Source: Flavobacterium sp. LMO8 (GTDB lineage: Bacteria > Bacteroidota > Bacteroidia > Flavobacteriales > Flavobacteriaceae). From it: DNA of 64,000 bases. Below, one piece after another: positions 1 through 64,000 of this stretch. The position numbers and the translations under genes are program-made. Under the pieces are notes generated by a model. It worked only from the letters and a program-made list of their open reading frames with translations, was not told where the DNA came from and did not search any database. How positions within the stretch are numbered: position 1 is the stretch's first letter; each line of letters starts with the position of its first letter. The DNA is taken from contig NZ_WIBJ01000030.1 in the NCBI RefSeq assembly GCF_009495755.1, positions 124,001-188,000 of the forward strand, written 5' to 3'.

Positions 1-702
1 CGTTTTGTTTCTGTTTTTTTTAGTGGCGTTTTTACCGTTAATGAAGTACTAAAAGATTGGGCGCAAAAAAAATTAGTGGTGAAGGATGTGGCGTTTTTGT
101 CTAATTTCACTTCAGATGCAAAAGACGAAATACCGGTTACCATTTTAAAAGGAACTTCTGATAAGAGAATCGTATTTTTAGCTAATCTTCATCATCCCAA
201 AAATCATATCTTGGCCTTGCGCTCATTTTTGGCAAGTAATATTGCTAATGAAGGTTGGACCTTACATTTAATAGGAAAAGATAAGCAAGATAGTTATTCA
301 GAGGAATTAAAAAATTTTATCCAACACAATACTTTGCAAGAAGCTGTTTTTATTTATGGTTCTTGTACTGATATAAAATCCATTTTGGAGCAAGTTAATT
401 TTGGAATTTTAGTTTCCAGCTATGAAGGGTTTCCCGTAACATTGTTGGAATATGGAATGGTTGGATTGACGGTCATCAGTACCGATGTAGGTTATTGTAG
501 TGCTATTATTCAGAACGATACTACTGGTTATTTGATTCTGCCTAATAATGAAGGAATGCTAACAAAAACTTTTGTTGAAATAGCAAATGAATCCCATAAA
601 AATGCCGCTCTAGCTAAAAATTTGAATACTTTTGTTAAAAATAATTATGCTCCAGAAAAGGTAATTCAAAAAATTACAGCGGCTTATCAAAAACATTTAT
701 GA
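1..702 (+). CDS. Glycosyltransferase, GT4-like, 5' truncated by window edge
   Basis: The reading frame is open from base 1, so the gene starts outside the window; a GTG at 76 is internal and not a start. The 233 visible codons form the C-terminal nucleotide-sugar-binding half of a GT-B glycosyltransferase. It contains the E-x7-E motif EGFPVTLLE followed by a GLTVISTDVG stretch, which is the usual GT4 donor-site pattern. It probably transfers a sugar during capsule or O-antigen assembly, because the stop overlaps the start of an O-antigen ligase-like gene (ATGA) and a second glycosyltransferase follows. Donor and acceptor cannot be told from sequence. Confidence 0.85.
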   Translation, partial: RFVSVFFSGVFTVNEVLKDWAQKKLVVKDVAFLSNFTSDAKDEIPVTILKGTSDKRIVFLANLHHPKNHILALRSFLASNIANEGWTLHLIGKDKQDSYSEELKNFIQHNTLQEAVFIYGSCTDIKSILEQVNFGILVSSYEGFPVTLLEYGMVGLTVISTDVGYCSAIIQNDTTGYLILPNNEGMLTKTFVEIANESHKNAALAKNLNTFVKNNYAPEKVIQKITAAYQKHL

Positions 703-2051
703 AGAGTGAAACCTCACAATATATAAAATTTGTAATTATCCATTTATTCATTGGATTGGCGGTCTATTTAGTACCGTCACTATCTAAACTATTTGCTATT
801 GGAATTATATTAGTAGGTTATCGCTATGTGATTTCAAGAAGAAATAAAAATAATGAAGTGCTCTTTGTTTCAGCCTATATTGTAGGTGCAGAGGTATTGC
901 TTAGGATGACAGATGGGATGTTTATAAATGAGTATGCTAAATACAATGTATTGTTGTTAATGGTTTTAGGAATATTTTATTCGGGTATCTCAAAATTCTC
1001 ATTTCCATATTGGATATTTTTACTGCTTTTAGTACCAGGGATTGTTTATGGAATTAGCCAACTAAACTTTGATACAAATATCAGAAAAGCAATTGCGTTT
1101 AATATTTCAGGTCCAGTTACTTTAGGAATAGCATCTTTGTATTGTTTTGATAGAAAAATTACATTTGATCAAGTTAAGATATTATTAAAATCATTAGGTT
1201 ATCCAATAATATCAATTACAACTTACCTTTTTTTATATACACCCTCGGTTAAAGATGTAGTAGTAGGTACTTATTCTAATTTTGAGACATCTGGTGGTTT
1301 TGGGCCTAATCAAATGGCAACAATTTTAGGTTTAGGTACATTTGTCTTTTTTTTTAATACAATTTTTAATTCTACGACAAAAAAAATACAGGTTATTAAT
1401 TTAATAATTACCTCGTTAATAGCTTATCGCGGAATTGTAACTTTTTCAAGAGGCGGAATGATAACAGGTGTTGTAATGATATTTTTTTTGCTAGTATTGT
1501 CATATTTTAAAATGAATAATAAAGGTCAAATAAAATTGATTTTTGTTGTTGCTGCTGTTTTTCTAATGGGTGGTTTTATTTGGGTATATAGTTCTATACA
1601 AACTGGTGGATTGATTGATAAGCGTTATGCAAATCAAGATGCTAAAGGGAGAGAGAAAGTTAGTAAACTAACTGGAAGAGAAACACTTATTGAGTCTGAA
1701 TTGAAAATGTTTTGGGAAAACCCTATTATGGGTGTGGGTGTGGGTAAAAATAAGGAATATAGGGAGATGATGACAGGAATTCAAGCGGCTTCTCATAATG
1801 AGCTTTCGCGAATGTTAGCAGAACAAGGTATGTTTGGTGTTTTTTGTTTATTAATTTTGTTTATTACTCCATTTTTTTTATATCTAAGTAATAGTAATAA
1901 TATTCTAATATTGTCTTTTTATTTATTTTGGCTCCTCACGATTAATCACGCTGCCATGCGCTTAGCGGCACCCGCTTTTATATATGCTTTATCACTTTTA
2001 AAAGTCCAATTTGTCGATGAAACTACTGTATCTAGGGAATCAATTAAGTAA
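699..2051 (+). CDS. O-antigen ligase/polymerase-like membrane protein (Wzy/WaaL type)
   Basis: 450 residues with about ten to eleven hydrophobic segments. A large soluble loop lies between the late membrane segments (about residues 300-375) and carries LTGRETLIESE, then WENPIMGVGVG and ASHNELSRMLAEQG. That order (polar loop, GxGxG-like stretch, then a His in an H-N-E context) is typical of the O-antigen ligase/polymerase superfamily, which joins or polymerises lipid-linked glycans at the outer face of the inner membrane. The start codon overlaps the preceding stop by four bases and the gene overlaps the next one, so the three are cotranscribed. Polymerase versus ligase cannot be decided from sequence. 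Confidence 0.8.
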   Translation: MKSETSQYIKFVIIHLFIGLAVYLVPSLSKLFAIGIILVGYRYVISRRNKNNEVLFVSAYIVGAEVLLRMTDGMFINEYAKYNVLLLMVLGIFYSGISKFSFPYWIFLLLLVPGIVYGISQLNFDTNIRKAIAFNISGPVTLGIASLYCFDRKITFDQVKILLKSLGYPIISITTYLFLYTPSVKDVVVGTYSNFETSGGFGPNQMATILGLGTFVFFFNTIFNSTTKKIQVINLIITSLIAYRGIVTFSRGGMITGVVMIFFLLVLSYFKMNNKGQIKLIFVVAAVFLMGGFIWVYSSIQTGGLIDKRYANQDAKGREKVSKLTGRETLIESELKMFWENPIMGVGVGKNKEYREMMTGIQAASHNELSRMLAEQGMFGVFCLLILFITPFFLYLSNSNNILILSFYLFWLLTINHAAMRLAAPAFIYALSLLKVQFVDETTVSRESIK

Positions 2052-3024
2052 ACATGGTTTTAATAAAACTACAATAGAAACTTTAGGACTTCAACTAGAG
2101 CAGGAAGGTTTTATCGTTTATTTTGCCTCGGATAAAAAATCATTTTCATTGCGTATGTTGGATATGATGAGGTCCGTTATTTGCTATCGCAAACAAGTTT
2201 CTTATATTTTAATTGATACTTACAGTACTAAAGCTTTTTGGTATGCCTTAGTTTGTAGTCAGTTGGCTCGAGTTTTAAACATAAAATACATTCCTATTTT
2301 ACATGGAGGCGATTTACCGAATCGGCTTAAAAACAATCCCAAGTTATGCCGAATGGTGTTTGCTAATGCCTATCAAAACGTAGCGCCATCTGGTTATTTA
2401 AAAAAAGCGTTTGAAAATGTTGGTTTTAAAAATGTAATTCATATTCCTAATTCTATTGAAATAGATAAATACGAGTTCAAATCTAGAGAAAAATTAACGC
2501 CAAAACTACTTTGGGTTCGCGCTTTTGCATCCATTTATAATCCTGAAATGGCCATCAAAGTGTTATTTGAATTACAAAGAAAATATCCAAATACCACGTT
2601 AACTATGGTTGGTCCTGATAAAGATGGGAGTTTGCAAACGACTAAAGCATTTGCTGATTCATTAGGCATTTCGGTTACTTTTACCGGGCAATTGTCTAAA
2701 GAAGATTGGTGGGAATTAGCCTCAGAACACGATATTTTTATTAACACCACTCATTTTGATAACACACCCATTAGTGTAATGGAAGCGATGGCTTTAGGTC
2801 TGCCAGTTGTGAGTACTAATGTAGGCGGAATTCCTTATTTACTTACAGATAACGAAAATGCTTTATTGGTTAACGATAATGATGTAGTTGCCATGACAAA
2901 TTCTATTTGTTATTTGCTAGAAAACCAGGGGAAAACAAAAGAACTAACTTCAAATGCGAGAACTTTTATAGCTCAAATGGATTGGAATGTAGTTAAAGAG
3001 GGGTGGAAGCAGGTTTTGAGGTGA
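2017..3024 (+). CDS. Glycosyltransferase family 4 protein
   Basis: The frame is also open from a TTG at 2011, but the ATG at 2017 gives a normal N-terminus (MKLLYLGNQLSKHG) and is preferred; the gene overlaps the ligase gene by 35 bases. It has an N-terminal acceptor-side Rossmann half, a central VRAFASIYNPEMAI linker, and the C-terminal donor motif DNTPISVMEAMALGLPVVST, in which E-x7-E is replaced by a D-x7-E-like form. It probably adds one sugar of the same surface polysaccharide. It is the last gene of the three-gene overlapping set; the next gene has its own promoter. Confidence 0.85.
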   Translation: MKLLYLGNQLSKHGFNKTTIETLGLQLEQEGFIVYFASDKKSFSLRMLDMMRSVICYRKQVSYILIDTYSTKAFWYALVCSQLARVLNIKYIPILHGGDLPNRLKNNPKLCRMVFANAYQNVAPSGYLKKAFENVGFKNVIHIPNSIEIDKYEFKSREKLTPKLLWVRAFASIYNPEMAIKVLFELQRKYPNTTLTMVGPDKDGSLQTTKAFADSLGISVTFTGQLSKEDWWELASEHDIFINTTHFDNTPISVMEAMALGLPVVSTNVGGIPYLLTDNENALLVNDNDVVAMTNSICYLLENQGKTKELTSNARTFIAQMDWNVVKEGWKQVLR

Positions 3025-3039
3025 TTGGGAGTGTTTTTT

Positions 3040-3072
3040 GTTTCAAGTTTCAGGTTTCACGTTTCAAGTTTT
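3040..3072. repeat. Period-7 iterated string (GTTTCAn)
   Basis: Just after the glycosyltransferase stop, the heptamer GTTTCAA/G/C is repeated four and a third times without interruption. It is non-coding and lies between the gene end and the next promoter. Similar strings built from other words occur elsewhere in the window. Confidence 0.7.
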
Positions 3073-3151
3073 TTGGAACACAGATTGGAGAAATTGGAAT
3101 AATGTTTAAAATTTAATATTCCAATTTCAATAAAAAATTAAAGATGATTTC

Positions 3152-3178
3152 TTGGTTTCCTTTAAATTCGTTACTTTG
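3152..3178 (+). promoter_or_regulatory. Putative promoter of the sugar-transferase gene
   Basis: TTG at 3152 and TTACTTTG ending at 3178 are spaced as in Bacteroidetes housekeeping promoters (TTG about 19-20 bases before TAnnTTTG). The second base of the -7 box deviates. It lies 18 bases before the ATG at 3197. Confidence 0.5.
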
Positions 3179-3196
3179 CATTAGAATTAAGAGAAA

Positions 3197-4579
3197 ATGA
3201 GTGCCTCCCAAAAAATACATTTTGAAATTTCTGAACGCAAAATCTTATTGCGTGTTATGGATGTTGTGTTTCCGGTGCTTACATTAGCACTAATTGGTCA
3301 TTACACCCATTTCGATTATTTCAGAGTTTCGCAAACCAGTTTTTATTGGACTATAGTATTAGCACTTTATATCGTTTTCTTTGGAACCATATTTGAAATG
3401 TATAATTTGCAAACCGCAAGTAATCGTTTTCAAATTTCTAAAAGTATTATCCTTACTACTTCTGTTACGGTTTTATTTTATTTGTTAACTCCTTTTTATA
3501 CGCCGGTATTGCCTTCTAATCGTTTGCAAATTATCTTGTTTTTCTTTTCTATTTTAATTTCATTGTTTGTTTGGCGCTATTTTTATATTGTTTTCTTGGC
3601 GTCAAATCGTTTTATGAAGAAAGTGCTTTTTGTGGGAAGTAGTAAAGATGTAGATAGTTTAGTCACCGAATTAGCGAAATTTAATCCGCATTATAAAGTT
3701 GTGGGATATATTGCTGTTGATGAAAATCCAAATGCGACAGATGTTGAACGAATTACTGCAGAAGAATTAGATGAGTTTATACGTTTGCAATATGTTTCTG
3801 AAATAGTAGTTGCAAACATTAAAAATAAATTAACTTCGGTTGATTTATATAATAAACTTTTGCGATTATTAGAGAATGGAATCGTTATTAGAAAATATAA
3901 TCAGGTTTATGAACATAGTACCTATCGTTTGCCAATTCATTTTGAAGATAGAGAATTGTATAAGTTTTTCCCATTTAGCAGAAGTAATCAGAACAAGTTG
4001 TACATGTACTATACACGATTTTTTGATCTTGTTTTTTCGGTTGTTGGGTTGTTGGGATTCTTTTTGATTGCACCACTTTTGTGGATAATTAATCTTTTTG
4101 CAAATAAAGGAAGTTTCTTTTATACACAAGAGCGTGTAGGTAAAAATGGTATTCCTTTTACGATTTATAAAATGCGAACGATGGTGCAAAATGCCGAACA
4201 AAACGGTGCTGTTTTTGCTACTACCAATGATAGTCGAATTACTCCTTTCGGGAAATTTCTTCGCAAAACAAGATTAGATGAATTACCACAATTTATTAAT
4301 GTTTTAAAAGGCGAAATGGCTATTATTGGTCCAAGGCCAGAACGACCAGTTTTTGTAGATCAAATTGCTGCTTCTATTCCTTTGTATCAAACGCGTCATG
4401 TTATTAAACCTGGACTTACAGGTTGGGCACAAGTGAATTATCCTTACGGTTCTAACTTAGAAGATAGTTTGATGAAACTTCGATACGACTTGTATTACAT
4501 CAAACACAGAAGTTTGTTTTTAGATGTTAATATCGTCGTAAAAACATTGAGTACGGTATTGTTTTTTAGAGGACAGTAA
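3197..4579 (+). CDS. Undecaprenyl-phosphate sugar-1-phosphate transferase (WcaJ/WbaP type)
   Basis: 460 residues in the exopolysaccharide polyprenyl glycosylphosphotransferase layout. Four N-terminal membrane helices (about 15-130) are followed by a nucleotide-binding-like domain starting KKVLFVGSSKDV, a fifth hydrophobic segment near 275-295, and the catalytic bacterial sugar transferase domain. That domain shows KMRTM, TRLDELPQF.NVLKG and the invariant IGPRPE. The enzyme starts repeat-unit synthesis by moving a sugar-1-phosphate from a UDP-sugar to undecaprenyl phosphate at the inner membrane. It follows the glycosyltransferase/ligase cluster and probably serves the same polymer, from its own promoter. 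Confidence 0.92.
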   Translation: MSASQKIHFEISERKILLRVMDVVFPVLTLALIGHYTHFDYFRVSQTSFYWTIVLALYIVFFGTIFEMYNLQTASNRFQISKSIILTTSVTVLFYLLTPFYTPVLPSNRLQIILFFFSILISLFVWRYFYIVFLASNRFMKKVLFVGSSKDVDSLVTELAKFNPHYKVVGYIAVDENPNATDVERITAEELDEFIRLQYVSEIVVANIKNKLTSVDLYNKLLRLLENGIVIRKYNQVYEHSTYRLPIHFEDRELYKFFPFSRSNQNKLYMYYTRFFDLVFSVVGLLGFFLIAPLLWIINLFANKGSFFYTQERVGKNGIPFTIYKMRTMVQNAEQNGAVFATTNDSRITPFGKFLRKTRLDELPQFINVLKGEMAIIGPRPERPVFVDQIAASIPLYQTRHVIKPGLTGWAQVNYPYGSNLEDSLMKLRYDLYYIKHRSLFLDVNIVVKTLSTVLFFRGQ

Positions 4580-4581
4580 TT

Positions 4582-4613
4582 AGTGTTCAGTTGTCAGTGT
4601 TTAGTTATCAGTG
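4582..4613. repeat. Period-14 iterated string
   Basis: Right after the sugar-transferase stop, AGTGTTCAGTTGTC is followed by AGTGTTTAGTTATC and a third partial unit, two mismatches apart. It is a short intergenic iterated string between two convergent genes; no clear hairpin is seen here. Confidence 0.6.
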
Positions 4614-5726
4614 TGCCAAATTTGATTTCTTAATTTGTAACACAATTTTCCCAATCCAATAAAAATGTAAGACAATAAAAGGCCAAACAATTCCTAAATG
4701 AATTTTTGTAGTCATGTAAGCTAAATAAACTAATAGCATTGCTAAAATTATTTTTCCAAAAAGCAGTATTTTGTCTTTAATCCCTTTTTTAATGTACCAA
4801 GCAAATACCAATAAAAGCGGATTAAACAATAAAATATTGTAATTCCATAATATCTCTTCATGCAACGAATATAATCCCACCAAGGAGAAGAAAAGACCTA
4901 ATAAACCAGCAAAGATAAAGTAGCTAATTTTTAACCATTTCTTGTTTAAAAGTGCTAAAATTAAAAGCGCTGTAATTAAGGAATAAATCGAGTTTAACCA
5001 ATTAAAAGGAGTTTCAGGCTTGGTTACTTGAAGGATTTTTGAATCACTCTTTTCAATTGTATTTCCATTTATTTTGGTAACCGAAATGGTATCTTTGAAT
5101 TCAAAAGGTAAAAATAGGCGAGTGGCTGGTTCATCTACTTTTGCTCCAAAAATTAATTGAATTCCTAATTTCATATAAAAGTCGCTCATATACGGATATA
5201 AAATTTCGCGATACGACATCTTTGAACTATCCGATTTTATGTATTCTTTACCTAAAATGCCATTGATTTTATCCACTACCATTGTGGTGCAATTTCTATC
5301 AATGAATTTATACGTATAAAAACGCTTATCACTATAAACCGAATGATTTAGTTGTTGAAATAATGTGTTAATTTGAGTTGGTGACAAATCTAATTCTTGT
5401 TCAATTATTTCACGATTTTCCGCTTTATAATTGTAATAGAAATCGATGAAGTTACCATTGGTAACAAAATATTGTAAATCGCCTTTTATAAATCTGCCAA
5501 TGAAATTTGGTGTACTAAAGTCAAAAGCGCCATAATTATAAACCACATCAATAGCATGAATACTATCTTGAATACGAATTCCTGTATGACCATACATAGC
5601 ATACGATTCTGGTCCTAAACCACAAGTTAAAATGCTGACTTTTGCTTTTTCGGAAAGAGATATGCTTTGGGAAAATGAAGGTAGTGATATAAAATAAACT
5701 AGTAAAAAAAGTAGAAATTTATTCAT
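4608..5726 (-). CDS. DUF4105-family exported membrane protein
   Basis: 372 residues. A signal peptide (about 1-19, ending SFSQ) precedes a periplasmic domain to about residue 190, then four or five hydrophobic helices (about 240-365). The periplasmic part carries motifs I associate with DUF4105: TCGLGPESYAMYGHTGIRI near the N-terminus and DRNCTTMVVDKI. The conserved Cys and His could be catalytic, because the domain has been compared with papain-like amidases, but the function is not established. It lies on the minus strand next to a PorV-like gene in the same direction. Confidence 0.75.
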   Translation of the reverse strand: MNKFLLFLLVYFISLPSFSQSISLSEKAKVSILTCGLGPESYAMYGHTGIRIQDSIHAIDVVYNYGAFDFSTPNFIGRFIKGDLQYFVTNGNFIDFYYNYKAENREIIEQELDLSPTQINTLFQQLNHSVYSDKRFYTYKFIDRNCTTMVVDKINGILGKEYIKSDSSKMSYREILYPYMSDFYMKLGIQLIFGAKVDEPATRLFLPFEFKDTISVTKINGNTIEKSDSKILQVTKPETPFNWLNSIYSLITALLILALLNKKWLKISYFIFAGLLGLFFSLVGLYSLHEEILWNYNILLFNPLLLVFAWYIKKGIKDKILLFGKIILAMLLVYLAYMTTKIHLGIVWPFIVLHFYWIGKIVLQIKKSNLAH

Positions 5727-5795
5727 TTTTTGCGTTTAATTACAACCATATAAGGCATATAAGTTAATATAAGATTTATAGTTATCCATTTTTCT

Positions 5796-5832
5796 TCCAT
5801 CACTCATCACCCAACTTCCAGCATCCATCACC
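5796..5832. repeat. Iterated CATCAC-word string
   Basis: Between the DUF4105 and PorV-like genes, running over the stop of the latter, words such as CCATCAC and TCATCACC recur in imperfect register. It is low-complexity and probably part of the same class of iterated intergenic strings as at 3040, 4582, 18022 and 26671. Confidence 0.4.
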
Positions 5833-6907
5833 TAAACAATTCCCAGTCTACTTTTATGGAAAAAATGTTGGAATATAAAGCCGCACTTTGATCGCCTAAA
5901 TCAGTTAAAGCATAATCAACTTGAATGCCTTTGTATTTGAATCCTAATCCAATATTCGGTTGAAAGCTTACTTTTTTAGAATCATCAATTTGTGTAATTT
6001 GTTGAAAATTTCCAACACCCGCTCTTAAATAAACCAAATCGATATAACCAAATTCCAAACCAAGTGCAGGATCAATACTTACTGCGTTTGTTGAAATGAT
6101 ATCGTTTGTTCTTGCAAATTGCATGTTTAAATTCGTTGCCGCTAACAAGCTATAATCATAGCGAATAATCCATTTTTTTGACATTCCTAATTGTGCTTTT
6201 GGAAGCGTAATTTCGCTAGTTTCGGGTAATTCCTGATTTTCCCCTGGAATGGCATCGGCAATTTCTTGAAACTTCTCTTCGTCTATGGTCCAAGTATTAT
6301 AAGTAGTAGTAATATCGCGAATCATTAAACCAAATTTCCAATCTTCATCATCACTGATGTATTGAATTCCTAAATCCAATCCAAATCCCCAAGAATTAGC
6401 AAAATCACCAATAATTCTTCGGATTACTTTCGCATTTACTCCGTAATTCAATCCTTCAATAGGTAAACTTCTAGCATAAGAAACGGTTAAGCCATAATCG
6501 GCAGTGGAAAAAAGCGAAATTCTGTTGTAGTCAATGTTTCCTTCGCTATCAATTAATTGTGTGGTATTTAAAATGTCATCAACTCCAAAACGAATTAAGG
6601 AAATCCCAACCGCACTTCGGTCGTCAATTGGCATGGCGAAACCTGCATAATCGTATTGCGCAATATTGGCAAAATAACTGGCATGCATTAAAGAAAACTG
6701 TTTGTCTTCTAATTTTAATAATCCTGCAGGATTCCAATAACCCGAATTTACATCGCCAGTATGTGCCACGACAGCATTAGACATTCCCAAAGCAGCAGCG
6801 TCAACGCCAATATTCATAAATTCATTTGAATATTTTCTGACGGTTTGCCCATAGGTTGTCCCATAAAAACAAATTATAAGTAGTAAAATGGTCTTTTTCA
6901 ATGCCAA
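5828..6907 (-). CDS. PorV/PorQ-family outer-membrane barrel (PorV2-like)
   Basis: 359 residues. A signal peptide ending TTYGQ is followed by the family opening, in which a residue run around AALGMSNAVVAHTGDVNSGYW matches the FadL-like PorV/PorQ proteins (an aromatic NPAG motif follows). The rest alternates in short amphipathic strands as a beta-barrel does, and the protein ends in an aromatic-basic residue (ELFR). PorV proteins act as outer-membrane shuttle factors in type IX secretion; this paralogue group is often called PorV2 and its specific role is unclear. A type IX cargo protein with a C-terminal sorting tail is encoded at 57189-58787. Confidence 0.8.
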   Translation of the reverse strand: MALKKTILLLIICFYGTTYGQTVRKYSNEFMNIGVDAAALGMSNAVVAHTGDVNSGYWNPAGLLKLEDKQFSLMHASYFANIAQYDYAGFAMPIDDRSAVGISLIRFGVDDILNTTQLIDSEGNIDYNRISLFSTADYGLTVSYARSLPIEGLNYGVNAKVIRRIIGDFANSWGFGLDLGIQYISDDEDWKFGLMIRDITTTYNTWTIDEEKFQEIADAIPGENQELPETSEITLPKAQLGMSKKWIIRYDYSLLAATNLNMQFARTNDIISTNAVSIDPALGLEFGYIDLVYLRAGVGNFQQITQIDDSKKVSFQPNIGLGFKYKGIQVDYALTDLGDQSAALYSNIFSIKVDWELFR

Positions 6908-6999
6908 TTTTTTTTACAAAGATGAAATAAATTTCTCAAATAGTAAACTCTAAAAGTATTAACTTATTGTATTACATTTGCTGTAAATTATGGAAGGCT

Positions 7000-7030
7000 T
7001 GTTTTTAGGTCTTTTTTAGTTGTAATTTTG
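7000..7030 (+). promoter_or_regulatory. Putative pssA promoter
   Basis: TTG at 7000-7002 and a perfect -7 box TAATTTTG at 7023-7030, separated by 20 bases, match the Bacteroidetes consensus. The ATG at 7092 implies a leader of about 58 bases. Confidence 0.6.
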
Positions 7031-7091
7031 CAATTCATTTTAGTTGGAATTCCAACATTAAATTTAATAAAGAGTTTTAAAGTCACGTTAT

Positions 7092-7835
7092 ATGAATATC
7101 AAAAAACACATTCCCAATCTCATCACTTTGTTAAACTTAGCAGCTGGATTGTTAGCTATCATCGCTATTTTTAAAGGCTATTATGATGAAGCGTTTATTT
7201 TTGTTTGTTTGGGTATCTTCTTTGATTTTTGGGACGGATTTTTAGCTAGAAAATTCAATGTTGCCGGACCTTTAGGTGTGCAATTAGATTCTTTAGCAGA
7301 CATGGTAACTTGTGGTGTAGTGCCAGGATTAATGATGTTTGTGTTGTTTCAAAATATTCAGGCTGATTCAACTTCGGTTTATTATTTAACAGAGGAGTAT
7401 TATTTCATGGGATTTGTACCATATTTGGGTTTCTTAATTACGTTAGCTTCTTGTTATCGTTTGGCAAATTTTAATATCGATACACGTCAAACCGATTCTT
7501 TTATTGGATTGCCAACACCTGCAAACGCTCTGGTAATTATGAGTATTCCAATGATACAATATTCCAATGAATTTGAAGGATTGACTACTGTTTTATATAA
7601 TCCTTATGTATTGTTGTTTATTACAATTTTGAGTTCGTATATTTTAAATGCCGAAATTCCGTTGTTTTCATTGAAAATTAAAGAGTTTACTTGGGCGAAA
7701 TATAAAATGCAGATCTTGTTTTTAATTGGTTCGTTATTGTCCTTTTTTATTTTAGGATTTGTGGCGATTCCTTTAATTATCATTAGTTATGTGCTGGTTT
7801 CAGTAATCAGTAATAAAATGATGGCTAAGGAGTAA
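7092..7835 (+). CDS. pssA: CDP-diacylglycerol--serine O-phosphatidyltransferase
   Basis: 247 residues with about seven membrane helices. The CDP-alcohol phosphotransferase signature DG-x2-AR-x8-G-x3-D-x3-D is complete, running from FWDGFLARKF to LDSLAD. The opening IPNLITLLNL is typical of the Bacillus-type membrane phosphatidylserine synthase. The enzyme makes phosphatidylserine from CDP-diacylglycerol and serine, the precursor of phosphatidylethanolamine; no decarboxylase gene is in the window. The stop codon shares one base with the following start (TAATG), so a two-gene operon with the lysozyme-like gene is likely. Confidence 0.93.
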   Translation: MNIKKHIPNLITLLNLAAGLLAIIAIFKGYYDEAFIFVCLGIFFDFWDGFLARKFNVAGPLGVQLDSLADMVTCGVVPGLMMFVLFQNIQADSTSVYYLTEEYYFMGFVPYLGFLITLASCYRLANFNIDTRQTDSFIGLPTPANALVIMSIPMIQYSNEFEGLTTVLYNPYVLLFITILSSYILNAEIPLFSLKIKEFTWAKYKMQILFLIGSLLSFFILGFVAIPLIIISYVLVSVISNKMMAKE

Positions 7836-8686
7836 TGGCGTCCAAAAATTACAGACGAAAACCTATTACAAAACGAAAATCCAATGCGAAAAGTAAATGG
7901 ATTTTTTACCTAATCTCTTTTGTTCTATTACTATTTGTTGCAATTGGAATTTATAAATTCCGAGATGGTTTCTTGTATTATTTAGGTTTTAAAACCGATA
8001 AAAATGTAGTCACGCTGTCGAAAGAGGAACGAAAGTTAGCCGATATTCGAATTTATGAAGTGTTGCACCAACACGATGAAAAAGCCATAGGTTTTGATGT
8101 TTCAGAATACCAAAGTGAAATCGATTGGGAGCAAACGTATCATATTGACGAATCGTTTGAATTGTCTTTTGTGTTTATTCGCGCAACCGCTGGAAAAAAT
8201 AAAGTGGATAAACGTTTCAAGGAAAACTGGAAAGCTTCAAAAGAGCGAGAACTTATTAGAGGTGCTTATCATTATTATCGTCCTAACGAAAATTCTATTG
8301 CTCAAGCTGAAAATTTCATCAAAAATGTAAAATTAGAAAAAGGGGATTTACCTCCTGTTTTGGATATCGAAAAATTGCCAAAATCACAATCGATTGATAG
8401 TCTAAAAGTAGGATTACGTCGTTGGTTGAAAAAGGTAGAAAAGCATTATAAAGTCAAGCCAATTATTTATTCGGGAGAAAGTTATTATACGGATTTCTTA
8501 AAAAAAGAATTTTCAGACTATCCGCTTTGGATTGCTAATTATAATTTTTGGAGAAACGACTTAGAATCTGATTGGCAGTTTTGGCAATTCACCGAAAAAG
8601 CGCAAATTCAAGGTATAGAAGGCATGGTGGATTTGAATATTTTTAATGGTACTAAAAATAAGTTGTTGTTGAAGTGTATTCGATGA
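7835..8686 (+). CDS. GH25-family lysozyme-like protein, membrane-anchored
   Basis: 283 residues. A basic N-terminus and one hydrophobic segment (about 22-43) probably anchor it in the inner membrane with the catalytic domain outside. The domain starts at GFDVSEYQSEIDW and contains FVFIRATAG, GAYHYYRP and PPVLDIEK, the pattern of glycoside hydrolase family 25 with its acidic residues in DxS and DxE. It ends with a WQF-type strand and DLNIFNG, also as in the family. Likely substrate is the peptidoglycan MurNAc-GlcNAc bond. It is translationally coupled to pssA. Confidence 0.88.
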   Translation: MASKNYRRKPITKRKSNAKSKWIFYLISFVLLLFVAIGIYKFRDGFLYYLGFKTDKNVVTLSKEERKLADIRIYEVLHQHDEKAIGFDVSEYQSEIDWEQTYHIDESFELSFVFIRATAGKNKVDKRFKENWKASKERELIRGAYHYYRPNENSIAQAENFIKNVKLEKGDLPPVLDIEKLPKSQSIDSLKVGLRRWLKKVEKHYKVKPIIYSGESYYTDFLKKEFSDYPLWIANYNFWRNDLESDWQFWQFTEKAQIQGIEGMVDLNIFNGTKNKLLLKCIR

Positions 8687-8962
8687 TTTTTTTAACGCAA
8701 AGACGCAAAGTTTTTTACTTCGTCAATTCGACCTTTGGTCTTGGGTCGCAATGGGCGTAATTAATTAAAACCACATAGATACAATAGTTTTGCTTTGTGT
8801 TGATTAATTTTGAGGTGTTTCACTATTCATAGTTCACATTAGACTATACTTATAGTTTGTCATGCTGTTAAGTATATCTTGAACTTCAACAAACATGATC
8901 AATGAAAGAAATATTAGTGAAACTTTGTGTTCAACTTTGAGAAACTTTGTGCTACAAAAAAA
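8687..8962. other. Repeat-rich intergenic spacer, no gene
   Basis: No coding frame of note. It opens with an AACGCAAAG / ACGCAAAG direct repeat (8694-8710), a string I recall as frequent between Flavobacterium genes. An imperfect CGACC...GGTCG dyad lies near 8729-8747. From about 8916 to 8952 ACTTTG words recur (GAAACTTTGTG, CAACTTTGAG, GAAACTTTGTG). A possible degenerate REP-like stretch begins TGTCATGCTG near 8860. It separates two convergent units; no clean T-run terminator is seen. Confidence 0.55.
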
Positions 8963-9760
8963 CTACTCTATATTCAAATTTAAGTCTCCTTTTCCGTGAA
9001 CGATAGTGGTTTTCGGAGCATCAAAATCGATTTTTGTTTTACGTAATTCGAAATTTTGCCCAAGATAAACACGTCTTACCATTTCGTCTGCTACTAATTC
9101 TTCTGGTTTTCCTGCTTTTAGGATTCCACCTTCAAACATTAAGTAGGTTTTATCGGTAATTGCTAAGGTTTCTTGTACGTTATGGTCAGTAATTAAAATC
9201 CCGATGTTCTTGTTTTTTAATTGTGCTACAATTCTTTGAATATCTTCTACTGCCACTGGGTCAACACCGGCAAAAGGTTCGTCTAAAAGAATGAATTTAG
9301 GATCGGTTGCTAAAGCACGTGCAATCTCTGTACGACGACGTTCTCCACCAGAAAGTAAATCACCACGATTGGTTCTTATGTGTTCCAATGCAAATTCTGC
9401 AATTAATTCTTCCATTTTAGCTTCTTGTTCGGCTTTTGAAAGTGTGGTTAATTGCAAAACACTCAAAATGTTATCTTCGATACTTAATTTTCTAAAAACA
9501 GAAGCTTCTTGTGCCAAATAACCAATGCCGTTTTGTGCACGTTTGTACATAGGAAAGTTGGTGATATCCATATCATCTAAATAGATATGGCCACTATTTG
9601 GTTTTACTAAACCTACAATCATGTAGAATGAAGTGGTTTTTCCTGCACCATTTGGACCTAATAAGCCCACAATTTCCCCTTGGTTTACTTCAACGGAAAT
9701 TCCTTTTACAACACTTCTTTTTTTATAGGTTTTAACTAAATTTTCTGCTCTTAATTTCAT
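8963..9760 (-). CDS. lptB: LPS export ABC transporter ATP-binding protein LptB
   Basis: The frame extends to 9823 but the ATG at 9760 ([15 protein letters not shown]) is the family's normal N-terminus, giving 265 residues. All ABC ATPase motifs are present: Walker [10 protein letters not shown], signature [15 protein letters not shown], Walker [14 protein letters not shown] and the switch His in ITDHNVQ. The LSGGERRR signature and the FAGVDP D-loop are characteristic of LptB. The protein powers lipopolysaccharide extraction from the inner membrane with LptFG, which is not in the window. A 25-residue C-terminal extension beyond the usual end is seen. Confidence 0.93.
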
Positions 9761-9846
9761 TCTAAGGTTTAAATGTTTAGAAGTTGAATTGTTTAATCGA
9801 TTTACAAATAAACGAATAAACAATTTAACAATTTATCTTTTAACAA

Positions 9847-10197
9847 TTATTTAGTCTGCTCTTCTAATGCTTCCCAAAACTCGTATGCTCTTCTTAAATG
9901 AGGAATTACGATGGTTCCGCCTACTAAAGTGGCAATTCCCATGCTTTCCATCATTTCTTCTTTCGTAACGCCGTTTTTGTAAGCGGTTTCTAAATGGTAT
10001 TTGATGCAATCATCGCAACGTAATACCGCCGAAGCTACTAAACCTAATAATTCTTTTGTTTTTACATCTAAAGCGCCTTCCATGTATGCGTTGGTGTCTA
10101 CATTGAAAATTCTTTTGATGACTTTGTTGTTATCGGCTAATAATTTTTCGTTCATTTTAGAACGGTAATCATTGAATTCTTTTACTATATCTGACAT
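9847..10197 (-). CDS. Carboxymuconolactone decarboxylase / AhpD-like protein
   Basis: 116 residues, all helical in appearance. The CxxC-x3-H core, RCDDCIKYH, followed by AYKNGVTKEEMMESMGIA, is the AhpD-like redox motif of the CMD family. Such proteins act as small thiol peroxidases or reductants; the decarboxylase name is historical. It sits three bases before the end of tatC in the same direction, in a cluster of envelope genes, and is probably cotranscribed with tatC and kdsD. No dedicated AhpC partner is adjacent. Confidence 0.88.
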   Translation of the reverse strand: MSDIVKEFNDYRSKMNEKLLADNNKVIKRIFNVDTNAYMEGALDVKTKELLGLVASAVLRCDDCIKYHLETAYKNGVTKEEMMESMGIATLVGGTIVIPHLRRAYEFWEALEEQTK

Positions 10198-10200
10198 AAT

Positions 10201-11022
10201 TTATGCTTTTAATTTTTCTCTATCTTGACTTTTAACTACTAAAACGCTAATTAAAATACTAACTTCATATAATATCATAATTGGGATAGCAACAATTACT
10301 TGACTTATTACGTCTGGAGGTGTTATGATGGCTGATAAAATCAATACAATTATTAATGTGTATTTTCGATATTTTCTTAAAAATTCTGGAGTTACTAATC
10401 CTATTTTCGTAAGGAAGAAAATAATAATTGGTAATTCAAATAATAATCCACTAGCAATTGCTGATGTTTTCATTAAACTGATATAGGAATCAATATCAAT
10501 TGAATTACTAATTTCTGGACTCACAATATAACTGGCAAAAAATTGAACTGATAATGGTGCAATTAAATAGTAGCCAAACAGCACTCCAACAAAGAATAAG
10601 AATGAGGATATTATGATAAATGATGCTGCATATTTCTTCTCTTTTTCATACAAAGCCGGACTAATAAATTTCCAAATTTCCCAAAGAATAAAAGGAAAGG
10701 CAAAAATAAATCCAACCGTAATGGATGTCCACATGTGCATCGAAAATTGTCCGCCCATTTCTCTGTTTTGGATAGGAAGGTTGATTTCGGTGATACATAA
10801 GGTTTCTGCCATATCAAATTGTTTTCCTAATTCACAAAAGAATTGGTAGGTCACAAAATCAGGGCTTTTTGGTCCGAAAATAATTTCATTGAAAATAAAA
10901 TCACTAAAGAAAAAAGCTACTGCGCCACAAATTAAAATGGCTGCCGAACTTCTAACTAACAACCAACGTAATTCTTCGAGATGGTCTAAAAACGACATCT
11001 CTTTTATGTTTTTATCTGCCAT
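10201..11022 (-). CDS. tatC: Twin-arginine translocase subunit TatC
   Basis: 273 residues with six predicted membrane helices. The N-terminal cytoplasmic MSFLDHLEELRWLL segment is the invariant TatC signal-recognition region. The first periplasmic loop is long, as in other Bacteroidetes TatC proteins, and FPFILWEIWKFISPALYEKEKK is the conserved loop after it. TatC binds twin-arginine signal peptides for folded protein export. No tatA gene is in the window. The start overlaps the end of kdsD by one base, which indicates coupling. A potential Tat substrate (DUF1501 protein, NRRNFLS) is encoded at 26709-27872. Confidence 0.95.
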   Translation of the reverse strand: MADKNIKEMSFLDHLEELRWLLVRSSAAILICGAVAFFFSDFIFNEIIFGPKSPDFVTYQFFCELGKQFDMAETLCITEINLPIQNREMGGQFSMHMWTSITVGFIFAFPFILWEIWKFISPALYEKEKKYAASFIIISSFLFFVGVLFGYYLIAPLSVQFFASYIVSPEISNSIDIDSYISLMKTSAIASGLLFELPIIIFFLTKIGLVTPEFLRKYRKYTLIIVLILSAIITPPDVISQVIVAIPIMILYEVSILISVLVVKSQDREKLKA

Positions 11023-11987
11023 TATACGATTCCTTCTTTTAAAATATCGTGTAAGTGAAGTATACCTTTGTATTCGTTGTCATCAATTACCACCAATTGT
11101 GTAATCGAATTGTTTTCCAAAATATTCAACGCTTCCGAAACTAAAATGCTCGAATTAATATTTTTTGGATTTTTGGTCATGATATCTTGCGCTGTTAAAT
11201 CGGCAAAAGTATCACGGTTGTTTAGCATTCTACGAATATCTCCATCCGTTACAATGCCAATTACTTCATTATTTTCAATAACCGCTGTTACACCTAAGCG
11301 TTTTTCGGAAATTTCCATAATTACTTTTTTGATAGAAGCATCTGGAGTAACCATTGGTTTGTGTGTTCCATCCAACATGTCTTTTACACGAAGCAATAAT
11401 TTTTTTCCTAAAGCGCCACCTGGATGGTACACGGCAAAATCTTCGCTTTTAAAGTTGCGCATTTCCATCAAACAAACCGCTAAAGCATCACCTAATACTA
11501 ATTGAGCGGTAGTACTGTTGGTTGGTGCTAAGTTATTCGGGCACGCTTCGCTTTCCACAAAAGCATGTAAAATATAATGTGATTCTTTACCTAAGTACGA
11601 ATTTTTGTCCGCTGTCATTCCAATTAAGGTATTACCAAAACGTTTTAATAAAGGAGCCAACACTTTAATTTCTGGACTATTTCCGCTCTTGGAAATACAA
11701 ATGATGATATCTTCGGGTTGTACCATTCCTAAATCGCCATGAACGGCTTCGGCTGCGTGTAAAAACATAGAAGGTGTTCCTGTTGAATTTAAAGTGGCAA
11801 CAATCTTTTGAGCGATTAAAGCGCTTTTGCCAATTCCGGTTACTACCAATCTTCCTTTGGTGTTGTAAATTTCGGTAACACTTTTGGCAAAGTCTTCATC
11901 TAAGTAATTTACAAGGTCTGTAATGCTTTTACTCTCTGAAAGTAAAGTCTTTTTTGCGGTAGCTAAAATTGTTTCTGTTGTGCTCAA
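11022..11987 (-). CDS. kdsD: KpsF/GutQ-type sugar-phosphate isomerase (arabinose-5-phosphate isomerase)
   Basis: 321 residues. An N-terminal SIS domain (VVTGIGKSALIAQKIVATL, then FLHAAEAVHGDLGM and ICISKSGNSPEI) is followed by two CBS domains, the second ending in LHLHDILKEGIV. This is the standard architecture of D-arabinose-5-phosphate isomerase, which converts ribulose-5-phosphate to arabinose-5-phosphate for KDO synthesis. It fits the neighbouring lptB and surface-polysaccharide genes. Divergent recQ lies 85 bases away. Confidence 0.9.
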   Translation of the reverse strand: MSTTETILATAKKTLLSESKSITDLVNYLDEDFAKSVTEIYNTKGRLVVTGIGKSALIAQKIVATLNSTGTPSMFLHAAEAVHGDLGMVQPEDIIICISKSGNSPEIKVLAPLLKRFGNTLIGMTADKNSYLGKESHYILHAFVESEACPNNLAPTNSTTAQLVLGDALAVCLMEMRNFKSEDFAVYHPGGALGKKLLLRVKDMLDGTHKPMVTPDASIKKVIMEISEKRLGVTAVIENNEVIGIVTDGDIRRMLNNRDTFADLTAQDIMTKNPKNINSSILVSEALNILENNSITQLVVIDDNEYKGILHLHDILKEGIV

Positions 11988-12034
11988 AATAGAAATATTA
12001 AAAAATTTGTATGTGTAAAAGAAAATTGTATCTT

Positions 12035-12042
12035 TATGTTTG
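12035..12042 (+). promoter_or_regulatory. recQ -7 box
   Basis: TATGTTTG matches TAnnTTTG perfectly and lies 31 bases upstream of the recQ ATG in the kdsD/recQ divergent spacer. No TTG at the ideal distance is visible, so only the -7 element is claimed. Confidence 0.45.
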
Positions 12043-12072
12043 CAAATTTAGGTAAAATCATATTAATAGAGA

Positions 12073-14268
12073 ATGAATCCAAACGAAATTGATTTACATA
12101 AAGAATTAAAGAAATATTTTGGTTTTAACCAATTCAAAGGACTTCAAGAGCAAGTAGTTAAAAGTATCATCACAGGAAATAATTCCTTTGTGATTATGCC
12201 AACAGGTGGCGGAAAGTCGCTTTGTTATCAGTTGCCAGCATTGGTATTAGACGGGACTGCTATTGTGGTTTCTCCGCTGATTGCCTTGATGAAAAACCAA
12301 GTAGATGCCATTCGAAGCTTAAGTTCTGATCCAGGAATTGCGCACGTTTTAAACTCTTCTTTAAATAAAACTGAGATTGCCAAAGTAAAAAAAGACATTA
12401 CGTCGGGCATCACTAAACTATTATATGTAGCACCAGAATCCTTAACCAAGGAGGAATATATTGAGTTTTTGAACAGTGTTCCCATCTCTTTCGTAGCGAT
12501 TGATGAAGCGCATTGTATTTCGGAATGGGGACATGATTTCCGTCCTGAATATCGTAATCTGAGAAATATTGTTCGTCTTTTAGGCGATGTTCCAATGATT
12601 GGTTTAACCGCAACGGCAACTCCAAAAGTGCAAGAAGATATCTTGAAAAATTTGGATATGCCTGATGCGAATACGTTTAAAGCTTCGTTCAACCGTCCTA
12701 ATTTATATTACGAAGTACGTACTAAAACCAAAAATATCGAATCGGATATTATTCGATTCATCAAACAACATAAAGGAAAATCAGGTGTTATTTACTGTTT
12801 GAGTCGTAAAAAAGTGGAAGAAATTGCACAAGTTTTACAAGTAAATGGTATTAGCGCTGTTCCGTATCATGCAGGTTTAGATGCTAAAACGAGAGCCAAA
12901 CATCAAGATATGTTTTTGATGGAAGATGTTGAAGTTGTAGTAGCAACCATCGCTTTTGGTATGGGAATCGACAAACCAGACGTTCGTTTTGTGATTCATC
13001 ATGATATTCCAAAATCATTAGAAAGTTACTATCAAGAAACAGGTCGCGCTGGTCGTGATGGTGGTGAAGGACATTGTTTGGCGTATTATTCGTATAAAGA
13101 CATTGAAAAGTTAGAAAAATTCCTTTCAGGAAAACCCGTTGCCGAACAAGAAATTGGTTTTGCGTTGTTACAAGAAGTAGTAGCCTATGCTGAAACTTCG
13201 ATGTCGCGTCGTAAATTTTTATTGCATTATTTCGGTGAAGAATTCGATGATGTCAACGGAGAAGGAGCCGATATGGATGATAATGTTCGTAATCCGAAAA
13301 AGAAAGCAGAAGCACAAGATCAAGTAGTTACTTTGTTAAAAGTAGTTCGAGATACCAAACAATTGTTCAAATCGAAAGAAGTGGTTTTAGCGCTTGTAGG
13401 TAAAGTCAATGCGATTATTAAAGCGCAAAAAATTGATACGCAACCTTATTTTGGAAGCGGTTCGAGTTTTGATGAGAAATATTGGATGGCCTTAATTCGT
13501 CAGGTTTTAGTAGATGGATTATTGACAAAAGATATTGAAACCTATGGTGTGTTGAAAATGTCAGAAAAAGGAGTTGCGTTTATCAAAAATCCAGTTTCTT
13601 TTATGATGTCGGAAGACCATGAATACAATGAAGAAGAAGACGAAGCGATTGTAACTGCAGCTAAATCTACAGGAACTGCCGATGAAGCTTTAATGAGTAT
13701 GTTGCGTGATTTACGTAAGAAAGAAGCTAAAAAGTTAGGTGTTCCACCGTTTGTAATTTTCCAAGATCCTTCTTTAGAAGATATGGCGTTGAAATATCCT
13801 ATTTCAATTGATGAACTAAGTAATGTTCATGGAGTAGGAGAAGGGAAAGCTAAAAAATATGGAAAACCATTCGTTGATATAATCAATAGATATGTAGAAG
13901 ATAATGATATTATCCGTCCTGATGATTTGGTGGTAAAATCTACTGGAGCCAACTCTGGATTGAAGTTGTATATCATTCAAAACGTAGATAGAAAGTTAGC
14001 TTTAGATGATATTGCCAAGGCAAAAGGTTTAGATATGGATGGTTTGTTGAAAGAAATGGAACAAATCGTATATTCTGGAACTAAATTGAATATCCGCTAT
14101 TGGATTGACGAAATTTTAGATGAAGACCAACAAGAAGAAATTCACGATTATTTCATGGATTCTGAATCGGATAATATCAAAGATGCACTAAAGGAATTTG
14201 ATGGTGATTATGATATCGAAGAACTTCGTTTAATGCGAATTAAGTTTATTAGTGAAGTAGCGAATTAA
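12073..14268 (+). CDS. recQ: ATP-dependent DNA helicase RecQ, zinc-ligand cysteines absent
   Basis: 731 residues. Helicase motifs are complete: Walker A MPTGGGKSLCYQ (about 42-53), DEAH at 144-147, TATATP, and motif VI QETGRAGRDG. They are followed by the RecQ-Ct region, a winged-helix part and an HRDC domain around 545-620, with a further C-terminal tail ending LRLMRIKFISEV. In the zinc subdomain the usual four cysteines are missing: SRRKFLLHYFGE lacks the leading Cys, and the stretch where CxxC pairs are expected reads GEGADMDDNVRNP. RecQ unwinds DNA during recombination and fork repair. The gene stands alone and ends in a bidirectional terminator shared with DUF983. Confidence 0.95.
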   Translation: MNPNEIDLHKELKKYFGFNQFKGLQEQVVKSIITGNNSFVIMPTGGGKSLCYQLPALVLDGTAIVVSPLIALMKNQVDAIRSLSSDPGIAHVLNSSLNKTEIAKVKKDITSGITKLLYVAPESLTKEEYIEFLNSVPISFVAIDEAHCISEWGHDFRPEYRNLRNIVRLLGDVPMIGLTATATPKVQEDILKNLDMPDANTFKASFNRPNLYYEVRTKTKNIESDIIRFIKQHKGKSGVIYCLSRKKVEEIAQVLQVNGISAVPYHAGLDAKTRAKHQDMFLMEDVEVVVATIAFGMGIDKPDVRFVIHHDIPKSLESYYQETGRAGRDGGEGHCLAYYSYKDIEKLEKFLSGKPVAEQEIGFALLQEVVAYAETSMSRRKFLLHYFGEEFDDVNGEGADMDDNVRNPKKKAEAQDQVVTLLKVVRDTKQLFKSKEVVLALVGKVNAIIKAQKIDTQPYFGSGSSFDEKYWMALIRQVLVDGLLTKDIETYGVLKMSEKGVAFIKNPVSFMMSEDHEYNEEEDEAIVTAAKSTGTADEALMSMLRDLRKKEAKKLGVPPFVIFQDPSLEDMALKYPISIDELSNVHGVGEGKAKKYGKPFVDIINRYVEDNDIIRPDDLVVKSTGANSGLKLYIIQNVDRKLALDDIAKAKGLDMDGLLKEMEQIVYSGTKLNIRYWIDEILDEDQQEEIHDYFMDSESDNIKDALKEFDGDYDIEELRLMRIKFISEVAN

Positions 14269-14319
14269 TTTTTCAAATAAGGAACACAGATTGTTATAAT
14301 TTGAGAAATTTTAAAAATA

Positions 14320-14449
14320 AAAGAGGCTTTATAAACAGCTGTCTGTCATTCCGAATTTATTTCGGAATCTAAAAATAACCTAAATTAGATGTTTTTAGAA
14401 GCTGAAACGAGTTCAGCTTGACAAACACAATGGTTTAGAAAGCCTCTTT
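14320..14449. terminator. Bidirectional terminator interrupted by a REP-like element
   Basis: Outer arms at 14320-14336 and 14433-14449 pair over 17 positions with one mismatch, centred on AAAGAGGCTTT. T-runs follow on both strands, serving recQ (plus) and DUF983 (minus). The loop is 96 bases instead of the usual 4-8 because an 80-base element occupies it. Confidence 0.75.
14344..14423. repeat. REP/MITE-like palindromic element
   Basis: About 80 bases with imperfect inverted ends: TGTCATTCCGAA on the left, and on the right the complement of TGTCAAGCTGAA. Each end is itself a small hairpin (TTCCGAAtttatTTCGGAA; GCTGAAacgagTTCAGC). This resembles the TGTCATnCTGAG-type repeats common in Bacteroidetes and matches the partial copy at 41532. 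Confidence 0.7.
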
Positions 14450-14453
14450 CTTT

Positions 14454-14816
14454 TTACACCGAATAATCCTTGAAAATATAAATCCAAATAATTCGCGATA
14501 GTTTGATGTTGACTAAGGTTAAACTTAAAATAATAATTCCAATTATTGGGATAATTCTCAAATCGAAGGTTTCTTCAAAAAACGGCATGCAAATAAAATA
14601 AGTAATTAAAGCTTCGGCAACTCCAAGTCCATAACTAACAAACATTGCTCCGAAGAAAAACCCTGGTTCTTTTTCAAATTTCGTACCACAATTTGAACAG
14701 TTTTCATGCATTTTTGGGAAACTAAAACTGAAATGTAATAATCCTTTTTCAAAAATCTTTCCTTTATTGCAATTGGGACATTTGTTGCCAAACATGTTTA
14801 TAAGGGTTGTAATCAT
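14454..14816 (-). CDS. DUF983 family membrane protein
   Basis: 120 residues. Near the N-terminus two CxxC pairs (KCPNCNKG, about residues 13-16, and NCSNCGTKF) form a zinc-ribbon-like unit, followed by FEKEPGFFFGAMFVSYG and two or three membrane helices. That order matches DUF983, whose function is unknown. The stop codon lies in the outer arm of the terminator shared with recQ. The next gene on this strand starts three bases upstream, so the two probably form an operon. Confidence 0.85.
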   Translation of the reverse strand: MITTLINMFGNKCPNCNKGKIFEKGLLHFSFSFPKMHENCSNCGTKFEKEPGFFFGAMFVSYGLGVAEALITYFICMPFFEETFDLRIIPIIGIIILSLTLVNIKLSRIIWIYIFKDYSV

Positions 14817-14818
14817 GA

Positions 14819-15058
14819 TTAATTTGCTGTGTAAACTTCACCTCGGTGTGGTTTTAAAATATCTCTAAAGGTAATCATGTCTTTTTCTTCTACCACAATG
14901 AAAGCAATAGCGTGCATTTCATTGATGATTTCAAACCCCGTTTTTTCTAATGTTATTTTTTCCTCATCTAAATATTCTTTTAAATGAATATCGTGATGCT
15001 CTGCTGTTTTTGCTGCAGCTTCACCTCTAAAATCCCAAATTAGTTTTATTTTTCGCAT
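14819..15058 (-). CDS. Conserved small protein of unknown function
   Basis: 79 residues, soluble, with mixed alpha/beta appearance: IKLIWDFRG, a central acidic helix (EYLDEEKITLEKTGFEI) and a strand AIAFIVVEEKDMITF. It resembles small ferredoxin-fold proteins such as the DUF3303 type in length and strand pattern, but I do not recognise it firmly. It ends three bases before the DUF983 start on the same strand. Its HDIHLKEY and HRGEV histidines are the only obvious candidates for metal contact. Confidence 0.7.
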   Translation of the reverse strand: MRKIKLIWDFRGEAAAKTAEHHDIHLKEYLDEEKITLEKTGFEIINEMHAIAFIVVEEKDMITFRDILKPHRGEVYTAN

Positions 15059-15106
15059 TTTATAAGTTTCAAAGAGGCAAAGTTACAAAGTCAGCTATCA
15101 AATTAC

Positions 15107-15114
15107 TATTTTTG
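15107..15114 (+). promoter_or_regulatory. -7 box of the FAD dehydrogenase gene
   Basis: TATTTTTG fits TAnnTTTG perfectly, 24 bases before the ATG at 15138. Confidence 0.5.
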
Positions 15115-15137
15115 CACCATAATTAACCAAAACAAAT

Positions 15138-16700
15138 ATGCCACACGAATTTCAATTTCAAGTTTCACCCGAAGTAGCCGCAAACGAGAGTTTGTTAGCT
15201 CAACATGTAGCTAAGTTATTTCAGGTTTCTCCGAAGGAAATTCAAAAAGTGGATGTTTTAAAACGTTCGATTGATGCGCGTCAGAAAGCTATTAAATTAA
15301 ATATTAAGGCGAATGTTTTTTTGGTTGGAGAAGAATATAATGCGCAAAAACTAGAATTACCTGATTACCCAAATGTTGCCAACAAGCAAGAAGTAATTGT
15401 AGTAGGTGCAGGTCCAGCAGGATTATTTGCTGCTTTGCAATTGATTGAATTAGGTTTAAAACCTATCGTTTTAGAACGTGGAAAAGACGTTCGTGGTCGT
15501 CGTCGCGATTTAAAAGCAATTAACGTGGATCATATCGTAAATGAAGATTCTAATTATTGTTTTGGCGAAGGTGGCGCAGGAACCTATTCGGATGGTAAAT
15601 TATACACACGTTCTAAAAAGCGCGGTGATGTAGATAGAATTCTTGAACTTTTAGTAGGATTTGGAGCTACACCTGAAATTATGGTGGAAGCACATCCGCA
15701 TATTGGAACTAACAAATTGCCACAAATTATTCAAGATATTCGAGAGAAAATCATTGCCAGTGGCGGACAAGTATTGTTTGAAACTCGTGTGACAGATTTC
15801 GTAATCAAGAACAACGAAATGCAAGGCGTTGTGGTTCAAAATGGTGATGTGATTTCGGCTAACAAAGTTATTTTGGCTACAGGACATTCAGCACGTGATA
15901 TTTTTGAATTGTTACATAAAAAAGGTGTTCATATTGAAGCGAAGCCTTTCGCATTAGGTGTTCGAGCAGAACATCCACAGGAACTGATTGACCAAATTCA
16001 ATATTCATGCGATTTTAGAGGTGATTATTTACCGCCAGCGCCGTATTCTATTGTAAAGCAAGTGAATGGTCGTGGCATGTATTCGTTTTGTATGTGTCCA
16101 GGTGGTGTAATTGCGCCCTGTGCTACGGCTCCAGGCGAAGTAGTTACGAATGGTTGGTCACCAAGTAAACGTGATCAAGCAACAGCCAACTCAGGAATTG
16201 TGGTGGAATTAAAATTGGAAGATTTTAAGCCGTATGAAAAGTTCGGACCGTTAGCCGGAATGGAATTTCAAAAAGCCATCGAACAAAAAGCGTGGCATTT
16301 AGCAGGAGAAACACAAAGAGTACCTGCTCAAAGAATGATCGATTTTACTCAAAATAAAGTTTCAAAAGACATTCCGAAAACATCTTATGTTCCAGGAACT
16401 ACTTCGGTTGAAATGGGACAAGTTTTTCCTGGTTTTTTATCGCAAATTATGCGAGAAGGTTTTGTGCAATTCGGAAAATTGATGCGTGGTTATATGACTA
16501 ACGAAGCTATTTTACATGCTCCAGAAAGTAGAACATCATCTCCAGTTAGAATTCCAAGAGATAACTTATCTTTGGAACACGTTCAAATCAAAGGCTTGTA
16601 TCCTTGTGGAGAAGGAGCCGGTTATGCAGGTGGCATTATTTCAGCAGCAATTGATGGTGAAAAATGTGCTTTGAAAATTGCGGAGAGTTTGTCAAAATAA
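15138..16700 (+). CDS. FAD-dependent dehydrogenase of the COG2509 type
   Basis: 520 residues. A small N-terminal domain (about 1-80) precedes the dinucleotide-binding motif VVGAGPAGLFAALQ (about 90-103) and VLERG. GGAGTYSDGKLYTR, GTNKLPQI and the C-terminal PCGEGAGYAGGI stretch are typical of the uncharacterised flavoprotein dehydrogenases related to BFIT and geranylgeranyl-type oxidoreductases. A Cys pair lies in FCMCPGG. The substrate is unknown. It is monocistronic, with a -7 box upstream and a strong bidirectional hairpin downstream. Confidence 0.85.
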   Translation: MPHEFQFQVSPEVAANESLLAQHVAKLFQVSPKEIQKVDVLKRSIDARQKAIKLNIKANVFLVGEEYNAQKLELPDYPNVANKQEVIVVGAGPAGLFAALQLIELGLKPIVLERGKDVRGRRRDLKAINVDHIVNEDSNYCFGEGGAGTYSDGKLYTRSKKRGDVDRILELLVGFGATPEIMVEAHPHIGTNKLPQIIQDIREKIIASGGQVLFETRVTDFVIKNNEMQGVVVQNGDVISANKVILATGHSARDIFELLHKKGVHIEAKPFALGVRAEHPQELIDQIQYSCDFRGDYLPPAPYSIVKQVNGRGMYSFCMCPGGVIAPCATAPGEVVTNGWSPSKRDQATANSGIVVELKLEDFKPYEKFGPLAGMEFQKAIEQKAWHLAGETQRVPAQRMIDFTQNKVSKDIPKTSYVPGTTSVEMGQVFPGFLSQIMREGFVQFGKLMRGYMTNEAILHAPESRTSSPVRIPRDNLSLEHVQIKGLYPCGEGAGYAGGIISAAIDGEKCALKIAESLSK

Positions 16701-16703
16701 AAA

Positions 16704-16729
16704 AAAATCACAGCTTGCACTGTGATTTT
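16704..16729. terminator. Bidirectional terminator
   Basis: AAAATCACAG (16704-16713) pairs with CTGTGATTTT (16720-16729) around a six-base loop, with A- and T-runs on both sides. It separates the convergent FAD dehydrogenase and cold-shock genes. Confidence 0.85.
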
Positions 16730-16750
16730 AATTTTTGGGATAAAAAGGGA

Positions 16751-17197
16751 TTATATTTTTTTAACGTTTACAGCATTCATGCCTTTAGCGCCTTTTTCTA
16801 AATCGTAAGTTACTAAGTTACCTTCTTTTACATCATCTAGTAAACCACTAATGTGTACAAAGTATTTTTCTCCTGTTTCAACTGCTTTAATGAAACCAAA
16901 ACCTTTAGAATCATTGAAAAAATCGATTGTTCCTCTGCGTTCCGTTGGCGCTTCATCTTCCTCAGTTCTTCTAGAAGTACCAATTTCGATGCTTTCTACA
17001 TCAACAATAATTTTTTTAGATGGATCTGGAGGTGTGCTGGTTAAGTGACCATTCTCGTCTACATACACATATAAATCTTCTCCCGATAATTTAGGGTTTG
17101 ATTTACGTGCTTCTTTTTTCTCTTGTTTCTCTTTTCGTTTTTTAGCACGAAGTTTTTCTTGTTCTTTTTTGTTAAAGGTTTCCTGCGGTCTAGCCAT
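16751..17197 (-). CDS. Cold-shock domain protein with charged N-terminal extension
   Basis: 148 residues. The C-terminal 65 residues are a cold-shock domain with RNP1 KGFGFI and RNP2 YFVHIS, starting RRGTIDFFNDSKGFGFI. The N-terminal half is unusual for a CspA protein: a Lys/Glu/Arg-rich probable coiled coil (about 8-35) and a linker containing YVYVDENGHLTSTPPDPS. It probably binds single-stranded RNA or DNA as a chaperone; the basic arm may add RNA or ribosome contacts. The upstream spacer is about 300 bases, and -7-like boxes are 100-140 bases from the start, allowing a long 5' leader. Confidence 0.85.
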   Translation of the reverse strand: MARPQETFNKKEQEKLRAKKRKEKQEKKEARKSNPKLSGEDLYVYVDENGHLTSTPPDPSKKIIVDVESIEIGTSRRTEEDEAPTERRGTIDFFNDSKGFGFIKAVETGEKYFVHISGLLDDVKEGNLVTYDLEKGAKGMNAVNVKKI

Positions 17198-17470
17198 TAA
17201 ATTTTAAATAATTTAAATTAATATTTGTTTTAAAGTAAAAGGATAAAAACACACAAGCGAAATAAACAAGAAATTTATAAAGTACTTTTATTCAAAGTAT
17301 TGCGAGAAGAAATTATTATCATTACCAATGTGACAAAGGTAGTAAAAAAAACGTTCACTTCTATAAAACCCGCCAATTTTAAGTTTCGATAGCTCTTTTT
17401 GCTTTGGAATTCAACACAAGTTAAACTTATCACAAACTCAAAAACTAGTTTCCAATCCTTTCTTTTTTTG
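17198..17470. other. Intergenic spacer between cold-shock gene and idi
   Basis: AT-rich with no convincing gene. On the minus strand two -7-like boxes, TACCTTTG (17334-17341) and ATACTTTG (about 17294-17301), could drive the cold-shock gene with a 5' leader of 95-135 bases. That would resemble the long, structured leaders of cold-shock mRNAs; no strong secondary structure was found by eye. A minus-strand frame at 17275-17511 is judged spurious. Confidence 0.4.
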
Positions 17471-17478
17471 TATTTTTG
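17471..17478 (+). promoter_or_regulatory. idi -7 box
   Basis: TATTTTTG, 18 bases before the ATG at 17497. It overlaps the TTG at 17476, which is therefore promoter and not a start codon. Confidence 0.5.
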
Positions 17479-17496
17479 ACAAGCATTACAAATCCT

Positions 17497-18024
17497 ATGA
17501 TAGAAGAACAAGTAATATTAGTCAACGAACAAGACGAGCCTATTGGGCTGATGAACAAAATGGAAGCACATGAGAAAGCCCTTTTGCATAGAGCTTTTTC
17601 GGTGTTTATTTTGAATGATAAAAATGAAGTGATGTTGCAACAACGCGCACATCAAAAATACCATTCACCACTTTTGTGGACCAATACTTGTTGCAGTCAT
17701 CAACGTGCTGGCGAAACCAATATTGAAGCCGGAAAACGTCGCTTATTTGAAGAAATGGGTTTTGAAGTAGAGTTAAAAGAGCTTTTTCATTTTATATACA
17801 AAGCACCTTTTGATAACGGTTTAACCGAACATGAATTAGACCATGTAATGATTGGTTATTATAACCAAGCTCCAGTTATTAATCCTGACGAAGTGGAAAG
17901 CTGGAAATGGATGAAGATTGAAGATATTAAAGAAGATATGATAGTAAACCCAGAGGCTTATACCGTTTGGTTTAAGATTATATTTGATGAGTTTTATCAC
18001 TATCTAGAAGAGCATAAATTATAA
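17497..18024 (+). CDS. idi: Isopentenyl-diphosphate delta-isomerase, type I
   Basis: 175 residues from the ATG at 17497 (MIEEQVILVNEQD); the open frame reaches a TTG at 17476 that lies in the -7 box. It is a Nudix-fold type I IDI. The catalytic Cys is in NTCCSHQRAGE, metal-binding His in HEKALLHRAFSVF, the Nudix-like helix in RRLFEEMGF and acidic ligands in TEHELDHVM. It interconverts isopentenyl and dimethylallyl diphosphate. Flavobacteria generally use the mevalonate route, in which this step is required; that link is from general knowledge. Confidence 0.93.
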   Translation: MIEEQVILVNEQDEPIGLMNKMEAHEKALLHRAFSVFILNDKNEVMLQQRAHQKYHSPLLWTNTCCSHQRAGETNIEAGKRRLFEEMGFEVELKELFHFIYKAPFDNGLTEHELDHVMIGYYNQAPVINPDEVESWKWMKIEDIKEDMIVNPEAYTVWFKIIFDEFYHYLEEHKL

Positions 18025-18070
18025 ATTTCCAAACTACTAATTCTGAATTCAAACTTCTAAATTCTAAATT
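18022..18070. repeat. Iterated AAATTC/TTCTAAA-word string
   Basis: The spacer between idi and queD consists of recurring words (CTAATTC, GAATTC, CTTCTAAATTC, TAAATT) in imperfect register. It is non-coding and of the same class as at 26671-26715. Confidence 0.45.
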
Positions 18071-18073
18071 ACT

Positions 18074-18484
18074 ATGAGAGTAACTGTTTCAAGAAAAGCC
18101 CATTTTAATGCTGCGCATCGTTTGTATCGCAAGGATTGGTCTATGGAAAAAAATCAGGAAGTGTTTGGGAAGTGCAACAATCCTAACTTTCATGGGCATA
18201 ACTACGAATTAATAGTTTCGGTAACTGGAGAGGTTGATCCTGAAACGGGTTATGTAATTGATACTAAAATTTTATCCGATTTAATCAAAGAACATATCGA
18301 AGAAGCATTTGATCATAAAAATTTAAATGAAGATGTTCCAGAATTCAAAGATTTGAATCCGACAGCCGAACATATCGCCTATATTATCTGGAACAAACTT
18401 CGAGTTTTAATAGCTACTGAAATAGATTTAGAAATTACTTTATACGAGACGCCAAGAAACTTTGTAACTTATAAAGGTAACTAA
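18074..18484 (+). CDS. queD: 6-carboxy-tetrahydropterin synthase (6-pyruvoyl-tetrahydropterin synthase family)
   Basis: 136 residues, usual length for QueD. Zinc ligands are visible in HFNAAHRL and in the HGHNYEL motif, preceded by the catalytic Cys of FGKCNNPNFHGHNY. The acidic/His relay is in FDHKNLN and the C-terminal Glu in ETPRNF. It converts dihydroneopterin triphosphate to 6-carboxytetrahydropterin for queuosine, or a related pterin. Other queuosine genes are not present, so a different pterin product cannot be excluded. It is followed two bases later by a peroxiredoxin gene. Confidence 0.88.
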   Translation: MRVTVSRKAHFNAAHRLYRKDWSMEKNQEVFGKCNNPNFHGHNYELIVSVTGEVDPETGYVIDTKILSDLIKEHIEEAFDHKNLNEDVPEFKDLNPTAEHIAYIIWNKLRVLIATEIDLEITLYETPRNFVTYKGN

Positions 18485-18486
18485 TT

Positions 18487-18939
18487 ATGGCAATTCAAAT
18501 AGGAGATAAATTACCAAACTTTAAAGCAACTAAACAAGACGGAACTGCTTTTGAAAGTGCTTCAATTCATGAAAAACCAGTTGTAATTTACTTTTATCCA
18601 AAAGATTTTACGCCAGGATGTACTACGCAAGCGTGTAGTTTTAGAGATGCTTATCAAGATTTTCAAGATTTGGGAGCTGAAGTTATTGGTATTAGTGGTG
18701 ATTCGGCTACTTCTCATCAGAACTTTCAACAAAAATATAAGCTTCCGTTTATTTTGCTTTCTGATGCTGATAGAAAATTACGTCGTTTGTTTGGTGTTCC
18801 AAACGCGCTTTTCGGATTGTTGCCAGGACGTGTAACTTATGTTTTTGACGCTAAAGGATATTGTATTTATATTTTTGATAGCATCAGTGCTAAAAATCAT
18901 ATTACAAAGGCTTTAGAAGCTATCAAAAAGTCAAAATAA
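18487..18939 (+). CDS. bcp: Peroxiredoxin, BCP type
   Basis: 150 residues, cytoplasmic, no signal peptide. The peroxidatic motif DFTPGCTTQACSF carries the attacking Cys and a second Cys five residues later, the atypical 2-Cys BCP arrangement. GISGDSATSHQNFQQKYKLPFILLSDADRKLRRLFGV is the usual continuation, with a catalytic Arg. It reduces hydrogen peroxide and organic peroxides with thioredoxin. It is two bases after queD, so probably cotranscribed. A separate 1-Cys-like peroxiredoxin is encoded at 54639-55340. Confidence 0.92.
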   Translation: MAIQIGDKLPNFKATKQDGTAFESASIHEKPVVIYFYPKDFTPGCTTQACSFRDAYQDFQDLGAEVIGISGDSATSHQNFQQKYKLPFILLSDADRKLRRLFGVPNALFGLLPGRVTYVFDAKGYCIYIFDSISAKNHITKALEAIKKSK

Positions 18940-19020
18940 AATATTTTTTTACAAAGTAAGACTTCCAATTTCTGTAATTCGTTAGAATTTTTCGCATCTT
19001 TGTACTTCATTATTTTGACT

Positions 19021-19980
19021 ATGAAGTTTTATCCTTTAACCTTTACACCAATACTTAAAGACCGCATTTGGGGCGGGACCAAGTTGAAAACCTATCTCAA
19101 CAAACCTATAGTTTCTGAAACTACTGGCGAGAGTTGGGAAATTTCAACCGTGCCTGGCGATATTAGTGTGGTAGCAACGGGTGTTTTAAAAGGAAAGAAT
19201 ATCAACGAAATTATCGATTTGTTTCCAGAAGAGATTTTAGGAAAATCGGTTATTACTCGTTTTGGAAAACAATTTCCATTGCTTTTTAAATTTATAGATG
19301 CTAAGGAAGATTTATCCATTCAATTGCATCCAAATGATGAATTGGCAAAAGAACGCCATGATTCTTTCGGGAAAACCGAAATGTGGTATGTAATGCAAGC
19401 AGATGAATCGGCACGTTTGGTGGTTGGCTTTAAGAAAGATTCTAATCAGGAAGAATACTTATCACATTTAGAAAATAAAAATTTAGTCGCTTTATTGAAT
19501 GAATCTTCAGTTAAAAAAGGCGATGTTTTCTTTTTAGAAACTGGAACTATTCATGCCATTGGAGCAGGAGTTGTGGTAGCAGAAATTCAACAAACAAGTG
19601 ATGTTACTTACCGAATTTACGATTGGGATAGAGTAGATGCTAACGGTCAAGGCAGAGAATTGCATACCGAATTGGCTTTGGATGCGATTAATTATAACGC
19701 TACTCATTCAAAAATCGAATATAAGGAAGAAGCCAATCAAAGTACTTCGGTAGTGAATTGCCCTTATTTTATCACTAATATTATCGCATTACAAGATCGT
19801 TTTATTTGGAAACGAAAGAAACAAGCGTTTACCGTTTTTATGTGTACCAACGGGCAATTTGAAATGGTAATGAATGGCGAAATCCTGCGATACCGAATGG
19901 GAGATACAATTTTGATTCCGGCTTGTATTGAGAATTTAACCATTAAAGGAAAGGCTACATTGTTAGAAATTTCCATATAA
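19021..19980 (+). CDS. manA: Mannose-6-phosphate isomerase, class I
   Basis: 320 residues from the ATG at 19021 (MKFYPLTFTPILKDRIWGG). The open frame reaches a TTG at 19000 that overlaps a -7-like box CATCTTTG and is rejected. Zinc-site motifs are QLHPND and KTEMWYVM; the substrate/metal region is TGTIHAIGAGVVVAEIQQTSD. The protein ends in a cupin-like domain. It interconverts fructose- and mannose-6-phosphate, feeding GDP-mannose for surface polysaccharides such as those of the 1-4.6 kb locus. Confidence 0.92.
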   Translation: MKFYPLTFTPILKDRIWGGTKLKTYLNKPIVSETTGESWEISTVPGDISVVATGVLKGKNINEIIDLFPEEILGKSVITRFGKQFPLLFKFIDAKEDLSIQLHPNDELAKERHDSFGKTEMWYVMQADESARLVVGFKKDSNQEEYLSHLENKNLVALLNESSVKKGDVFFLETGTIHAIGAGVVVAEIQQTSDVTYRIYDWDRVDANGQGRELHTELALDAINYNATHSKIEYKEEANQSTSVVNCPYFITNIIALQDRFIWKRKKQAFTVFMCTNGQFEMVMNGEILRYRMGDTILIPACIENLTIKGKATLLEISI

Positions 19981-20005
19981 TGTATTGAGAACAAAATATA
20001 TTATG

Positions 20006-20013
20006 TAATTTTG
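20006..20013 (+). promoter_or_regulatory. -7 box of the 20038 gene
   Basis: TAATTTTG is a perfect match, with a TTG at 19985-19987 about 18 bases upstream. It overlaps the upstream in-frame start at 20011, which supports the ATG at 20038 as the true start. Confidence 0.55.
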
Positions 20014-20037
20014 CTTCAAATTTTAAATTTATACAAA

Positions 20038-20307
20038 ATGGCAAGCGTTAAAAACTTGAAAAAAGAAATCAACTACGTTTTAGGTGATATTGTAAACATC
20101 GTTTACATTTGGGAAATGTCTACAACAGGAAAACCAACTGAAGCATCTGATAAATTAATTGATGAAGTGTACGAAACTTTCGATGCTTTAATGACAAAAG
20201 CTAACGTAAAAGACGTTGAGAATAAAAAAGCACATTTTAAACAAATTCGTAAAGAATACGAAGCTGCTGCTAATCAATTTGTTGCGAAAATAAACGAATT
20301 AAAATAA
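20038..20307 (+). CDS. Small conserved helical protein, unknown function
   Basis: 89 residues from the ATG at 20038 (MASVKNLKKEINYVLGDI). The frame is open from 20011, but that start lies in the -7 box. The protein is Lys/Glu-rich and looks wholly helical, probably a three- or four-helix bundle, with no signal peptide or cysteine. I associate it with short hypothetical proteins conserved in Bacteroidetes, without a known role. It is monocistronic and followed by the tRNA-Thr gene. Confidence 0.8.
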   Translation: MASVKNLKKEINYVLGDIVNIVYIWEMSTTGKPTEASDKLIDEVYETFDALMTKANVKDVENKKAHFKQIRKEYEAAANQFVAKINELK

Positions 20308-20359
20308 AAAAATCAATAAAAAAAGTGCAAAAAATATTTGGAAATTTAAAAATGACCCT

Positions 20360-20367
20360 TATATTTG
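20360..20367 (+). promoter_or_regulatory. tRNA-Thr promoter -7 box
   Basis: TATATTTG matches perfectly, with TTG at 20338-20340 and a 19-base spacer. It lies 17 bases before the tRNA 5' end. Confidence 0.6.
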
Positions 20368-20384
20368 CACTCGAAATTTGAGTT

Positions 20385-20458
20385 GCCAGCGTAGCTCAGC
20401 TGGCTAGAGCAGCTGATTTGTAATCAGCAGGTCGTGGGTTCGAGTCCCTCCGCCGGCT
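20385..20458 (+). tRNA. tRNA-Thr (anticodon TGT)
   Basis: A 74-base cloverleaf: D-arm TAGCTCAGCTGG, anticodon stem CTGAT/ATCAG enclosing TTGTAAT, and T-loop TTCGAGT. The anticodon TGT reads threonine ACA/ACN codons. CCA is not encoded; the 3' end reads T then CA. Two stem mismatches are seen: A-C at acceptor position 4 (20388 with 20454) and T-T in the T-stem. It has its own promoter and a terminator directly downstream. Confidence 0.93.
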
Positions 20459-20465
20459 CAAATTA

Positions 20466-20497
20466 AAAACCATCACAGCAATGTGGTGGTTTTTTTG
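20466..20497 (+). terminator. tRNA-Thr terminator
   Basis: AAAACCATCAC pairs with GTGGTGGTTTT (one G-T pair) around a six-base loop, followed by TTTTTT. It ends immediately before the stop of the convergent lipoprotein gene and could act on both strands. Confidence 0.75.
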
Positions 20498-20498
20498 T

Positions 20499-20903
20499 TT
20501 ATCTACATTTTGTAAAAGTAAATTTATTATCAGTATGGTCATAAATCAGCTCTAATCTTAATGAATCAGATGAATTAATTAGCTTATAAAAATCAGCTTC
20601 TGTAAAGTTTCTTTTTCTGTTGAAGTAAGTCGTGTTAATGCTAAAATCGCAGAAATCTTTTTCATTATAAATAATAACGTCATGTGTTATAAATGAATCT
20701 TTTTCATTGATATGAAAAATTACATGACAAAAATCATCAGAGATTTTATCTTTGTATTCTTTGGATAGTTTTGCTTTAAAAGTAATATTGTCTGGAGCAG
20801 GCGCATCATAAGTTCTTTTGATAACAAAATCTTTTACACAATTTTCTGTTTTCTTACATGATATTGTTAGATAAATCATTATTACCAAAAGGAAATGTTT
20901 CAT
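20499..20903 (-). CDS. Putative lipoprotein, unknown function
   Basis: 134 residues. A short hydrophobic N-terminus with a lipobox-like LTISC places the lipidated Cys near residue 16, followed by KKTEN. The mature part is mixed alpha/beta with two more Cys (ENCVKD and DDFCHVIF) and a third in EKDFCDFS; these could form disulfides in the periplasm. No family is recognised. It is a lone gene between tRNA-Thr and a second lipoprotein gene. Confidence 0.7.
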   Translation of the reverse strand: MKHFLLVIMIYLTISCKKTENCVKDFVIKRTYDAPAPDNITFKAKLSKEYKDKISDDFCHVIFHINEKDSFITHDVIIYNEKDFCDFSINTTYFNRKRNFTEADFYKLINSSDSLRLELIYDHTDNKFTFTKCR

Positions 20904-20980
20904 AAATTATTTTATTGAGTTTGTAATAAATAGCTTTGTATCTTATAAAGATAAAAATCAATTTTAAATAAAGCATAAAA

Positions 20981-21005
20981 AAAGCGGTCAATTACTGACC
21001 GCTTT
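20981..21005 (-). terminator. Terminator of the DUF4369 lipoprotein gene
   Basis: AAAGCGGTCA and TGACCGCTTT form a perfect ten-base stem with loop ATTAC. On the minus strand it is followed by a T-run, four bases after the stop. Confidence 0.8.
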
Positions 21006-21008
21006 ACT

Positions 21009-21734
21009 TTACTTCTGAACTTCTAAAGTTTTTCTTTCCTTAATATGCTCATTAAGCATTTTTCCGTATTTTGATTTAGCAACTTCTGGTGTTAAGCTTT
21101 TTTGAATGGTGTCTAAATACGTGGTGTTGATATCTGCAATTTCTGAAAGCGCTAAATAAGGCGCTATTTCTTTATTTCCGTTTGTAGTGGCAAAATGTGC
21201 CGTGTAGCGATATTTTCTCGTTAATGAGCTTTTATATGCTTTCTCAATGCTATCTGTAGTGGTTGCATTAGGTTTTAATTCGTTTTTTAAACGTTTTGCC
21301 ATTAAGGCTAAGTTTTGATCTCTAAATTTACTATTAATGCTATCAAACTTTTTCCATAAATCATGATTTTTAGAACCTGATATTTTCGCATCAGCAAAAA
21401 AATGTTTTAAGGTAGTTTCAATTTTAATATTACCAGGTTCAGCAAAAAACGGTAAGCTGTTATCAATAGAATTGGTTTGTCCTCTGTCTAAAAATAAATA
21501 CAGCATTTCTGGACTATCAAGTTTAATGTGACTCTCAAATTTAGAATCTCCGTTAACGATAATACTATCTAACATTACTAAAGCCGAATCTTGTATTTTT
21601 TGTAAGTACAATTTTCCTTGGCTTAAGCCTTTTACATCTCCAGTAATATGAACGTTAGCATCGGCATCAACTTCTTTTTTGTCACAGGCAATTAATGTGA
21701 TAACGGCAATTACTGCTAAAAATATCTTCTTCAT
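21009..21734 (-). CDS. DUF4369-domain lipoprotein
   Basis: 241 residues. The signal ends in LIACDKK, with the lipid-bearing Cys at residue 17. The N-terminal half (about 25-120) has the DUF4369 pattern: ITGDVKGLSQGKLYLQK, then DSIIVNGDSKFESH. This domain is normally fused to a thioredoxin-like domain in Bacteroidetes TlpA proteins, but here the C-terminal half is helical with no CxxC, so it is a stand-alone form. Its role is unknown; surface or periplasmic binding is plausible. It has its own terminator and lies downstream of the M61 peptidase on the same strand. Confidence 0.8.
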   Translation of the reverse strand: MKKIFLAVIAVITLIACDKKEVDADANVHITGDVKGLSQGKLYLQKIQDSALVMLDSIIVNGDSKFESHIKLDSPEMLYLFLDRGQTNSIDNSLPFFAEPGNIKIETTLKHFFADAKISGSKNHDLWKKFDSINSKFRDQNLALMAKRLKNELKPNATTTDSIEKAYKSSLTRKYRYTAHFATTNGNKEIAPYLALSEIADINTTYLDTIQKSLTPEVAKSKYGKMLNEHIKERKTLEVQK

Positions 21735-21772
21735 TCTTTTGTTTTATTTTATGTTCGCAAAGTAAATAAAAA

Positions 21773-21803
21773 AATCCTCAAAATACTAAGTACTTTGAGG
21801 ATT
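21773..21803 (-). terminator. Terminator of the M61 peptidase gene
   Basis: AATCCTCAAA (21773-21782) pairs with TTTGAGGATT (21794-21803), and the minus strand then runs into Ts. Confidence 0.75.
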
Positions 21804-21823
21804 ATGAATCTATTTTGTTAGGA

Positions 21824-23683
21824 TTAACCTCTTAACCAAGCTTCTCTAACTGTTTTTTTAGCGTCGTCAGTTGCTTGATATCCGTCTTGTTTTTCTTTTG
21901 GCATCACAATTTTTCCTTTTACAGTTTGTTCTTTACCATCTCTTTTGAATTTTACGGTCATAGCATCACCATCTTTCCAGTTCATACTTGCCATGATTAA
22001 ATCGTAAATGTTATCTAAATTATAATCTTTACCATTGAAAGCCAAAAGTGTATCATTGTTTTTTAAACCTAAAGTAGTCATGAATACGTTTAATTCGGTA
22101 TCAGGCAAAATCATGATTTCTTTAGTAGCAGGGTTTACCGTTATATAAGGTTGTGTTTGTCCTTTTAAGAATGGATTTCCAGCAATTTCTATAGTTGCTT
22201 CTGTAACTCCCATTTTAGCAAAATATTGCTCATAAGGAATTGGGGTTTCACCAGCTACGTGGTTTTTTAAGAACTCACCAACTGCAGGATACGTTAATGC
22301 TGTAATTTTAGCAAATAATTCTTCGTCTTTGAATGCTTTGGTTGTTCCGTATTCTTTAGATAATTCTTGCATCAGACTTAAAATTCCTTTTTGACCATTG
22401 CTGTTTTCTCTAATTAAAATATCCATACACATAGCAATTAAAGCTCCTTTTTGATATACGTTTAAGTATTGTTCTTTGTATGGAGGATTTAATACGTTTT
22501 TACTCATTTTAGTAAAACTCATATTGTCATTCATTTGACGCGATTGTGCAATTTTGCCTGCCATTCTTTCAAAGAATTCCTTTTCGTCAATTAAACCTTG
22601 ATTTACTTGGAATAAGTTAGCGAAATATTCAGTTACACCTTCGTACATCCATAAATGTTCTGACATTTGAGGATTGTTGAAATCAAAATATTGAATTTCG
22701 TTTGAGTGAATTGTTAATGGAGTTACAATGTGAAAGAATTCGTGAGAAACTACGTCTTTTAATTGTTCTTGTAACATTTCTAATCCCATCATTTCTGGCA
22801 TAACTACTACAGTTGATGTTGGGTGTTCTAATGCTCCAAATCCTTTTGCATCTTTAGCTGCCATATCAGACAAGTACAATAAGATGGCATATTTTTTTGT
22901 AGAGTTAATTGGTCCTAAGAAACGTTTTTGTGCCTTCATCATGTTTTCCATGTTTGGCGTAATCTGTTTCGCTGTATATTTTCCTGTTGGAGAATACACA
23001 CTGATGATAATTTCCATATCATCTACCATAAATGAAGTGTAATCAGGTTTTGAATACATGATTGGCATTTCAACCAAACTTGCATATTTAGACATTAAAA
23101 ACACATCTGAAGTAGCACTTGCATCTGTATCTATCATTGCCGAAACACCTAATAAACTTTCAGGATGCGTAACGGTTAATTTGTATGGTGTTTCTTCTTT
23201 TCCTTTGAAGTATCCAATGAATCCATGCGTATTTAACATGAAGTTTGTTCCAGCATTAATATTTGTTCCTGAAGGAGAGAAAATATCTTCGCTTTCACCA
23301 AAACCTGCACCACCTTCTGTATCAAAAGTGTCATTTACTAGATAAGTTAGCTTCGCTAATTTTGTAGCATTTGAAATGGTATATGAATTTTCACTAATTT
23401 TAGCTACTTTAAGACTTCCTCCTTTACTGTCAAAAGCTTTTACATTTTCTATAAAACGACCATAATCATCTTCTGAATACGTTCCCGGAACTGTTTTAGG
23501 AAAGTTAAATGTCACCGTTTCTGATGATAAAGATGGTGGAACAACTGTTACCATTACTTTGTCATCTTTAATGGTTATTAAATCGATGGTTACAGACACA
23601 TCGTTTTGTTTTGTTGTGGATTGAGTTGAGCTACAGCTCCATAAAAATCCTACAAACGCTAGGGATAGAATTAATTTTTTCAT
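21824..23683 (-). CDS. M61-family metallopeptidase lipoprotein (glycyl aminopeptidase-like)
   Basis: 619 residues. Lipobox FLWSC puts the lipidated Cys at 17. The zinc motif HEFFH is at 314-318 (VVSHEFFHIVTPL), with the third ligand in YEGVTEYFA near 348, the HExxH...E arrangement of clan MA and family M61. An N-terminal beta-rich domain precedes it. A PDZ-like C-terminal domain (about 500-600, LGLKNNDTLLAFNGK) follows, as in other M61 enzymes. It probably trims peptides at the cell surface or in the periplasm. It is monocistronic with its own terminator. Confidence 0.92.
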   Translation of the reverse strand: MKKLILSLAFVGFLWSCSSTQSTTKQNDVSVTIDLITIKDDKVMVTVVPPSLSSETVTFNFPKTVPGTYSEDDYGRFIENVKAFDSKGGSLKVAKISENSYTISNATKLAKLTYLVNDTFDTEGGAGFGESEDIFSPSGTNINAGTNFMLNTHGFIGYFKGKEETPYKLTVTHPESLLGVSAMIDTDASATSDVFLMSKYASLVEMPIMYSKPDYTSFMVDDMEIIISVYSPTGKYTAKQITPNMENMMKAQKRFLGPINSTKKYAILLYLSDMAAKDAKGFGALEHPTSTVVVMPEMMGLEMLQEQLKDVVSHEFFHIVTPLTIHSNEIQYFDFNNPQMSEHLWMYEGVTEYFANLFQVNQGLIDEKEFFERMAGKIAQSRQMNDNMSFTKMSKNVLNPPYKEQYLNVYQKGALIAMCMDILIRENSNGQKGILSLMQELSKEYGTTKAFKDEELFAKITALTYPAVGEFLKNHVAGETPIPYEQYFAKMGVTEATIEIAGNPFLKGQTQPYITVNPATKEIMILPDTELNVFMTTLGLKNNDTLLAFNGKDYNLDNIYDLIMASMNWKDGDAMTVKFKRDGKEQTVKGKIVMPKEKQDGYQATDDAKKTVREAWLRG

Positions 23684-23788
23684 TTTATCTAAATTGAATT
23701 AGATATAAGTAGAAAAAAAGTTGGGTTTGTTACAAAACCATTTAAAAATTTTTATGGATACGTTTTGTATATCAAATTAAGGTCAATA

Positions 23789-23817
23789 AAAAAGCTCTTA
23801 TTTAGTTAAGAGCTTTA
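23789..23817 (-). terminator. Terminator of the DUF2805 gene
   Basis: AAAGCTCTTA (23791-23800) pairs with TTAAGAGCTTT (from 23807) around a short loop, and Ts follow on the minus strand. Confidence 0.75.
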
Positions 23818-23821
23818 ATTT

Positions 23822-24103
23822 TTAGTCGAATTTATTTTTGAAGTAATATTTACTATCTAAATCTTCATCTTCTAATTCGTTGTACTTTATGGGTTTTGGT
23901 TTAGGCTTACTTGCCGTTACTTTCTTTTTCCAAAGTTCAAAGTTGTCTTTGGATAATCTTTTGCGCATTAATTCGGTGACTTCGTTTTCAGTCATTCCAA
24001 ACTCTTCTTTTAAAACTTCAAAAGGTTTTTTTTCCTCTTGAGCCATAGCAACAACTCTATCTAGTGTTTCGTTGTCGAATTCTGAAATTTTCTTCTTTCT
24101 CAT
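23822..24103 (-). CDS. DUF2805/TIGR03643-family protein
   Basis: 93 residues. The N-terminal 65 residues look like a helix-turn-helix: FDNETLDRVVAMAQEEKKPFEVLKEEFGMTENEVTELMRKRL, followed by the conserved NFELWKKKVT segment. This matches the short DUF2805 family of marine and Bacteroidetes bacteria, function unknown. The C-terminus is acidic and aromatic. DNA binding is possible from the helical pattern but unproven. It has its own terminator. Confidence 0.8.
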   Translation of the reverse strand: MRKKKISEFDNETLDRVVAMAQEEKKPFEVLKEEFGMTENEVTELMRKRLSKDNFELWKKKVTASKPKPKPIKYNELEDEDLDSKYYFKNKFD

Positions 24104-24241
24104 CAGATGAATACTAATTCTAACTTTTTTATTGGTTTATAATTCAATATTAGTAAAAAAATAAATTCAAAAAATATGCCAATTACTTTTTTTGAAATTT
24201 TTAAAATTTCTCAAAACTTGATGTTGTTTTTTAAATAATAA

Positions 24242-24844
24242 TTACAAAATTGTTCGAAACGTTAAATTTATTCTCGCATTTTTGGGTTGGGTAGCTTTTG
24301 GAATTTGATGTTTATAATAGATTTGACTACCTTCTTTCATTACTAATAAACTTCCGTGGTTTAAATTGAGCGATAATTTTACGTTCTTATCTGATATATG
24401 TTTCAATTGAAATTTTCGTTCTTCTCCAAAACTTACAGATGCAATTATGGGATTTCTGCCTAATTCTTTTTCATTATCGGCATGCCAACCATTACTGTCT
24501 TTTTCGTTTCGGTACAAGTTTGCTAAAACGGTTGTGAAATTTTGTTCGGAAATTTTGTCTACTTTCTTTTTTATAAACATCATAGTAGGATTCCAAGTAT
24601 GAGGTTGCATGGTTAATCTTGAATAGGAATAAGGTTTGCCTTCGTTTCCAAACAAACAAGTTAATCGTGGTTGAGCAACTTTTTTTCCAAAAATAGTGAT
24701 ATCGTCTTGTTGCCAAGGGGTTTCATTCATCAATTTCTCAAATAACATATCCGCTTCTTCTTGATTGAAGAAATTTGGATAAAATTCAAAAACAGCATCA
24801 GGTAATGGTAGAATAATTTTCTCTTTTGGGAATAAATCGAGCAT
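24242..24844 (-). CDS. AlkB-like 2OG-Fe(II) dioxygenase
   Basis: 201 residues from the ATG at 24844 (MLDLFPKEK). The open frame extends to 24865, but that region is the terminator hairpin of the upstream aqpZ gene, so the inner start is chosen. Iron ligands appear in WHADNEKELG (HxD) and in the later KHQIPKA His. The 2-oxoglutarate Arg is in ARINLTFR, the standard AlkB ending. PRLTCLFG and YSRLTMQPHTW are substrate-side motifs. The family repairs alkylated bases by oxidative demethylation; the exact lesion preference is not visible. Confidence 0.9.
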   Translation of the reverse strand: MLDLFPKEKIILPLPDAVFEFYPNFFNQEEADMLFEKLMNETPWQQDDITIFGKKVAQPRLTCLFGNEGKPYSYSRLTMQPHTWNPTMMFIKKKVDKISEQNFTTVLANLYRNEKDSNGWHADNEKELGRNPIIASVSFGEERKFQLKHISDKNVKLSLNLNHGSLLVMKEGSQIYYKHQIPKATQPKNARINLTFRTIL

Positions 24845-24869
24845 AAAAAAAGCGATGATTAACATCGCT
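24845..24869 (-). terminator. Terminator of aqpZ
   Basis: AGCGATG (24851-24857) pairs with CATCGCT (24863-24869) around a five-base loop. On the minus strand Ts follow directly, 25 bases after the aqpZ stop. Confidence 0.8.
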
Positions 24870-24893
24870 AATTTACTATTTTATGGGGAAATA

Positions 24894-25619
24894 TTATTTA
24901 TTGTCTTGTAATAAATTCTTATAAATATAACCAGCTACAATAGCTCCTGCAATTGGTGCAACCCAAAATAACCATAATTGACTTAAGGCTTCACCTTGAA
25001 CAAAAAGAGCTTGAGAAGTAGAACGTGCCGGATTTACTGACGTATTGGTTATTGGAATACTAATTAAGTGGATTAAGGTTAATGCTAAACCAATTGCAAT
25101 TCCAGCAAATCTTCCGTTGGCTAATTTATCTGTTGCACCTAAAATGATAATTAAGAAAAACATAGTCAATAAGAATTCAGCTAAAAATGCTGCTCCCATT
25201 GAAAATCCTACACCATTATAATATGTTTTCGAATCAAAAGCGTTAGATTCATAGAAATTTGATGCAAAAGCACCCGCAGAATCAGCTGCAAATTCAGTTC
25301 CACCACCGCCATTTAAAATTAAGTATAAAACTCCAGCTGCGGCAGTTGCACCAATTAGTTGTGCCCCAATATAAGGTGCAATTTCTTTTGATGAAAAGCG
25401 TCCACTTGCCCATAATCCTAAAGTAACAGCAGGATTAAAATGACCGCCAGAAATATGACCTACAGCATAAGCCATGGTTAAAACGGTTAAACCAAAGGCT
25501 AGTGAAACACCAACTAATCCAATTCCAATATCGGGAACTCCGGCTGCAAAAACAGCAGCTCCACAGCCACCAAATACTAACCAAAATGTTCCGAAAAATT
25601 CGGCAAATAATTTTCTCAT
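24894..25619 (-). CDS. aqpZ: Aquaporin Z-type water channel
   Basis: 241 residues with six membrane helices and both half-helices. The two NPA motifs are at 62-64 ([11 protein letters not shown]) and 196-198 (SVNPARST). The constriction Arg is R199 and the His of helix 5 is at 184 (LIHLISIP), so the selectivity filter looks like that of water-specific AqpZ and not a glycerol facilitator. A long loop between helices 3 and 4 is rich in Gly, Ala and Ser (about 104-125). It is an inner-membrane osmotic channel, monocistronic with its own terminator. Confidence 0.95.
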
Positions 25620-25730
25620 AGTTAAATAGTTTTAATTACAATTTCTTGTAATGGTTATTTAACTAAAATTACTAAAAAAAGAATGCTTTTTAAATTATTG
25701 AAAATAAAGTTATTAACAGTATAATTCTTG

Positions 25731-26639
25731 CTATTTGTTTTTCTTAAACTGAATGTTCATAATAACAATGGCTAAAATTATCAACACAATTCCAATCCAT
25801 TGAATTAACAAAACTTGTTCGTCCAATAAGAAATAAGCCATCATAACCGAAACCGGTAACTCAAGCGAAGAAACAATACTTCCTAATCCAATTCCGGTAT
25901 GAGGAAATCCAGCGTTTAATAACATGGGTGGAATGATGGTTCCGAATAATGCTAAAACAATTCCCCATTTGGCAAAAATTTCAAAATTGAAAGGAGTAAC
26001 TTGAGTGTATAAACTAAAGCCAAAAACGATAACCGCTCCACCTAAAAGCATATACAAACTTCTTTGAGCTGATGAAATCCCTAATGCGACTTTGTTTGCT
26101 GTAAACATAGTTGTAGTAAAAGAAGCAGCTGCTAAAATCCCCCAAAATAATCCGTTTGCCCAATCAATTGTTGGGTCATTAAAGTTGATTTTAAAGATAT
26201 TTATCGCTAAAGCTGTTCCGATTAAAACAATGATTACAGAAATTATTTTTTGGAATGAAGGTGCTTTTTTATCCAAAAACCATTCTAATAAAACACCCAT
26301 CCAAACGGTTTGCATTAATAATACAATTCCAATAGAAACCGGAATGTATTTTACCGCTAAATAATAGAAAACACTTGTCATTCCTAACGAAGTTCCTGCT
26401 AACATTAAATGCATGATGTTTTTTGGAGTAGCTTTTACAGCTGTATTTTTGTTTTTGGTTCTTTGGAATAAATTGATAATTAAAATTCCAATTATTCCTA
26501 AAATAAATTGTGACGAAGTTACTTCGGCAGTTGTGAAATTTTCTTTGTATGCTAGTTTTACAAAAGTGGCTAACATTCCGTAACTCGTTGCTCCTAACGC
26601 TACAAGAAAAACTCCTTTTATGATATTGTTGTTTGACAT
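25731..26639 (-). CDS. EamA-family (DMT superfamily) transporter
   Basis: 302 residues and ten hydrophobic helices in two five-helix repeats, each an EamA domain. The second repeat ends with the typical PVSVMMAYFLLDEQVLLIQWIGIVLII helix pair and a short basic tail. Members export amino acids, metabolites or drugs from the cytoplasm; the substrate cannot be inferred. The gene stands alone, followed by aqpZ after about 110 bases. Confidence 0.88.
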   Translation of the reverse strand: MSNNNIIKGVFLVALGATSYGMLATFVKLAYKENFTTAEVTSSQFILGIIGILIINLFQRTKNKNTAVKATPKNIMHLMLAGTSLGMTSVFYYLAVKYIPVSIGIVLLMQTVWMGVLLEWFLDKKAPSFQKIISVIIVLIGTALAINIFKINFNDPTIDWANGLFWGILAAASFTTTMFTANKVALGISSAQRSLYMLLGGAVIVFGFSLYTQVTPFNFEIFAKWGIVLALFGTIIPPMLLNAGFPHTGIGLGSIVSSLELPVSVMMAYFLLDEQVLLIQWIGIVLIILAIVIMNIQFKKNK

Positions 26640-26670
26640 GTCCTAAATTTTTAAGGGGCGCAAATATAGG

Positions 26671-26715
26671 GAATTAGAAATTAGAATTTTGAAGTTAGAA
26701 ATTAGAAATTAAAAT
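26671..26715. repeat. Iterated TTAGAAA-word string
   Basis: GAATTAGAAATTAGAATTTT and GAAGTTAGAAATTAGAAATT follow each other. The string extends into the last codons and stop of the DUF1501 gene. Non-coding for most of its length. Confidence 0.5.
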
Positions 26716-27872
26716 AATCCATTTAGAATTTGATTTTTGATTCCAATTTTTGTGTAATCAAATTGCAGTTTTTGCTCTAAAAGTGTTGCATAGATACTTC
26801 TAAAATCGGTTTCAAAAATTAAATCACCATTGTCTAAATTAGATAAATTTGGATTTTTTCCAATGATAGTTCCTTTGTTATTTCCGCCAATGATAAATAG
26901 TGGTGCAGCTGTTCCATGATCGGTTCCATTGCCGTTGTCTTTTACCCGACGACCAAATTCTGAAAATACGACTATCGTTACATTTTGGAGCAGGTTTGCT
27001 TGTTTTAATTCGGTATAAAAGCTAAATATTGCATCATTTAATTCGGTTAGTTTATTATTGTGAATGGCTAATTGATTATCATGCGTATCATAACCATTTT
27101 GAGAAGTGTAATATACTTTTGAATTCAAATTTCCTTTTACTAAGCGAGCTATCCATTCTAAATTTTTGCCTAATTGTGTTTTCGGATAGCTGATTTCAGT
27201 TTTAGATTGTGCTAATGCTTTTTGAATTTCGTCGGCACCTTCTGTAACTGAATTTGCAATTTTTCTAACAAAATCTAATTGAGGATTTTCTGAAAGTTGT
27301 ATGTTTTCTGTTTCCGATTTTGATTTAAAACGGTTTGGATCTTTAACGGTTATAAAATTTGGTTCAACTCCTTTTAATGCTAAATTATCAATATTGTCAA
27401 GGTTTATACCTGCTGTTGGTGTGTGAGTAGCGCATTGCAAATCTAAGTAACGTCCTAACCAACCTTCATTGATGTATTGATTTGATTCAGAAGCTGTTTG
27501 CCAAATTTCTTGTGAACGAAAATGGGAACGACTTGGTTCTGGATAGCCCACATTTTGGATCACAGCTAAATGTCCGTTCTGTTGCATTGTAGCAAATCCT
27601 TTTAAAGCTGGATGAAAAGCCATGCCTTTATTTTTGTTGATTACATCATTTTTTGAAATGGCAATCTTTGGTCTTAAATCATAATACAACTCATTTTCAA
27701 AAGGAATAAAAGTGTTTAATCCGTCATTTCCGCCATTTAATTGAATAAATATTACCGAGGAATTTCCATGAATTAATTGCGATTGATTACCAAAAGCATG
27801 AAGAAACTCGGGTAGAATTAACATTCCTCCTGTAAATGTACCTGTTAGCGATAAAAAATTACGTCTGTTCAT
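26709..27872 (-). CDS. DUF1501-family exported protein
   Basis: 387 residues. The N-terminus MNRRNFLSLTGTFTGG has a twin-arginine-like NRRNFLS motif and a weak hydrophobic core, so Tat export is likely. The body has alkaline-phosphatase-like features of DUF1501: FIQLNGGNDGLNTFIP, RSHFRSQEIWQT, VFSEFGRRVKDNGNGTDHGTAAP, where Asp/His/Asn could bind metal. The function of this sulfatase-like family is not established. It follows a DUF1800 gene by ten bases on the same strand, the usual pairing. Confidence 0.88.
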   Translation of the reverse strand: MNRRNFLSLTGTFTGGMLILPEFLHAFGNQSQLIHGNSSVIFIQLNGGNDGLNTFIPFENELYYDLRPKIAISKNDVINKNKGMAFHPALKGFATMQQNGHLAVIQNVGYPEPSRSHFRSQEIWQTASESNQYINEGWLGRYLDLQCATHTPTAGINLDNIDNLALKGVEPNFITVKDPNRFKSKSETENIQLSENPQLDFVRKIANSVTEGADEIQKALAQSKTEISYPKTQLGKNLEWIARLVKGNLNSKVYYTSQNGYDTHDNQLAIHNNKLTELNDAIFSFYTELKQANLLQNVTIVVFSEFGRRVKDNGNGTDHGTAAPLFIIGGNNKGTIIGKNPNLSNLDNGDLIFETDFRSIYATLLEQKLQFDYTKIGIKNQILNGLF

Positions 27873-27882
27873 GGCAATTGGT

Positions 27883-29280
27883 TTAAATTAATTGAAATTC
27901 TGGTAATCTGGTAATAAAATTGAATAATCGAATTACTGCTTGTTGTGCATTTTCGGCTTCGGCATCAAAATCATATTTTAAAATGGTTTCCATGTCTTTT
28001 TGCGAAATTTCATCTACTTGAAACACATACGCATCACTTAATTCCTTGATAATTTGTTTGTTCGATGCCTTCGGATTAAAGTTGATTTTTATATCGATTT
28101 TTTCTAATGAAATTTTTGGTTCTTCTCCTTCAATTGTGCTATTATTGAACGCTTTTTTGTTAATATTTCTACCATTACAAAGTAAGTCTGATGCGTTATT
28201 GCGTTGTAAATACAATTGTGCGGTTAGCCAGTTGTTTCCACCTTCCCAACCTTTTACATTTGGCTGATTAAATAAATCCATACCTTGTTGTTTTAAGAAA
28301 AAAACAATGATTGCTGCATCCATTTCTTTAATTTGCAAGGCTTCGGTAAGTTGTAAGATATATTCTAATGGATTTTTTATTTTACTTCCAGCAGTATTTT
28401 TCTCATATTCTTCGGTGAAAATTTTTAAAAGTAAAGCCTCAATTTCAAAATCTACGGTTCTCAAATAATCACCATAATATTTTACCAGTTCTTCTTTTGG
28501 ATTATCATAAATAAACCATTTTAAAATTTTTCGAGTAATGAGATAAGGAATATTTGGTTGTTCAAAAATGATATCTACTAAATCATCAGCTTTAAAATTT
28601 CCAGTTTTTCCTAAATAAGTAATGGTGTCGTTGTCTTCAAAAATAGCTCTGTATTTGGCTTCATTTTCCCCTAAACCTAATCCTGCCAATGCTTTTGCGC
28701 CATTTTTTATGTCAGATTCGGTGTAATTTCCAATGCCTAAAGTAAATAATTCTAACAATTCTCTGCTTAGGTTTTCGTTAATCTTACCTTTTCGGTTATC
28801 GGTATTATCTAAATAACGCACCATGGCATTCGTCTGAATCATTATTTTAGTTAATTGTCTAAAATTACTAAAAGCATTTTCTCTTAATAAGTAATTATTT
28901 TGATAAATCCACCAGTTTACTTTTACCTTTTGTGAAGTAGCTACAAAATGATTGTGCCAAAATAACACCATTTTTTCTCGCAATGGAAATTCTTGTTTTC
29001 TAATTTCATTAATCCACCATTTTCTTAATTCAATACTGTTTTTGATTTGATTTTTTAGGGCTTTTTTGCCTTCTTCAGAAGTAGTGTTTTTTACTTTTTC
29101 TCTAAAATCTTTGAGTTCGCTTAAAGTTTTTGGATCTTCTGTTAAACAAACGGGCATTTTATTTTCAAATGGAGCATGAAATGATTCTTTTAGAAATTTT
29201 TCAATTCCAATACTATTTATTTTCTGGCTTTGTTTTCCCGAAAATCCTAACCGAAGTGACCAAAGATTTGACTGATTCAT
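27883..29280 (-). CDS. DUF1800-family protein
   Basis: 465 residues without a clear signal peptide. The family motifs are visible: REKMVLFWHNHFVATSQKV near residue 100, then DNRKGKINENLSRELLELFTLGIGNYTESDIKNGAKALAG, and a C-terminal VRLFNFITRLPEFQL. DUF1800 proteins are almost always encoded directly before DUF1501 proteins and probably act with them on an unknown secreted or cell-surface substrate. It starts the two-gene operon. Confidence 0.88.
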   Translation of the reverse strand: MNQSNLWSLRLGFSGKQSQKINSIGIEKFLKESFHAPFENKMPVCLTEDPKTLSELKDFREKVKNTTSEEGKKALKNQIKNSIELRKWWINEIRKQEFPLREKMVLFWHNHFVATSQKVKVNWWIYQNNYLLRENAFSNFRQLTKIMIQTNAMVRYLDNTDNRKGKINENLSRELLELFTLGIGNYTESDIKNGAKALAGLGLGENEAKYRAIFEDNDTITYLGKTGNFKADDLVDIIFEQPNIPYLITRKILKWFIYDNPKEELVKYYGDYLRTVDFEIEALLLKIFTEEYEKNTAGSKIKNPLEYILQLTEALQIKEMDAAIIVFFLKQQGMDLFNQPNVKGWEGGNNWLTAQLYLQRNNASDLLCNGRNINKKAFNNSTIEGEEPKISLEKIDIKINFNPKASNKQIIKELSDAYVFQVDEISQKDMETILKYDFDAEAENAQQAVIRLFNFITRLPEFQLI

Positions 29281-29383
29281 GATGTATGGTATTGCATTTA
29301 AAATTTAGACTTTATTTAACACAAAAGGTTTAAATAAAAAATAAAAAAATGAGTTTAATCTGTATGTAAATACTTTTAAATAT

Positions 29384-29980
29384 ATGAAAAACTTTCTGTT
29401 CTTACTTGTGCTTTCTTTTTTATGTTGCAATAATGCAGAAAATACATCGAAAGTGCCAAAAGATTATTTTAAAATTCACTCAGAAGCATTTGAGTTTTGT
29501 AAGAAAGAAAAGTTCAATGAAGAATATTATTTTTTGGTTGATTTAAGTATTCATTCGGGTAAAAACCGCTTTTTTATTTGTGATTTTGAAACCAATAAAG
29601 TAATCGATAAAAACTTGGTTACACACGGAAGTTGCGATCAGTTTGAAGAAAATTCAGATAAGTGGAAAAAAGTAAAATTCGATAATAGAGTAGATAGTCA
29701 TTGTTCCATGAAAGGAAAATACAAAATTGGCAATCGCGACTATAGTTCGTGGGGAATAAACGTGAAATATTGGTTACATGGATTAGAATCAACTAATAAA
29801 AACGCTGAAAAAAGAGTAGTAGTTTTACATTCGTGGAGTGCTGTTAAAAATAAAGAAGTCTATCCAAAATATTCGCCTTTGAGTTGGGGTTGTCCAGCAG
29901 TTTCTAATGAATTTATGAAAAAAATAGACAGTCGCTTGCAAAAATCTGAAAAGCCAGTTTTGTTATGGATTGTAGAATAA
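29384..29980 (+). CDS. L,D-transpeptidase-like lipoprotein (YkuD-related catalytic domain)
   Basis: 198 residues. The N-terminus is a short lipoprotein signal ending FLCC. The catalytic motif SPLSWGCPAVSNEF holds the nucleophilic Cys in the usual S-x-G-C context, with a conserved His upstream in VVLHSWSAV. KFFIC and LVTHGSC fit the murein L,D-transpeptidase-catalytic family found in Bacteroidetes. It would act on peptidoglycan in the periplasm as transpeptidase or carboxypeptidase; which one is open. It is followed after about 60 bases by a receptor-like gene. Confidence 0.85.
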   Translation: MKNFLFLLVLSFLCCNNAENTSKVPKDYFKIHSEAFEFCKKEKFNEEYYFLVDLSIHSGKNRFFICDFETNKVIDKNLVTHGSCDQFEENSDKWKKVKFDNRVDSHCSMKGKYKIGNRDYSSWGINVKYWLHGLESTNKNAEKRVVVLHSWSAVKNKEVYPKYSPLSWGCPAVSNEFMKKIDSRLQKSEKPVLLWIVE

Positions 29981-30038
29981 ATGAATTTGTTTGTAACAAA
30001 ACAAGAAAAAACCTACTAATTGAAATTATATTAGTACA

Positions 30039-32138
30039 ATGAAAAAAATTTTAATTTGCCTTTCAGTTTTCGCCTTTCAATTTTCAATTGCACAAGAAGA
30101 AACATTAAAAGATAGTATAAAAACCACCGAATTAAATGAGGTAGTTTTAGTGAAAAAGAAAAAAGCTATTGAACAAAAAGCTGACAGAACTATATTTGAT
30201 TTTTCAGAACAAAGTCATTTGAATTCGGGTTCTGTGATGGAAGGATTAAAAAAGTTACCTGGATTAATCGTTTCTGATGTAGCTGGAATGATGTATCAAG
30301 GAAAACAATTAGAGGTATTTATGGATGCTAGGCCATTGAATATTTATTCTAACGAATTAACTTCCTATTTAGAAAGTCTTCCTGCAAATTCTATAGAAAA
30401 AGTAGAAATTATTACGCAACCTGGAGCCGAATTTCCAGCAACTTCTGGTGGTGCAATTATAAATATTGTAACTTCAAAAAACGCTAAAAAATATCTTTCG
30501 GCAACGTATTCAAACGGATATAGTTATACAAAATATGATAAATCACGTCATCGATTTAACAATAGTTTATTGGTAAATGCTAAAAATAAATGGTTTGGTT
30601 GGCAGGTTCAATTAGGGCAAAACTTCAACCAAGGTTATCAACGAACCAATTTTCAAAATGAAACCACAGTACTTTCTAAAAATACGACCGACAGAGAAAA
30701 TCGTTTTTACTTTTTTAAAACCGGTTTAAAGTTCGATTTAAAAAAAGATAGATTTTTGGTCAATTACGATTTCACCACTTCAAATAATAATGCTTTAATT
30801 GATGCAAGTGGTTTTGGATTTGCAACAAGTGATAAGAGTAAAAATAAACTCAACAGAAACGATGTTGCCTTGAATTATCAAAAGCGATTTGATGATGCAA
30901 CTAAAAAATTAGACTTTAGATTTAATGTTAATTCGGTTAATAATAATTTCGATTTGAATAATAGAATTTCTGGAAATTCCGTTTTAGATAATGGCTACGA
31001 TCAGTTGTTTTATCAATTTAAAACCGATTATTCGCAAGAATTTTCATTTTTAGATAAAACTAAATTTTCAACTGGAGTTTTAGCTGATAAATTAGAATTT
31101 GAAGCACAAAATTCTGGTTTAACCAATTTAGATTATCAACGAACCACTTTAGCCGCTTACACTGAATTTCAATCTTCTTACAAAAATTTTGATTTTATTT
31201 TGGGTGGAAGATTAGAGTCCTATTCTATTAAAGGAAATACAGATACTGATGAATTAATACCTTTTAATCAAACTCGATTTTTTCCTAATGCAAGTCTTCA
31301 ATACAATATAATTCCACAAGTTTTTGTGAATGCGAATTATAATAAAAAGATTAGTTTACCCAATACATCTGCTTTAAATCCGAACAATACCAATTATCAA
31401 AATCCAAATGTTTCCTTTTTTGGAAACCCCAATTTAGAACCTACCATTTTTGATAATTACGAAGTTAAAATAAGCGCTTTTGAATATTTTTTTGTGAGTT
31501 ATTCTCGTAGCGATGCGAATAATCAGGTAATGAACAGGATAATTACTGATGGTGATGGTGCTGCAAGTATTTCAGAAAATATTCCGCAAATAACCATTCA
31601 TAATTTTAATTTTGGCTTGCCAGTTCCATATATGTTGTTTACCAAAGGTTTAAAAGAAACCTTGAAATTTGATTTTAATCCAGATGAGATTAATTTTTTA
31701 TACTTGTACGTTGGACATCAAAAGCACATTTTACCTGATGTTAGCGGAAAAGGTTTGTGGTTTTTTAATGCTATGTCGCAAATTGTTTTACCAAGTAAAA
31801 TTAAGTTTACAGCAAATTATAACACTTCAACAACAGGTGGAAATTATTTCTATTATGAAAATCGAGTTCCGTTTAGCCAACAATTTGATGTTACATTTGC
31901 TAAGAAATTCTTAGATAATAATTTATCGGTTTCGGTTTATTGTAACGATATTTTTAATACCAATAAACAAGGATTTAACGCCTTAGGAACAAATTTAGTT
32001 TACGAAAGTAGAAATGATTCAAGACGAGTAGGAATTACATTAAATTATAAAATTCCGACTAAAAATAAATTAGCAAAAGAAGAAGGTAATATCTTGAATA
32101 ATGATAAAAAAGAAGATCAGCCAGTTATTGGGAATTAA
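30039..32138 (+). CDS. Outer-membrane beta-barrel receptor (TonB-dependent-like, OMP_b-brl type)
   Basis: 699 residues. A signal peptide ending QFSIAQ is followed directly by a plug-like domain (about 50-150) with GSVMEGLKKLPGLIVSD, FMDARPLNI and NSIEKVEIITQPGAEFPATSGGAIINIVTSK. The rest is a barrel of long strands ending with NYKIPTKNKLAKEE and a polar tail. It lacks the N-terminal carboxypeptidase-regulatory domain that the 45719-48133 receptor has, and the extreme C-terminus does not end in the barrel strand. The substrate is unknown. It ends in a perfect bidirectional terminator. Confidence 0.85.
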   Translation: MKKILICLSVFAFQFSIAQEETLKDSIKTTELNEVVLVKKKKAIEQKADRTIFDFSEQSHLNSGSVMEGLKKLPGLIVSDVAGMMYQGKQLEVFMDARPLNIYSNELTSYLESLPANSIEKVEIITQPGAEFPATSGGAIINIVTSKNAKKYLSATYSNGYSYTKYDKSRHRFNNSLLVNAKNKWFGWQVQLGQNFNQGYQRTNFQNETTVLSKNTTDRENRFYFFKTGLKFDLKKDRFLVNYDFTTSNNNALIDASGFGFATSDKSKNKLNRNDVALNYQKRFDDATKKLDFRFNVNSVNNNFDLNNRISGNSVLDNGYDQLFYQFKTDYSQEFSFLDKTKFSTGVLADKLEFEAQNSGLTNLDYQRTTLAAYTEFQSSYKNFDFILGGRLESYSIKGNTDTDELIPFNQTRFFPNASLQYNIIPQVFVNANYNKKISLPNTSALNPNNTNYQNPNVSFFGNPNLEPTIFDNYEVKISAFEYFFVSYSRSDANNQVMNRIITDGDGAASISENIPQITIHNFNFGLPVPYMLFTKGLKETLKFDFNPDEINFLYLYVGHQKHILPDVSGKGLWFFNAMSQIVLPSKIKFTANYNTSTTGGNYFYYENRVPFSQQFDVTFAKKFLDNNLSVSVYCNDIFNTNKQGFNALGTNLVYESRNDSRRVGITLNYKIPTKNKLAKEEGNILNNDKKEDQPVIGN

Positions 32139-32167
32139 TTTGAAATTATCATAAGACATTTAATAAA

Positions 32168-32200
32168 AAATCTCGTTTAAAATTACTTTAAACGAGATTT
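32168..32200. terminator. Bidirectional terminator
   Basis: A perfect 14-base stem, AAATCTCGTTTAAA (32168-32181) with TTTAAACGAGATTT (32187-32200) and loop ATTAC, separates two convergent genes. Confidence 0.88.
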
Positions 32201-32226
32201 TATCCGAACTAAAAATTAACTAACCT

Positions 32227-33045
32227 TTATCGTCTTCCACCACGACGTTTTGTTTTTACAACTGTGGTTTTTCCTCTTTTGTTTTTGTGAATTACTGTAG
32301 TTCCTCTTCTATTATGAACTACAACAGTCGATTTGCTTCTTCTTGGTGCATATATTTTTCGTGCAACAATAACTCTGTGTGTAGTTGTTTTGTGAAAATA
32401 TACTCTATGATGCGCACATCTTCCGTTAAAAATGGAGTATCGATAAGGTTTCCAAGGTTTCCACCATCTTGGATAAAATCCCCAACGATGAGGAGAAACC
32501 CAAACCACATATCCTGGCGCATACAAGAAACGAACGCTTGGCCAAAACCAAACATTTACTACTACACCAGCTGTAGTAATTTCTGGAACATTTGGTCCTC
32601 CTTTTGATTTTTCGATTTTTTCTTCGATTTCAAAAGGTTCAACAATGGTATTTTCTGCATATAATTCTAAATCACCTTCAATTTGCAGTATTGCCGATTC
32701 ATTTCCTGTTTTTTCTATTCCAATTGTGGCTATGTCCTGTTTTTCTGTTTCACTTAAATACGTGCTTAAAACAATTACATGTGTATTATTCTCTTGAATA
32801 TCTTGCACCACAATGTAATCAATTTCACCATCATTGTTTAAATCAAGATTGTTCACATTGTTTTTTTCTTCATTGATTAATTTTTCAAATTCTTCTAATG
32901 AGTTTGCTTGCTTAAATAAGGCTAAAGCACCTTCTAAACTGAAATTTTCACCTGTGTATTCTGGTATATCATTTTTGTCATTATCTTGAGCAAAGCTTGT
33001 TGTAATTCCTAAAAATAACAACAATAGAAAGGATAATCTTTTCAT
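32227..33045 (-). CDS. Exported EF-hand-like protein with a strongly basic, aromatic tail
   Basis: 272 residues. The signal peptide ends TTSFAQ. One EF-hand-like loop, DLNNDGEIDYI, lies in the N-terminal third, so Ca2+ binding is possible. From about residue 170 the sequence becomes rich in Trp, Tyr, Pro, Arg, Lys and His (YPRWWKPWKPYRY), and it ends in three similar units, TVVVHNRRG, TTVIHKNKRG and TTVVKTKRRGG. That tail could bind anionic polymers at the envelope. I do not recognise a named family. It is adjacent to a lipoprotein gene on the same strand, three bases apart. Confidence 0.75.
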   Translation of the reverse strand: MKRLSFLLLLFLGITTSFAQDNDKNDIPEYTGENFSLEGALALFKQANSLEEFEKLINEEKNNVNNLDLNNDGEIDYIVVQDIQENNTHVIVLSTYLSETEKQDIATIGIEKTGNESAILQIEGDLELYAENTIVEPFEIEEKIEKSKGGPNVPEITTAGVVVNVWFWPSVRFLYAPGYVVWVSPHRWGFYPRWWKPWKPYRYSIFNGRCAHHRVYFHKTTTHRVIVARKIYAPRRSKSTVVVHNRRGTTVIHKNKRGKTTVVKTKRRGGRR

Positions 33046-33047
33046 GA

Positions 33048-33878
33048 TTAATATAGTGTTACATTGTAAACAGTTCCGTTTGAATGTGTATAAGTTGCTA
33101 AGTTGTCACAGGTATTATTCCCATAGTCTAAAATTCCATCCAAAACACTACCTTGTAAGTCTAATTGTCCTTGCGAAATATGACTACAAGCATATTTTTT
33201 AATTAAAGTCTCAACTACAGTTACACTTAATGAAGAACCACCTACTCTCGTAATTGTGTGATTTCCCGAGGTAATTTCGTATATATTATCGGCTAATATT
33301 AATGTGCTAACTCCTGCCGTTTGTTTTACAGTTCTAGTACCATTATGGTTAAAAACAATTCCTTGTAAATTTGTAATTTTTCCGTTCGTTATAGTTCTTG
33401 TCCACTGTGGAATATCTGGATTTGTAGTTGTGTTTTCATAAACTACCGTTCCTTCAACTTTTCTGCCATTTACATAATAATTATTTCCTCTTTCAATGGT
33501 CATAATACTTCCATTATTCATCACATAATCAGTAATAGTGATGGTAATAATTCCAGAACGAGTTAAGCCATTATAAGTGCAACCTGTTCCAAAATCAACT
33601 GTAAATACTTTCGGAAATACACCAGGAGTAGAGTTGTTAACACTCACAGAGGCACATGGAGCAACAGCGTTTGTTTGATTAGAACTTCTTTCAGAATAAC
33701 TTGAATTGTCGCTTGAAACATCAATTCCAGAATTAAAATCTAATTCATTTGTTAAATCAATATCCGCCGAAGCGTTAACTAATTCTTTATCAACAGAAAA
33801 ATCTTCTTCTTTATTACAAGAAGTAAAATTTAAAGCTAATAATAACAATCCAGCAGTGTAAATTTTAAATTTTTTCAT
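33048..33878 (-). CDS. Putative lipoprotein, unknown function
   Basis: 276 residues from the ATG at 33878 (MKKFKIYTAGLLLLALNFTSCNKEED). An upstream in-frame start at 33914 would place charged residues ahead of the signal peptide and is rejected. The lipidated Cys is in the FTSC box. The mature part is Ser/Thr/Asn-rich with repeated beta strands and a Cys in APCASVSV. No family is recognised. It lies directly before the EF-hand-like gene in the same direction, so the two are probably cotranscribed. Confidence 0.75.
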   Translation of the reverse strand: MKKFKIYTAGLLLLALNFTSCNKEEDFSVDKELVNASADIDLTNELDFNSGIDVSSDNSSYSERSSNQTNAVAPCASVSVNNSTPGVFPKVFTVDFGTGCTYNGLTRSGIITITITDYVMNNGSIMTIERGNNYYVNGRKVEGTVVYENTTTNPDIPQWTRTITNGKITNLQGIVFNHNGTRTVKQTAGVSTLILADNIYEITSGNHTITRVGGSSLSVTVVETLIKKYACSHISQGQLDLQGSVLDGILDYGNNTCDNLATYTHSNGTVYNVTLY

Positions 33879-33949
33879 AATTATAATTTTTTTGAGGTTA
33901 TAATAATTAGACATCGTTCTTCTAAAAAGGTTTAATAAAAAGTTAAAAT

Positions 33950-34348
33950 TTATTCAATATCTTCCGATAAATCTTTCAAGTGAACTCTCAATGCATAAAC
34001 AGAAATACTAATTTCCCAAAACGAAATTCCCAAAGAAATTAGTAAGCAAAGCAAGCTAGCACCGAAAAAATACATCCCAATAGTTTCTTGACCAATATAT
34101 AAAACTAACATAGCAAAAACCGATAGAAACAAACACATTACTCCAAAAAGTTGCATGTAACGTATTAATGTTAAACGTAAATTTAAATTTTTTATTTCTA
34201 TTAAGATACTTTTGTTGTGATTATCGTCATAGTTTTTCTTTAAGCTTCTTACTATTTGAGCAATCGTTAAAAATCGATTAGTATAAGCTAAAAGTATTAG
34301 AGATGTAGCCGAGAACAATAATGCTGGAGTTTCTAATGAAAGAGTCAT
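33950..34348 (-). CDS. DUF2721 family membrane protein
   Basis: 132 residues with three hydrophobic helices: an N-terminal one (ALLFSATSLILLAYTNRF) and a pair in the second half (LFGVMCLFLSVFAMLVLYIG, FFGASLLCLLISLGISFWEISISVYAL). Between them a cytoplasmic basic stretch (LKKNYDDNHNKS, NLRLTLIRYMQL) is seen. The layout matches DUF2721, function unknown. It lies five bases before a PD40 protein gene in the same direction, likely one operon. Confidence 0.8.
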   Translation of the reverse strand: MTLSLETPALLFSATSLILLAYTNRFLTIAQIVRSLKKNYDDNHNKSILIEIKNLNLRLTLIRYMQLFGVMCLFLSVFAMLVLYIGQETIGMYFFGASLLCLLISLGISFWEISISVYALRVHLKDLSEDIE

Positions 34349-34352
34349 GATT

Positions 34353-35279
34353 TTATAATTTTATATTGGTTTTGTAAATTCTACTCAAACCATTTTCATA
34401 TTTTGTAATTTCGGTTTCAAATTCGGCTAACGATTTAAACTCTTTTTCAGAAGGTTCAATACGCTTACTTGTAAAGTATAAAGTTTGTGTAGTTGCATCG
34501 TAAAACGGACAATAATCCATTTGCTTGGAATTTATTTTTGCTCCTAAGTTCTTAGGTTCATCCCAATTTCCTTTGTTGTTCTTGTAACTGATATATAAAT
34601 CGCCACTTCCTAAACCATCGGGTCTTCCGTAACAAGTATAAATAATGAATTCCTCATTCGGACTTACAAAGGCGTTAAATTCGTATCCTGTTGAATTGAT
34701 GTTCATGCCTAAATTTTCAGGTTCGGTATATTGTTTTCCGTCCCACTTGCATACTAAAATATCGTCTTTTCCAAGTGTTTTTATCGCATCTGAAGTAAAA
34801 TATAAATTCCCGTTTAAGGTAACACAAGGATAGAATTCATCATTAATTGAATTTACTGGAGCACCAACGTTAATAGGTTTCGACCATTCGCTTTTGAGGT
34901 CTTTTCGTTCTACATACCAAATGTCGTAATCTTTTGCTTTTGTTGTCTTATCGTCAATAGGTCGGTTTGAAGCGAAATACAAACGTAAACCATCTTGCGT
35001 TAAAAAGGGTTCGAGGTTTCTATAGTTTCCAGAAAACGAAGTCATTTGTGGTTCTTGCCATTTGTTTTTATGTTTCTTAGTAACGGCAATTACCGCTCGG
35101 TCTTCCGTTGGACTTTGAATTGAAAAATAAATTTCATCCTGATTTTTTGAAATTGTAAAATCGCGAACGTTTTGATATTTTGTTAAAAATTCACATGCCG
35201 GTATTGGTTTTGTATGTTCTTGCGAAAAACCATAAATTCCCAAAAACAGAAAGGAAATAAGTTGTAAAAGTACTTTCAT
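34353..35279 (-). CDS. Exported PD40/TolB-like beta-propeller protein
   Basis: 308 residues. The signal peptide ends GIYGFSQ. The body is a run of PD40-type blades: FLTQDGLRLYFASNRP, DYDIWYVERK, NGNLYFTSDA, GLGSGDLYISYK, TLYFTSKR. These beta-propeller repeats resemble TolB and OmpA-associated PD40 proteins and may bind peptides or surface partners. It is not part of a Tol-Pal set here. The start codon overlaps the stop of the SRPBCC gene by one base, so the two are translationally coupled. Confidence 0.82.
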   Translation of the reverse strand: MKVLLQLISFLFLGIYGFSQEHTKPIPACEFLTKYQNVRDFTISKNQDEIYFSIQSPTEDRAVIAVTKKHKNKWQEPQMTSFSGNYRNLEPFLTQDGLRLYFASNRPIDDKTTKAKDYDIWYVERKDLKSEWSKPINVGAPVNSINDEFYPCVTLNGNLYFTSDAIKTLGKDDILVCKWDGKQYTEPENLGMNINSTGYEFNAFVSPNEEFIIYTCYGRPDGLGSGDLYISYKNNKGNWDEPKNLGAKINSKQMDYCPFYDATTQTLYFTSKRIEPSEKEFKSLAEFETEITKYENGLSRIYKTNIKL

Positions 35280-35716
35280 TATTTCTCAGCGATTTCTTTT
35301 ATGGTTTCTAATCCTTTTGGAAAACAGTCTAAAAAATAATTGGCGTGTTCATCTACAATGTCAAGTGTTACTAATACTTTTGAAAGACTTCCAATTTTAA
35401 TTATTTCATAATTTTCTTGAGCTCCTGTCCAAGCTTTTGTGTCTTCATCTAAAGGTTGTTCTTCAAAGTTTTTGATGTTACCAATGTGAGTAAAATACAT
35501 TTTTTCATTCGGAACTAAAACACTGATTTCACTATACATTCCGTTTCCGTTTGGATCTAAAAAATGAATCCTTTCGCCTTGTTTCCAAGAAGATTTTGCA
35601 TATGAACCTTCGCAGAAAGCAGTAGTCCATTTTTTGTAATTTTCTTCTTCCCACATAGCGATCCAAACTTTATCAGTAGGAGCGTTTATTTCAATTTCGA
35701 ATGATAGATTTTTCAT
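35279..35716 (-). CDS. SRPBCC-domain protein (AHSA1-like)
   Basis: 145 residues, no signal peptide. The fold pattern of the START/Bet v1 group is clear: FEIEINAPTDKVWIAMWEEENYKKW at the N-terminus, WKQGERIHFLDPNGNG, and a C-terminal long helix with FLDCFPKGLETIKEIAEK. The hydrophobic pocket could bind a small lipid-like ligand, or the protein may act as an AHSA1-type helper of Hsp90; htpG lies about 900 bases away on the same strand, which makes the second idea worth noting. It heads the operon with the PD40 protein. Confidence 0.85.
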   Translation of the reverse strand: MKNLSFEIEINAPTDKVWIAMWEEENYKKWTTAFCEGSYAKSSWKQGERIHFLDPNGNGMYSEISVLVPNEKMYFTHIGNIKNFEEQPLDEDTKAWTGAQENYEIIKIGSLSKVLVTLDIVDEHANYFLDCFPKGLETIKEIAEK

Positions 35717-35752
35717 GGTTTCTTTATTCAGTAATCAAATTTAATGAAAAAC

Positions 35753-35778
35753 CCTGACAGGTTTTGAAACCTGTCAGG
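35753..35778 (-). terminator. Palindromic terminator, copy 1 of a repeated sequence
   Basis: A perfect palindrome with 12-base arms, CCTGACAGGTTT and AAACCTGTCAGG, loop TG. On the minus strand it is followed by GTTTTT, after the gene ending at 35800. A near-identical copy lies at 36567-36598. Confidence 0.75.
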
Positions 35779-35799
35779 ATTAATATTTAAAACGTTTTT

Positions 35800-36534
35800 T
35801 TATTTCTTATAAAATTTTCTTTTCTCAATTAGATATTCTTTGTCTTCCACTATCCAATATTTTTTTATCCAAAGGCCATCTTTGTTATAAACATAGCGAA
35901 AGTTTTCTTTCTTATAATGAGCTCTACCACCTCCAACTGGAATTGGAAATTCAACCGGATAATTAAATTCACGATTGAGTTCAATAACATTGTTAAATTT
36001 ATCGTATTTGTAGGTTATGATTCCAATTTGACCTTTTTCAGGATAATCAGATCTTTTATTTTCAATAATATTATTTAATGAATCATATTTATATTCAAAT
36101 TTTCCCCAAATTGAATCTTCCTCCCTAATAAGATTTCCATTTAAATCGTATTCACCACTATTTTTTATAGTTTCTTTTTTAGCATAATTATGCTTTATTC
36201 TGTTTTTTATTGAATCAATTTCTTTCTTAACTATCGAATCATTTTTATAACCTTCATTTATATCAAACAATTCAATAGTGTATTGGCTATTATTTATAGT
36301 GTCATAGATTACTATACATTTAAATGTCAATTTTTTTCCTCCGTAATATTCTTGTTCTGTTATATAACCATTTTTCAATTCGTACTTATAAGTCCAACTG
36401 TATTTTGTTGTTGGATTAATAATAACTTCATATCTCTTATATTTTTTTAATTTCTCAAATTCTTTACTTTTTTGTGAGAAAGAAAATGAACAAATTAAAA
36501 GTAGTATTAGTGTTATTTGGAAGCGAAATTTCAT
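35800..36534 (-). CDS. Exported YD-repeat-like protein, unknown function
   Basis: 244 residues from the ATG at 36534 (MKFRFQITLILLLICSFSFSQ), which begins with a clear signal peptide. The upstream in-frame start at 36576 lies within the htpG terminator and is rejected. Two YD-repeat-like units are seen, DLNGNLIREEDSIWGKFEYKYD and YDSLNNIIENKR, with a third in YDKFNNVIELNREF; these resemble short fragments of RHS/YD proteins. No toxin domain or lipobox is visible. It has its own terminator and a -7 box TATATTTG on the minus strand at 36554-36561. Confidence 0.75.
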   Translation of the reverse strand: MKFRFQITLILLLICSFSFSQKSKEFEKLKKYKRYEVIINPTTKYSWTYKYELKNGYITEQEYYGGKKLTFKCIVIYDTINNSQYTIELFDINEGYKNDSIVKKEIDSIKNRIKHNYAKKETIKNSGEYDLNGNLIREEDSIWGKFEYKYDSLNNIIENKRSDYPEKGQIGIITYKYDKFNNVIELNREFNYPVEFPIPVGGGRAHYKKENFRYVYNKDGLWIKKYWIVEDKEYLIEKRKFYKK

Positions 36535-36553
36535 TTGCAGAGAATTATTTATC

Positions 36554-36561
36554 CAAATATA
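36554..36561 (-). promoter_or_regulatory. -7 box of the YD-repeat gene
   Basis: The minus strand reads TATATTTG, a perfect -7 box 20 bases before the ATG at 36534. It directly follows the htpG terminator, so this gene is transcribed independently. Confidence 0.5.
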
Positions 36562-36566
36562 AAAAA

Positions 36567-36598
36567 ATCCTGACAAGTTTCAAAAACCTGTCAGGATT
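36567..36598 (-). terminator. htpG terminator, copy 2 of the repeated palindrome
   Basis: AATCCTGACAxGTTT pairs with AAACxTGTCAGGATT around a short loop, followed by Ts on the minus strand. The core CCTGACAGG/CCTGTCAGG is the same as at 35753-35778. Confidence 0.75.
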
Positions 36599-36618
36599 AA
36601 TAATAGAGTTCTAAATTA

Positions 36619-38502
36619 TTATTTTAAAGTTTCAAAACTACGCTTCACAAAAGCGGTCAATTCTTCTCCTTTTAATAATCCTTGAGAAAGTTTAGCTAAG
36701 TCTAGTGCTTGTTTTACCAAGTCTTTTTGTGCGTCTTCTGGACTGTTTAAAATAGTAGTGGCTAGTTCTGAATTTGTGTTTATCACTAAATTATACATAT
36801 CTGGGAAATTGCCCATGCCAAACATTCCGCCACCGCCAGACGCACTCATTTCTTTCATTCTGCGCATGAATTCAGGTTGGGTAATGATGAATGGTGAAGC
36901 ATTACTATCTAAATTTTCTAATTGCACTGTGTAGTTTTCTTTTGGAACTACCGTTTCAATAGACGTTTTTAATTTTTCTTTTTCGTCATCTGATAATTTA
37001 GAAATCGTTTCTTCTTCTTTCTGAATTAATTTATCAATATGATCAGCATCCACACGAGCAAAAGTTACATTCTCATTATCTGCTTCTAATTTTTGAATCA
37101 AATGCGATACAATTGGCGAATCTAACAATAACACTTGATACCCTTTTTCTTTTGCAATATCAATATAACTGTGTTGCGCGTCTTTATTTGAAGCGTAAAG
37201 CACAACTAATTTTCCGTTTTTGTCGGTTTGATTCTCTTTTAAATTTTCCTTTAACTCGGCTAACGTATAATATTTATCTTCTGTCGTTGGATATAAAACG
37301 AAATCGCCCGCTTTTTCATAGAATTTTGGTTCCGAAAGCATTCCGTATTCCAATACAATTTTGATATCGTTCCATTTTTGTTCGAAATCTTCACGGTTTT
37401 CGTTGAATAACGATTTCAATTTATCAGCAACTTTTCGAGTGATGTAGTTCGAAATTTTCTTCACATTTCCATCCGCTTGTAAATACGAACGTGAAACGTT
37501 TAACGGAATGTCTGGTGAATCAATCACCCCTTTTAACATGCCTAAAAACTCAGGTACAATTCCTTCTACGTTATCGGTTACATACACCTGATTTTGGTAC
37601 AATTGAATTTTATCTTTTTGCAATTGTAAATCAGCTCCCATTTTTGGGAAATATAAAATTCCTGTCAAGTTAAACGGATAATCTACATTTAAGTGAATGT
37701 TGAACAAAGGTTCTTCAAACTGCATTGGATACAATTCGTGATAGAATTTTTTGTAATCTTCATCCGTTAAATCTACCGGTTGTTTTGTCCAAGCCGGATT
37801 TGGATTATTGATGATATTGTCTACTTCTTGGTATTCTGTTTTGTAATCTTCTGGAGCGTCTTCTGGTTTAGGTAAAGCTTCTTGTTTGGTTCCAAATTTA
37901 ATTGACACTGGCATGAATTTGTTATACTTGGTTAACAATTCACGGATTTTATATTCTTCTAAAAATTCTAAAGAATCTTCTGCAATATGTAAGATGATTT
38001 CAGAACCTCTTTCTGTTTTGTCATGTGACACTAAAGTAAATTCCGGACTTCCATCACATGTCCAATGCGCTGCTGGTTCGTCTTTGTATGATTTGGTTAT
38101 AATTTCTACTTTTTCAGCTACCATAAAAGCAGAATAAAATCCCAATCCAAAATGTCCAATTACACCAGAATCTTTGGCAGAATCTTTATATTTTTCTAAG
38201 AATTCTTCAGCTCCTGAGAATGCAATTTGATTGATATATTTTTCTACTTCATCTGCTGTCATTCCTAATCCTTGGTCAATAATGTGCAGTTTTTTACCTT
38301 CTTTGTCGATTTTTACTTCGATGATTGGATTGCCATACTCTACTTTCGCTTCGCCAATACTGGTTAAATGTTTTAATTTTAAAGTAGCGTCGGTCGCATT
38401 CGATACTAATTCACGAAGAAAAATTTCGTGGTCGCTGTACAAAAACTTTTTAATTAAGGGAAAGATGTTTTCTACTGAAACATTAATTTTTCCTGATGCC
38501 AT
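36619..38502 (-). CDS. htpG: Molecular chaperone HtpG (Hsp90)
   Basis: 627 residues, the normal bacterial Hsp90 length. The N-terminal ATPase has IFLRELVSNATDATLKL, DQGLGMTADEV, GVIGHFGLGFYSAFMVAE and a lid segment. The middle domain has LNVSRSYLQADG, with the catalytic Arg in that stretch. The C-terminal dimer domain follows, ending in FVKRSFETLK with no MEEVD tail, as expected in bacteria. It folds and remodels client proteins in the cytoplasm. It is monocistronic with its own terminator. Confidence 0.97.
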   Translation of the reverse strand: MASGKINVSVENIFPLIKKFLYSDHEIFLRELVSNATDATLKLKHLTSIGEAKVEYGNPIIEVKIDKEGKKLHIIDQGLGMTADEVEKYINQIAFSGAEEFLEKYKDSAKDSGVIGHFGLGFYSAFMVAEKVEIITKSYKDEPAAHWTCDGSPEFTLVSHDKTERGSEIILHIAEDSLEFLEEYKIRELLTKYNKFMPVSIKFGTKQEALPKPEDAPEDYKTEYQEVDNIINNPNPAWTKQPVDLTDEDYKKFYHELYPMQFEEPLFNIHLNVDYPFNLTGILYFPKMGADLQLQKDKIQLYQNQVYVTDNVEGIVPEFLGMLKGVIDSPDIPLNVSRSYLQADGNVKKISNYITRKVADKLKSLFNENREDFEQKWNDIKIVLEYGMLSEPKFYEKAGDFVLYPTTEDKYYTLAELKENLKENQTDKNGKLVVLYASNKDAQHSYIDIAKEKGYQVLLLDSPIVSHLIQKLEADNENVTFARVDADHIDKLIQKEEETISKLSDDEKEKLKTSIETVVPKENYTVQLENLDSNASPFIITQPEFMRRMKEMSASGGGGMFGMGNFPDMYNLVINTNSELATTILNSPEDAQKDLVKQALDLAKLSQGLLKGEELTAFVKRSFETLK

Positions 38503-38608
38503 ATTTTAAAATTTTAGTTAAACTTTTTTGTTTTATGTTTCAAAAGCAATACCAAAATCAAATCGATGACAAATTGACATATTCTGCTATTTTTCCAATA
38601 TTATTTAT

Positions 38609-38616
38609 TACTTTTG
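38609..38616 (+). promoter_or_regulatory. -7 box of the lipocalin-OmpA operon
   Basis: TACTTTTG matches TAnnTTTG, 24 bases before the ATG at 38640. It lies inside the upstream part of the open frame and so decides the start. Confidence 0.5.
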
Positions 38617-38639
38617 CTTGTACAAAAAAATATCATTAT

Positions 38640-39122
38640 ATGAAAAAAGCATTATTTTATTTATTTGTTGTGTCTTATTTCGTTGTTGGTTGTAAATCTA
38701 CTACCCCAGTAACTAATACAAAATTAGATAATAAGACAGAGGTAGCCCTTAAAGGGAATTGGAAAATTACGGAAGTTTCATTTCCGGGGTCAAATTATAT
38801 TAAAATTACTTCTTTTAATATTGCTGATTCAAAATGTTTTGTTGGAAGTCAATGGAAATTTATTTCTAATAATAATAAAGGAGAAATGATTTTGACAGCT
38901 TCAGCTTGTGATCCTTATGGTAGCCATATTACTTGGTACATTAATAAAGAAGGTAATATGGTTATGAAGTTTTTATCTGATGGTGTAAAAGCAAAACACA
39001 CGACATCTGGATATATATTAAAAGTAGTTAATGTTACTTCCAATTCGTTTCAATTAATTGATAAAATGGATGTAGGAGGGCAAATAGTTGAAGTTGTTTA
39101 TCAATTTAATAAAAACATGTAA
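38640..39122 (+). CDS. Lipocalin-like lipoprotein
   Basis: 160 residues from the ATG at 38640 (MKKALFYLFVVSYFVVGCKST). The frame is open from 38496, but that part lies upstream of the -7 box and encodes no sensible N-terminus. The lipobox is FVVGC. The mature protein has the lipocalin signature: LKGNWKITEVSF at the start, then eight beta strands with a Cys pair (SKCFVG, SACDPYG). It probably binds a small hydrophobic ligand at the outer membrane. It is two bases from the next gene, so an operon with the OmpA protein is near certain. Confidence 0.85.
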   Translation: MKKALFYLFVVSYFVVGCKSTTPVTNTKLDNKTEVALKGNWKITEVSFPGSNYIKITSFNIADSKCFVGSQWKFISNNNKGEMILTASACDPYGSHITWYINKEGNMVMKFLSDGVKAKHTTSGYILKVVNVTSNSFQLIDKMDVGGQIVEVVYQFNKNM

Positions 39123-39124
39123 TT

Positions 39125-39820
39125 ATGAAAAAAAGTATAGCGATTATTATTCTATTTGGCTTATTTTTTGGGCCAATATTAACAAGTTGTGAAGCAGCTA
39201 AAAATACAAATAAAACGCAAAGAGGTGCTGCAATAGGTGTTATTGCTGGAGGTGTTTTAGGAGCCGTTATAGGTAATAATGTTAAGGGTGGTAATGCAGC
39301 TTTAGGAGCAGCTTTGGGTGCAGCAATTGGAGGTGCGGCAGGAGGATTAATTGGTCATAAAATGGATAAACAAGCTAGAGAAATTCAAGAAGCTTTGCCG
39401 GGAGTTAGTGTTCAACGTGTTGGAGAAGGGATTCATCTTACTTTAGGTGAGAATTCGGTTAATTTTGAATTTAATAAAGCAACATTAACATCTACTGCTA
39501 TGTCAAATTTAGATAAATTGATTCCTGTATTTAAAGATTACAATCAAACTAATATTAAGATTTACGGTTATACAGATAGTAAAGGTTCTGATGAATATAA
39601 TTTAACATTATCTGAAAAAAGGGCCGCTACAGTGAAGCAATACTTGATTTCTAAAGGGTTATTAGGAAGCCGATTTACTTCTGTGGGTATGGGGGAGGCT
39701 GAACCAATTGCTGAAAATGAAACAGAAGCTGGTAGAAGTCAAAATAGAAGAGTTGAATTTACTATTGTCGCAAATGATCAAATGATAAAAGAAGCAGAAA
39801 ATCAAGCAGGAGGAAATTAA
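39125..39820 (+). CDS. OmpA-family lipoprotein with glycine-zipper region
   Basis: 231 residues. The lipobox is ILTSCEA. After it comes a glycine-zipper stretch (about 35-85) of alternating Gly/Ala hydrophobic segments, then the OmpA-like peptidoglycan-binding domain. It has VNFEFNKATLT, IYGYTDSKGSDEYNLTLSEKRA and AGRSQNRRVEFTI, where the Asp and Arg contact diaminopimelate. It tethers the outer membrane to peptidoglycan. The zipper region could insert into or line a membrane. It is cotranscribed with the lipocalin gene and ends in a strong bidirectional terminator. Confidence 0.92.
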   Translation: MKKSIAIIILFGLFFGPILTSCEAAKNTNKTQRGAAIGVIAGGVLGAVIGNNVKGGNAALGAALGAAIGGAAGGLIGHKMDKQAREIQEALPGVSVQRVGEGIHLTLGENSVNFEFNKATLTSTAMSNLDKLIPVFKDYNQTNIKIYGYTDSKGSDEYNLTLSEKRAATVKQYLISKGLLGSRFTSVGMGEAEPIAENETEAGRSQNRRVEFTIVANDQMIKEAENQAGGN

Positions 39821-39827
39821 TTTTCAT

Positions 39828-39859
39828 AAAAACGAGCAGTTTTATAACGGCTCGTTTTT
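39828..39859. terminator. Bidirectional terminator
   Basis: AAAAACGAGC (39828-39837) pairs with GCTCGTTTTT (39850-39859) around 12 bases, between the OmpA gene and a convergent gene whose stop it overlaps. Confidence 0.8.
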
Positions 39860-40466
39860 ATCTATCGTTAAATTTTATTAGTATTCCACCACTTATGGTA
39901 TAATATAAACCAGTAATTGGATTTGGTTTACCAGAGTATGTTAAACTTCCATCCCAATTATAATGTTGTGATGGATTTATAACGAAAGATGCGTCAGCTG
40001 AAAGGTAAAAACCATTAAAAATTCTATATCTTGGATTAATTCCTAATATAACATTTACAATTTCATCTTTGCCTGTTGTTAAATAAGAGGATTTTGCAAT
40101 TGTATATCCTATACCAACGTGTGTGTGTAGATTAAATTTATTATAGTAATATTCTCTATCTAATAATGCTGAAAGGTTATAGTCTAAATGAATTGTACTT
40201 CTAATAAAATCTACACCACTTTCATCACCTAAAAAATCATTTGAAATTCTGAATTTTTCTGAAGCAAAATCTAATTTTATTTCAAAATCTTCATAAATTT
40301 CATAAAAACCGCCAATTCTTATATGTTTTAAGTTTGTTTGATTCGGTTCATAAACATTATTCATTCCATAATAAGCCTCAATTCCAAATTTAGATTGTGA
40401 GTATAAAATATTGGTAGAAATCAAAAGGAATAATGCAAAAAATGTATTTATTTTAAAGTTCTTCAT
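39858..40466 (-). CDS. Putative outer-membrane beta-barrel protein
   Basis: 202 residues. The signal peptide ends NILYSQ. The remainder alternates in short amphipathic strands with aromatic girdles (FGIEAYYGMNNVYEP, RIGGFYEIYEDFEIKLDFASEKF) and ends GLYYTISGGILIKFND, as small outer-membrane barrels do. About eight strands fit the length. No enzymatic motif is seen; such proteins often serve as structural or binding barrels. A specific function cannot be named. Confidence 0.72.
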   Translation of the reverse strand: MKNFKINTFFALFLLISTNILYSQSKFGIEAYYGMNNVYEPNQTNLKHIRIGGFYEIYEDFEIKLDFASEKFRISNDFLGDESGVDFIRSTIHLDYNLSALLDREYYYNKFNLHTHVGIGYTIAKSSYLTTGKDEIVNVILGINPRYRIFNGFYLSADASFVINPSQHYNWDGSLTYSGKPNPITGLYYTISGGILIKFNDR

Positions 40467-40528
40467 TTTTTTTGTTTACAAATATAAATTATAAAAATAA
40501 ATTATGCCTGTTTTGTTACAGAGATTTT

Positions 40529-40536
40529 TAATTTTG
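40529..40536 (+). promoter_or_regulatory. -7 box of the ABC ATPase gene
   Basis: TAATTTTG is a perfect -7 box only eight bases before the ATG at 40544, so the transcript would have a leader of a few bases at most. Confidence 0.5.
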
Positions 40537-40543
40537 CAATATT

Positions 40544-41470
40544 ATGACACAACTTAAAATTAATAATATTTCTTTTTCTTATCAAAATAAATTGGTTTTG
40601 AGTAATATAAATTACTTCTTGTCTAAAGGAAAAAATTTGGCTTTAATTGGCGAAAGCGGTTGTGGGAAAAGTACCTTGCTAAAACTTATTTATGGTTTGT
40701 ATGACTTAGATGAAGGACAGATATTTTGGAATGATTTAGAAGTATTTGGTCCGAAATATCATTTAATTCCAGGAATGCCTTTCATGAAATATTTGGCTCA
40801 AGATTTTGATTTGATGCCTTTTATTACCGTTGCTGAAAACGTAGGAAAGTATCTTTCTAATTTTTTTCCAGAAGACAAACAAGCCCGTATTGCGGAGTTG
40901 TTAGAAATTGTAGAAATGACCGAATATGCTAATGTAAAAGCTAAGTTTTTAAGTGGTGGTCAAATGCAACGTGTAGCCATTGCTAGAGTTTTAGCATTAG
41001 AGCCAGAAGTTTTATTGTTGGATGAACCTTTTAGTCACATCGATAATTTTAGAAAAAATAGTTTGAGAAGAAAACTTTTTGGCTATTTAAAAGAACAACA
41101 AATTACTTGTATTGTAGCCACTCACGATAGCACCGATGTTTTGGCTTTTGCTGATGAGGTAGCGATTATTAAAGAGGGAAAAATCATAGAAAGTGGTATT
41201 CCAAAGTTTATTTATGATAATCCAAAAGATAAATATGTAGCCTCTTTGTTTGGCGATGTTAACGAAATTAAAATCAACGGAGAACTAAAATTTGTTTATC
41301 CATATCAATTAAAAGTTTCGATTAATTCTGATATAAAAGTAGAAGTTGTAAATTCTTATTTTAGAGGAAGTCATTATTTAATTGAAGCCAAATTTGGAAA
41401 TCAAACTTTATTTTTTGAAAATGATATGATTTTAGCGAATGGGGAAGTGGTTTGTTTGAAATGGATGTAA
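40544..41470 (+). CDS. ABC transporter ATP-binding protein, orphan
   Basis: 308 residues. The nucleotide-binding domain (about 1-230) is complete: Walker A GESGCGKST, signature LSGGQMQRVAIARVLAL, Walker B VLLLDEPFSHID and the His of ATHDSTDVLAFADEVA. A C-terminal extension of about 75 residues after INEIKIN resembles a small beta-domain (TOBE-like), as in importers of the spermidine/sulfate class. No permease or binding protein is next to it, so its transport partner lies elsewhere or is lost. The -7 box is almost on the start codon. Confidence 0.88.
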   Translation: MTQLKINNISFSYQNKLVLSNINYFLSKGKNLALIGESGCGKSTLLKLIYGLYDLDEGQIFWNDLEVFGPKYHLIPGMPFMKYLAQDFDLMPFITVAENVGKYLSNFFPEDKQARIAELLEIVEMTEYANVKAKFLSGGQMQRVAIARVLALEPEVLLLDEPFSHIDNFRKNSLRRKLFGYLKEQQITCIVATHDSTDVLAFADEVAIIKEGKIIESGIPKFIYDNPKDKYVASLFGDVNEIKINGELKFVYPYQLKVSINSDIKVEVVNSYFRGSHYLIEAKFGNQTLFFENDMILANGEVVCLKWM

Positions 41471-41474
41471 AAAC

Positions 41475-41512
41475 AAATAGACCTTCAAATCTCTCAATTC
41501 AAAGGTCTATTT
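41475..41512. terminator. Bidirectional terminator
   Basis: AAATAGACCTT (41475-41485) pairs with AAGGTCTATTT (41502-41512) around 16 bases, between convergent genes. Confidence 0.75.
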
Positions 41513-41531
41513 TCTTTATTCTATGTTCTTA

Positions 41532-41557
41532 TGTCATCCTGAGCTTGTCGAAGGACT
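41532..41557. repeat. REP-like repeat, overlapping a stop codon
   Basis: TGTCATCCTGAGCTTGTCGA and the following AGGACT form one arm of the TGTCATnCTGAG-type palindromic repeat. Its final CT plus one base supplies the TAG stop of the S9 peptidase on the minus strand. It relates to the fuller element at 14344-14423. Confidence 0.7.
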
Positions 41558-43967
41558 AATTCTTTAAATATTTTTCTAAAAATTGGTCTTGTTCCCATAA
41601 CAAATGAAAAATGTTTTCTTTAGCTACATAACCGTGGCTTTCTTTTGGTAAAATTACCAATCTTGCAGGACCACCTAATCCTTTCAACGCTTGGAAATAA
41701 CGCTCTGATTGTAATGTAAAAGTTCCAGGATTATTATCAGCTTCTCCATGAACTAATAATAATGGTGTTTTCATTTTTTCTGCATTCATAAAAGGCGACA
41801 TTCCGTTGTAAACTCCAGGAACATCCCAGTAATTACGTTGCTCACTTTGGAATCCAAAAGGAGTTAATGTTCTGTTGTATGCACCACTTCTTGCAATTCC
41901 ACAGGCAAATAAATTAGAGTGTGTTAACAAGTTAGCCGTCATGAAAGCTCCGTATGAGTGACCTCCAATAGCTACTTTTTTACGATTGATATAACCTAAT
42001 TTGTCCACCGCATCAATAGCAGCTTCAGCATTTGCCACTAATTGTGGAATAAAGGTATCGTTAGGTTCTGTTGTTCCTTCACCAATAATTGGGAAAGACG
42101 CATCGTCTAAAACTGCATAACCTTTGGTTACCCAATATACAAACGAACCATAGTAAGGGAACGTAAATTCATTTGGGTTTTTATCGTTTTGTCCTGCCGA
42201 ATTTTTGTCTTTGTATTCTGCTGGATATGCCCAAATTAACAAAGGTAATTTCTCTTTTTTCGTTTTATCATAACCAACAGGTAAATATAAAGTTCCCGAA
42301 AGTTCAACTCCATCTTTTCTCTTGTATTTGATCACTTCTTTGTGAACGTTTTTAATACTTTCGAATGGGTTTTTGAAAGTGGTAATCGGAGTTAATTTGT
42401 TTTTCGACTTGATGTTTCTAAAATAGTAATTTGGATATTCATTTTTCGATTGAATCATTACCAACACTTCTCCTTTTTTGAAATCTTCAATTGATAGTAA
42501 ATCTTCTTTTTTGTCTTTTATGTTAGAAGTGTACAATCTCGTTTTTTTCAAAGTAGAGAAATCGTATTCATCAATAAAAGGAAATTGTCCATCTTTAGTA
42601 TATCCAGACCCAATTAAGTAACCTTTGTTATTTTCAATTGCAATTACATAACGTCCAAATTCGTTCTTTTTCATTTCGAAATTTCCAGGATCCGAGTAAA
42701 TGTCTTGCGAATTTCTGTCTTCAATAACTTTTGGAGCAATAGCTAAATTTGAAGGGTTAAATAAATACGCTTTTGTATTTCTAGTATCGTACCATGAATC
42801 GGCAACAATCGCAATGTTATCGTTTGCCCACATAATGCCAGCATAACGTTGTTGGGTTTTGATTAAGCTTATTGGGTTTGACGTAAAAGGCGCTTCCCAT
42901 AAGAAAACTTCATCTCTAAAATCAACTTTTACGGCTTGATCTCCGCCGTCTAAAGCTTCCACAAAATATAAAGTTGCTGGTTTATCGGCTCTCCATCCCA
43001 TACTTCTTTTTCCTTTTCTTACAGAAGAAAATCCTTTAGGCATAATTTCGATTAATGGCACTTCATTTACCACTTTTACTTCTTTTCCGTTGGCATCATA
43101 AACTGTAGTTTTTTGTGGAAATCGACTTAGAGGTACAATGTAAGAATATGGTTTTTGAATGGTGGTTATCATTAAATAGTTGCCATCTGGAGAAAAACTC
43201 TCGCCGGCATAAATGTCAGCAGATTTAAATAAAGTTGCATTTCCAGATAAACTTACTTTGTATAATTCTGAAGTAACTAAAACATCAAAATTAGCTTCAT
43301 CTGTTTTGTTTTTCAATAAATCTTGATAGGTTCTGTTTTGTGATTTTGAACCATCACTTGTAGAAACAGTTGGTCCTTTTGGGATATCTTTATTACTGTC
43401 TATTAAATCTGGACGGTTTTTTGGTAACATTTTTACTAATAACGTTTCGTTATCTTTCATCCAATTGAACGGACTTCCTAAATTCGCATTCAAATTATCA
43501 GAAGTTAGTTTTTTAGCGTTTGCAGTTGCTATATCAATAACCCAAAGCTCCACACCTTTATTTGTGGTGTTAGTAAAAGCAATTTTCTTTTGGTTAGGTG
43601 ACCAAGAAACATTTGTAATTCGAGCATTTGCAGGTAATCCGGTAACTTGAATTTCGTTTTTGTCCTTGATTTTTCTGATTTTTAGATTGTTGATATACGT
43701 AACAGTACTCGAAATATTGGTTACAGAATTAATTCTTAATCCACCTAATTTCATTTCGGTCTGATTTAAATCGTCTAATGTTTTGTAGGTGTTTCTATAG
43801 CTTAAAAGCAAGTACTCTTTTTTGGTATCCATACTTACAGATGGTGCTCTTTCGTAATCAGCCAATGCTAAAATTTCAGCAGATGGCTTTTGATACGTTA
43901 CATTTTCTTGTGCTATCGCGGTGAATGTTCCCACAAAAACGAACAAGGAAAGGAGTTTTAGTTTCAT
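41556..43967 (-). CDS. S9-family serine peptidase, glutamyl endopeptidase-like
   Basis: 803 residues from the ATG at 43967 (MKLKLLSLFVFVGTFTAIAQE), a clear signal peptide; an upstream start at 43991 adds eight residues and is less likely. The first two thirds form a beta-propeller. The catalytic domain is an alpha/beta hydrolase with nucleophile GGHSYGAFMTANLL, acid in HGEADNNPG and His in LPKESHGY. IARSGAYNRTLTPFGFQ and the DNNPGT stretch match the plant chloroplast glutamyl endopeptidase group (S9D) as I recall it. It probably digests peptides after acidic residues in the periplasm. Its stop codon falls in a REP-like repeat. Confidence 0.9.
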   Translation of the reverse strand: MKLKLLSLFVFVGTFTAIAQENVTYQKPSAEILALADYERAPSVSMDTKKEYLLLSYRNTYKTLDDLNQTEMKLGGLRINSVTNISSTVTYINNLKIRKIKDKNEIQVTGLPANARITNVSWSPNQKKIAFTNTTNKGVELWVIDIATANAKKLTSDNLNANLGSPFNWMKDNETLLVKMLPKNRPDLIDSNKDIPKGPTVSTSDGSKSQNRTYQDLLKNKTDEANFDVLVTSELYKVSLSGNATLFKSADIYAGESFSPDGNYLMITTIQKPYSYIVPLSRFPQKTTVYDANGKEVKVVNEVPLIEIMPKGFSSVRKGKRSMGWRADKPATLYFVEALDGGDQAVKVDFRDEVFLWEAPFTSNPISLIKTQQRYAGIMWANDNIAIVADSWYDTRNTKAYLFNPSNLAIAPKVIEDRNSQDIYSDPGNFEMKKNEFGRYVIAIENNKGYLIGSGYTKDGQFPFIDEYDFSTLKKTRLYTSNIKDKKEDLLSIEDFKKGEVLVMIQSKNEYPNYYFRNIKSKNKLTPITTFKNPFESIKNVHKEVIKYKRKDGVELSGTLYLPVGYDKTKKEKLPLLIWAYPAEYKDKNSAGQNDKNPNEFTFPYYGSFVYWVTKGYAVLDDASFPIIGEGTTEPNDTFIPQLVANAEAAIDAVDKLGYINRKKVAIGGHSYGAFMTANLLTHSNLFACGIARSGAYNRTLTPFGFQSEQRNYWDVPGVYNGMSPFMNAEKMKTPLLLVHGEADNNPGTFTLQSERYFQALKGLGGPARLVILPKESHGYVAKENIFHLLWEQDQFLEKYLKN

Positions 43968-44085
43968 TTTTTTTGGTTTTATAATTGGCACTAAAATTAT
44001 TTTTTTAGTTACAATTTTTTTACAATTATTTGTTAATTTTTTCCTACCTTTATTTTTTAATAAATCAACAAAAACTATTTTTATT

Positions 44086-44418
44086 ATGGGAAAATTTGTA
44101 ATTTCAACAAGAAAAAACGGAGAATTTCAATTTAGCTTAAATGCAGGTAATGGTCAAGAAATCTTAGCTAGCGAAGGATATACAACTAAAGCAGCTTGTT
44201 TAAATGGAGTAGAATCAGTGAAGAAAAATTCACAAGAAGAAGCTCGTTTCGATAAATTAGAATCAAAAAATGGAAAATTTTATTTCAATTTGAAGGCTAC
44301 TAATGGTCAAATTATTGGTACAAGTGAAATGTATGAAACTACAGCTTCTAGAGACAACGGAATTGCTTCTGTAGCGAAAAATGCTCCAGATGCTTCGGTT
44401 GATGATCAAACGGCTTAG
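44086..44418 (+). CDS. YegP/DUF1508 protein
   Basis: 110 residues from the ATG at 44086 (MGKFVISTRKNGEFQF). The long in-frame extension upstream is AT-rich and lacks coding character. Two DUF1508 repeats are visible: FQFSLNAGNGQEILASEGYTTK, and FYFNLKATNGQIIGTSEMYETT, separated by VESVKKNSQEEARF. The family is small, cytoplasmic and of unknown function, often induced by stress. It is monocistronic with its own terminator. Confidence 0.88.
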   Translation: MGKFVISTRKNGEFQFSLNAGNGQEILASEGYTTKAACLNGVESVKKNSQEEARFDKLESKNGKFYFNLKATNGQIIGTSEMYETTASRDNGIASVAKNAPDASVDDQTA

Positions 44419-44436
44419 TTTTAATAAATAATTTTG

Positions 44437-44467
44437 AAAAGTGTCTACCTAAAAGTAGGCACTTTTT
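44437..44467 (+). terminator. Terminator of the YegP gene
   Basis: AAAAGTGTCTACC pairs with the GTAGGCACTTTTT run (one mismatch) with loop TAAAA, 19 bases after the stop and followed by Ts. Confidence 0.75.
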
Positions 44468-44519
44468 GTTTTTAGATTTGTCAAAACAACAAAAAAAGGA
44501 TTCTAAATTATTAATTTCG

Positions 44520-44527
44520 TATTTTTG
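44520..44527 (+). promoter_or_regulatory. -7 box of the KAS III-like gene
   Basis: TATTTTTG is a perfect -7 box, 28 bases before the ATG at 44556. Confidence 0.5.
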
Positions 44528-44555
44528 TTTTAATAAAATGTAAAATTCGAAATAT

Positions 44556-45563
44556 ATGTTTCATTCCAAAATATCAGGATTAGGGTATTATGTTCCAGAT
44601 AATATTGTTACCAATAACGATTTGTCTAAAATAATGGAAACCAATGACGAATGGATTCAAGAACGAACTGGAATTCAAGAACGTCGTCACATCATAAGAG
44701 GAGAAGATACCACCACTTCAATGGGTGTAAAAGCAGCTGAAATTGCTATTGAACGTTCAGGAGTAACTAAAGAAGATATCGATTTTGTCATCTTCGCTAC
44801 TTTGAGTCCCGATTATTATTTTCCAGGTCCAGGTGTTTTAGTGCAACGCGATTTAGGTTTAAGAACCGTTGGTGCTTTAGATGTTCGTAATCAATGTTCG
44901 GGTTTTGTGTATGCGATTTCAATTGCAGATCAATACATCAAAACCGGAATGTATAAAAACGTTTTAGTAATCGGTTCTGAATTACATTCAACAGGTTTAG
45001 ATATGACCACTCGTGGTAGAGGTGTTTCGGTGATTTTTGGAGATGGAGCAGGAGCAGCCGTACTTTCAAGAGAAGAAGATTTATCAAAAGGGATTTTATC
45101 AACCCATTTACATTCAGAAGGGCAACATGCTGAAGAATTATCGTTAGTTGCTCCTGGAATGGGGAAACGTTGGGTAACCGACATCATTGCAGATAATGAT
45201 CCAAATGACGAAAGTTATTATCCATACATGAACGGACAATTTGTTTTCAAAAATGCAGTCGTTCGTTTTAGTGAAGTCATTAACGAAGGCTTACAAGCCA
45301 ATAATCTGCAAGTTTCTGATATAAATCTATTGGTGCCACATCAAGCGAATTTGAGAATTTCACAATTCATTCAACAGAAATTCCGTTTAACGGATAACCA
45401 AGTATTCAATAATATTCAAAAATATGGAAATACAACGGCAGCTTCCATTCCAATTGCTTTAACTGAAGCTTGGGAACAAGGTAAAATCAAATCAGGTGAT
45501 TTAGTAGTTCTAGCGGCTTTTGGTTCAGGTTTTACTTGGGGAAGTGTGATTATTAGATGGTAA
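44556..45563 (+). CDS. 3-oxoacyl-ACP synthase III family protein (KAS III-like)
   Basis: 335 residues. The catalytic triad of the ketosynthase III fold is complete: Cys114 (RNQCSGFVYA), His262 (LVPHQANLRI) and Asn292 (KYGNTTAASIP). It starts with the FabH-type YYVPDNIVTN. No other fatty-acid gene is adjacent, so this may be a specialised paralogue that primes an unusual acid or makes beta-ketoacyl products, and not the housekeeping FabH. It is monocistronic, with a -7 box and a strong terminator. Confidence 0.88.
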   Translation: MFHSKISGLGYYVPDNIVTNNDLSKIMETNDEWIQERTGIQERRHIIRGEDTTTSMGVKAAEIAIERSGVTKEDIDFVIFATLSPDYYFPGPGVLVQRDLGLRTVGALDVRNQCSGFVYAISIADQYIKTGMYKNVLVIGSELHSTGLDMTTRGRGVSVIFGDGAGAAVLSREEDLSKGILSTHLHSEGQHAEELSLVAPGMGKRWVTDIIADNDPNDESYYPYMNGQFVFKNAVVRFSEVINEGLQANNLQVSDINLLVPHQANLRISQFIQQKFRLTDNQVFNNIQKYGNTTAASIPIALTEAWEQGKIKSGDLVVLAAFGSGFTWGSVIIRW

Positions 45564-45600
45564 GTTTTAGAGAATAGAAAAAAGAAAAAAGAATATAGAT

Positions 45601-45633
45601 AAAAAGCGCTCTGAGATTTCAGAACGCTTTTTT
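45601..45633. terminator. Bidirectional terminator
   Basis: AAAAAGCGCTCTGA pairs with TCAGAACGCTTTTT around GATT (one T-C mismatch), between the convergent KAS III-like and receptor genes. Confidence 0.8.
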
Positions 45634-45642
45634 ACTTTTTTA

Positions 45643-45718
45643 TTGAAAATTCCAAGTTGAATATTCAACATTATATTTAATAACGAATGTTGAATTTTCA
45701 ACAACGAATATTGAAATT
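45643..45718. repeat. Iterated TTGAATATTCAAC/AACGAAT-word string
   Basis: Words TTGAAAATTC, TTGAATATTCAAC, AACGAATGTTGAA and AACGAATATTGAAA recur in imperfect register up to the receptor stop. The same vocabulary returns at 50090-50170 after argS. Confidence 0.55.
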
Positions 45719-48133
45719 TTAGAACATTCCGCCACCACCTTGAGTTTCATTTGCATCTCTTTGTTTTCTGGCTAAAGCACGGTTTTTTCCGCCACCGAAA
45801 ATGTAATTGAATCCTACATAGAAAGTTTGACTTTCCCAGTAAAACGCCCCTTGTTGTCTAAACGGAATATTTCCATCAAAAGCAAAACGCATATTTTCAA
45901 AAACGTCGTTGTAACGAGCTGTGATGGTTCCTTTTCCTTTTAAAATGTTATAAGTTGCTCCAATATCCATTTTGTACATTTCCATTCTATCGTATTGTAA
46001 ACCTCTGTCTTTTCCTCTATACATTCCAAATAATTGAAAACGCAAATCTTTTGTAGCCGTAAAACTATTGTTGATTCTTGCGTTAAAAGTAGTTACATCT
46101 ACTTCAGCATTTTCTAAAGCATTTGTGCTAGCATTTTGTACGGTTCCTTTTGCCGTTTTAAAATAAACATCGGCACTTGCATTAACAGACCACCATTGTG
46201 TGAATTTTAAATTTCCTGAAGTTTCAATTCCAAAGGCATCATTATTATCAAAGTTGTCATATGATAAAATGTTACGATTTGGATTGTTTGGATCGTTGTA
46301 AACTACTCTCGAAATTTCATCTGAAATACTTCTGTAGAAAACACCACTTGTAATAGAACCAATTTTGGTTGTTCTAGTATAATTCACTTCAAACGAATTG
46401 GTAAATTGTGGAACTAAATCTGGATTTCCTCTCGATTCCATTAAAGGTGTTGTCCATTCTCTAATTGGGCTAATTTGTCCAATACTTGGTCGGTCAACTC
46501 GTCTTGAATAATTAAAATTGAATGAGTTTTTATCGTTTGCCGTATACGTTAAAAATGCTGATGGATAAGCTGTAAACAAGTCGTCAGAAATGTTTTGAGC
46601 ATCAGTAAAACTAGGATTTGTCTCGTTGATGGCAAAATCAGCATCCAAGTCAAAATGTTCTAAACGCACCCCAAGTTGACCGCTCCATTTTCCAATTTGC
46701 TTACCAACATTCGCATAAGCTGAATAAATATTTCTTCCAAATTCAAACGAATTATTCGCACTTGTAAAACTCGGATTAATATCATTAAAACGGTTACCCG
46801 AATTTTGAATTCTTGTTTCAACACCTAATTCCAATTTTGTAGTTTCAGTTATAGGGTTGATATAATCGGCATTAAACTGAAAATAATCAGTGGTTCCTTT
46901 TACAATATTGGTTCTGTCAAAATTAAAAGTTGGATTCGAAATTGTTTCATCGTACACTGTATTCTCGTCATTCACCGTGTGTGAGTAGTTTAATTGAATC
47001 TCTAAATTTTCATCTTTCTTTTCAAAATCATGTTTAAAAACCATATCGTAAGTTTGGTTTTTATTGTTTCCTCTACTTCCAAAAAGTTGTGTTGTGTTTC
47101 TATTCGCAATTGGGTCGTCATAAACTACAGTAGTCAAACCAGAACCTGTTCCAGATGTAAAACTTTGATTGGTGTAAGCAGATAATGTGTTTTTGTCGTT
47201 GATGTAATAATCCATTCCAAGCTTTAAAAGGTGCGAATTATTCTTGTTTTTAAATTGAAAATCTTGGCGATTTTCTTGCGTAGGTCTTTCGCTATCTACA
47301 AAGCCATTGTTGGCATTGATTCCGTGATTAAAACCATAATTGGTGTAAAAATTTACTTTTCCAACACGATAATTCATGTTTAAAGCTGAGTTGGTTTTTG
47401 GTGTGATTCCAAAAGTAACACCTGTGTTTAATGAACCATTAAAACCATCTTGCGAATTTTTATGCAAAATAATATTGATAATTCCACTCATTCCTTCTGG
47501 GTTGTATTTTGCCGAAGGATTTGTAATCAATTCAATTTGTTTAATCGAAGCCGAAGGAATTTGTTGCAACAATTGCTCTACTGAAACATTCGAAGGTTTT
47601 CCGTCGATAAGCACACGTACATTGCTGTTTCCTCTCATGCTAATTTCTTTCGTTTGGGGATCAATACTAACTGTTGGAATATTGTTCATAATTTCAGAAG
47701 CTGTAGTTCCTGATGCGATTAAATCTTTACCAACATTAATTACTTTTCTATCAATTTTTTGCACCATGTTTGAACGTTCAGCTACCACTTCAACATCTTT
47801 TAATTCTGAAACGTCTTCAGAAATAGCGATTATTCCTAAGTTTTGATTGGCGTCTGAAGTCAAATCCATGTTTTTAATAACTGTTGTATATCCAATAAAT
47901 TGAATTTCAACTATGTATTTTTGTAAAGCTAATTTGTTGATGGCAAAATTTCCGTCTTCTGTGGTTACACCTCCTGTAACAATCTTGTCATTATCTTTAA
48001 GAATAATGTTCACGTAAGGTAAAGGTTCATTTGTGTTTTTGTCAATAACCTTTCCTTTGATGCTTCCTGAATTTTGTGCAAATCCAAAAGTAATTGAGCA
48101 CAAGAAACAGGTGATAATTAATTTAAGTTTCAT
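45719..48133 (-). CDS. TonB-dependent receptor with carboxypeptidase-regulatory domain
   Basis: 804 residues. The signal peptide ends ITFGFAQ. A CarboxypepD-regulatory-like domain (about 25-105, GSIKGKVIDKNTNEPLPYVNI) is followed by a plug with NNIPTVSIDPQTKEISMRGNSNVRVLIDGKPS and NPSAKYNPEGMSGIINIIL. A long outer-membrane beta-barrel (OMP_b-brl type) then runs to the end, closing YVGFNYIFGGG and a short Gly-rich tail (TQGGGGMF). It probably takes up or binds a surface ligand; the substrate is unknown and no SusD-like partner is adjacent. Confidence 0.9.
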   Translation of the reverse strand: MKLKLIITCFLCSITFGFAQNSGSIKGKVIDKNTNEPLPYVNIILKDNDKIVTGGVTTEDGNFAINKLALQKYIVEIQFIGYTTVIKNMDLTSDANQNLGIIAISEDVSELKDVEVVAERSNMVQKIDRKVINVGKDLIASGTTASEIMNNIPTVSIDPQTKEISMRGNSNVRVLIDGKPSNVSVEQLLQQIPSASIKQIELITNPSAKYNPEGMSGIINIILHKNSQDGFNGSLNTGVTFGITPKTNSALNMNYRVGKVNFYTNYGFNHGINANNGFVDSERPTQENRQDFQFKNKNNSHLLKLGMDYYINDKNTLSAYTNQSFTSGTGSGLTTVVYDDPIANRNTTQLFGSRGNNKNQTYDMVFKHDFEKKDENLEIQLNYSHTVNDENTVYDETISNPTFNFDRTNIVKGTTDYFQFNADYINPITETTKLELGVETRIQNSGNRFNDINPSFTSANNSFEFGRNIYSAYANVGKQIGKWSGQLGVRLEHFDLDADFAINETNPSFTDAQNISDDLFTAYPSAFLTYTANDKNSFNFNYSRRVDRPSIGQISPIREWTTPLMESRGNPDLVPQFTNSFEVNYTRTTKIGSITSGVFYRSISDEISRVVYNDPNNPNRNILSYDNFDNNDAFGIETSGNLKFTQWWSVNASADVYFKTAKGTVQNASTNALENAEVDVTTFNARINNSFTATKDLRFQLFGMYRGKDRGLQYDRMEMYKMDIGATYNILKGKGTITARYNDVFENMRFAFDGNIPFRQQGAFYWESQTFYVGFNYIFGGGKNRALARKQRDANETQGGGGMF

Positions 48134-48233
48134 TTGTTTGTTTTTGATTAAATGATTGATGATTGTGTTTAATAGACTTCAACAATTGTTAAATGTTACA
48201 GTATTTTTAAAATATTTTTTTAATCGAAAAAAA

Positions 48234-48270
48234 ACTAATCACTATTTACTAATCACTAACTACTATTTAT
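48234..48270. repeat. Iterated ACTAATCACTA-word string
   Basis: ACTAATCACTATTT, ACTAATCACTAAC and TACTATTTATT follow each other just upstream of the argS -7 box. Non-coding. Confidence 0.5.
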
Positions 48271-48278
48271 TACCTTTG
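48271..48278 (+). promoter_or_regulatory. argS -7 box
   Basis: TACCTTTG is a perfect -7 box, 22 bases before the argS ATG; no upstream TTG is seen at the ideal distance. Confidence 0.5.
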
Positions 48279-48300
48279 CACGTTCAAAAAATAAGGTAAA

Positions 48301-50085
48301 ATGACATTACATCACACATTAACAACACACATCCAAAATGCGGTTCTTGAATTGTTCAATATTTCTATTGAAAAAGTTGAATTTCAAGCTACTAGGAAAG
48401 AGTTCGAAGGTGATATTACTATGGTAGTTTTTCCTTTGGTAAAAGCATTAAAAGGTAATCCAGTTGAAATCGGAAATCAGATAGGAAATTGCTTAGTAAC
48501 GAACGTAAATGAAGTTTCTAAGTTCAATGTAGTAGGTGGATTTTTAAATATTGTGATTTCGGATGCTTTTTATGTGGAATTTTTTAATTCGATAAAAAAC
48601 AACGAGACATTTGGTTTTGTAGCTCCAAGAGAAGGAGAAAAGGCGGTTATGGTAGAATATTCTTCGCCAAATACTAACAAACCTTTGCATTTAGGACACA
48701 TTCGTAACAACTTATTAGGTTATTCCGTTGCCGAAATCATTAAAGCTTCTGGAAAAAAAGTATACAAAACGCAAATCATCAACGATAGAGGAATTCATAT
48801 TTGTAAATCAATGTTGGCTTGGCAAAAATTCGGTAACGGACAAACGCCAGAATCAACAGGATTGAAAGGTGATAAATTGGTTGGGAATTTCTATGTTGAA
48901 TTCGACAAACAATATAAAAAAGAAATTACGGAATTAATCGCTCAAGGTAAAACCGAAGAAGAAGCAAAAAAACTAGCACCATCTATTTTAGAAGCACAAC
49001 AAATGCTTTTAGATTGGGAAAATGGAAAGCAAGAAGTTATTGAACTTTGGAAAACCATGAACCAATGGGTGTATGATGGATTTGAACAAACGTATAAAAA
49101 TCTTGGCGTAAATTTTGATAGCTATTATTATGAATCCAACACGTATTTACTTGGAAAAGAAGTAGTGCAATTTGGTTTAGAAAAAGGTATTTTTGAGAAA
49201 GATCCAGATGGTTCGGTTTGGATTGATTTAACAGCGGATGGATTGGATAGAAAAATCGTGCTTCGTTCTGACGGGACAGCGGTTTATATGACTCAAGATA
49301 TTGGAACGGCTATCCAACGTGTGAAAGATTTTCCAGATGTTGGAGGAATGGTTTACACCGTTGGAAACGAGCAAGATTACCATTTTAAAGTGTTATTCTT
49401 AATCTTGAAAAAGTTAGGGTTTGATTGGGCTGATAGCTTATATCATTTATCATACGGAATGGTGGAATTGCCTTCTGGAAAAATGAAATCACGTGAAGGA
49501 ACCGTTGTAGATGCAGATGATTTAATGGCAGAAATGACTACAACAGCGCAAACAATTTCGGAAGATTTAGGAAAATTAGAAGGTTATTCTGAAGATGAAA
49601 AAGCGGTTTTATTTAAAACAATCGGTTTAGGTGCGTTGAAATATTACATGTTAAAGGTTGATCCGAAAAAACAAATGATGTTCAATCCAGAAGAATCAGT
49701 TGATTTTGCTGGAAATACAGGACCATTTATTCAGTATACTTACGCTCGTATTCAGTCGATTTTGAGAAAAGCTGATTTTGATTTTGAAAATGTTGTCATA
49801 TCGAGCGGAGTCGAGATACATGAAAAAGAGAAAGAATTAATCAAGCAAGTACAATTATTCCCTGAAGTAATTCAAAATGCGGCAGAGAATCATAGTCCGG
49901 CGTTGATTGCAAATTATACGTATGATTTGGTAAAAGAATTCAATTCGTTTTATCAACAAGTTTCGATTTTAGGAGAAGAAAATCACGATAAAAAAGTGTT
50001 TAGAGTACAATTGTCAAAATCAGTTGGAAACACCATAAAAAATGCATTTCAGTTATTAGGAATTGAGGTTCCTGAGCGAATGTAA
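48301..50085 (+). CDS. argS: Arginyl-tRNA synthetase with REP-derived insertion
   Basis: 594 residues. An N-terminal tRNA-binding domain precedes the class I catalytic core with the HIGH-like PLHLGHIRNN and the KMSKS-like GKMKSREGT. The C-terminal DALR anticodon domain starts near residue 475 and ends QLLGIEVPERM, the usual Arg-RS end. It charges tRNA-Arg. Odd: bases 49794-49818 match a REP-like TGTCATnTCGAG...TCGAGA repeat in frame, encoding residues 498-506 (VVISSGVEI) at the start of the anticodon domain. The frame is intact, so the enzyme should be functional. Confidence 0.96.
   Translation: MTLHHTLTTHIQNAVLELFNISIEKVEFQATRKEFEGDITMVVFPLVKALKGNPVEIGNQIGNCLVTNVNEVSKFNVVGGFLNIVISDAFYVEFFNSIKNNETFGFVAPREGEKAVMVEYSSPNTNKPLHLGHIRNNLLGYSVAEIIKASGKKVYKTQIINDRGIHICKSMLAWQKFGNGQTPESTGLKGDKLVGNFYVEFDKQYKKEITELIAQGKTEEEAKKLAPSILEAQQMLLDWENGKQEVIELWKTMNQWVYDGFEQTYKNLGVNFDSYYYESNTYLLGKEVVQFGLEKGIFEKDPDGSVWIDLTADGLDRKIVLRSDGTAVYMTQDIGTAIQRVKDFPDVGGMVYTVGNEQDYHFKVLFLILKKLGFDWADSLYHLSYGMVELPSGKMKSREGTVVDADDLMAEMTTTAQTISEDLGKLEGYSEDEKAVLFKTIGLGALKYYMLKVDPKKQMMFNPEESVDFAGNTGPFIQYTYARIQSILRKADFDFENVVISSGVEIHEKEKELIKQVQLFPEVIQNAAENHSPALIANYTYDLVKEFNSFYQQVSILGEENHDKKVFRVQLSKSVGNTIKNAFQLLGIEVPERM
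49794..49818 (+). repeat. REP-like repeat inside argS
   Basis: TGTCATATCGAGC followed by GGAGTCGAGATA has dyad halves (TCGAG / GTCGA). It matches a repeat word I recall from Flavobacterium intergenic regions. It is in frame with argS, codons 498-506. Confidence 0.65.
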
Positions 50086-50089
50086 AAAT

Positions 50090-50170
50090 ATTTCAACATT
50101 CAAAATTCCATGTTGAATATTCCTTGTTTAAATATCGAACAACGAACTTGGAACAACGAATTTTGAAATA
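50090..50170. repeat. Iterated TTGAATATTC/AACGAA-word string
   Basis: Downstream of argS: TTTCAACATTC, CCATGTTGAATATTCC, ATCGAACAACGAACTTGG, AACAACGAATTTTGAAA. It uses the vocabulary of 45643-45718. Non-coding. Confidence 0.55.
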
Positions 50171-50198
50171 GTAAATCAGTTATAAGAGATAAAATTAA

Positions 50199-51647
50199 GT
50201 GAACACATCAAAATATTTTTTTCAAACTTTAATTGTGGTAATCGTTTCTGGATTGTCTTTTTTGGCATTCAAAACGTTTTTGCCTAAGAAATTATTTGCC
50301 GAAAGTAAATTAGATTCTAAAAATGTGGTAGTCGATAGTTTGCTTTTGGAAGCTATTGCCGAAGATGAGGGTGAAGTGACCGAAGACTCTATAACTAAAA
50401 CCGTTATTGATTATAAAGTGGTAAACGGTATTAAATTCCCGCCAGAAACATTCGAAGAATATACTGGAAATCAATATTTAGCGACATTTTTTGAAAAGCT
50501 ATTCCAATTAGAAACAAAAAAAGAAGGCAATGTTCGCATCGCTTATTTTGGAGATTCGATGACCGATGGCGATTTAATTGTAAAAGATTTTAGAACGTAT
50601 TTCCAAGAAAAATTTGGTGGGCAAGGTGTTGGTTTTGTGAACATCACATCAGAATCTGCAAGTTCTCGTAGTTCTGTTACGCACGAATTTTCTGGAAATT
50701 GGAAAACACAATCGTATTTAAAAGTTAAACATCCGTCTAGAGCTTTTGGAGTGAATGGACATGTGTTTTTTGCAAACGATACAGCAAATTTGGCTTGGGT
50801 AAAATATAAAGCAACTAAAACAAGATTTGCAACAGAATTACCTCGACCAACCTTATTCTACGGAAGTTCTTCTAACAAAGAAGGAAAGGTGTTTTATGTT
50901 GCTGGCGATACAATCGTAAAAAAAATGACACCAAACAATACGTTAAACACACTTACATTATCGGAAGGAAGTTTGAAAAGTATTAAAGTAAATTTTAAAC
51001 AAGCCGATTCTATTCCAATCTACGGATTCAATTTTGATGATGGAAAAGGCGTTCATGTGGATAATTTTTCTAACAGAGGAAATTCAGGTTTGCCATTAGG
51101 AAGTTTTGATATCAATACGATGCGTGCGTTTCATGACAAATTAGATTATGATTTAATTGTCTTGCAATATGGTGCTAATGTGTTGAATTACGGTTCGTTA
51201 AATTATAGTTGGTACGAAAAACGAATGGCGAAAGTAGTAGCGCATTTGAAAGAATGTTTTCCAGGAGTGGCTATTTTAATTATTTCAACTGCAGATAAAT
51301 CTACCAAATACGATTTAGAAATGAAAACAGATTCTGCCGTTATTCCTTTAAATGCTGCACAAAAACGTTATGCAATTAAATCGGAATCGAGTTTTGTAAA
51401 CATGTACACCTTAATGGGAGGTAATGGTTCCATGATTCAATGGGTAGAACAAGAGCCAGCAAGAGCCAATAAAGATTATACGCATTTTAATCATAGAGGC
51501 GCAAAAGAAGTAGCTAATTTGATTTTTACACAATTAAATCAAGGTTATGAAACCTATAAGGGATTAAGAAAAAAACGTAAAAAACAAGCTGCTCCAGTAA
51601 AAAAAGATAGTGTGATAATCAATAAAGATTCCGTTTATGAAGAATAG
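50199..51647 (+). CDS. SGNH-hydrolase-like exported protein
   Basis: 482 residues with a GTG start; no ATG fits and the next gene overlaps its end. An N-terminal hydrophobic segment (about 7-24) is a signal anchor. The SGNH blocks are visible: GDS at 118-120 (YFGDSMTDGD), the Gly/Asn block at 324-330 (YGANVLN) and the catalytic Asp/His in DYTHFNHRG (D426, H429). The C-terminus is very basic (KGLRKKRKKQ). It is probably an O-acetyl-transferring or esterase component working with the next two genes, like AlgX/AlgJ in alginate acetylation. It overlaps the following gene by 11 bases. Confidence 0.82.
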   Translation: MNTSKYFFQTLIVVIVSGLSFLAFKTFLPKKLFAESKLDSKNVVVDSLLLEAIAEDEGEVTEDSITKTVIDYKVVNGIKFPPETFEEYTGNQYLATFFEKLFQLETKKEGNVRIAYFGDSMTDGDLIVKDFRTYFQEKFGGQGVGFVNITSESASSRSSVTHEFSGNWKTQSYLKVKHPSRAFGVNGHVFFANDTANLAWVKYKATKTRFATELPRPTLFYGSSSNKEGKVFYVAGDTIVKKMTPNNTLNTLTLSEGSLKSIKVNFKQADSIPIYGFNFDDGKGVHVDNFSNRGNSGLPLGSFDINTMRAFHDKLDYDLIVLQYGANVLNYGSLNYSWYEKRMAKVVAHLKECFPGVAILIISTADKSTKYDLEMKTDSAVIPLNAAQKRYAIKSESSFVNMYTLMGGNGSMIQWVEQEPARANKDYTHFNHRGAKEVANLIFTQLNQGYETYKGLRKKRKKQAAPVKKDSVIINKDSVYEE

Positions 51648-53058
51648 ATTTTTGATATTTTTGTTAGGAATTTCTTTTTTTGGATTTTCTCAAGATACTT
51701 TATTAGTGCCAATGGATTCGGTTTATACGGATATTCCTGTAGTTGATTCTATCGAAGTTACTTTTACAGGAAACGACATTCAAAATCCTAGTGCATTATT
51801 GTCTTTTTATGATAAAATGTACCAATTAGAACAAAGTAAATCAGGTAAGATTAATATAGTTCATATTGGAGATTCGCACATACAAGCCGATTTGTTTACC
51901 GCTAAAATTCGTGCTCAATTTCAAAAGGTGTTTGGAAATGGTGGTTTTGGTTTTACCTTTCCGTATAGTGTAGCTAAGACAAATAACAGTGCTCCAATTC
52001 GGTATTCTGCATCAGGAAGTTTTCAAAGTTTCAGGAATTTATATGCTGATGAAAATCGACCAGTTGGCTTAAGTGGTTTTTCTATGGAAACGACTTTAAA
52101 GGATTTTGCAATTCAATTGAATGTAAAAGATGCACAATATAATTTTACGAAATTGAAAGTCATTACGCCACAAAATGTGAATTTGTTTGATGTTTCTGTT
52201 TCTAATAAAAACATTGTCATTGAAAGAAAAGTACCGAAAAAAATCACGCATAAAGTTAAGCCAGGTGAAGTTTTAGGTGGAATAGCTAATAAATATAATG
52301 TTTCTTTGAAAGCTTTGAAACAAGCAAACGGTTTAAAAAGTGATATGATTCGCGATGGAAAGGTGTTGACGATTCCAACTAAAGGAACACAATCAAAGTC
52401 TACAACCAAAACGGAATATATTCCAATCGAATTACAACCTTCGTTATTTTCTAACGATTATATTTCGGAAACACCTTTAGATAAAATTGCGATTGTTCCC
52501 AATCAAGAGATTGATGATTTTGCTTTGAATGGATTGGTTTTAGAAAATGATAATTCGGGTGTGATTTATCACAGCATAGGTGTGAATGGTGCAAAAGCTT
52601 CAGATTATAATAAATTCAGATTGTTCAATGAGCAATTACCTGTTTTAAATCCAGATTTGGTTATTATTTCCTTAGGAACAAATGAGAGTTTCGATAAGCA
52701 ATCAGGCGAACAATATTTTGCACATTTGGATCAAATGATTCAAGGAATTAAAGAAAAAAATCCACAAGCTTGTGTTTTGGTAATGACACCACCTCCATCG
52801 GTTTTACATCGAAAATATAGAAATACTTTTATTGAAAAATATGCCGAAGCAATTGAAAATAATGCGCAAAATAGTAATTATGCTTTTTGGGATTTGCTAA
52901 AGATTTTTGGTGGGAACAATGCCATCAATAGAAACGCAGCAAAAGGTTTTATGGCTAGAGATAAAGTACATTATTCAAAAGTAGGTTACGAAAAACAAGG
53001 CGATTTGTTTTTTGAAGCATTTTTACAATCATATGAATTATTCAAATCAACAAAATAG
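51637..53058 (+). CDS. SGNH-hydrolase protein with nested LysM domain
   Basis: 473 residues. The signal peptide ends FFGFSQ. The SGNH motifs are split: GDSH at 78-81 (VHIGDSHIQADLF), a block II Gly near 315, GTNES at 347-351 and the catalytic D442-H445 in ARDKVHYSKVGYEKQGD. Between the first and later blocks, about residues 203-247, sits a complete LysM repeat (THKVKPGEVLGGIANKYNVSLKALKQANGL...). LysM binds peptidoglycan or chitin-like glycans, so the enzyme is aimed at cell wall. It is one of a pair with the preceding gene and lies two bases before the MBOAT gene. Confidence 0.88.
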   Translation: MKNRFLIFLLGISFFGFSQDTLLVPMDSVYTDIPVVDSIEVTFTGNDIQNPSALLSFYDKMYQLEQSKSGKINIVHIGDSHIQADLFTAKIRAQFQKVFGNGGFGFTFPYSVAKTNNSAPIRYSASGSFQSFRNLYADENRPVGLSGFSMETTLKDFAIQLNVKDAQYNFTKLKVITPQNVNLFDVSVSNKNIVIERKVPKKITHKVKPGEVLGGIANKYNVSLKALKQANGLKSDMIRDGKVLTIPTKGTQSKSTTKTEYIPIELQPSLFSNDYISETPLDKIAIVPNQEIDDFALNGLVLENDNSGVIYHSIGVNGAKASDYNKFRLFNEQLPVLNPDLVIISLGTNESFDKQSGEQYFAHLDQMIQGIKEKNPQACVLVMTPPPSVLHRKYRNTFIEKYAEAIENNAQNSNYAFWDLLKIFGGNNAINRNAAKGFMARDKVHYSKVGYEKQGDLFFEAFLQSYELFKSTK

Positions 53059-53060
53059 AA

Positions 53061-54575
53061 GTGAGAGCACTTTTTAATTTACAAAATTGGTTTCTAGAAA
53101 CAGTAGGAAATGTTGATTTAGAAACAGTAAAAAATTGGTTTATTTATAACCTAAAACAACCACTATTATTCAATAGTGCTTTGTTTTTAGGATTGTTTCT
53201 AATCTTTTACAGTATTTATATTTTATCTCGAAAAACGCATTATTTCCGCATAACATATGTAGTATTGTTTTCGTTGTTTTTCTATTATAAATCAAGTGGG
53301 TTCTACTTTTGGATCTTGATATTTTCATCTATCGTAGATTATTCGCTTTCCCGACTTATTTATGTGGAAGCTCAGCAATTCTATCGTAAGTTTTATTTGA
53401 TATTAAGTTTGTTGATAAACTTAGGAATGTTAGCGTATTTTAAATATACCAATTTCTTCATCGATAATTACAATTCACTTTTCGACGGAACTATGAAGTT
53501 TGAAGATATTATTCTTCCTGTCGGAATTTCATTTTACACTTTCCAAACCTTAAGTTATACCATTGACGTTTACCGAAGAGAATTAGAGCCAACAAAAAGC
53601 TTTATGGATTTCTTGTTCTTCGTTTCGTTTTTTCCGCAATTAGTAGCAGGGCCAATTGTAAGAGCAAGTGATTTCATTCCTCAAATTTATGAAAAATTAA
53701 AGTTAACGAAAGAAGATTTCAATCGCGCTTTATTTCTGATTATTGGAGGTTTATTAAAGAAATCGGTGATATCAGATTACATTTCATCCAACTTCGTTGA
53801 CCGTGTTTTTGATGCGCCAAACAGTTATACTGCTTTTGAAAATTTAATGGCATCTTACGGCTATGCGATTCAAATTTATTGTGACTTCTCAGGTTATTCT
53901 GATATAGCAATCGGATTAGCTTTATTAATGGGATTCTGGTTACCTGATAACTTTAGAACACCTTATCAATCAGGTTCTATTACCGAGTTTTGGAGAAGAT
54001 GGCATATTTCACTTTCGAGTTGGTTAAGAGATTATTTATACATTTCTTTAGGCGGAAATCGAAAAGGAAAAATCAGAACCTATTTCAACTTATTTATGAC
54101 CATGTTGTTAGGTGGATTATGGCATGGTGCTTCTTGGAAATTTGTAGTTTGGGGTGTTTTGCATGGATTGGCTTTAGTAGTAGAGAAATTTTTTGGACAG
54201 TTTATTAAATTGCCAAAAAATATTGTTGTCCGAACCATTCAAGTGGTTTTAACGTTCCATTTTGTGGTTTTTTGTTGGTTGTTTTTTAGAGCAAAAGATT
54301 TTGAAACTGCCTTTCAAGTGATTCAAAATATTGGAAAATTAACCTTCGATTTTAATCAATGGCAAACCATAATTTTAGGCTATAAAAACGTCTTTTTATT
54401 GATTGCTATTGGAGTAATTTGGCATTTTGTTCCCGTAAAAGGAATTGCTTTTATGCAAAAAACGTTTAGTTCAATTCCGTTATTGGTGAAAGCTATTTTA
54501 TTAGGATTGATTTATTGGGTTGTTTATGCTACGGCTTCTGCTGGTGCGCAACCGTTTATTTATTTTCAGTTTTAA
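53061..54575 (+). CDS. MBOAT-family O-acyltransferase (AlgI-like)
   Basis: 504 residues with a GTG start two bases after the previous stop and no better ATG nearby. About ten membrane helices. Family motifs include PVGISFYTFQTLSYTIDVYR, FPQLVAGPIVRA, CDFSGYSDIAIG, WRRWHISLSSWLRDYLYI and the catalytic GGLWHGASW with His355 (a further His at 368). It carries an acetyl group across the inner membrane to a periplasmic acceptor. With the two SGNH proteins it forms a complete acetylation unit. No polymer synthase is adjacent, so the acceptor is open: peptidoglycan (LysM hint) or a surface polysaccharide. Confidence 0.92.
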   Translation: MRALFNLQNWFLETVGNVDLETVKNWFIYNLKQPLLFNSALFLGLFLIFYSIYILSRKTHYFRITYVVLFSLFFYYKSSGFYFWILIFSSIVDYSLSRLIYVEAQQFYRKFYLILSLLINLGMLAYFKYTNFFIDNYNSLFDGTMKFEDIILPVGISFYTFQTLSYTIDVYRRELEPTKSFMDFLFFVSFFPQLVAGPIVRASDFIPQIYEKLKLTKEDFNRALFLIIGGLLKKSVISDYISSNFVDRVFDAPNSYTAFENLMASYGYAIQIYCDFSGYSDIAIGLALLMGFWLPDNFRTPYQSGSITEFWRRWHISLSSWLRDYLYISLGGNRKGKIRTYFNLFMTMLLGGLWHGASWKFVVWGVLHGLALVVEKFFGQFIKLPKNIVVRTIQVVLTFHFVVFCWLFFRAKDFETAFQVIQNIGKLTFDFNQWQTIILGYKNVFLLIAIGVIWHFVPVKGIAFMQKTFSSIPLLVKAILLGLIYWVVYATASAGAQPFIYFQF

Positions 54576-54582
54576 AAAAAAA

Positions 54583-54614
54583 TAGTCTGAAAAACGATGA
54601 AGCTTTTCAGACTA
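54583..54614. terminator. Bidirectional terminator
   Basis: TAGTCTGAAAA (54583-54593) pairs with TTTTCAGACTA (54604-54614) around a ten-base loop, between the MBOAT gene and a convergent peroxiredoxin gene. Confidence 0.85.
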
Positions 54615-54638
54615 AATTACTCATACCTAAATTAAATA

Positions 54639-55340
54639 CTATTTTTTCAAAATTGTATTTAAAACTAAATCTTTATCTAATTTTTTAGTACAGAAAAACC
54701 AATCTTTACAGTCTAAAGTTTCATCGTTTTCCATTCTTTCTTTTGCAACACCACAAGAACCTGCGGTTGGCACAATTACATCGTCTCCAGGTCTCCAATA
54801 AGCTGGACAAGCTACTTCAAAAGCATCGGCAGTTTGTAAAGCAATTAAAGCTCTGTAAATTTCGTCAAAGTTTCTTCCAATACTTAATGGATAATATAAA
54901 ATAGTTCTAATAGTTCCTTTTGGATCTACAAAGAATACGGCTCTCACAGCTTTTGTATTGCTTTCGCCTTCCATAATCATTCCGTATTTTTTAGAAACTT
55001 CCATTGTAATGTCTTCGATTAAAGGAAATTTAACTTCGATGTTCTTCATTCCTTTGTATTCGATTTTTTCTTTAATGGTTCTTAACCATGCAATATGGCT
55101 ATACAATCCATCAACTGATAATCCTAATAATTCACAATTAGCTTCTTTAAATTGATTTTCCATGCTTGCGAAGGTCATAAATTCAGAAGTACAAACAGGA
55201 GTAAAATCGGCTGGGTGACTAAAAAAGATGACCCATTTTCCTTCATAATCTTTTGGAAAGTTGATAGTTCCTTGTGTTGTAATTGCAGTAAATTCTGGTG
55301 CTTGTTCGCCAATTCTTGGCATAAATACTTGATTTTCCAT
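54639..55340 (-). CDS. Peroxiredoxin (Prx6/archaeal-type)
   Basis: 233 residues from the ATG at 55340 (MENQVFMPRIGEQAPEFTA). The upstream start at 55391 adds a basic tail with no homology that I recognise. The peroxidatic Cys is in HPADFTPVCTSEF, followed by RTIKEKIEYKGMKNIEVKFPLIED. A C-terminal CPAYWRPGDDVIVPTAGSCG region holds possible resolving cysteines, and the protein ends DCKDWFFCTKKL. It reduces peroxides in the cytoplasm. It is divergent from the cytochrome-DUF3365 gene; the dyad at 55504 lies in the shared spacer. Confidence 0.92.
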   Translation of the reverse strand: MENQVFMPRIGEQAPEFTAITTQGTINFPKDYEGKWVIFFSHPADFTPVCTSEFMTFASMENQFKEANCELLGLSVDGLYSHIAWLRTIKEKIEYKGMKNIEVKFPLIEDITMEVSKKYGMIMEGESNTKAVRAVFFVDPKGTIRTILYYPLSIGRNFDEIYRALIALQTADAFEVACPAYWRPGDDVIVPTAGSCGVAKERMENDETLDCKDWFFCTKKLDKDLVLNTILKK

Positions 55341-55503
55341 TTTTTCTATTTTTAAAATGTTATTATTAATTTTTGATGGTACAAATTTCAATCAAAAAAA
55401 ATGTTGAAAAAGTAACAAGAGTTCCTTAGTATAATAAAATATTATTATATATTAATGTAATTATAAATTTTATCTATTTTATTATTGGTTTCTCAAATTG
55501 ATT

Positions 55504-55519
55504 TGTAACAATCGTTACA
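55504..55519. promoter_or_regulatory. Dyad site 1, TGTAAC-N4-GTTACA
   Basis: A perfect 16-base palindrome (spacer AATC). Its centre is 35.5 bases upstream of the last G of the -7 box at 55540-55547. The half-site spacing is that of Crp/Fnr-family boxes such as FNR's TTGAT-N4-ATCAA. Near-identical dyads stand at the same distance before four other units downstream. Confidence 0.7.
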
Positions 55520-55539
55520 TCGTTTTATTTGCAATTCTA

Positions 55540-55547
55540 TACATTTG
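55540..55547 (+). promoter_or_regulatory. -7 box of the cytochrome-DUF3365 gene
   Basis: TACATTTG, perfect TAnnTTTG, 19 bases before the ATG. No strong TTG at -33, consistent with an activator-dependent promoter. Confidence 0.6.
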
Positions 55548-55566
55548 ATTTTTAAATAAAATAGAG

Positions 55567-56547
55567 ATGAGATATATTGTTGCAGTAATAGTATTATTTG
55601 GTTTTGTGAGTTGCCAAAAAGATAAAAAAGTGTATAAAGAAATTCAAGATGCAAATCCAACTTCACTTCAAAATGAAATTCATGAAGGCAAAAAACTTAT
55701 GGTAACCCATTGTTATTTGTGTCATAGTCCAAATGCAGCTGAAAGCGAAGGAAGAATTGCGCCACCAATGGTAGCTATTAAAGCAAGATATATCGACAAA
55801 GAAGGTTACAACAAAGAAGAGTTTGTAAAACATGTTACAGCATTTGTTGACAATCCAACAGAAGATATAGCACTTATGTATGGAGCAGTAAAAAAACATG
55901 GTGTTATGCCAAAACAAGTTTTTCCTGAAGGAAGTGTTGAAAAAATTGCCAATTTCATGTTTGATTATCAAATTGAAGAACCGGAGTGGTTTAAAGAGCA
56001 TTGGGAAGGTCATGGCAATGAAAATTGGACACAATCGGGTAAAAAGTATGTGGAAGAAAAAAAAGAGAAAACCTATGCTGATATTGGTATAGAATATGCT
56101 TTGGGTACTAAAAAAGTATTGGGTAAAAATTTGATGGGAGCTATCCAAAAAAAAGGAACTCTCGAGGCTCTATCCTTTTGTAACATTCAAGCTATACCTT
56201 TAACAGACAGTATGTCAACTAAATTTAACGCTTCTATAAAACGTGTTTCTGATAAAAATAGAAATCCAAATAATAAAGCGAATACCGAAGAATTACAATA
56301 CATTGCTCAATTTAAGAAAGAGTTAGCTGCCAAAAAAGAAATAAAACCAGTTGTAATAGAAAAAGGAAATAAAGTTCAGTTTTATTATCCAATTGAAACC
56401 AATACCATGTGTTTGCAGTGTCATGGAAAACAAATTAAACCAGAAGTTTCAAAGCAAATTATGAAATTATATCCAAAGGATTTAGCTATTGGTTATAATG
56501 AAAGCGAAGTTCGTGGTATTTGGAGTATTACTTTTGATAAAAAATAG
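55567..56547 (+). CDS. Cytochrome c - DUF3365 fusion lipoprotein
   Basis: 326 residues. Lipobox GFVSCQK, Cys16. An N-terminal class I cytochrome c domain has the heme motif C49-x-x-C52-H53 (HCYLCHSP), with a Met ligand candidate in KKHGVMPKQVF. A second domain (about 170-326) is DUF3365/Tll0287-like with its own CxxCH at 282-286 (MCLQCHGK). So two c-type hemes are expected, anchored at the envelope facing the periplasm. It probably carries electrons or senses redox state or gas. It is the first gene under the shared dyad and lies one base before the DUF6132-like pseudogene. Confidence 0.88.
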   Translation: MRYIVAVIVLFGFVSCQKDKKVYKEIQDANPTSLQNEIHEGKKLMVTHCYLCHSPNAAESEGRIAPPMVAIKARYIDKEGYNKEEFVKHVTAFVDNPTEDIALMYGAVKKHGVMPKQVFPEGSVEKIANFMFDYQIEEPEWFKEHWEGHGNENWTQSGKKYVEEKKEKTYADIGIEYALGTKKVLGKNLMGAIQKKGTLEALSFCNIQAIPLTDSMSTKFNASIKRVSDKNRNPNNKANTEELQYIAQFKKELAAKKEIKPVVIEKGNKVQFYYPIETNTMCLQCHGKQIKPEVSKQIMKLYPKDLAIGYNESEVRGIWSITFDKK

Positions 56548-56548
56548 T

Positions 56549-56750
56549 ATGGCCAAAAAGACATATATCATTACTGGAATTGGAATTGTTGTTGGACTAC
56601 TGTTAGGATATTTATATTATTTAGAAATAGGTTGTGCGTCTGGAATGTGCCATTACTTCTAAACCCTTAAATAGTACCTTATATGGAGGAATAATGGGCG
56701 GATTGCTTTTTAGTATGATTGGTGATTTTTTTAAGAAGAAAAAGAGCTAA
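56549..56750 (+). pseudogene. DUF6132-like small membrane protein, frameshifted
   Basis: Frame one runs from ATG 56549: a membrane helix (IITGIGIVVGLLLGYLYYL) then EIGCASGMC, and meets TAA at 56660. From 56652 a second frame continues ITSKPLNSTLYGGIMGGLLFSMI to TAA at 56748. Read together they give one protein of the pattern I associate with DUF6132, GCxSGxC-x-ITSxP...GxxxGGL. The junction is where one residue (normally Pro or Ala) is expected and only one of its three bases is present, so two bases look lost (or one gained). It follows the cytochrome gene after one base. Confidence 0.7.
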
Positions 56751-56757
56751 TTTCTTG

Positions 56758-56773
56758 TGTAACAATTGTTACT
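56758..56773. promoter_or_regulatory. Dyad site 2, TGTAAC-N4-GTTACT
   Basis: Spacer AATT. The centre is again 35.5 bases before the last G of the -7 box at 56794-56801. Confidence 0.65.
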
Positions 56774-56793
56774 AAATATTTTTAAAGTTTACT

Positions 56794-56801
56794 TACATTT
56801 G
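56794..56801 (+). promoter_or_regulatory. -7 box of the small Cys protein gene
   Basis: TACATTTG, identical to the box at 55540. Its last base is four bases before the ATG at 56806, so transcription would start about on that ATG. Confidence 0.6.
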
Positions 56802-56805
56802 TTAA

Positions 56806-57126
56806 ATGAAATTCTCGGTTCACATGTTATGTTTTTACTTGTTGCTTCTGCTGACTTTGCCGTCAGTTAGAGCTATGAAAATGTTTGTGAGTCAAGAATG
56901 TCAAAATACTTGTCATAATGATGAGGCATCAAATTCAGGTTGTGAAAAAGGTAAAGTAATCATGAATTTGAACTTTAGTCCAACGCAATTTGTCTCTGAA
57001 ATTTCGCTTAAAGAAATCATTTTAATTCCCGATTTTTATACCGAAAAGGAAAAATCAAACTACGAAAAGATTTTCATCCCAAAATACCAACATTCTATTT
57101 GGCATCCGCCCAAATTTTTCATTTAA
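56806..57126 (+). CDS. Small exported Cys-containing protein, unknown function
   Basis: 106 residues. The first ATG is almost at the predicted transcription start; the next in-frame ATG at 56824 (MLCFYLLLLLTLPSVRA) is a good signal-peptide start and may be the true one. The mature part has three close cysteines, VSQECQNTCHNDEASNSGCEKGK, then NLNFSPTQFV and a C-terminal PKYQHSIWHPPKFF. The Cys/His cluster could bind metal or form a disulfide. No family is recognised. The gene lies in the dyad-controlled block. Confidence 0.7.
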   Translation: MKFSVHMLCFYLLLLLTLPSVRAMKMFVSQECQNTCHNDEASNSGCEKGKVIMNLNFSPTQFVSEISLKEIILIPDFYTEKEKSNYEKIFIPKYQHSIWHPPKFFI

Positions 57127-57188
57127 GAAATTTAATAGTTTATTTATGGTTCCTTTTTTGATAGGAACTCAACTTATAATTTTATACA

Positions 57189-58787
57189 ATGAAAAAATAT
57201 TTCATCGTGTTATTATTGACTTTTTTACAGTCATCAATAGCACAAACTACTTTTGATTATGATGTAGTTTTAACTCCGGTTTCTGTTTCAGGATTACCAG
57301 GATTGCATTCCTATGCTTTTGCGCAACATAATGGAAAATGGTTAATCATTGGCGGAAGAAAAGATGGTGTACACGCACGCCAACCTTTTAATGCGTTTCC
57401 AGATGCACAAAACAATAAGGATATTTATGTGGTAGATATTGCCACACAACAATCTTGGTCGGCTTCAGTGAATTCGCTTCCGACTGGGATTAAAGAACAA
57501 TTGCAATCGACCAACATGAATTTTTATCAAGATGGTGATGCTTTGTTTATTATTGGAGGATACGCTTATTCAACAACAGCTACCGATCATAAAACGTTCA
57601 ATAATTTGACTTCAGTTGACGTGCCTAGTTTGATAAACGCTATCATTGCAGGAACTCCAATTACATCCTATTTCAAACAAATATCAAATGACGTTTTTGC
57701 GATTACGGGAGGTCAATTAGCAAAAATTGGTACTACGTTTTATTTGGTAGGCGGTCATCGTTTTGATGGAAGATATAACCCAATGAATAACCCAACGTTT
57801 ACCCAAACGTATTCAAATGCTATCCGAAAATTTACAATTGATAATTCGGGAGCGAGTTTGAGTTATGCCAATTATGAAGAAGTTATAGATGCCGTTCATT
57901 TGCACCGACGTGATTATAATTTATTACCTCAAGTGTTTCCTGATGGCGAATTAGGGTATACGATTTCTTCAGGCGTATTTCAAATTGCGGTGGATTTACC
58001 ATTTTTATATCCAGTTGATATAAAAGCAGGAGGTTATTTTCCTCAAACGCAATTCAATCAATATTTGAGCAATTATCATAGCGGAAAGGCTTGTTTGTAT
58101 GATGCTACCAATAATAGAATGCACAATTTGTTTTTTGGAGGCATGAGTCAGTATTTCTATCAAGCTGGAAATCTAATTCAAGATAATACCGTTCCGTTCG
58201 TGAAAACCATCAGTAGAACTACTCGTTTCGCAGATGGAAGTTTGCTTGAATATCAATTACCTGTTGAAATGCCAAATTTAAAAGGCGCAGGAGCCGAATT
58301 TATCCCTAATGAGAATTTACCGCATTATTCAAATGAAGTAATTCAATTGTCGAATATTACAGCGGATGAATTCGTAATTGGACATTTATTTGGAGGAATT
58401 CAAAGTTCTTCACCTTCGGCATTTACAGATAATCAAACCAATTTAACGAGTGCTGACCCTACGGTTTATGAAGTTAAATTAGTGAAAAATCCGTTATTAA
58501 GCACGCCTCAAATAGATGGTAAAAATCCGTTTTCGTTTACGGTTTCGCCTAATCCAACATCGAATGATACAGTTAGAATTCAATTTGATATGGCTTATTC
58601 TGCTAAAGTCAATTATATAATATCTACGTTAGATGGTAAAATAGCAGAAGAAGGAGAAATCGAAGATGTAAGTGCAGGAATAAACAGTATGAACTTTAGT
58701 TTGGTCGCTGCAAATTCAGAGTTTGTTATTATAACTTTTATTTTTGATGATAAATTTTATGTGTCTCAAAAAGTAATAAAAAAGTAA
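57189..58787 (+). CDS. Type IX secreted protein with Kelch-like repeats
   Basis: 532 residues. A signal peptide ends QSSIAQ. The body has Kelch-like blades (GKWLIIGGRKDGVHA, DALFIIGGYAYS, GTTFYLVGGHRFDG, HNLFFGGMSQYFY). The last 80 residues are a type IX sorting tail: FTVSPNPTSNDTVRIQF, then DGKIAEEGEIEDVSAGINSMNF and ending KVIKK. So it is exported through the outer membrane, and the PorV-type barrel at 5828-6907 may help. A dyad or clear -7 box is not seen before it. Its ligand is unknown. Confidence 0.85.
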   Translation: MKKYFIVLLLTFLQSSIAQTTFDYDVVLTPVSVSGLPGLHSYAFAQHNGKWLIIGGRKDGVHARQPFNAFPDAQNNKDIYVVDIATQQSWSASVNSLPTGIKEQLQSTNMNFYQDGDALFIIGGYAYSTTATDHKTFNNLTSVDVPSLINAIIAGTPITSYFKQISNDVFAITGGQLAKIGTTFYLVGGHRFDGRYNPMNNPTFTQTYSNAIRKFTIDNSGASLSYANYEEVIDAVHLHRRDYNLLPQVFPDGELGYTISSGVFQIAVDLPFLYPVDIKAGGYFPQTQFNQYLSNYHSGKACLYDATNNRMHNLFFGGMSQYFYQAGNLIQDNTVPFVKTISRTTRFADGSLLEYQLPVEMPNLKGAGAEFIPNENLPHYSNEVIQLSNITADEFVIGHLFGGIQSSSPSAFTDNQTNLTSADPTVYEVKLVKNPLLSTPQIDGKNPFSFTVSPNPTSNDTVRIQFDMAYSAKVNYIISTLDGKIAEEGEIEDVSAGINSMNFSLVAANSEFVIITFIFDDKFYVSQKVIKK

Positions 58788-58835
58788 TAACTGTTAAATT
58801 AATAAAAAATTAAGAGTACTATTTCTAAAATTATA

Positions 58836-58843
58836 TATATTTG
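58836..58843 (+). promoter_or_regulatory. -7 box of the Cys/Lys-rich peptide gene
   Basis: TATATTTG, perfect, 54 bases before the ATG at 58897. No dyad lies at the matching distance. Confidence 0.45.
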
Positions 58844-58896
58844 TCATAGTACAATACAAACAAAAAAGATTAAATAACAATTTAAAAATAAATAAA

Positions 58897-59103
58897 ATGA
58901 AAAAATTAGTTTCTATTATGGCTGTTGCCGCTTTTATGTTATCAATGAATGTTAATGCTCAAGAGCCAAAACAAAAAGCTAAAAAAGAGAAAGCAAAAAC
59001 TGAAAAATCTTGCTCAACTGAAGAAAAAAAATCTTGTGGTACTGAAGCAAAATCAGGTGGATGTTGTTCTTCTAAAAAAGCTACTGAGAAAAAAGCTGAA
59101 TAG
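58897..59103 (+). CDS. Small exported Lys/Glu/Cys-rich protein
   Basis: 68 residues. The signal peptide (MKKLVSIMAVAAFMLSMNVNA) is followed by a 46-residue mature part made almost entirely of Lys, Glu, Ser, Thr, Gly and Cys. An eight-residue unit repeats, KSCSTEEK and KSCGTEAK, then GGCCSSKK: four cysteines in all. It is probably unstructured and may bind soft metals or act as a redox or thiol sink in the periplasm; this is inference. It ends in a strong terminator, upstream of cydA. Confidence 0.8.
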   Translation: MKKLVSIMAVAAFMLSMNVNAQEPKQKAKKEKAKTEKSCSTEEKKSCGTEAKSGGCCSSKKATEKKAE

Positions 59104-59125
59104 TTTTAAACTCATATTTATAAAG

Positions 59126-59154
59126 ACGCCCCGATTTTATCGGGGCGTTTTTTT
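59126..59154 (+). terminator. Terminator of the Cys/Lys-rich peptide gene
   Basis: ACGCCCCGAT and ATCGGGGCGT form a perfect stem with loop TTT, followed by TTTTTT. Confidence 0.9.
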
Positions 59155-59190
59155 ATAAAAACAATTCAACATGTGTTAAAATTTTATTTG

Positions 59191-59206
59191 TGTAACAAGC
59201 GTTACT
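59191..59206. promoter_or_regulatory. Dyad site 3 before cydA, TGTAAC-N4-GTTACT
   Basis: Spacer AAGC. The centre is 36.5 bases upstream of the last G of the cydA -7 box at 59228-59235. Confidence 0.68.
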
Positions 59207-59227
59207 TTTAAAAAGATTAACTTACAA

Positions 59228-59235
59228 TAGCTTTG
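59228..59235 (+). promoter_or_regulatory. cydA -7 box
   Basis: TAGCTTTG, perfect TAnnTTTG, 22 bases before the ATG at 59258. Confidence 0.58.
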
Positions 59236-59257
59236 TTCAACAATAAAATATATTATT

Positions 59258-60607
59258 ATGGATGTCGAAATATTAGCTCGAATTCAGTTTGCTTTCACCA
59301 TTGCTTTTCATTATATCTATCCGCCTTTAAGTATAGGAATAGGTTTGATTATGGTAATTATGGAAGGATTGTATTTAAAAACGGGCAAAAAAGAGTATGA
59401 AGTTTTAACCCGTTTTTGGTTGAAAATATTTGCTATTACTTTCGGAATTGGTGTGGCAACAGGAATTATCATGGAGTTTGAATTTGGAACCAATTGGGCA
59501 GTTTATTCGAGCTATGTTGGTGATATTTTTGGAAGTGCATTGGCAGCAGAAGGATTGTTTGCTTTCGGATTAGAAAGTACGTTTTTAGGAATTTTAATTT
59601 TTGGTTGGAATAGAGTTTCACCTAAAGTGCATTTTATTTCTACCATTGGTGTTTTCTTAGGTTCTATGTTTTCTGCAGTTTGGATTGTTGTAGCAAATAG
59701 TTGGCAACAAACTCCAGCAGGATATCATATTGTTGGTGAAGGTTTTAATGCTAGAGCCGAAGTTACCGATTTTTGGGCTATGGTTTTTAATCCGTCAAGT
59801 GTGGACCGAATTATTCATGTCTGGCAAGGTGCATTTTTAGCAGGAGCTTTCATGGTTTTGAGTGTTCATGCTTATTATATTCGAAAAGGAAAATTTGTCG
59901 AATTATCCAAAATAGCATTCAAAATAGCTTTAGTAGTAGCAACTGTAGTTTCGTTTACACAATTGATTTCTGGTCATAGTTCAGCAGATGGAGTAGCAGT
60001 AAATCAACCTGCAAAATTAGCGGCTATGGAAGGACATTACGAAAAATCAGCACCAGCAGATTTATATCTTTTAGGTTGGGTGGATAATAAAAAACAAGAA
60101 GTTACAGGTTTAGGTGTTCCCGGAGGATTATCATTTTTGGTTCATCAAGATTTTAAGGAGCCAATTATGGGATTGAATTCTTTTCCTAAAGAAGATCAAC
60201 CGAGTCAAGTAAATGCTGTTTTTCAATTTTATCACATTATGATTTCAATTGGAATGTTTTTAATTGCACTATCTTTTTACGCTTGTTTTCTATGGTGGAA
60301 AGGAAAATTATTCGAAACCAAATGGATTTTATGGATTTTTTCTTTCTCTGTTCTATTGCCTCAAATTGCTAATCAAGCAGGTTGGTTTGCTGCCGAAATG
60401 GGACGTCAACCTTGGATAGTTTACGGACATTTGAGAACAAGTGAAGGTTTTTCACAAGAAGTTTCGGCCAATCAAATTGTATTTTCATTGATTTTGTTTT
60501 TAGTTGTTTATTCGCTACTATTTCTCTTGTTTTTGTATTCTTTAAATAAGAAAATCAAACACGGTCCTTATGAAGATGAAGCTCAAAATCAATTAGAAAC
60601 TATTTAA
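59258..60607 (+). CDS. cydA: Cytochrome bd quinol oxidase subunit I
   Basis: 449 residues, the shorter (short Q-loop) version compared with about 520 in E. coli. Heme ligands are in place: His18 (FAFTIAFHYIYPP), His187 (RIIHVWQGAF) and Met328 (FYHIMISIGM). The diheme-site glutamates are at about 98 and 106 (EGLFAFGLEST), and GRQPW is at 382-386. The subunit oxidises quinol and reduces oxygen with high affinity. It is cotranscribed with cydB 11 bases downstream and preceded by the shared dyad. Confidence 0.97.
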   Translation: MDVEILARIQFAFTIAFHYIYPPLSIGIGLIMVIMEGLYLKTGKKEYEVLTRFWLKIFAITFGIGVATGIIMEFEFGTNWAVYSSYVGDIFGSALAAEGLFAFGLESTFLGILIFGWNRVSPKVHFISTIGVFLGSMFSAVWIVVANSWQQTPAGYHIVGEGFNARAEVTDFWAMVFNPSSVDRIIHVWQGAFLAGAFMVLSVHAYYIRKGKFVELSKIAFKIALVVATVVSFTQLISGHSSADGVAVNQPAKLAAMEGHYEKSAPADLYLLGWVDNKKQEVTGLGVPGGLSFLVHQDFKEPIMGLNSFPKEDQPSQVNAVFQFYHIMISIGMFLIALSFYACFLWWKGKLFETKWILWIFSFSVLLPQIANQAGWFAAEMGRQPWIVYGHLRTSEGFSQEVSANQIVFSLILFLVVYSLLFLLFLYSLNKKIKHGPYEDEAQNQLETI

Positions 60608-60618
60608 ATTAGTAAAGT

Positions 60619-61656
60619 ATGGAAACATTTTTAGGCATCGATTATCCAACACTTTGGTATTTAGTAGTGGGACTATTATTTTCAGGTTATGCCATCTTAG
60701 AAGGATTTGATTATGGAGCAGGAGCATGGCATTTGTTTTTTAGAAAAGATGAAAGCCGTCGAATTGCCATTAATGCAATTGGACCACTTTGGGATGCCAA
60801 TCAAGTTTGGTTAATTATTGGTGGAGGAGCTTTATTTGCTGGTTTTCCTGTAATGTACGCAACAATGCTTTCGGCCATGTATATTCCGTTTATGTTGTTC
60901 TTAATGTTATTGGTTTTACGTTCATCGGCTATAAAATTTAGAAGTGCAGAAACCATGTTGTGGTGGCGAAAAACATGGGATATTATTTATTCATTATCTA
61001 ATATTTTAATCGCTTTTTTGTTAGGAGTAGTTTTAGGAAATGTGCTGCAAGGATTTGAATTAGGAGAAAATTACAGCTATAAAGGTGGTGTTTTCTTTTC
61101 ATTTCTTAGTCCATATGCTATTATGGTTGGATTAACAACACTTTCTATTTTTATGACTCAAGGCGCTATTTTTCTTTTATTAAAAACCGAAGGAAGATTG
61201 CATACTCGATTAACATTTTTGTTAAAAAAAGGAATGATTTTCTTTATCGTTAGTTTTTCAATAACTTCATTATACACGTTAGTGTTTATACCTGGTGTAA
61301 CAGATAATTTTAGGGAAAACCCGCTATTTTTTATAATTCCTATTTTATCATTTTTGGCTGTTGCCAATGTACCTCGATTGGTTTCTAAAAAGAAATACTT
61401 TCAAGCATTAGTCTTTTCTTCCTTAACTATGGCTTTTTTGTTAATGTTAGTGGCGTTTCAGTTATATCCCACTTTATTAATTTCGACAATTGATCCAAAA
61501 TACAGTATTACGATTTATAATGCAGCATCTTCGCAAAAATCTTTAGGAATTATGTTAACCATCGTTTTAATTGGTGCTCCGTTATTAGCGGCTTACTTTA
61601 TATTTCTCTACAAAACATTCAATGGAAAAGTAAAACTTGATGATACAAGTTATTAA
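60619..61656 (+). CDS. cydB: Cytochrome bd quinol oxidase subunit II
   Basis: 345 residues and eight to nine hydrophobic helices. The CydB family opening YLVVGLLFSGYAILEGFDYGAGAWHL and the following GPLWDANQVWLIIGGGALFAGFP are unmistakable. It forms the structural partner of CydA in the inner membrane and makes the oxygen-reaching proton path. It is separated from cydA by 11 bases and ends in a strong terminator. No cydX-like or cydDC gene is visible in the window. Confidence 0.97.
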   Translation: METFLGIDYPTLWYLVVGLLFSGYAILEGFDYGAGAWHLFFRKDESRRIAINAIGPLWDANQVWLIIGGGALFAGFPVMYATMLSAMYIPFMLFLMLLVLRSSAIKFRSAETMLWWRKTWDIIYSLSNILIAFLLGVVLGNVLQGFELGENYSYKGGVFFSFLSPYAIMVGLTTLSIFMTQGAIFLLLKTEGRLHTRLTFLLKKGMIFFIVSFSITSLYTLVFIPGVTDNFRENPLFFIIPILSFLAVANVPRLVSKKKYFQALVFSSLTMAFLLMLVAFQLYPTLLISTIDPKYSITIYNAASSQKSLGIMLTIVLIGAPLLAAYFIFLYKTFNGKVKLDDTSY

Positions 61657-61671
61657 TACATATTTAATAAG

Positions 61672-61700
61672 AACGCCTCGAAAATATCGGGGCGTTTTTT
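61672..61700 (+). terminator. cydAB terminator
   Basis: AACGCCTCGA and the TCGGGGCGTT arm pair (one mismatch) with loop AAATA, followed by TTTT. The loop and arms resemble those at 59126-59154. Confidence 0.82.
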
Positions 61701-61701
61701 A

Positions 61702-61717
61702 TGTAACAAATGTTGCT
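61702..61717. promoter_or_regulatory. Dyad site 4, TGTAAC-N4-GTTGCT
   Basis: Spacer AAAT; one half-site deviates (GTTGCT). The centre is 37.5 bases upstream of the last G of the -7-like box at 61739-61747, which has one extra base (TA-N3-TTTG). Confidence 0.5.
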
Positions 61718-61738
61718 GTAGCACAAATACATAACAAC

Positions 61739-61747
61739 TAAATTTGA
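61739..61747 (+). promoter_or_regulatory. -7-like box of the SQR-like gene
   Basis: TAAAATTTG, TA-N3-TTTG instead of TA-N2-TTTG, 18 bases before the ATG. Confidence 0.4.
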
Positions 61748-61765
61748 CTTATTAAAATAATCAAA

Positions 61766-63226
61766 ATGTCAAAAATAGTTATACTAGGAGCAGGAATTTC
61801 GGGTCATACCGCTGCTGCACATTTAAGAAGAAAATTAGGAAAAGAACATGAAGTTTTAGTAGTGTCTCCCAATAGAAATTACCAATGGGTGCCATCCAAT
61901 ATTTGGGTAGGAATTGGAAGAATGAAATCTAAGGAAGTAATATTTCCTTTAGAACCACTATATAAAAGAAAAGGAATAGGATACAAACAAGCCAAAGCCG
62001 TTTCCTTTCATCCAGAAGGTGATAGTTCAGAAGCAAAACCGTATATTTTAGTAGAAGGTGTTTTTGGCGATAGCTTAGGTAAACAAGAAAAAGTAACCTA
62101 CGATTATTTAATTAATGCTACAGGTCCAAAACTTGCTTTTGATATGACCGAAGGATTAGTGCCTGAAACTAATAAAGTGTATTCAGTTTGTACGTATGAT
62201 CATGCTGAAAAAGCTTCGGAAGCACTTCACAAATTAATTAACCAACTAAAAAAATCAGATAAAAAATCGAAAATTTTAATCGGAACAGGTCATGCAAAAG
62301 CCACTTGTCAAGGTGCTGCGTTCGAATATATTTTGAATGTAGAAAAAGAATTGCAAAAGTTTGGTGTTCGTGATAAAGCTGAAATTACTTGGATTTCGAA
62401 TGAATACGAATTAGGTGATTTTGGAATGGATGGCATGTTGATGGAATACAACGGTTTCAATATGAAATCTAAAGATATGGTGGAAATGATTTTTGAAGAT
62501 CGTGACATCAAATGGATTTTAGGAGCTGGAGTTACTAAAGTAGAAGATGGATTAGTACATTATGAAAATTTAGAAGGAGAATATAAAACAGAAGCCTTCG
62601 ATTTTGGTATGCTAATTCCCGCTTTTTCAGGACATGGTTTTCAAGCGTATGACAAAGACGGGCAAAATATTACCGAAAAATTATTCAGAGGTTTTATGGT
62701 AGTGGATGCCGATTATACACCAAGACCTTATGAAGAATGGACGGTTCAAGATTGGCCAGAAACTTATCAAAATCCGAGTTATAAAAATATTTTTGCACCC
62801 GGAATTGCTTTTGCACCGCCACATACCATTTCAAAACCACGAAAAAGTAAAAACGGGACCGAAATTTTTCCAGCACCACCAAGAACTGGAATGCCTTCTG
62901 GAATTACAGCAAAATTAGTAGCAGATAACATTATTGATTCCATTAAATCAGGAAAAGAATCCTTGCATCACAAAGGTTCTATGGGGAATATGGGCGCAGC
63001 TTGTATCGCATCAGCGGGTTACGGAATGACACAAGGAAGTGGTGTAAGTATTACAACCTATCCAATTGTTCCTGATTATAAAAAATATCCAAATACTGGT
63101 GGAAGAGATATCAAAAAAACTTTCGGAGATATTGGTTTAGCAGGTCATTGGGTGAAATTATCTCTGCACTACGCTTTCCTTTACAAAGCAAAAATGAAAC
63201 CATTTTGGTGGTTAATCCCTGAATAA
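61766..63226 (+). CDS. Sulfide:quinone-oxidoreductase-like flavoprotein
   Basis: 486 residues. FAD-binding GxGxxG opens the protein (ILGAGISGHTAAAHL). Three cysteines stand where SQR has its redox cysteines: C142 (VCTYDHAEKA), C181 (ATCQGAAFEY) and C413 (ACIASAGYG). The C-terminus (HWVKLSLHYAFLYKAKMKPFWWL) is amphipathic and aromatic, as in membrane-bound SQR. It would move electrons from sulfide or a thiol to quinone, next to the bd oxidase. The substrate is inferred; a related quinone reductase is the alternative. A 43-residue gene follows after about 50 bases. Confidence 0.85.
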   Translation: MSKIVILGAGISGHTAAAHLRRKLGKEHEVLVVSPNRNYQWVPSNIWVGIGRMKSKEVIFPLEPLYKRKGIGYKQAKAVSFHPEGDSSEAKPYILVEGVFGDSLGKQEKVTYDYLINATGPKLAFDMTEGLVPETNKVYSVCTYDHAEKASEALHKLINQLKKSDKKSKILIGTGHAKATCQGAAFEYILNVEKELQKFGVRDKAEITWISNEYELGDFGMDGMLMEYNGFNMKSKDMVEMIFEDRDIKWILGAGVTKVEDGLVHYENLEGEYKTEAFDFGMLIPAFSGHGFQAYDKDGQNITEKLFRGFMVVDADYTPRPYEEWTVQDWPETYQNPSYKNIFAPGIAFAPPHTISKPRKSKNGTEIFPAPPRTGMPSGITAKLVADNIIDSIKSGKESLHHKGSMGNMGAACIASAGYGMTQGSGVSITTYPIVPDYKKYPNTGGRDIKKTFGDIGLAGHWVKLSLHYAFLYKAKMKPFWWLIPE

Positions 63227-63278
63227 AATTAAGGGATAAACTTAAAAAAAGGTTAATTCCTGAATAAATTTTAAAATT

Positions 63279-63410
63279 ATGACACAAAGAATATCAAATG
63301 CACAGCGTTCCAAAATGCAAAATCCATTGATTCAATTATTCAAATTCTTTTATTTAAACATTAGAATTTTAAAAATTGTTGCAGGTGGTCACGGAGGAAC
63401 AAGAAAGTAA
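63279..63410 (+). CDS. 43-residue protein, unknown function
   Basis: The frame runs from the ATG at 63279 to TAA at 63408-63410. MTQRISNAQRSKMQNPL is basic, then LIQLFKFFYLNIRILKIV is a hydrophobic, probably amphipathic membrane helix, and the end AGGHGGTRK holds a Gly/His motif. It is too short for standard gene calling, but codon use and the position 52 bases after the flavoprotein gene, ahead of the terminators, support a real gene. It may be a small membrane partner of the flavoprotein. I recall similar tiny proteins in other flavobacteria, not firmly. Confidence 0.6.
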   Translation: MTQRISNAQRSKMQNPLIQLFKFFYLNIRILKIVAGGHGGTRK

Positions 63411-63455
63411 TAATCATTTTGAAGATGATGATTGTTTTTAGTTTTATTGGTTAGT

Positions 63456-63483
63456 AAAAGAGCACCTGAAGAGGTGCTCTTTT
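63456..63483 (+). terminator. Terminator after the SQR-like unit
   Basis: AAAAGAGCACCT and AGGTGCTCTTTT form a perfect 12-base stem with loop GAAG. A weaker hairpin with a T-run lies just before it (about 63412-63440). Confidence 0.88.
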
Positions 63484-63487
63484 CATT

Positions 63488-63503
63488 TGTAACAATTGTC
63501 ACT
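63488..63503. promoter_or_regulatory. Dyad site 5a, TGTAAC-N4-GTCACT
   Basis: Spacer AATT; the right half deviates by one base. Its centre is 22 bases upstream of site 5b, two helical turns. Confidence 0.5.
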
Positions 63504-63509
63504 TCGTTA

Positions 63510-63525
63510 TGTAACTCTTGTTACC
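63510..63525. promoter_or_regulatory. Dyad site 5b, TGTAAC-N4-GTTACC
   Basis: Spacer TCTT. The centre is 36.5 bases upstream of the last G of the -7 box at 63547-63554. Confidence 0.62.
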
Positions 63526-63546
63526 GACTACCTTTTTTTACGAATG

Positions 63547-63554
63547 TACATTTG
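63547..63554 (+). promoter_or_regulatory. -7 box of the TolC gene
   Basis: TACATTTG, identical to those at 55540 and 56794, 27 bases before the ATG at 63582. Confidence 0.58.
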
Positions 63555-63581
63555 TAATATAAAATAAGAATAAACTATACT

Positions 63582-64000
63582 ATGAAAAAAGTCAATTTAT
63601 TAATCGTATTAGGAATGGTAACTGGTGCTGCTTTTGCACAAGATACTCTGACGATTTCAAAAAATGATTTGTTACAAAAAGTCACTGAAAATAACCTACA
63701 AATCAAAGTGGCAGAAAAATCATTTCAATCGGCTAAAGCGGATTATCGTCAATCGAATGCACTCTTTTTGCCCAACATTAATGTGTCGCACACAGGAATT
63801 TCTACAACTAATCCTTTAATGGCTTTTGGTTCGAAATTAAATCAGGAAATTTTAACTGCTTCTGATTTTAATCCAGCGTTGTTGAATGACCCAGATGTAA
63901 CTCAAAACTTCGCCACTAAAATCGAAGTACAGCAGCCTCTTTTTAATTTAGATGGTTTATATGGAAGACAAGCCGCTAAAGCAAAAATGGACGCATTTCA
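63582..64000 (+). CDS. TolC-family outer-membrane efflux protein, 3' truncated by window edge
   Basis: The first 139 codons are visible. The signal peptide (MKKVNLLIVLGMVTGAAFA) ends AFAQ. The mature part begins TISKNDLLQKVTENNLQIKVAEKSFQSAKADYRQSNALFLPNINVS, the standard first helix and strand of an outer-membrane efflux protein, and continues with FNLDGLYGRQAAKAK. It forms a trimeric channel with an adaptor and inner-membrane pump, probably encoded just outside the window. Two tandem dyads precede it, so it is under the same control as cydAB and the SQR-like gene. Confidence 0.88.
   Translation, partial: MKKVNLLIVLGMVTGAAFAQDTLTISKNDLLQKVTENNLQIKVAEKSFQSAKADYRQSNALFLPNINVSHTGISTTNPLMAFGSKLNQEILTASDFNPALLNDPDVTQNFATKIEVQQPLFNLDGLYGRQAAKAKMDAF

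Follow-up and report, generated by a model that had tools for sequence, protein, structure and literature searches.

Class II-type dyads in Flavobacterium sp. LMO8 point to a likely Crp/Fnr activator of sulfide defence and respiration

Genes and dyads of the block

The window, a 64,000-nucleotide stretch of the Flavobacterium sp. LMO8 genome, contains a set of respiratory, sulfur-related and efflux genes close to its 3' end (Table 1). The TolC-like gene is followed beyond the window by HlyD-type and then RND (AcrB-type) genes (Pfam HlyD and ACR_tran). The 486-aa SQR-like protein matched the type III SQR model at 9e-15, which is under the model's cut-off. No homologue of the 106-aa Cys protein was found in the best 80 of at least 585 Crp loci.

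The motif TGTAACN4GTTACA, with up to two mismatches, occurred 16 times in the window, compared to 3.32 expected (sd 1.75; maximum of 100 shuffles, 9). All six dyad coordinates reported in the preliminary description were confirmed. Distances were counted from the centre of each dyad to the final base of the TAnnTTTG sequence (-7 box). The earlier values of 35.5, 35.5, 36.5, and 36.5 bases held for the dyads at 55504, 56758, 59191, and 63510, and that for 61702 was corrected from 37.5 to 36.5. If the box ends at position -5 (PMC6847099), the five promoter dyads would centre at -40.5 or -41.5, overlapping the -35/-33 region, as expected for class II Crp/Fnr promoters. The -7 box of cydA carries a G that is almost never seen at that position in F. 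johnsoniae boxes, which was counted against the main reading. Within the DUF3365 gene, another dyad (55824) has no -7 box and is probably due to chance.

A Kelch-like gene (57189) and a Cys-rich ORF (58897) in the block have no dyad of their own. Therefore, the earlier proposal that one activator controls the whole block was too wide. The block covers only part of the predicted regulon: the sulfur core (SQR-crp-TauE, lactamase-rhodanese, YeeE/YedE, thioredoxins, and rhodaneses) lies outside the window.

Table 1. Coordinates of genes, dyads, -7 boxes, and Crp/Fnr-family regulators (window positions unless a contig is given).
Feature	Position	Strand	Details
Perfect dyad TGTAACAATCGTTACA	55504..55519	+	predicted operator of DUF3365 gene
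-7 box TACATTTG	55540-55547	+	35.5 from centre of dyad 55504 to last box base
Lipoprotein, cytochrome c-like part and Tll0287-like (DUF3365) domain, 326 aa	55567..56547	+	PF11845 7e-23; Cytochrom_C weak
Dyad TGTAACAATTGTTACT	56758..56773	+	upstream of small Cys-protein gene
-7 box TACATTTG	56794-56801	+	35.5 from centre of dyad 56758
Small Cys-containing protein, 106 aa	56806..57126	+	no match in Pfam/NCBIfam
Dyad TGTAACAAGCGTTACT	59191..59206	+	predicted operator of cydAB
-7 box TAGCTTTG	59228-59235	+	36.5 from centre of dyad 59191
cydA, cytochrome bd oxidase subunit I, 449 aa	59258..60607	+	PF01654 3e-161
cydB, cytochrome bd oxidase subunit II, 345 aa	60619..61656	+	PF02322 4e-89
Dyad TGTAACAAATGTTGCT	61702..61717	+	2 mismatches; predicted operator of SQR-like gene
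-7 box TAAATTTG	61739-61746	+	36.5 from centre of dyad 61702
SQR-like flavoprotein, 486 aa	61766..63226	+	PF07992 2e-10
Auxiliary dyad TGTAACAATTGTCACT	63488..63503	+	2 mismatches; 58.5 from box; 22 bases upstream of dyad 63510
Dyad TGTAACTCTTGTTACC	63510..63525	+	predicted operator of TolC-like efflux operon
-7 box TACATTTG	63547-63554	+	36.5 from centre of dyad 63510
TolC-like outer membrane efflux protein	63582..64000	+	runs past window end; translation; Pfam OEP
SQR-linked Crp/Fnr-family protein, 210 aa	C5:164877-165506		in SQR-crp-TauE operon, outside window
FNR, 225 aa	HTH at C2:16669-16887		adjoins fixI-ccoS-ccoN
Third Crp	C30:700156		helix SRPTLNI, Pro at 181

Spacing in the host genome and recurrence in relatives

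A genome scan had been named beforehand as the test that could refute the proposal, and the dyad was found not to stand at random distances. The surroundings of all 30 genome dyads with 0-1 mismatch were inspected, and 11 of these dyads had TAnnTTT at 35.5 or 36.5 bases, compared to 19 matches at 48 other spacings together, or 0.4 each. This excess corresponds to a Poisson P of ~1e-9 for spacings chosen after remeasuring, and to ~7e-8 for the full earlier range of 35.5-37.5. Outside the window, 7 of 25 dyads had the box at these spacings, and six of the seven precede SQR-like, lactamase-rhodanese, thioredoxin, and DUF983 genes. Furthermore, a blind dyad-plus-box search of the host genome gave one match whose gene is a rhodanese. 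In a scan of 56 genomes, no GTGAC version of the dyad with box was present in the host genome.

For comparison among 146 genomes, a Crp orthologue was defined by at least 49% identity, a cut made by eye, and the dyad-plus-box search covered 60 of them (24 with the orthologue and 36 others). The exact dyad with box was present in 15/24 genomes with the orthologue vs 4/36 others; within the genus, the numbers were 4/4 and 2/12, respectively. The reversed-pattern controls were not empty, with 3 vs 45 matches in the 60 genomes and 12 vs 47 when the gap was free. The 45 matches yielded 30 loci that were read, one of which (L097) had no open frame. The RVV helix is also found in Crp proteins of at least two genomes below the 49% cut (G001 and G016).

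In nine of the 24 orthologue genomes, the exact dyad with box is missing. The four positive genomes lacking the orthologue include two in the genus, and in one of these two (G091) the site precedes a rhodanese. Both observations were counted against the main reading.

The named-genome Crp loci comprised the best 80 of at least 585 confirmed relatives. Within these 80, sulfur genes were found in 74 loci, and crp was most frequently accompanied by lactamase-rhodanese (58/80), TauE (56/80), and rhodanese (53/80) genes, counted as tblastn matches at E 1e-6 with paralogues not separated. The same loci contained 268 dyad matches, counted on both strands, and 93 dyad-plus-box sites, 90 of which were spaced at exactly 36.5 bases. 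Permuted dyads gave a mean of 0.45 and a maximum of 7.

Four genes of the block, namely SQR-like, DUF3365, cydA, and TolC-like, have the site in other genera as well. The cydA site was kept in 4/7 close orthologues including its own, and TolC-like genes had a dyad-plus-box site upstream in eight other genomes. Counting the own locus in each case, the SQR-like gene had the site in 10/24 orthologue loci (best 24 of 55 genomes with a match) and the DUF3365 gene in 7/30 relatives (best 30 of 51 genomes with a match); this minority conservation was counted against the main reading. So were the three cydA orthologues without the site, among which G114 and G071 have the Crp. One DUF3365 site (L277) precedes a match starting at residue 166.

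The SQR-linked Crp and competing readings

A candidate Crp/Fnr gene tied to the same motif, of the kind sought in the preliminary description, is the crp gene of the SQR-crp-TauE operon, which is flanked by two of the genome's five perfect dyads. Flavobacterium celericrescens has a Crp that is 97% identical to its product. The product belongs to the Crp/Fnr superfamily (PF13545, 35 bits, over the cut-off of 27), and close relatives have both PF00027 (cNMP-binding) and PF13545 (HTH_Crp_2). The recognition helix SRVVISR places R180, V181, and R185 in CRP numbering (V181 being residue 183 of the protein itself), and R180 and V181 agree with GTAAC by the published recognition code. Position 181 was Val in 77/85 Crp copies and Glu in 8/85, and GTGAC half-sites were commoner with E181 copies (8/26 vs 4/126). 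Cys77 was kept in 30/30 loci and 85/85 copies. The Cys83-Cys84 pair was kept in 27/30 loci and 78/85 copies, and lost in 3/30 and 7/85. Alignment A1 covered 25 of the 30 loci, and the remaining five were read separately. By these conserved cysteines, the protein is a candidate for the class of cysteine-based persulfide sensors.

The same site at one fixed distance recurs before sulfur genes in this genome and in relatives; therefore, one Crp/Fnr regulator is likely. The sequence evidence supports the earlier claim of a Crp/Fnr-family activator, placed at a predicted class II position. The SQR-linked Crp is a predicted switch for sulfide/persulfide defence and sulfide-tolerant respiration, and the dyads at 55504, 56758, 59191, 61702, and 63510 probably serve as its class II operators. 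The gene set (SQR, persulfide dioxygenase-like, sulfur transport, and rhodanese, with enzyme names resting on domains) corresponds to a putative sulfide/persulfide regulon.

In the proposed mechanism, the recognition helices of the dimer (R180, V181, R185) would bind the GTAAC half-sites, and the bound dimer would recruit RNA polymerase beside the -7 box. More tentatively, the signal may be sulfide or sulfane sulfur, sensed by Cys77 and the Cys83-Cys84 pair. Induced SQR would hand electrons from sulfide to quinone. Removal of persulfides would fall to the lactamase-rhodanese protein together with rhodaneses and thioredoxins, and transport of oxidised or sulfane sulfur to TauE and YeeE/YedE. 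Cytochrome bd from cydAB would serve as an oxidase not poisoned by sulfide. Of the three signals originally proposed, sulfide or persulfide gives the best match, and O2 (FNR) and NO (HcpR) a poor one.

The same regulator may instead respond to general thiol/disulfide stress rather than to sulfide as such, which we consider unlikely. Cysteine sensors are often promiscuous, thioredoxins and the RND pump are among the genes of the set, and a peroxiredoxin homologue has its own site in one relative (L186). However, the crp-linked set of lactamase-rhodanese, TauE, and rhodanese answers sulfide in Acinetobacter baumannii (PMC7315123).

It is highly improbable that the genome's FNR reads the dyads and that the block is an O2-responsive respiratory regulon. 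The cydAB genes are FNR-type targets elsewhere, and the host FNR, which carries an N-terminal CxxC, is matched by FNR models. One-mismatch dyads occur next to fnr/fixI (C2:17416) and upstream of ccoS (C2:19786, box at 36.5); the latter fits FNR territory and was counted against the main reading. In E. coli FNR class II promoters, a dyad with N4 spacer and TTGAT half-sites centres near -41.5. The present sites share the spacer and the centre, but have GTAAC half-sites and the -7 box TAnnTTTG. Moreover, the host FNR helix has E at 181 and lacks R at 180, for which the published code does not give GTAAC, and the reading was rejected on this misfit. The site follows the SQR-linked Crp over the best 80 of at least 585 loci, mostly before sulfur genes, and this Crp has neither the N-terminal cysteine set of FNR (4Fe-4S, O2) nor an E209-type helix.

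There is only a very slim chance that an HcpR2-type regulator answering NO, with the genome's third Crp as candidate, is responsible. Cytochrome bd also protects against NO. According to Rodionov et al. 2005 (PMC1274295), HcpR2 is a Crp/Fnr protein with Pro181, with hcp under its control and NO as its predicted signal. Its motif GTAACnnnnGTTAC is matched here, and the third Crp shares Pro181; the SQR-linked Crp likewise has a non-Glu residue at 181. However, that residue is Val rather than Pro, the genes are sulfur genes, and the third Crp carries Ile at the position of CRP R185, with no dyad of 0-1 mismatch in the 19 kb around it (L026). The reading was rejected because hcp (PF03063), the core HcpR target, was detected in 0/24 genomes with the Crp, despite the matching motif; control genomes were positive.

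Chance or repeats without a regulatory role have a negligible probability: 19/30 genome dyads have no box at the spacing, but the fixed spacing in the host genome and relatives and the near-zero permuted dyads exclude this statistically.

Related systems and biological meaning

As described in PMC7315123, the A. baumannii FisR regulon comprises SQR, persulfide dioxygenase, and TauE, the BigR regulon comprises YeeE-YedE-PDO2, and cydAB is induced by sulfide. The functions of these genes, cydAB included, are shared with the present set, to which DUF3365, SQR-like, DUF983, and RND genes are added. The regulator predicted here, a Crp/Fnr activator acting at a class II site, is of another type than FisR (sigma-54 activator) and BigR (ArsR repressor). 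A. baumannii Crp, ~50% identical to E. coli CRP, was found persulfidated, a likeness in that a Crp-family protein is modified by reactive sulfur; no sulfide regulon is assigned to it there.

The best PDB sequence match of the SQR-linked Crp was 3DV8, a Eubacterium rectale Crp/Fnr protein (3.7e-16). 3DV8 has cysteines near Cys77 and Cys83, but differs by E at 181 in the published alignment (PMC6955866). PgRsp of Porphyromonas gingivalis, modelled on 3DV8, is reported there as a heme-binding regulator of hmu and bcp.

A full-text literature search, which covered few subscription papers and gives weak evidence of absence, revealed no published Crp/Fnr regulator of sulfide genes in Bacteroidota and no regulon with such a gene set. 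The sulfide/persulfide regulators found in this search (CstR, SqrR/BigR, FisR, MarR-type, PerR, and OxyR) belong to other protein families.

For a broader reading, the chances appear evenly balanced. The Crp with Cys77 and vicinal Cys83-Cys84 may be a persulfide sensor and master sulfide-defence activator across Flavobacteriia, with a cytochrome bd shift and the cytochrome/Tll0287-like, SQR-like, DUF983, and RND pump genes added, and with V181 and E181 copies split between GTAAC and GTGAC. The predicted regulator can be tested directly through its rigid operator position, the natural V181/E181 variation and the half-sites that go with it, and the invariant cysteine. The site also suggests a likely function for unnamed genes, namely DUF3365, DUF983, the 486-aa SQR-like protein, and the RND pump. 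If true, a Crp/Fnr regulator would govern sulfide oxidation, persulfide clearance, sulfur transport, and a sulfide-tolerant oxidase, which would explain the sustained respiration of flavobacteria at oxic/sulfidic interfaces.

Dyads and promoter spacing in the window and the genome

All six TGTAAC-N4-GTTACA-type dyads named in the preliminary description were found in the window. Upon remeasuring the distance from dyad centre to the last TAnnTTTG base, four of the five earlier values agreed, and the 37.5 claimed at 61702 was one too many. PMC6847099 assigns position -5 to the final base of the -7 element in F. johnsoniae, which puts the window dyads at -40.5 or -41.5, as in class II promoters. 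That paper also describes G as virtually absent from box positions 3-4, which the cydA box (TAGCTTTG) violates. The fifth unit carries an additional dyad 22 bases upstream. The 55824 dyad, located inside a gene without a box, is probably due to chance.

The small Cys protein ATG lies 5 bases past the -7 box end; unless translation begins at a later start codon, the transcript of this gene would be leaderless. For the divergent 1-Cys peroxiredoxin gene no separate box stands at the spacing, but a peroxiredoxin gene at locus L186 comes with a dyad and box of its own. A short secreted-looking ORF upstream of cydA has a Cys-rich, Lys-rich tail (CSTEEKKSCG...GGCCSSKK) and no dyad.

The proposed genome scan of the dyad-box distance was performed on 2.735 Mb in 33 contigs, and every dyad with 0-1 mismatch was inspected with its surroundings. 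The spacing was preferred beyond chance: TAnnTTT stood at 35.5 or 36.5 bases in 11 of the 30 dyads, compared with 19 over 48 other spacings together. Outside the window, 7 of 25 dyads had this spacing. The spaced dyads belong to two SQR-like genes (416 and 400 aa), a lactamase-rhodanese gene, a thioredoxin-rhodanese unit, a Thioredoxin_9 protein, a DUF983 protein, ccoS, and four window genes. Weaker or off-spacing sites precede a YeeE/YedE pair (33.5), a small heavy-metal-type protein, and the window SQR-like gene (both 36.5, 2 mismatches). A blind dyad-plus-box search added one site, before a gene for a rhodanese-like protein (by sequence). The two one-mismatch dyads near fixI possibly link the regulon, or FNR, to the cbb3 oxidase.

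Locations of dyads and associated genes (distance: dyad centre to last box base)
Feature	Location	Distance
Dyad, DUF3365 lipoprotein	window 55504	35.5
Dyad, small Cys protein	window 56758	35.5
Dyad, cydAB	window 59191	36.5
Dyad, SQR-like 486 aa	window 61702	36.5
Dyad, TolC-like efflux	window 63510	36.5
Additional dyad, fifth unit	window 63488	
Intragenic dyad	window 55824	
1-Cys peroxiredoxin gene, divergent from DUF3365 gene	window 54639-55391 (-)	
Small Cys protein, box end and ATG	window 56794-56806	
Secreted-looking ORF	window 58897-59103	
SQR-linked crp	C5:164877-165506	
Third Crp/Fnr gene (L026)	C30:700156-700734	
One-mismatch dyad between fnr and fixI	L021:6717	
One-mismatch dyad inside fixI end, before ccoS	L021:9087	36.5
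E181 Crp copies (G057, G048)	L105:11215-11835, L109:5192-5934	
DUF983 genes directly after a dyad	L030:4531-4944, L105:6618-7010	

The SQR-linked Crp and the dyad in relatives

The genome contains three Crp/Fnr genes above the Pfam cut-off and one below. The motif-linked regulator sought in the preliminary description is probably the crp of the operon SQR-crp-TauE. This operon is flanked by two of the five perfect dyads of the genome, one before SQR and the other before the lactamase-rhodanese gene after TauE. Of 146 genomes from the order, 24 have an orthologue of this Crp (at least 49% identity). The exact dyad with a box at gap 19-24 occurred in 15/24 orthologue genomes versus 4/36 others (Fisher P 4e-5), and within the genus in 4/4 versus 2/12 (P 0.008). 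When the gap was left free (6-36) in the 24 orthologue genomes, 37 of 47 matches fell at 21-23. Reversed-pattern controls gave 3 matches versus 45 (gap 19-24) and 12 versus 47 (free gap). Against this regulator count nine of the 24 orthologue genomes, with no exact dyad and box at gap 19-24, and the in-genus genome G091, which has a site before a rhodanese-like gene and no Crp orthologue.

The window genes were also compared. For the 486-aa SQR-like gene, 10/24 loci (own included; best 24 of 55) had a dyad with at most 2 mismatches at 36.5 from a box-like element, 5/24 with full TAnnTTTG. DUF3365 loci had the site in 7/30 (own included; best 30 of 51), with a full box in 4/30. At both sets of loci, 100 permuted dyads gave zero matches under the strict rule. 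Among seven close cydA orthologues, four had the site (own, G052, G130 with an incomplete box, and G105); it was absent in G047, without a Crp orthologue, and in G114 and G071, both with one. Distant cydA homologues showed a weak candidate in 2/11. A site followed by a TolC-like gene occurred in eight other genomes (G026, G110, G066, G052, G144, G081, G061, G114; besides the own one, three of the nine genes were checked by Pfam). As in the window, an SQR-like gene lies just upstream of the TolC-like gene in G066 and G081. Genes lacking a site may be internal operon genes.

Flanks of up to 7 kb were fetched around the Crp at the best 80 of 585 relatives. At least one of six sulfur gene types was present at 74/80 loci: lactamase-rhodanese 58, TauE 56, rhodanese 53, SQR 12, YeeE 10, and YedE 8. 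DUF3365-type matches occurred in 20 and CydA matches in 10. For exact GTAACN4GTTAC, gap 22 to the box accounted for 65 cases and no other gap for more than 2; the maximum among 59 permuted dyads was 4 at gaps 21-23. Allowing at most 2 mismatches with a full box gave 93 sites, 90 at 36.5, two at 35.5, and one at 37.5 (60 sampled permutations: mean 0.45, maximum 7). Their first downstream genes were TauE-like (32), lactamase-rhodanese (26), DUF983 (9), rhodanese (3), SQR-like 486 aa (3), DUF3365 (2), CydA (1), and 17 others, including four TolC-like by appearance and one peroxiredoxin. DUF983 genes directly downstream of a dyad recur at nine of these 80 loci and at the two tabulated ones. At L085, L086, L088, L105, L107, L108, and L110, a SulP-like transporter gene (identified by sequence) comes after the dyad or after crp.

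Recognition helix and operator specificity

The SQR-linked Crp carries R180, V181, and R185; these residue numbers were assigned by visual comparison with the CRP helix. Among 85 Crp copies in the best 80 of 585 loci, 77 were RVR and 8 RER. Among dyads with a box at gap 22, GTGAC accounted for 4/126 half-sites in RVR-only loci versus 8/26 where an RER copy was present (Fisher P 8e-5); the three RER-only loci had just two hybrid sites. Two E181 copies end directly beside GTGAC-N4-GTCAC at the same promoter distance. This dyad occurs in 7/56 genomes; with a box, none was found in the own genome. PMC1274295 relates motif bases to CRP residues 180 and 181; there, HcpR2 (Pro181) has the motif GTAACnnnnGTTAC. 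The E181 copies and GTGAC-N4-GTCAC may represent a natural switch of specificity inside the Crp subfamily.

The third Crp/Fnr protein has an unusual SRPTLNI recognition helix with Pro181 and Ile185, and no dyad with 0-1 mismatch was found in the 19 kb around its gene. The own FNR was rejected as reader of GTAAC: its helix lacks R180 and has E181.

Predicted activation and signal

The operator, its position, its conservation, and the linkage of crp to sulfur genes are direct observations. Because the dyad lies at the class II activator place with a good -7 box after it, the SQR-linked Crp would activate from it. Sulfide or persulfide would be the signal, given the gene set. Of the signals proposed earlier (O2, NO, or sulfide), this gene set makes sulfide/persulfide most likely, and the helix misfit argues against O2 through the own FNR. 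SQR, persulfide dioxygenase, and sulfite exporter are domain-based names, and the 486-aa SQR-like protein scores under the NCBIfam SQR cut-off. According to PMC7315123, FisR of A. baumannii governs SQR, persulfide dioxygenase, and TauE, BigR governs YeeE-YedE-PDO2, and sulfide raises cydAB; cytochrome bd is described as sulfide-resistant in PMC8148161. Cysteines of the SQR-linked Crp might sense the signal. Cys77 is present in 25/25 aligned and 5/5 further loci and in 85/85 copies, and Cys83-Cys84 in 27/30 loci and 78/85 copies (copies from the best 80 of 585 loci).

The fold, the operator type, and the gene functions each belong to known kinds; our full-text literature search did not find them combined. 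The Crp/Fnr-like activator postulated in the preliminary description is supported by the fixed class II spacing, recurrence in relatives, and crp linkage. The dyads mark a real and conserved regulon of a predicted Crp/Fnr-family activator, which most likely serves sulfide/persulfide stress.
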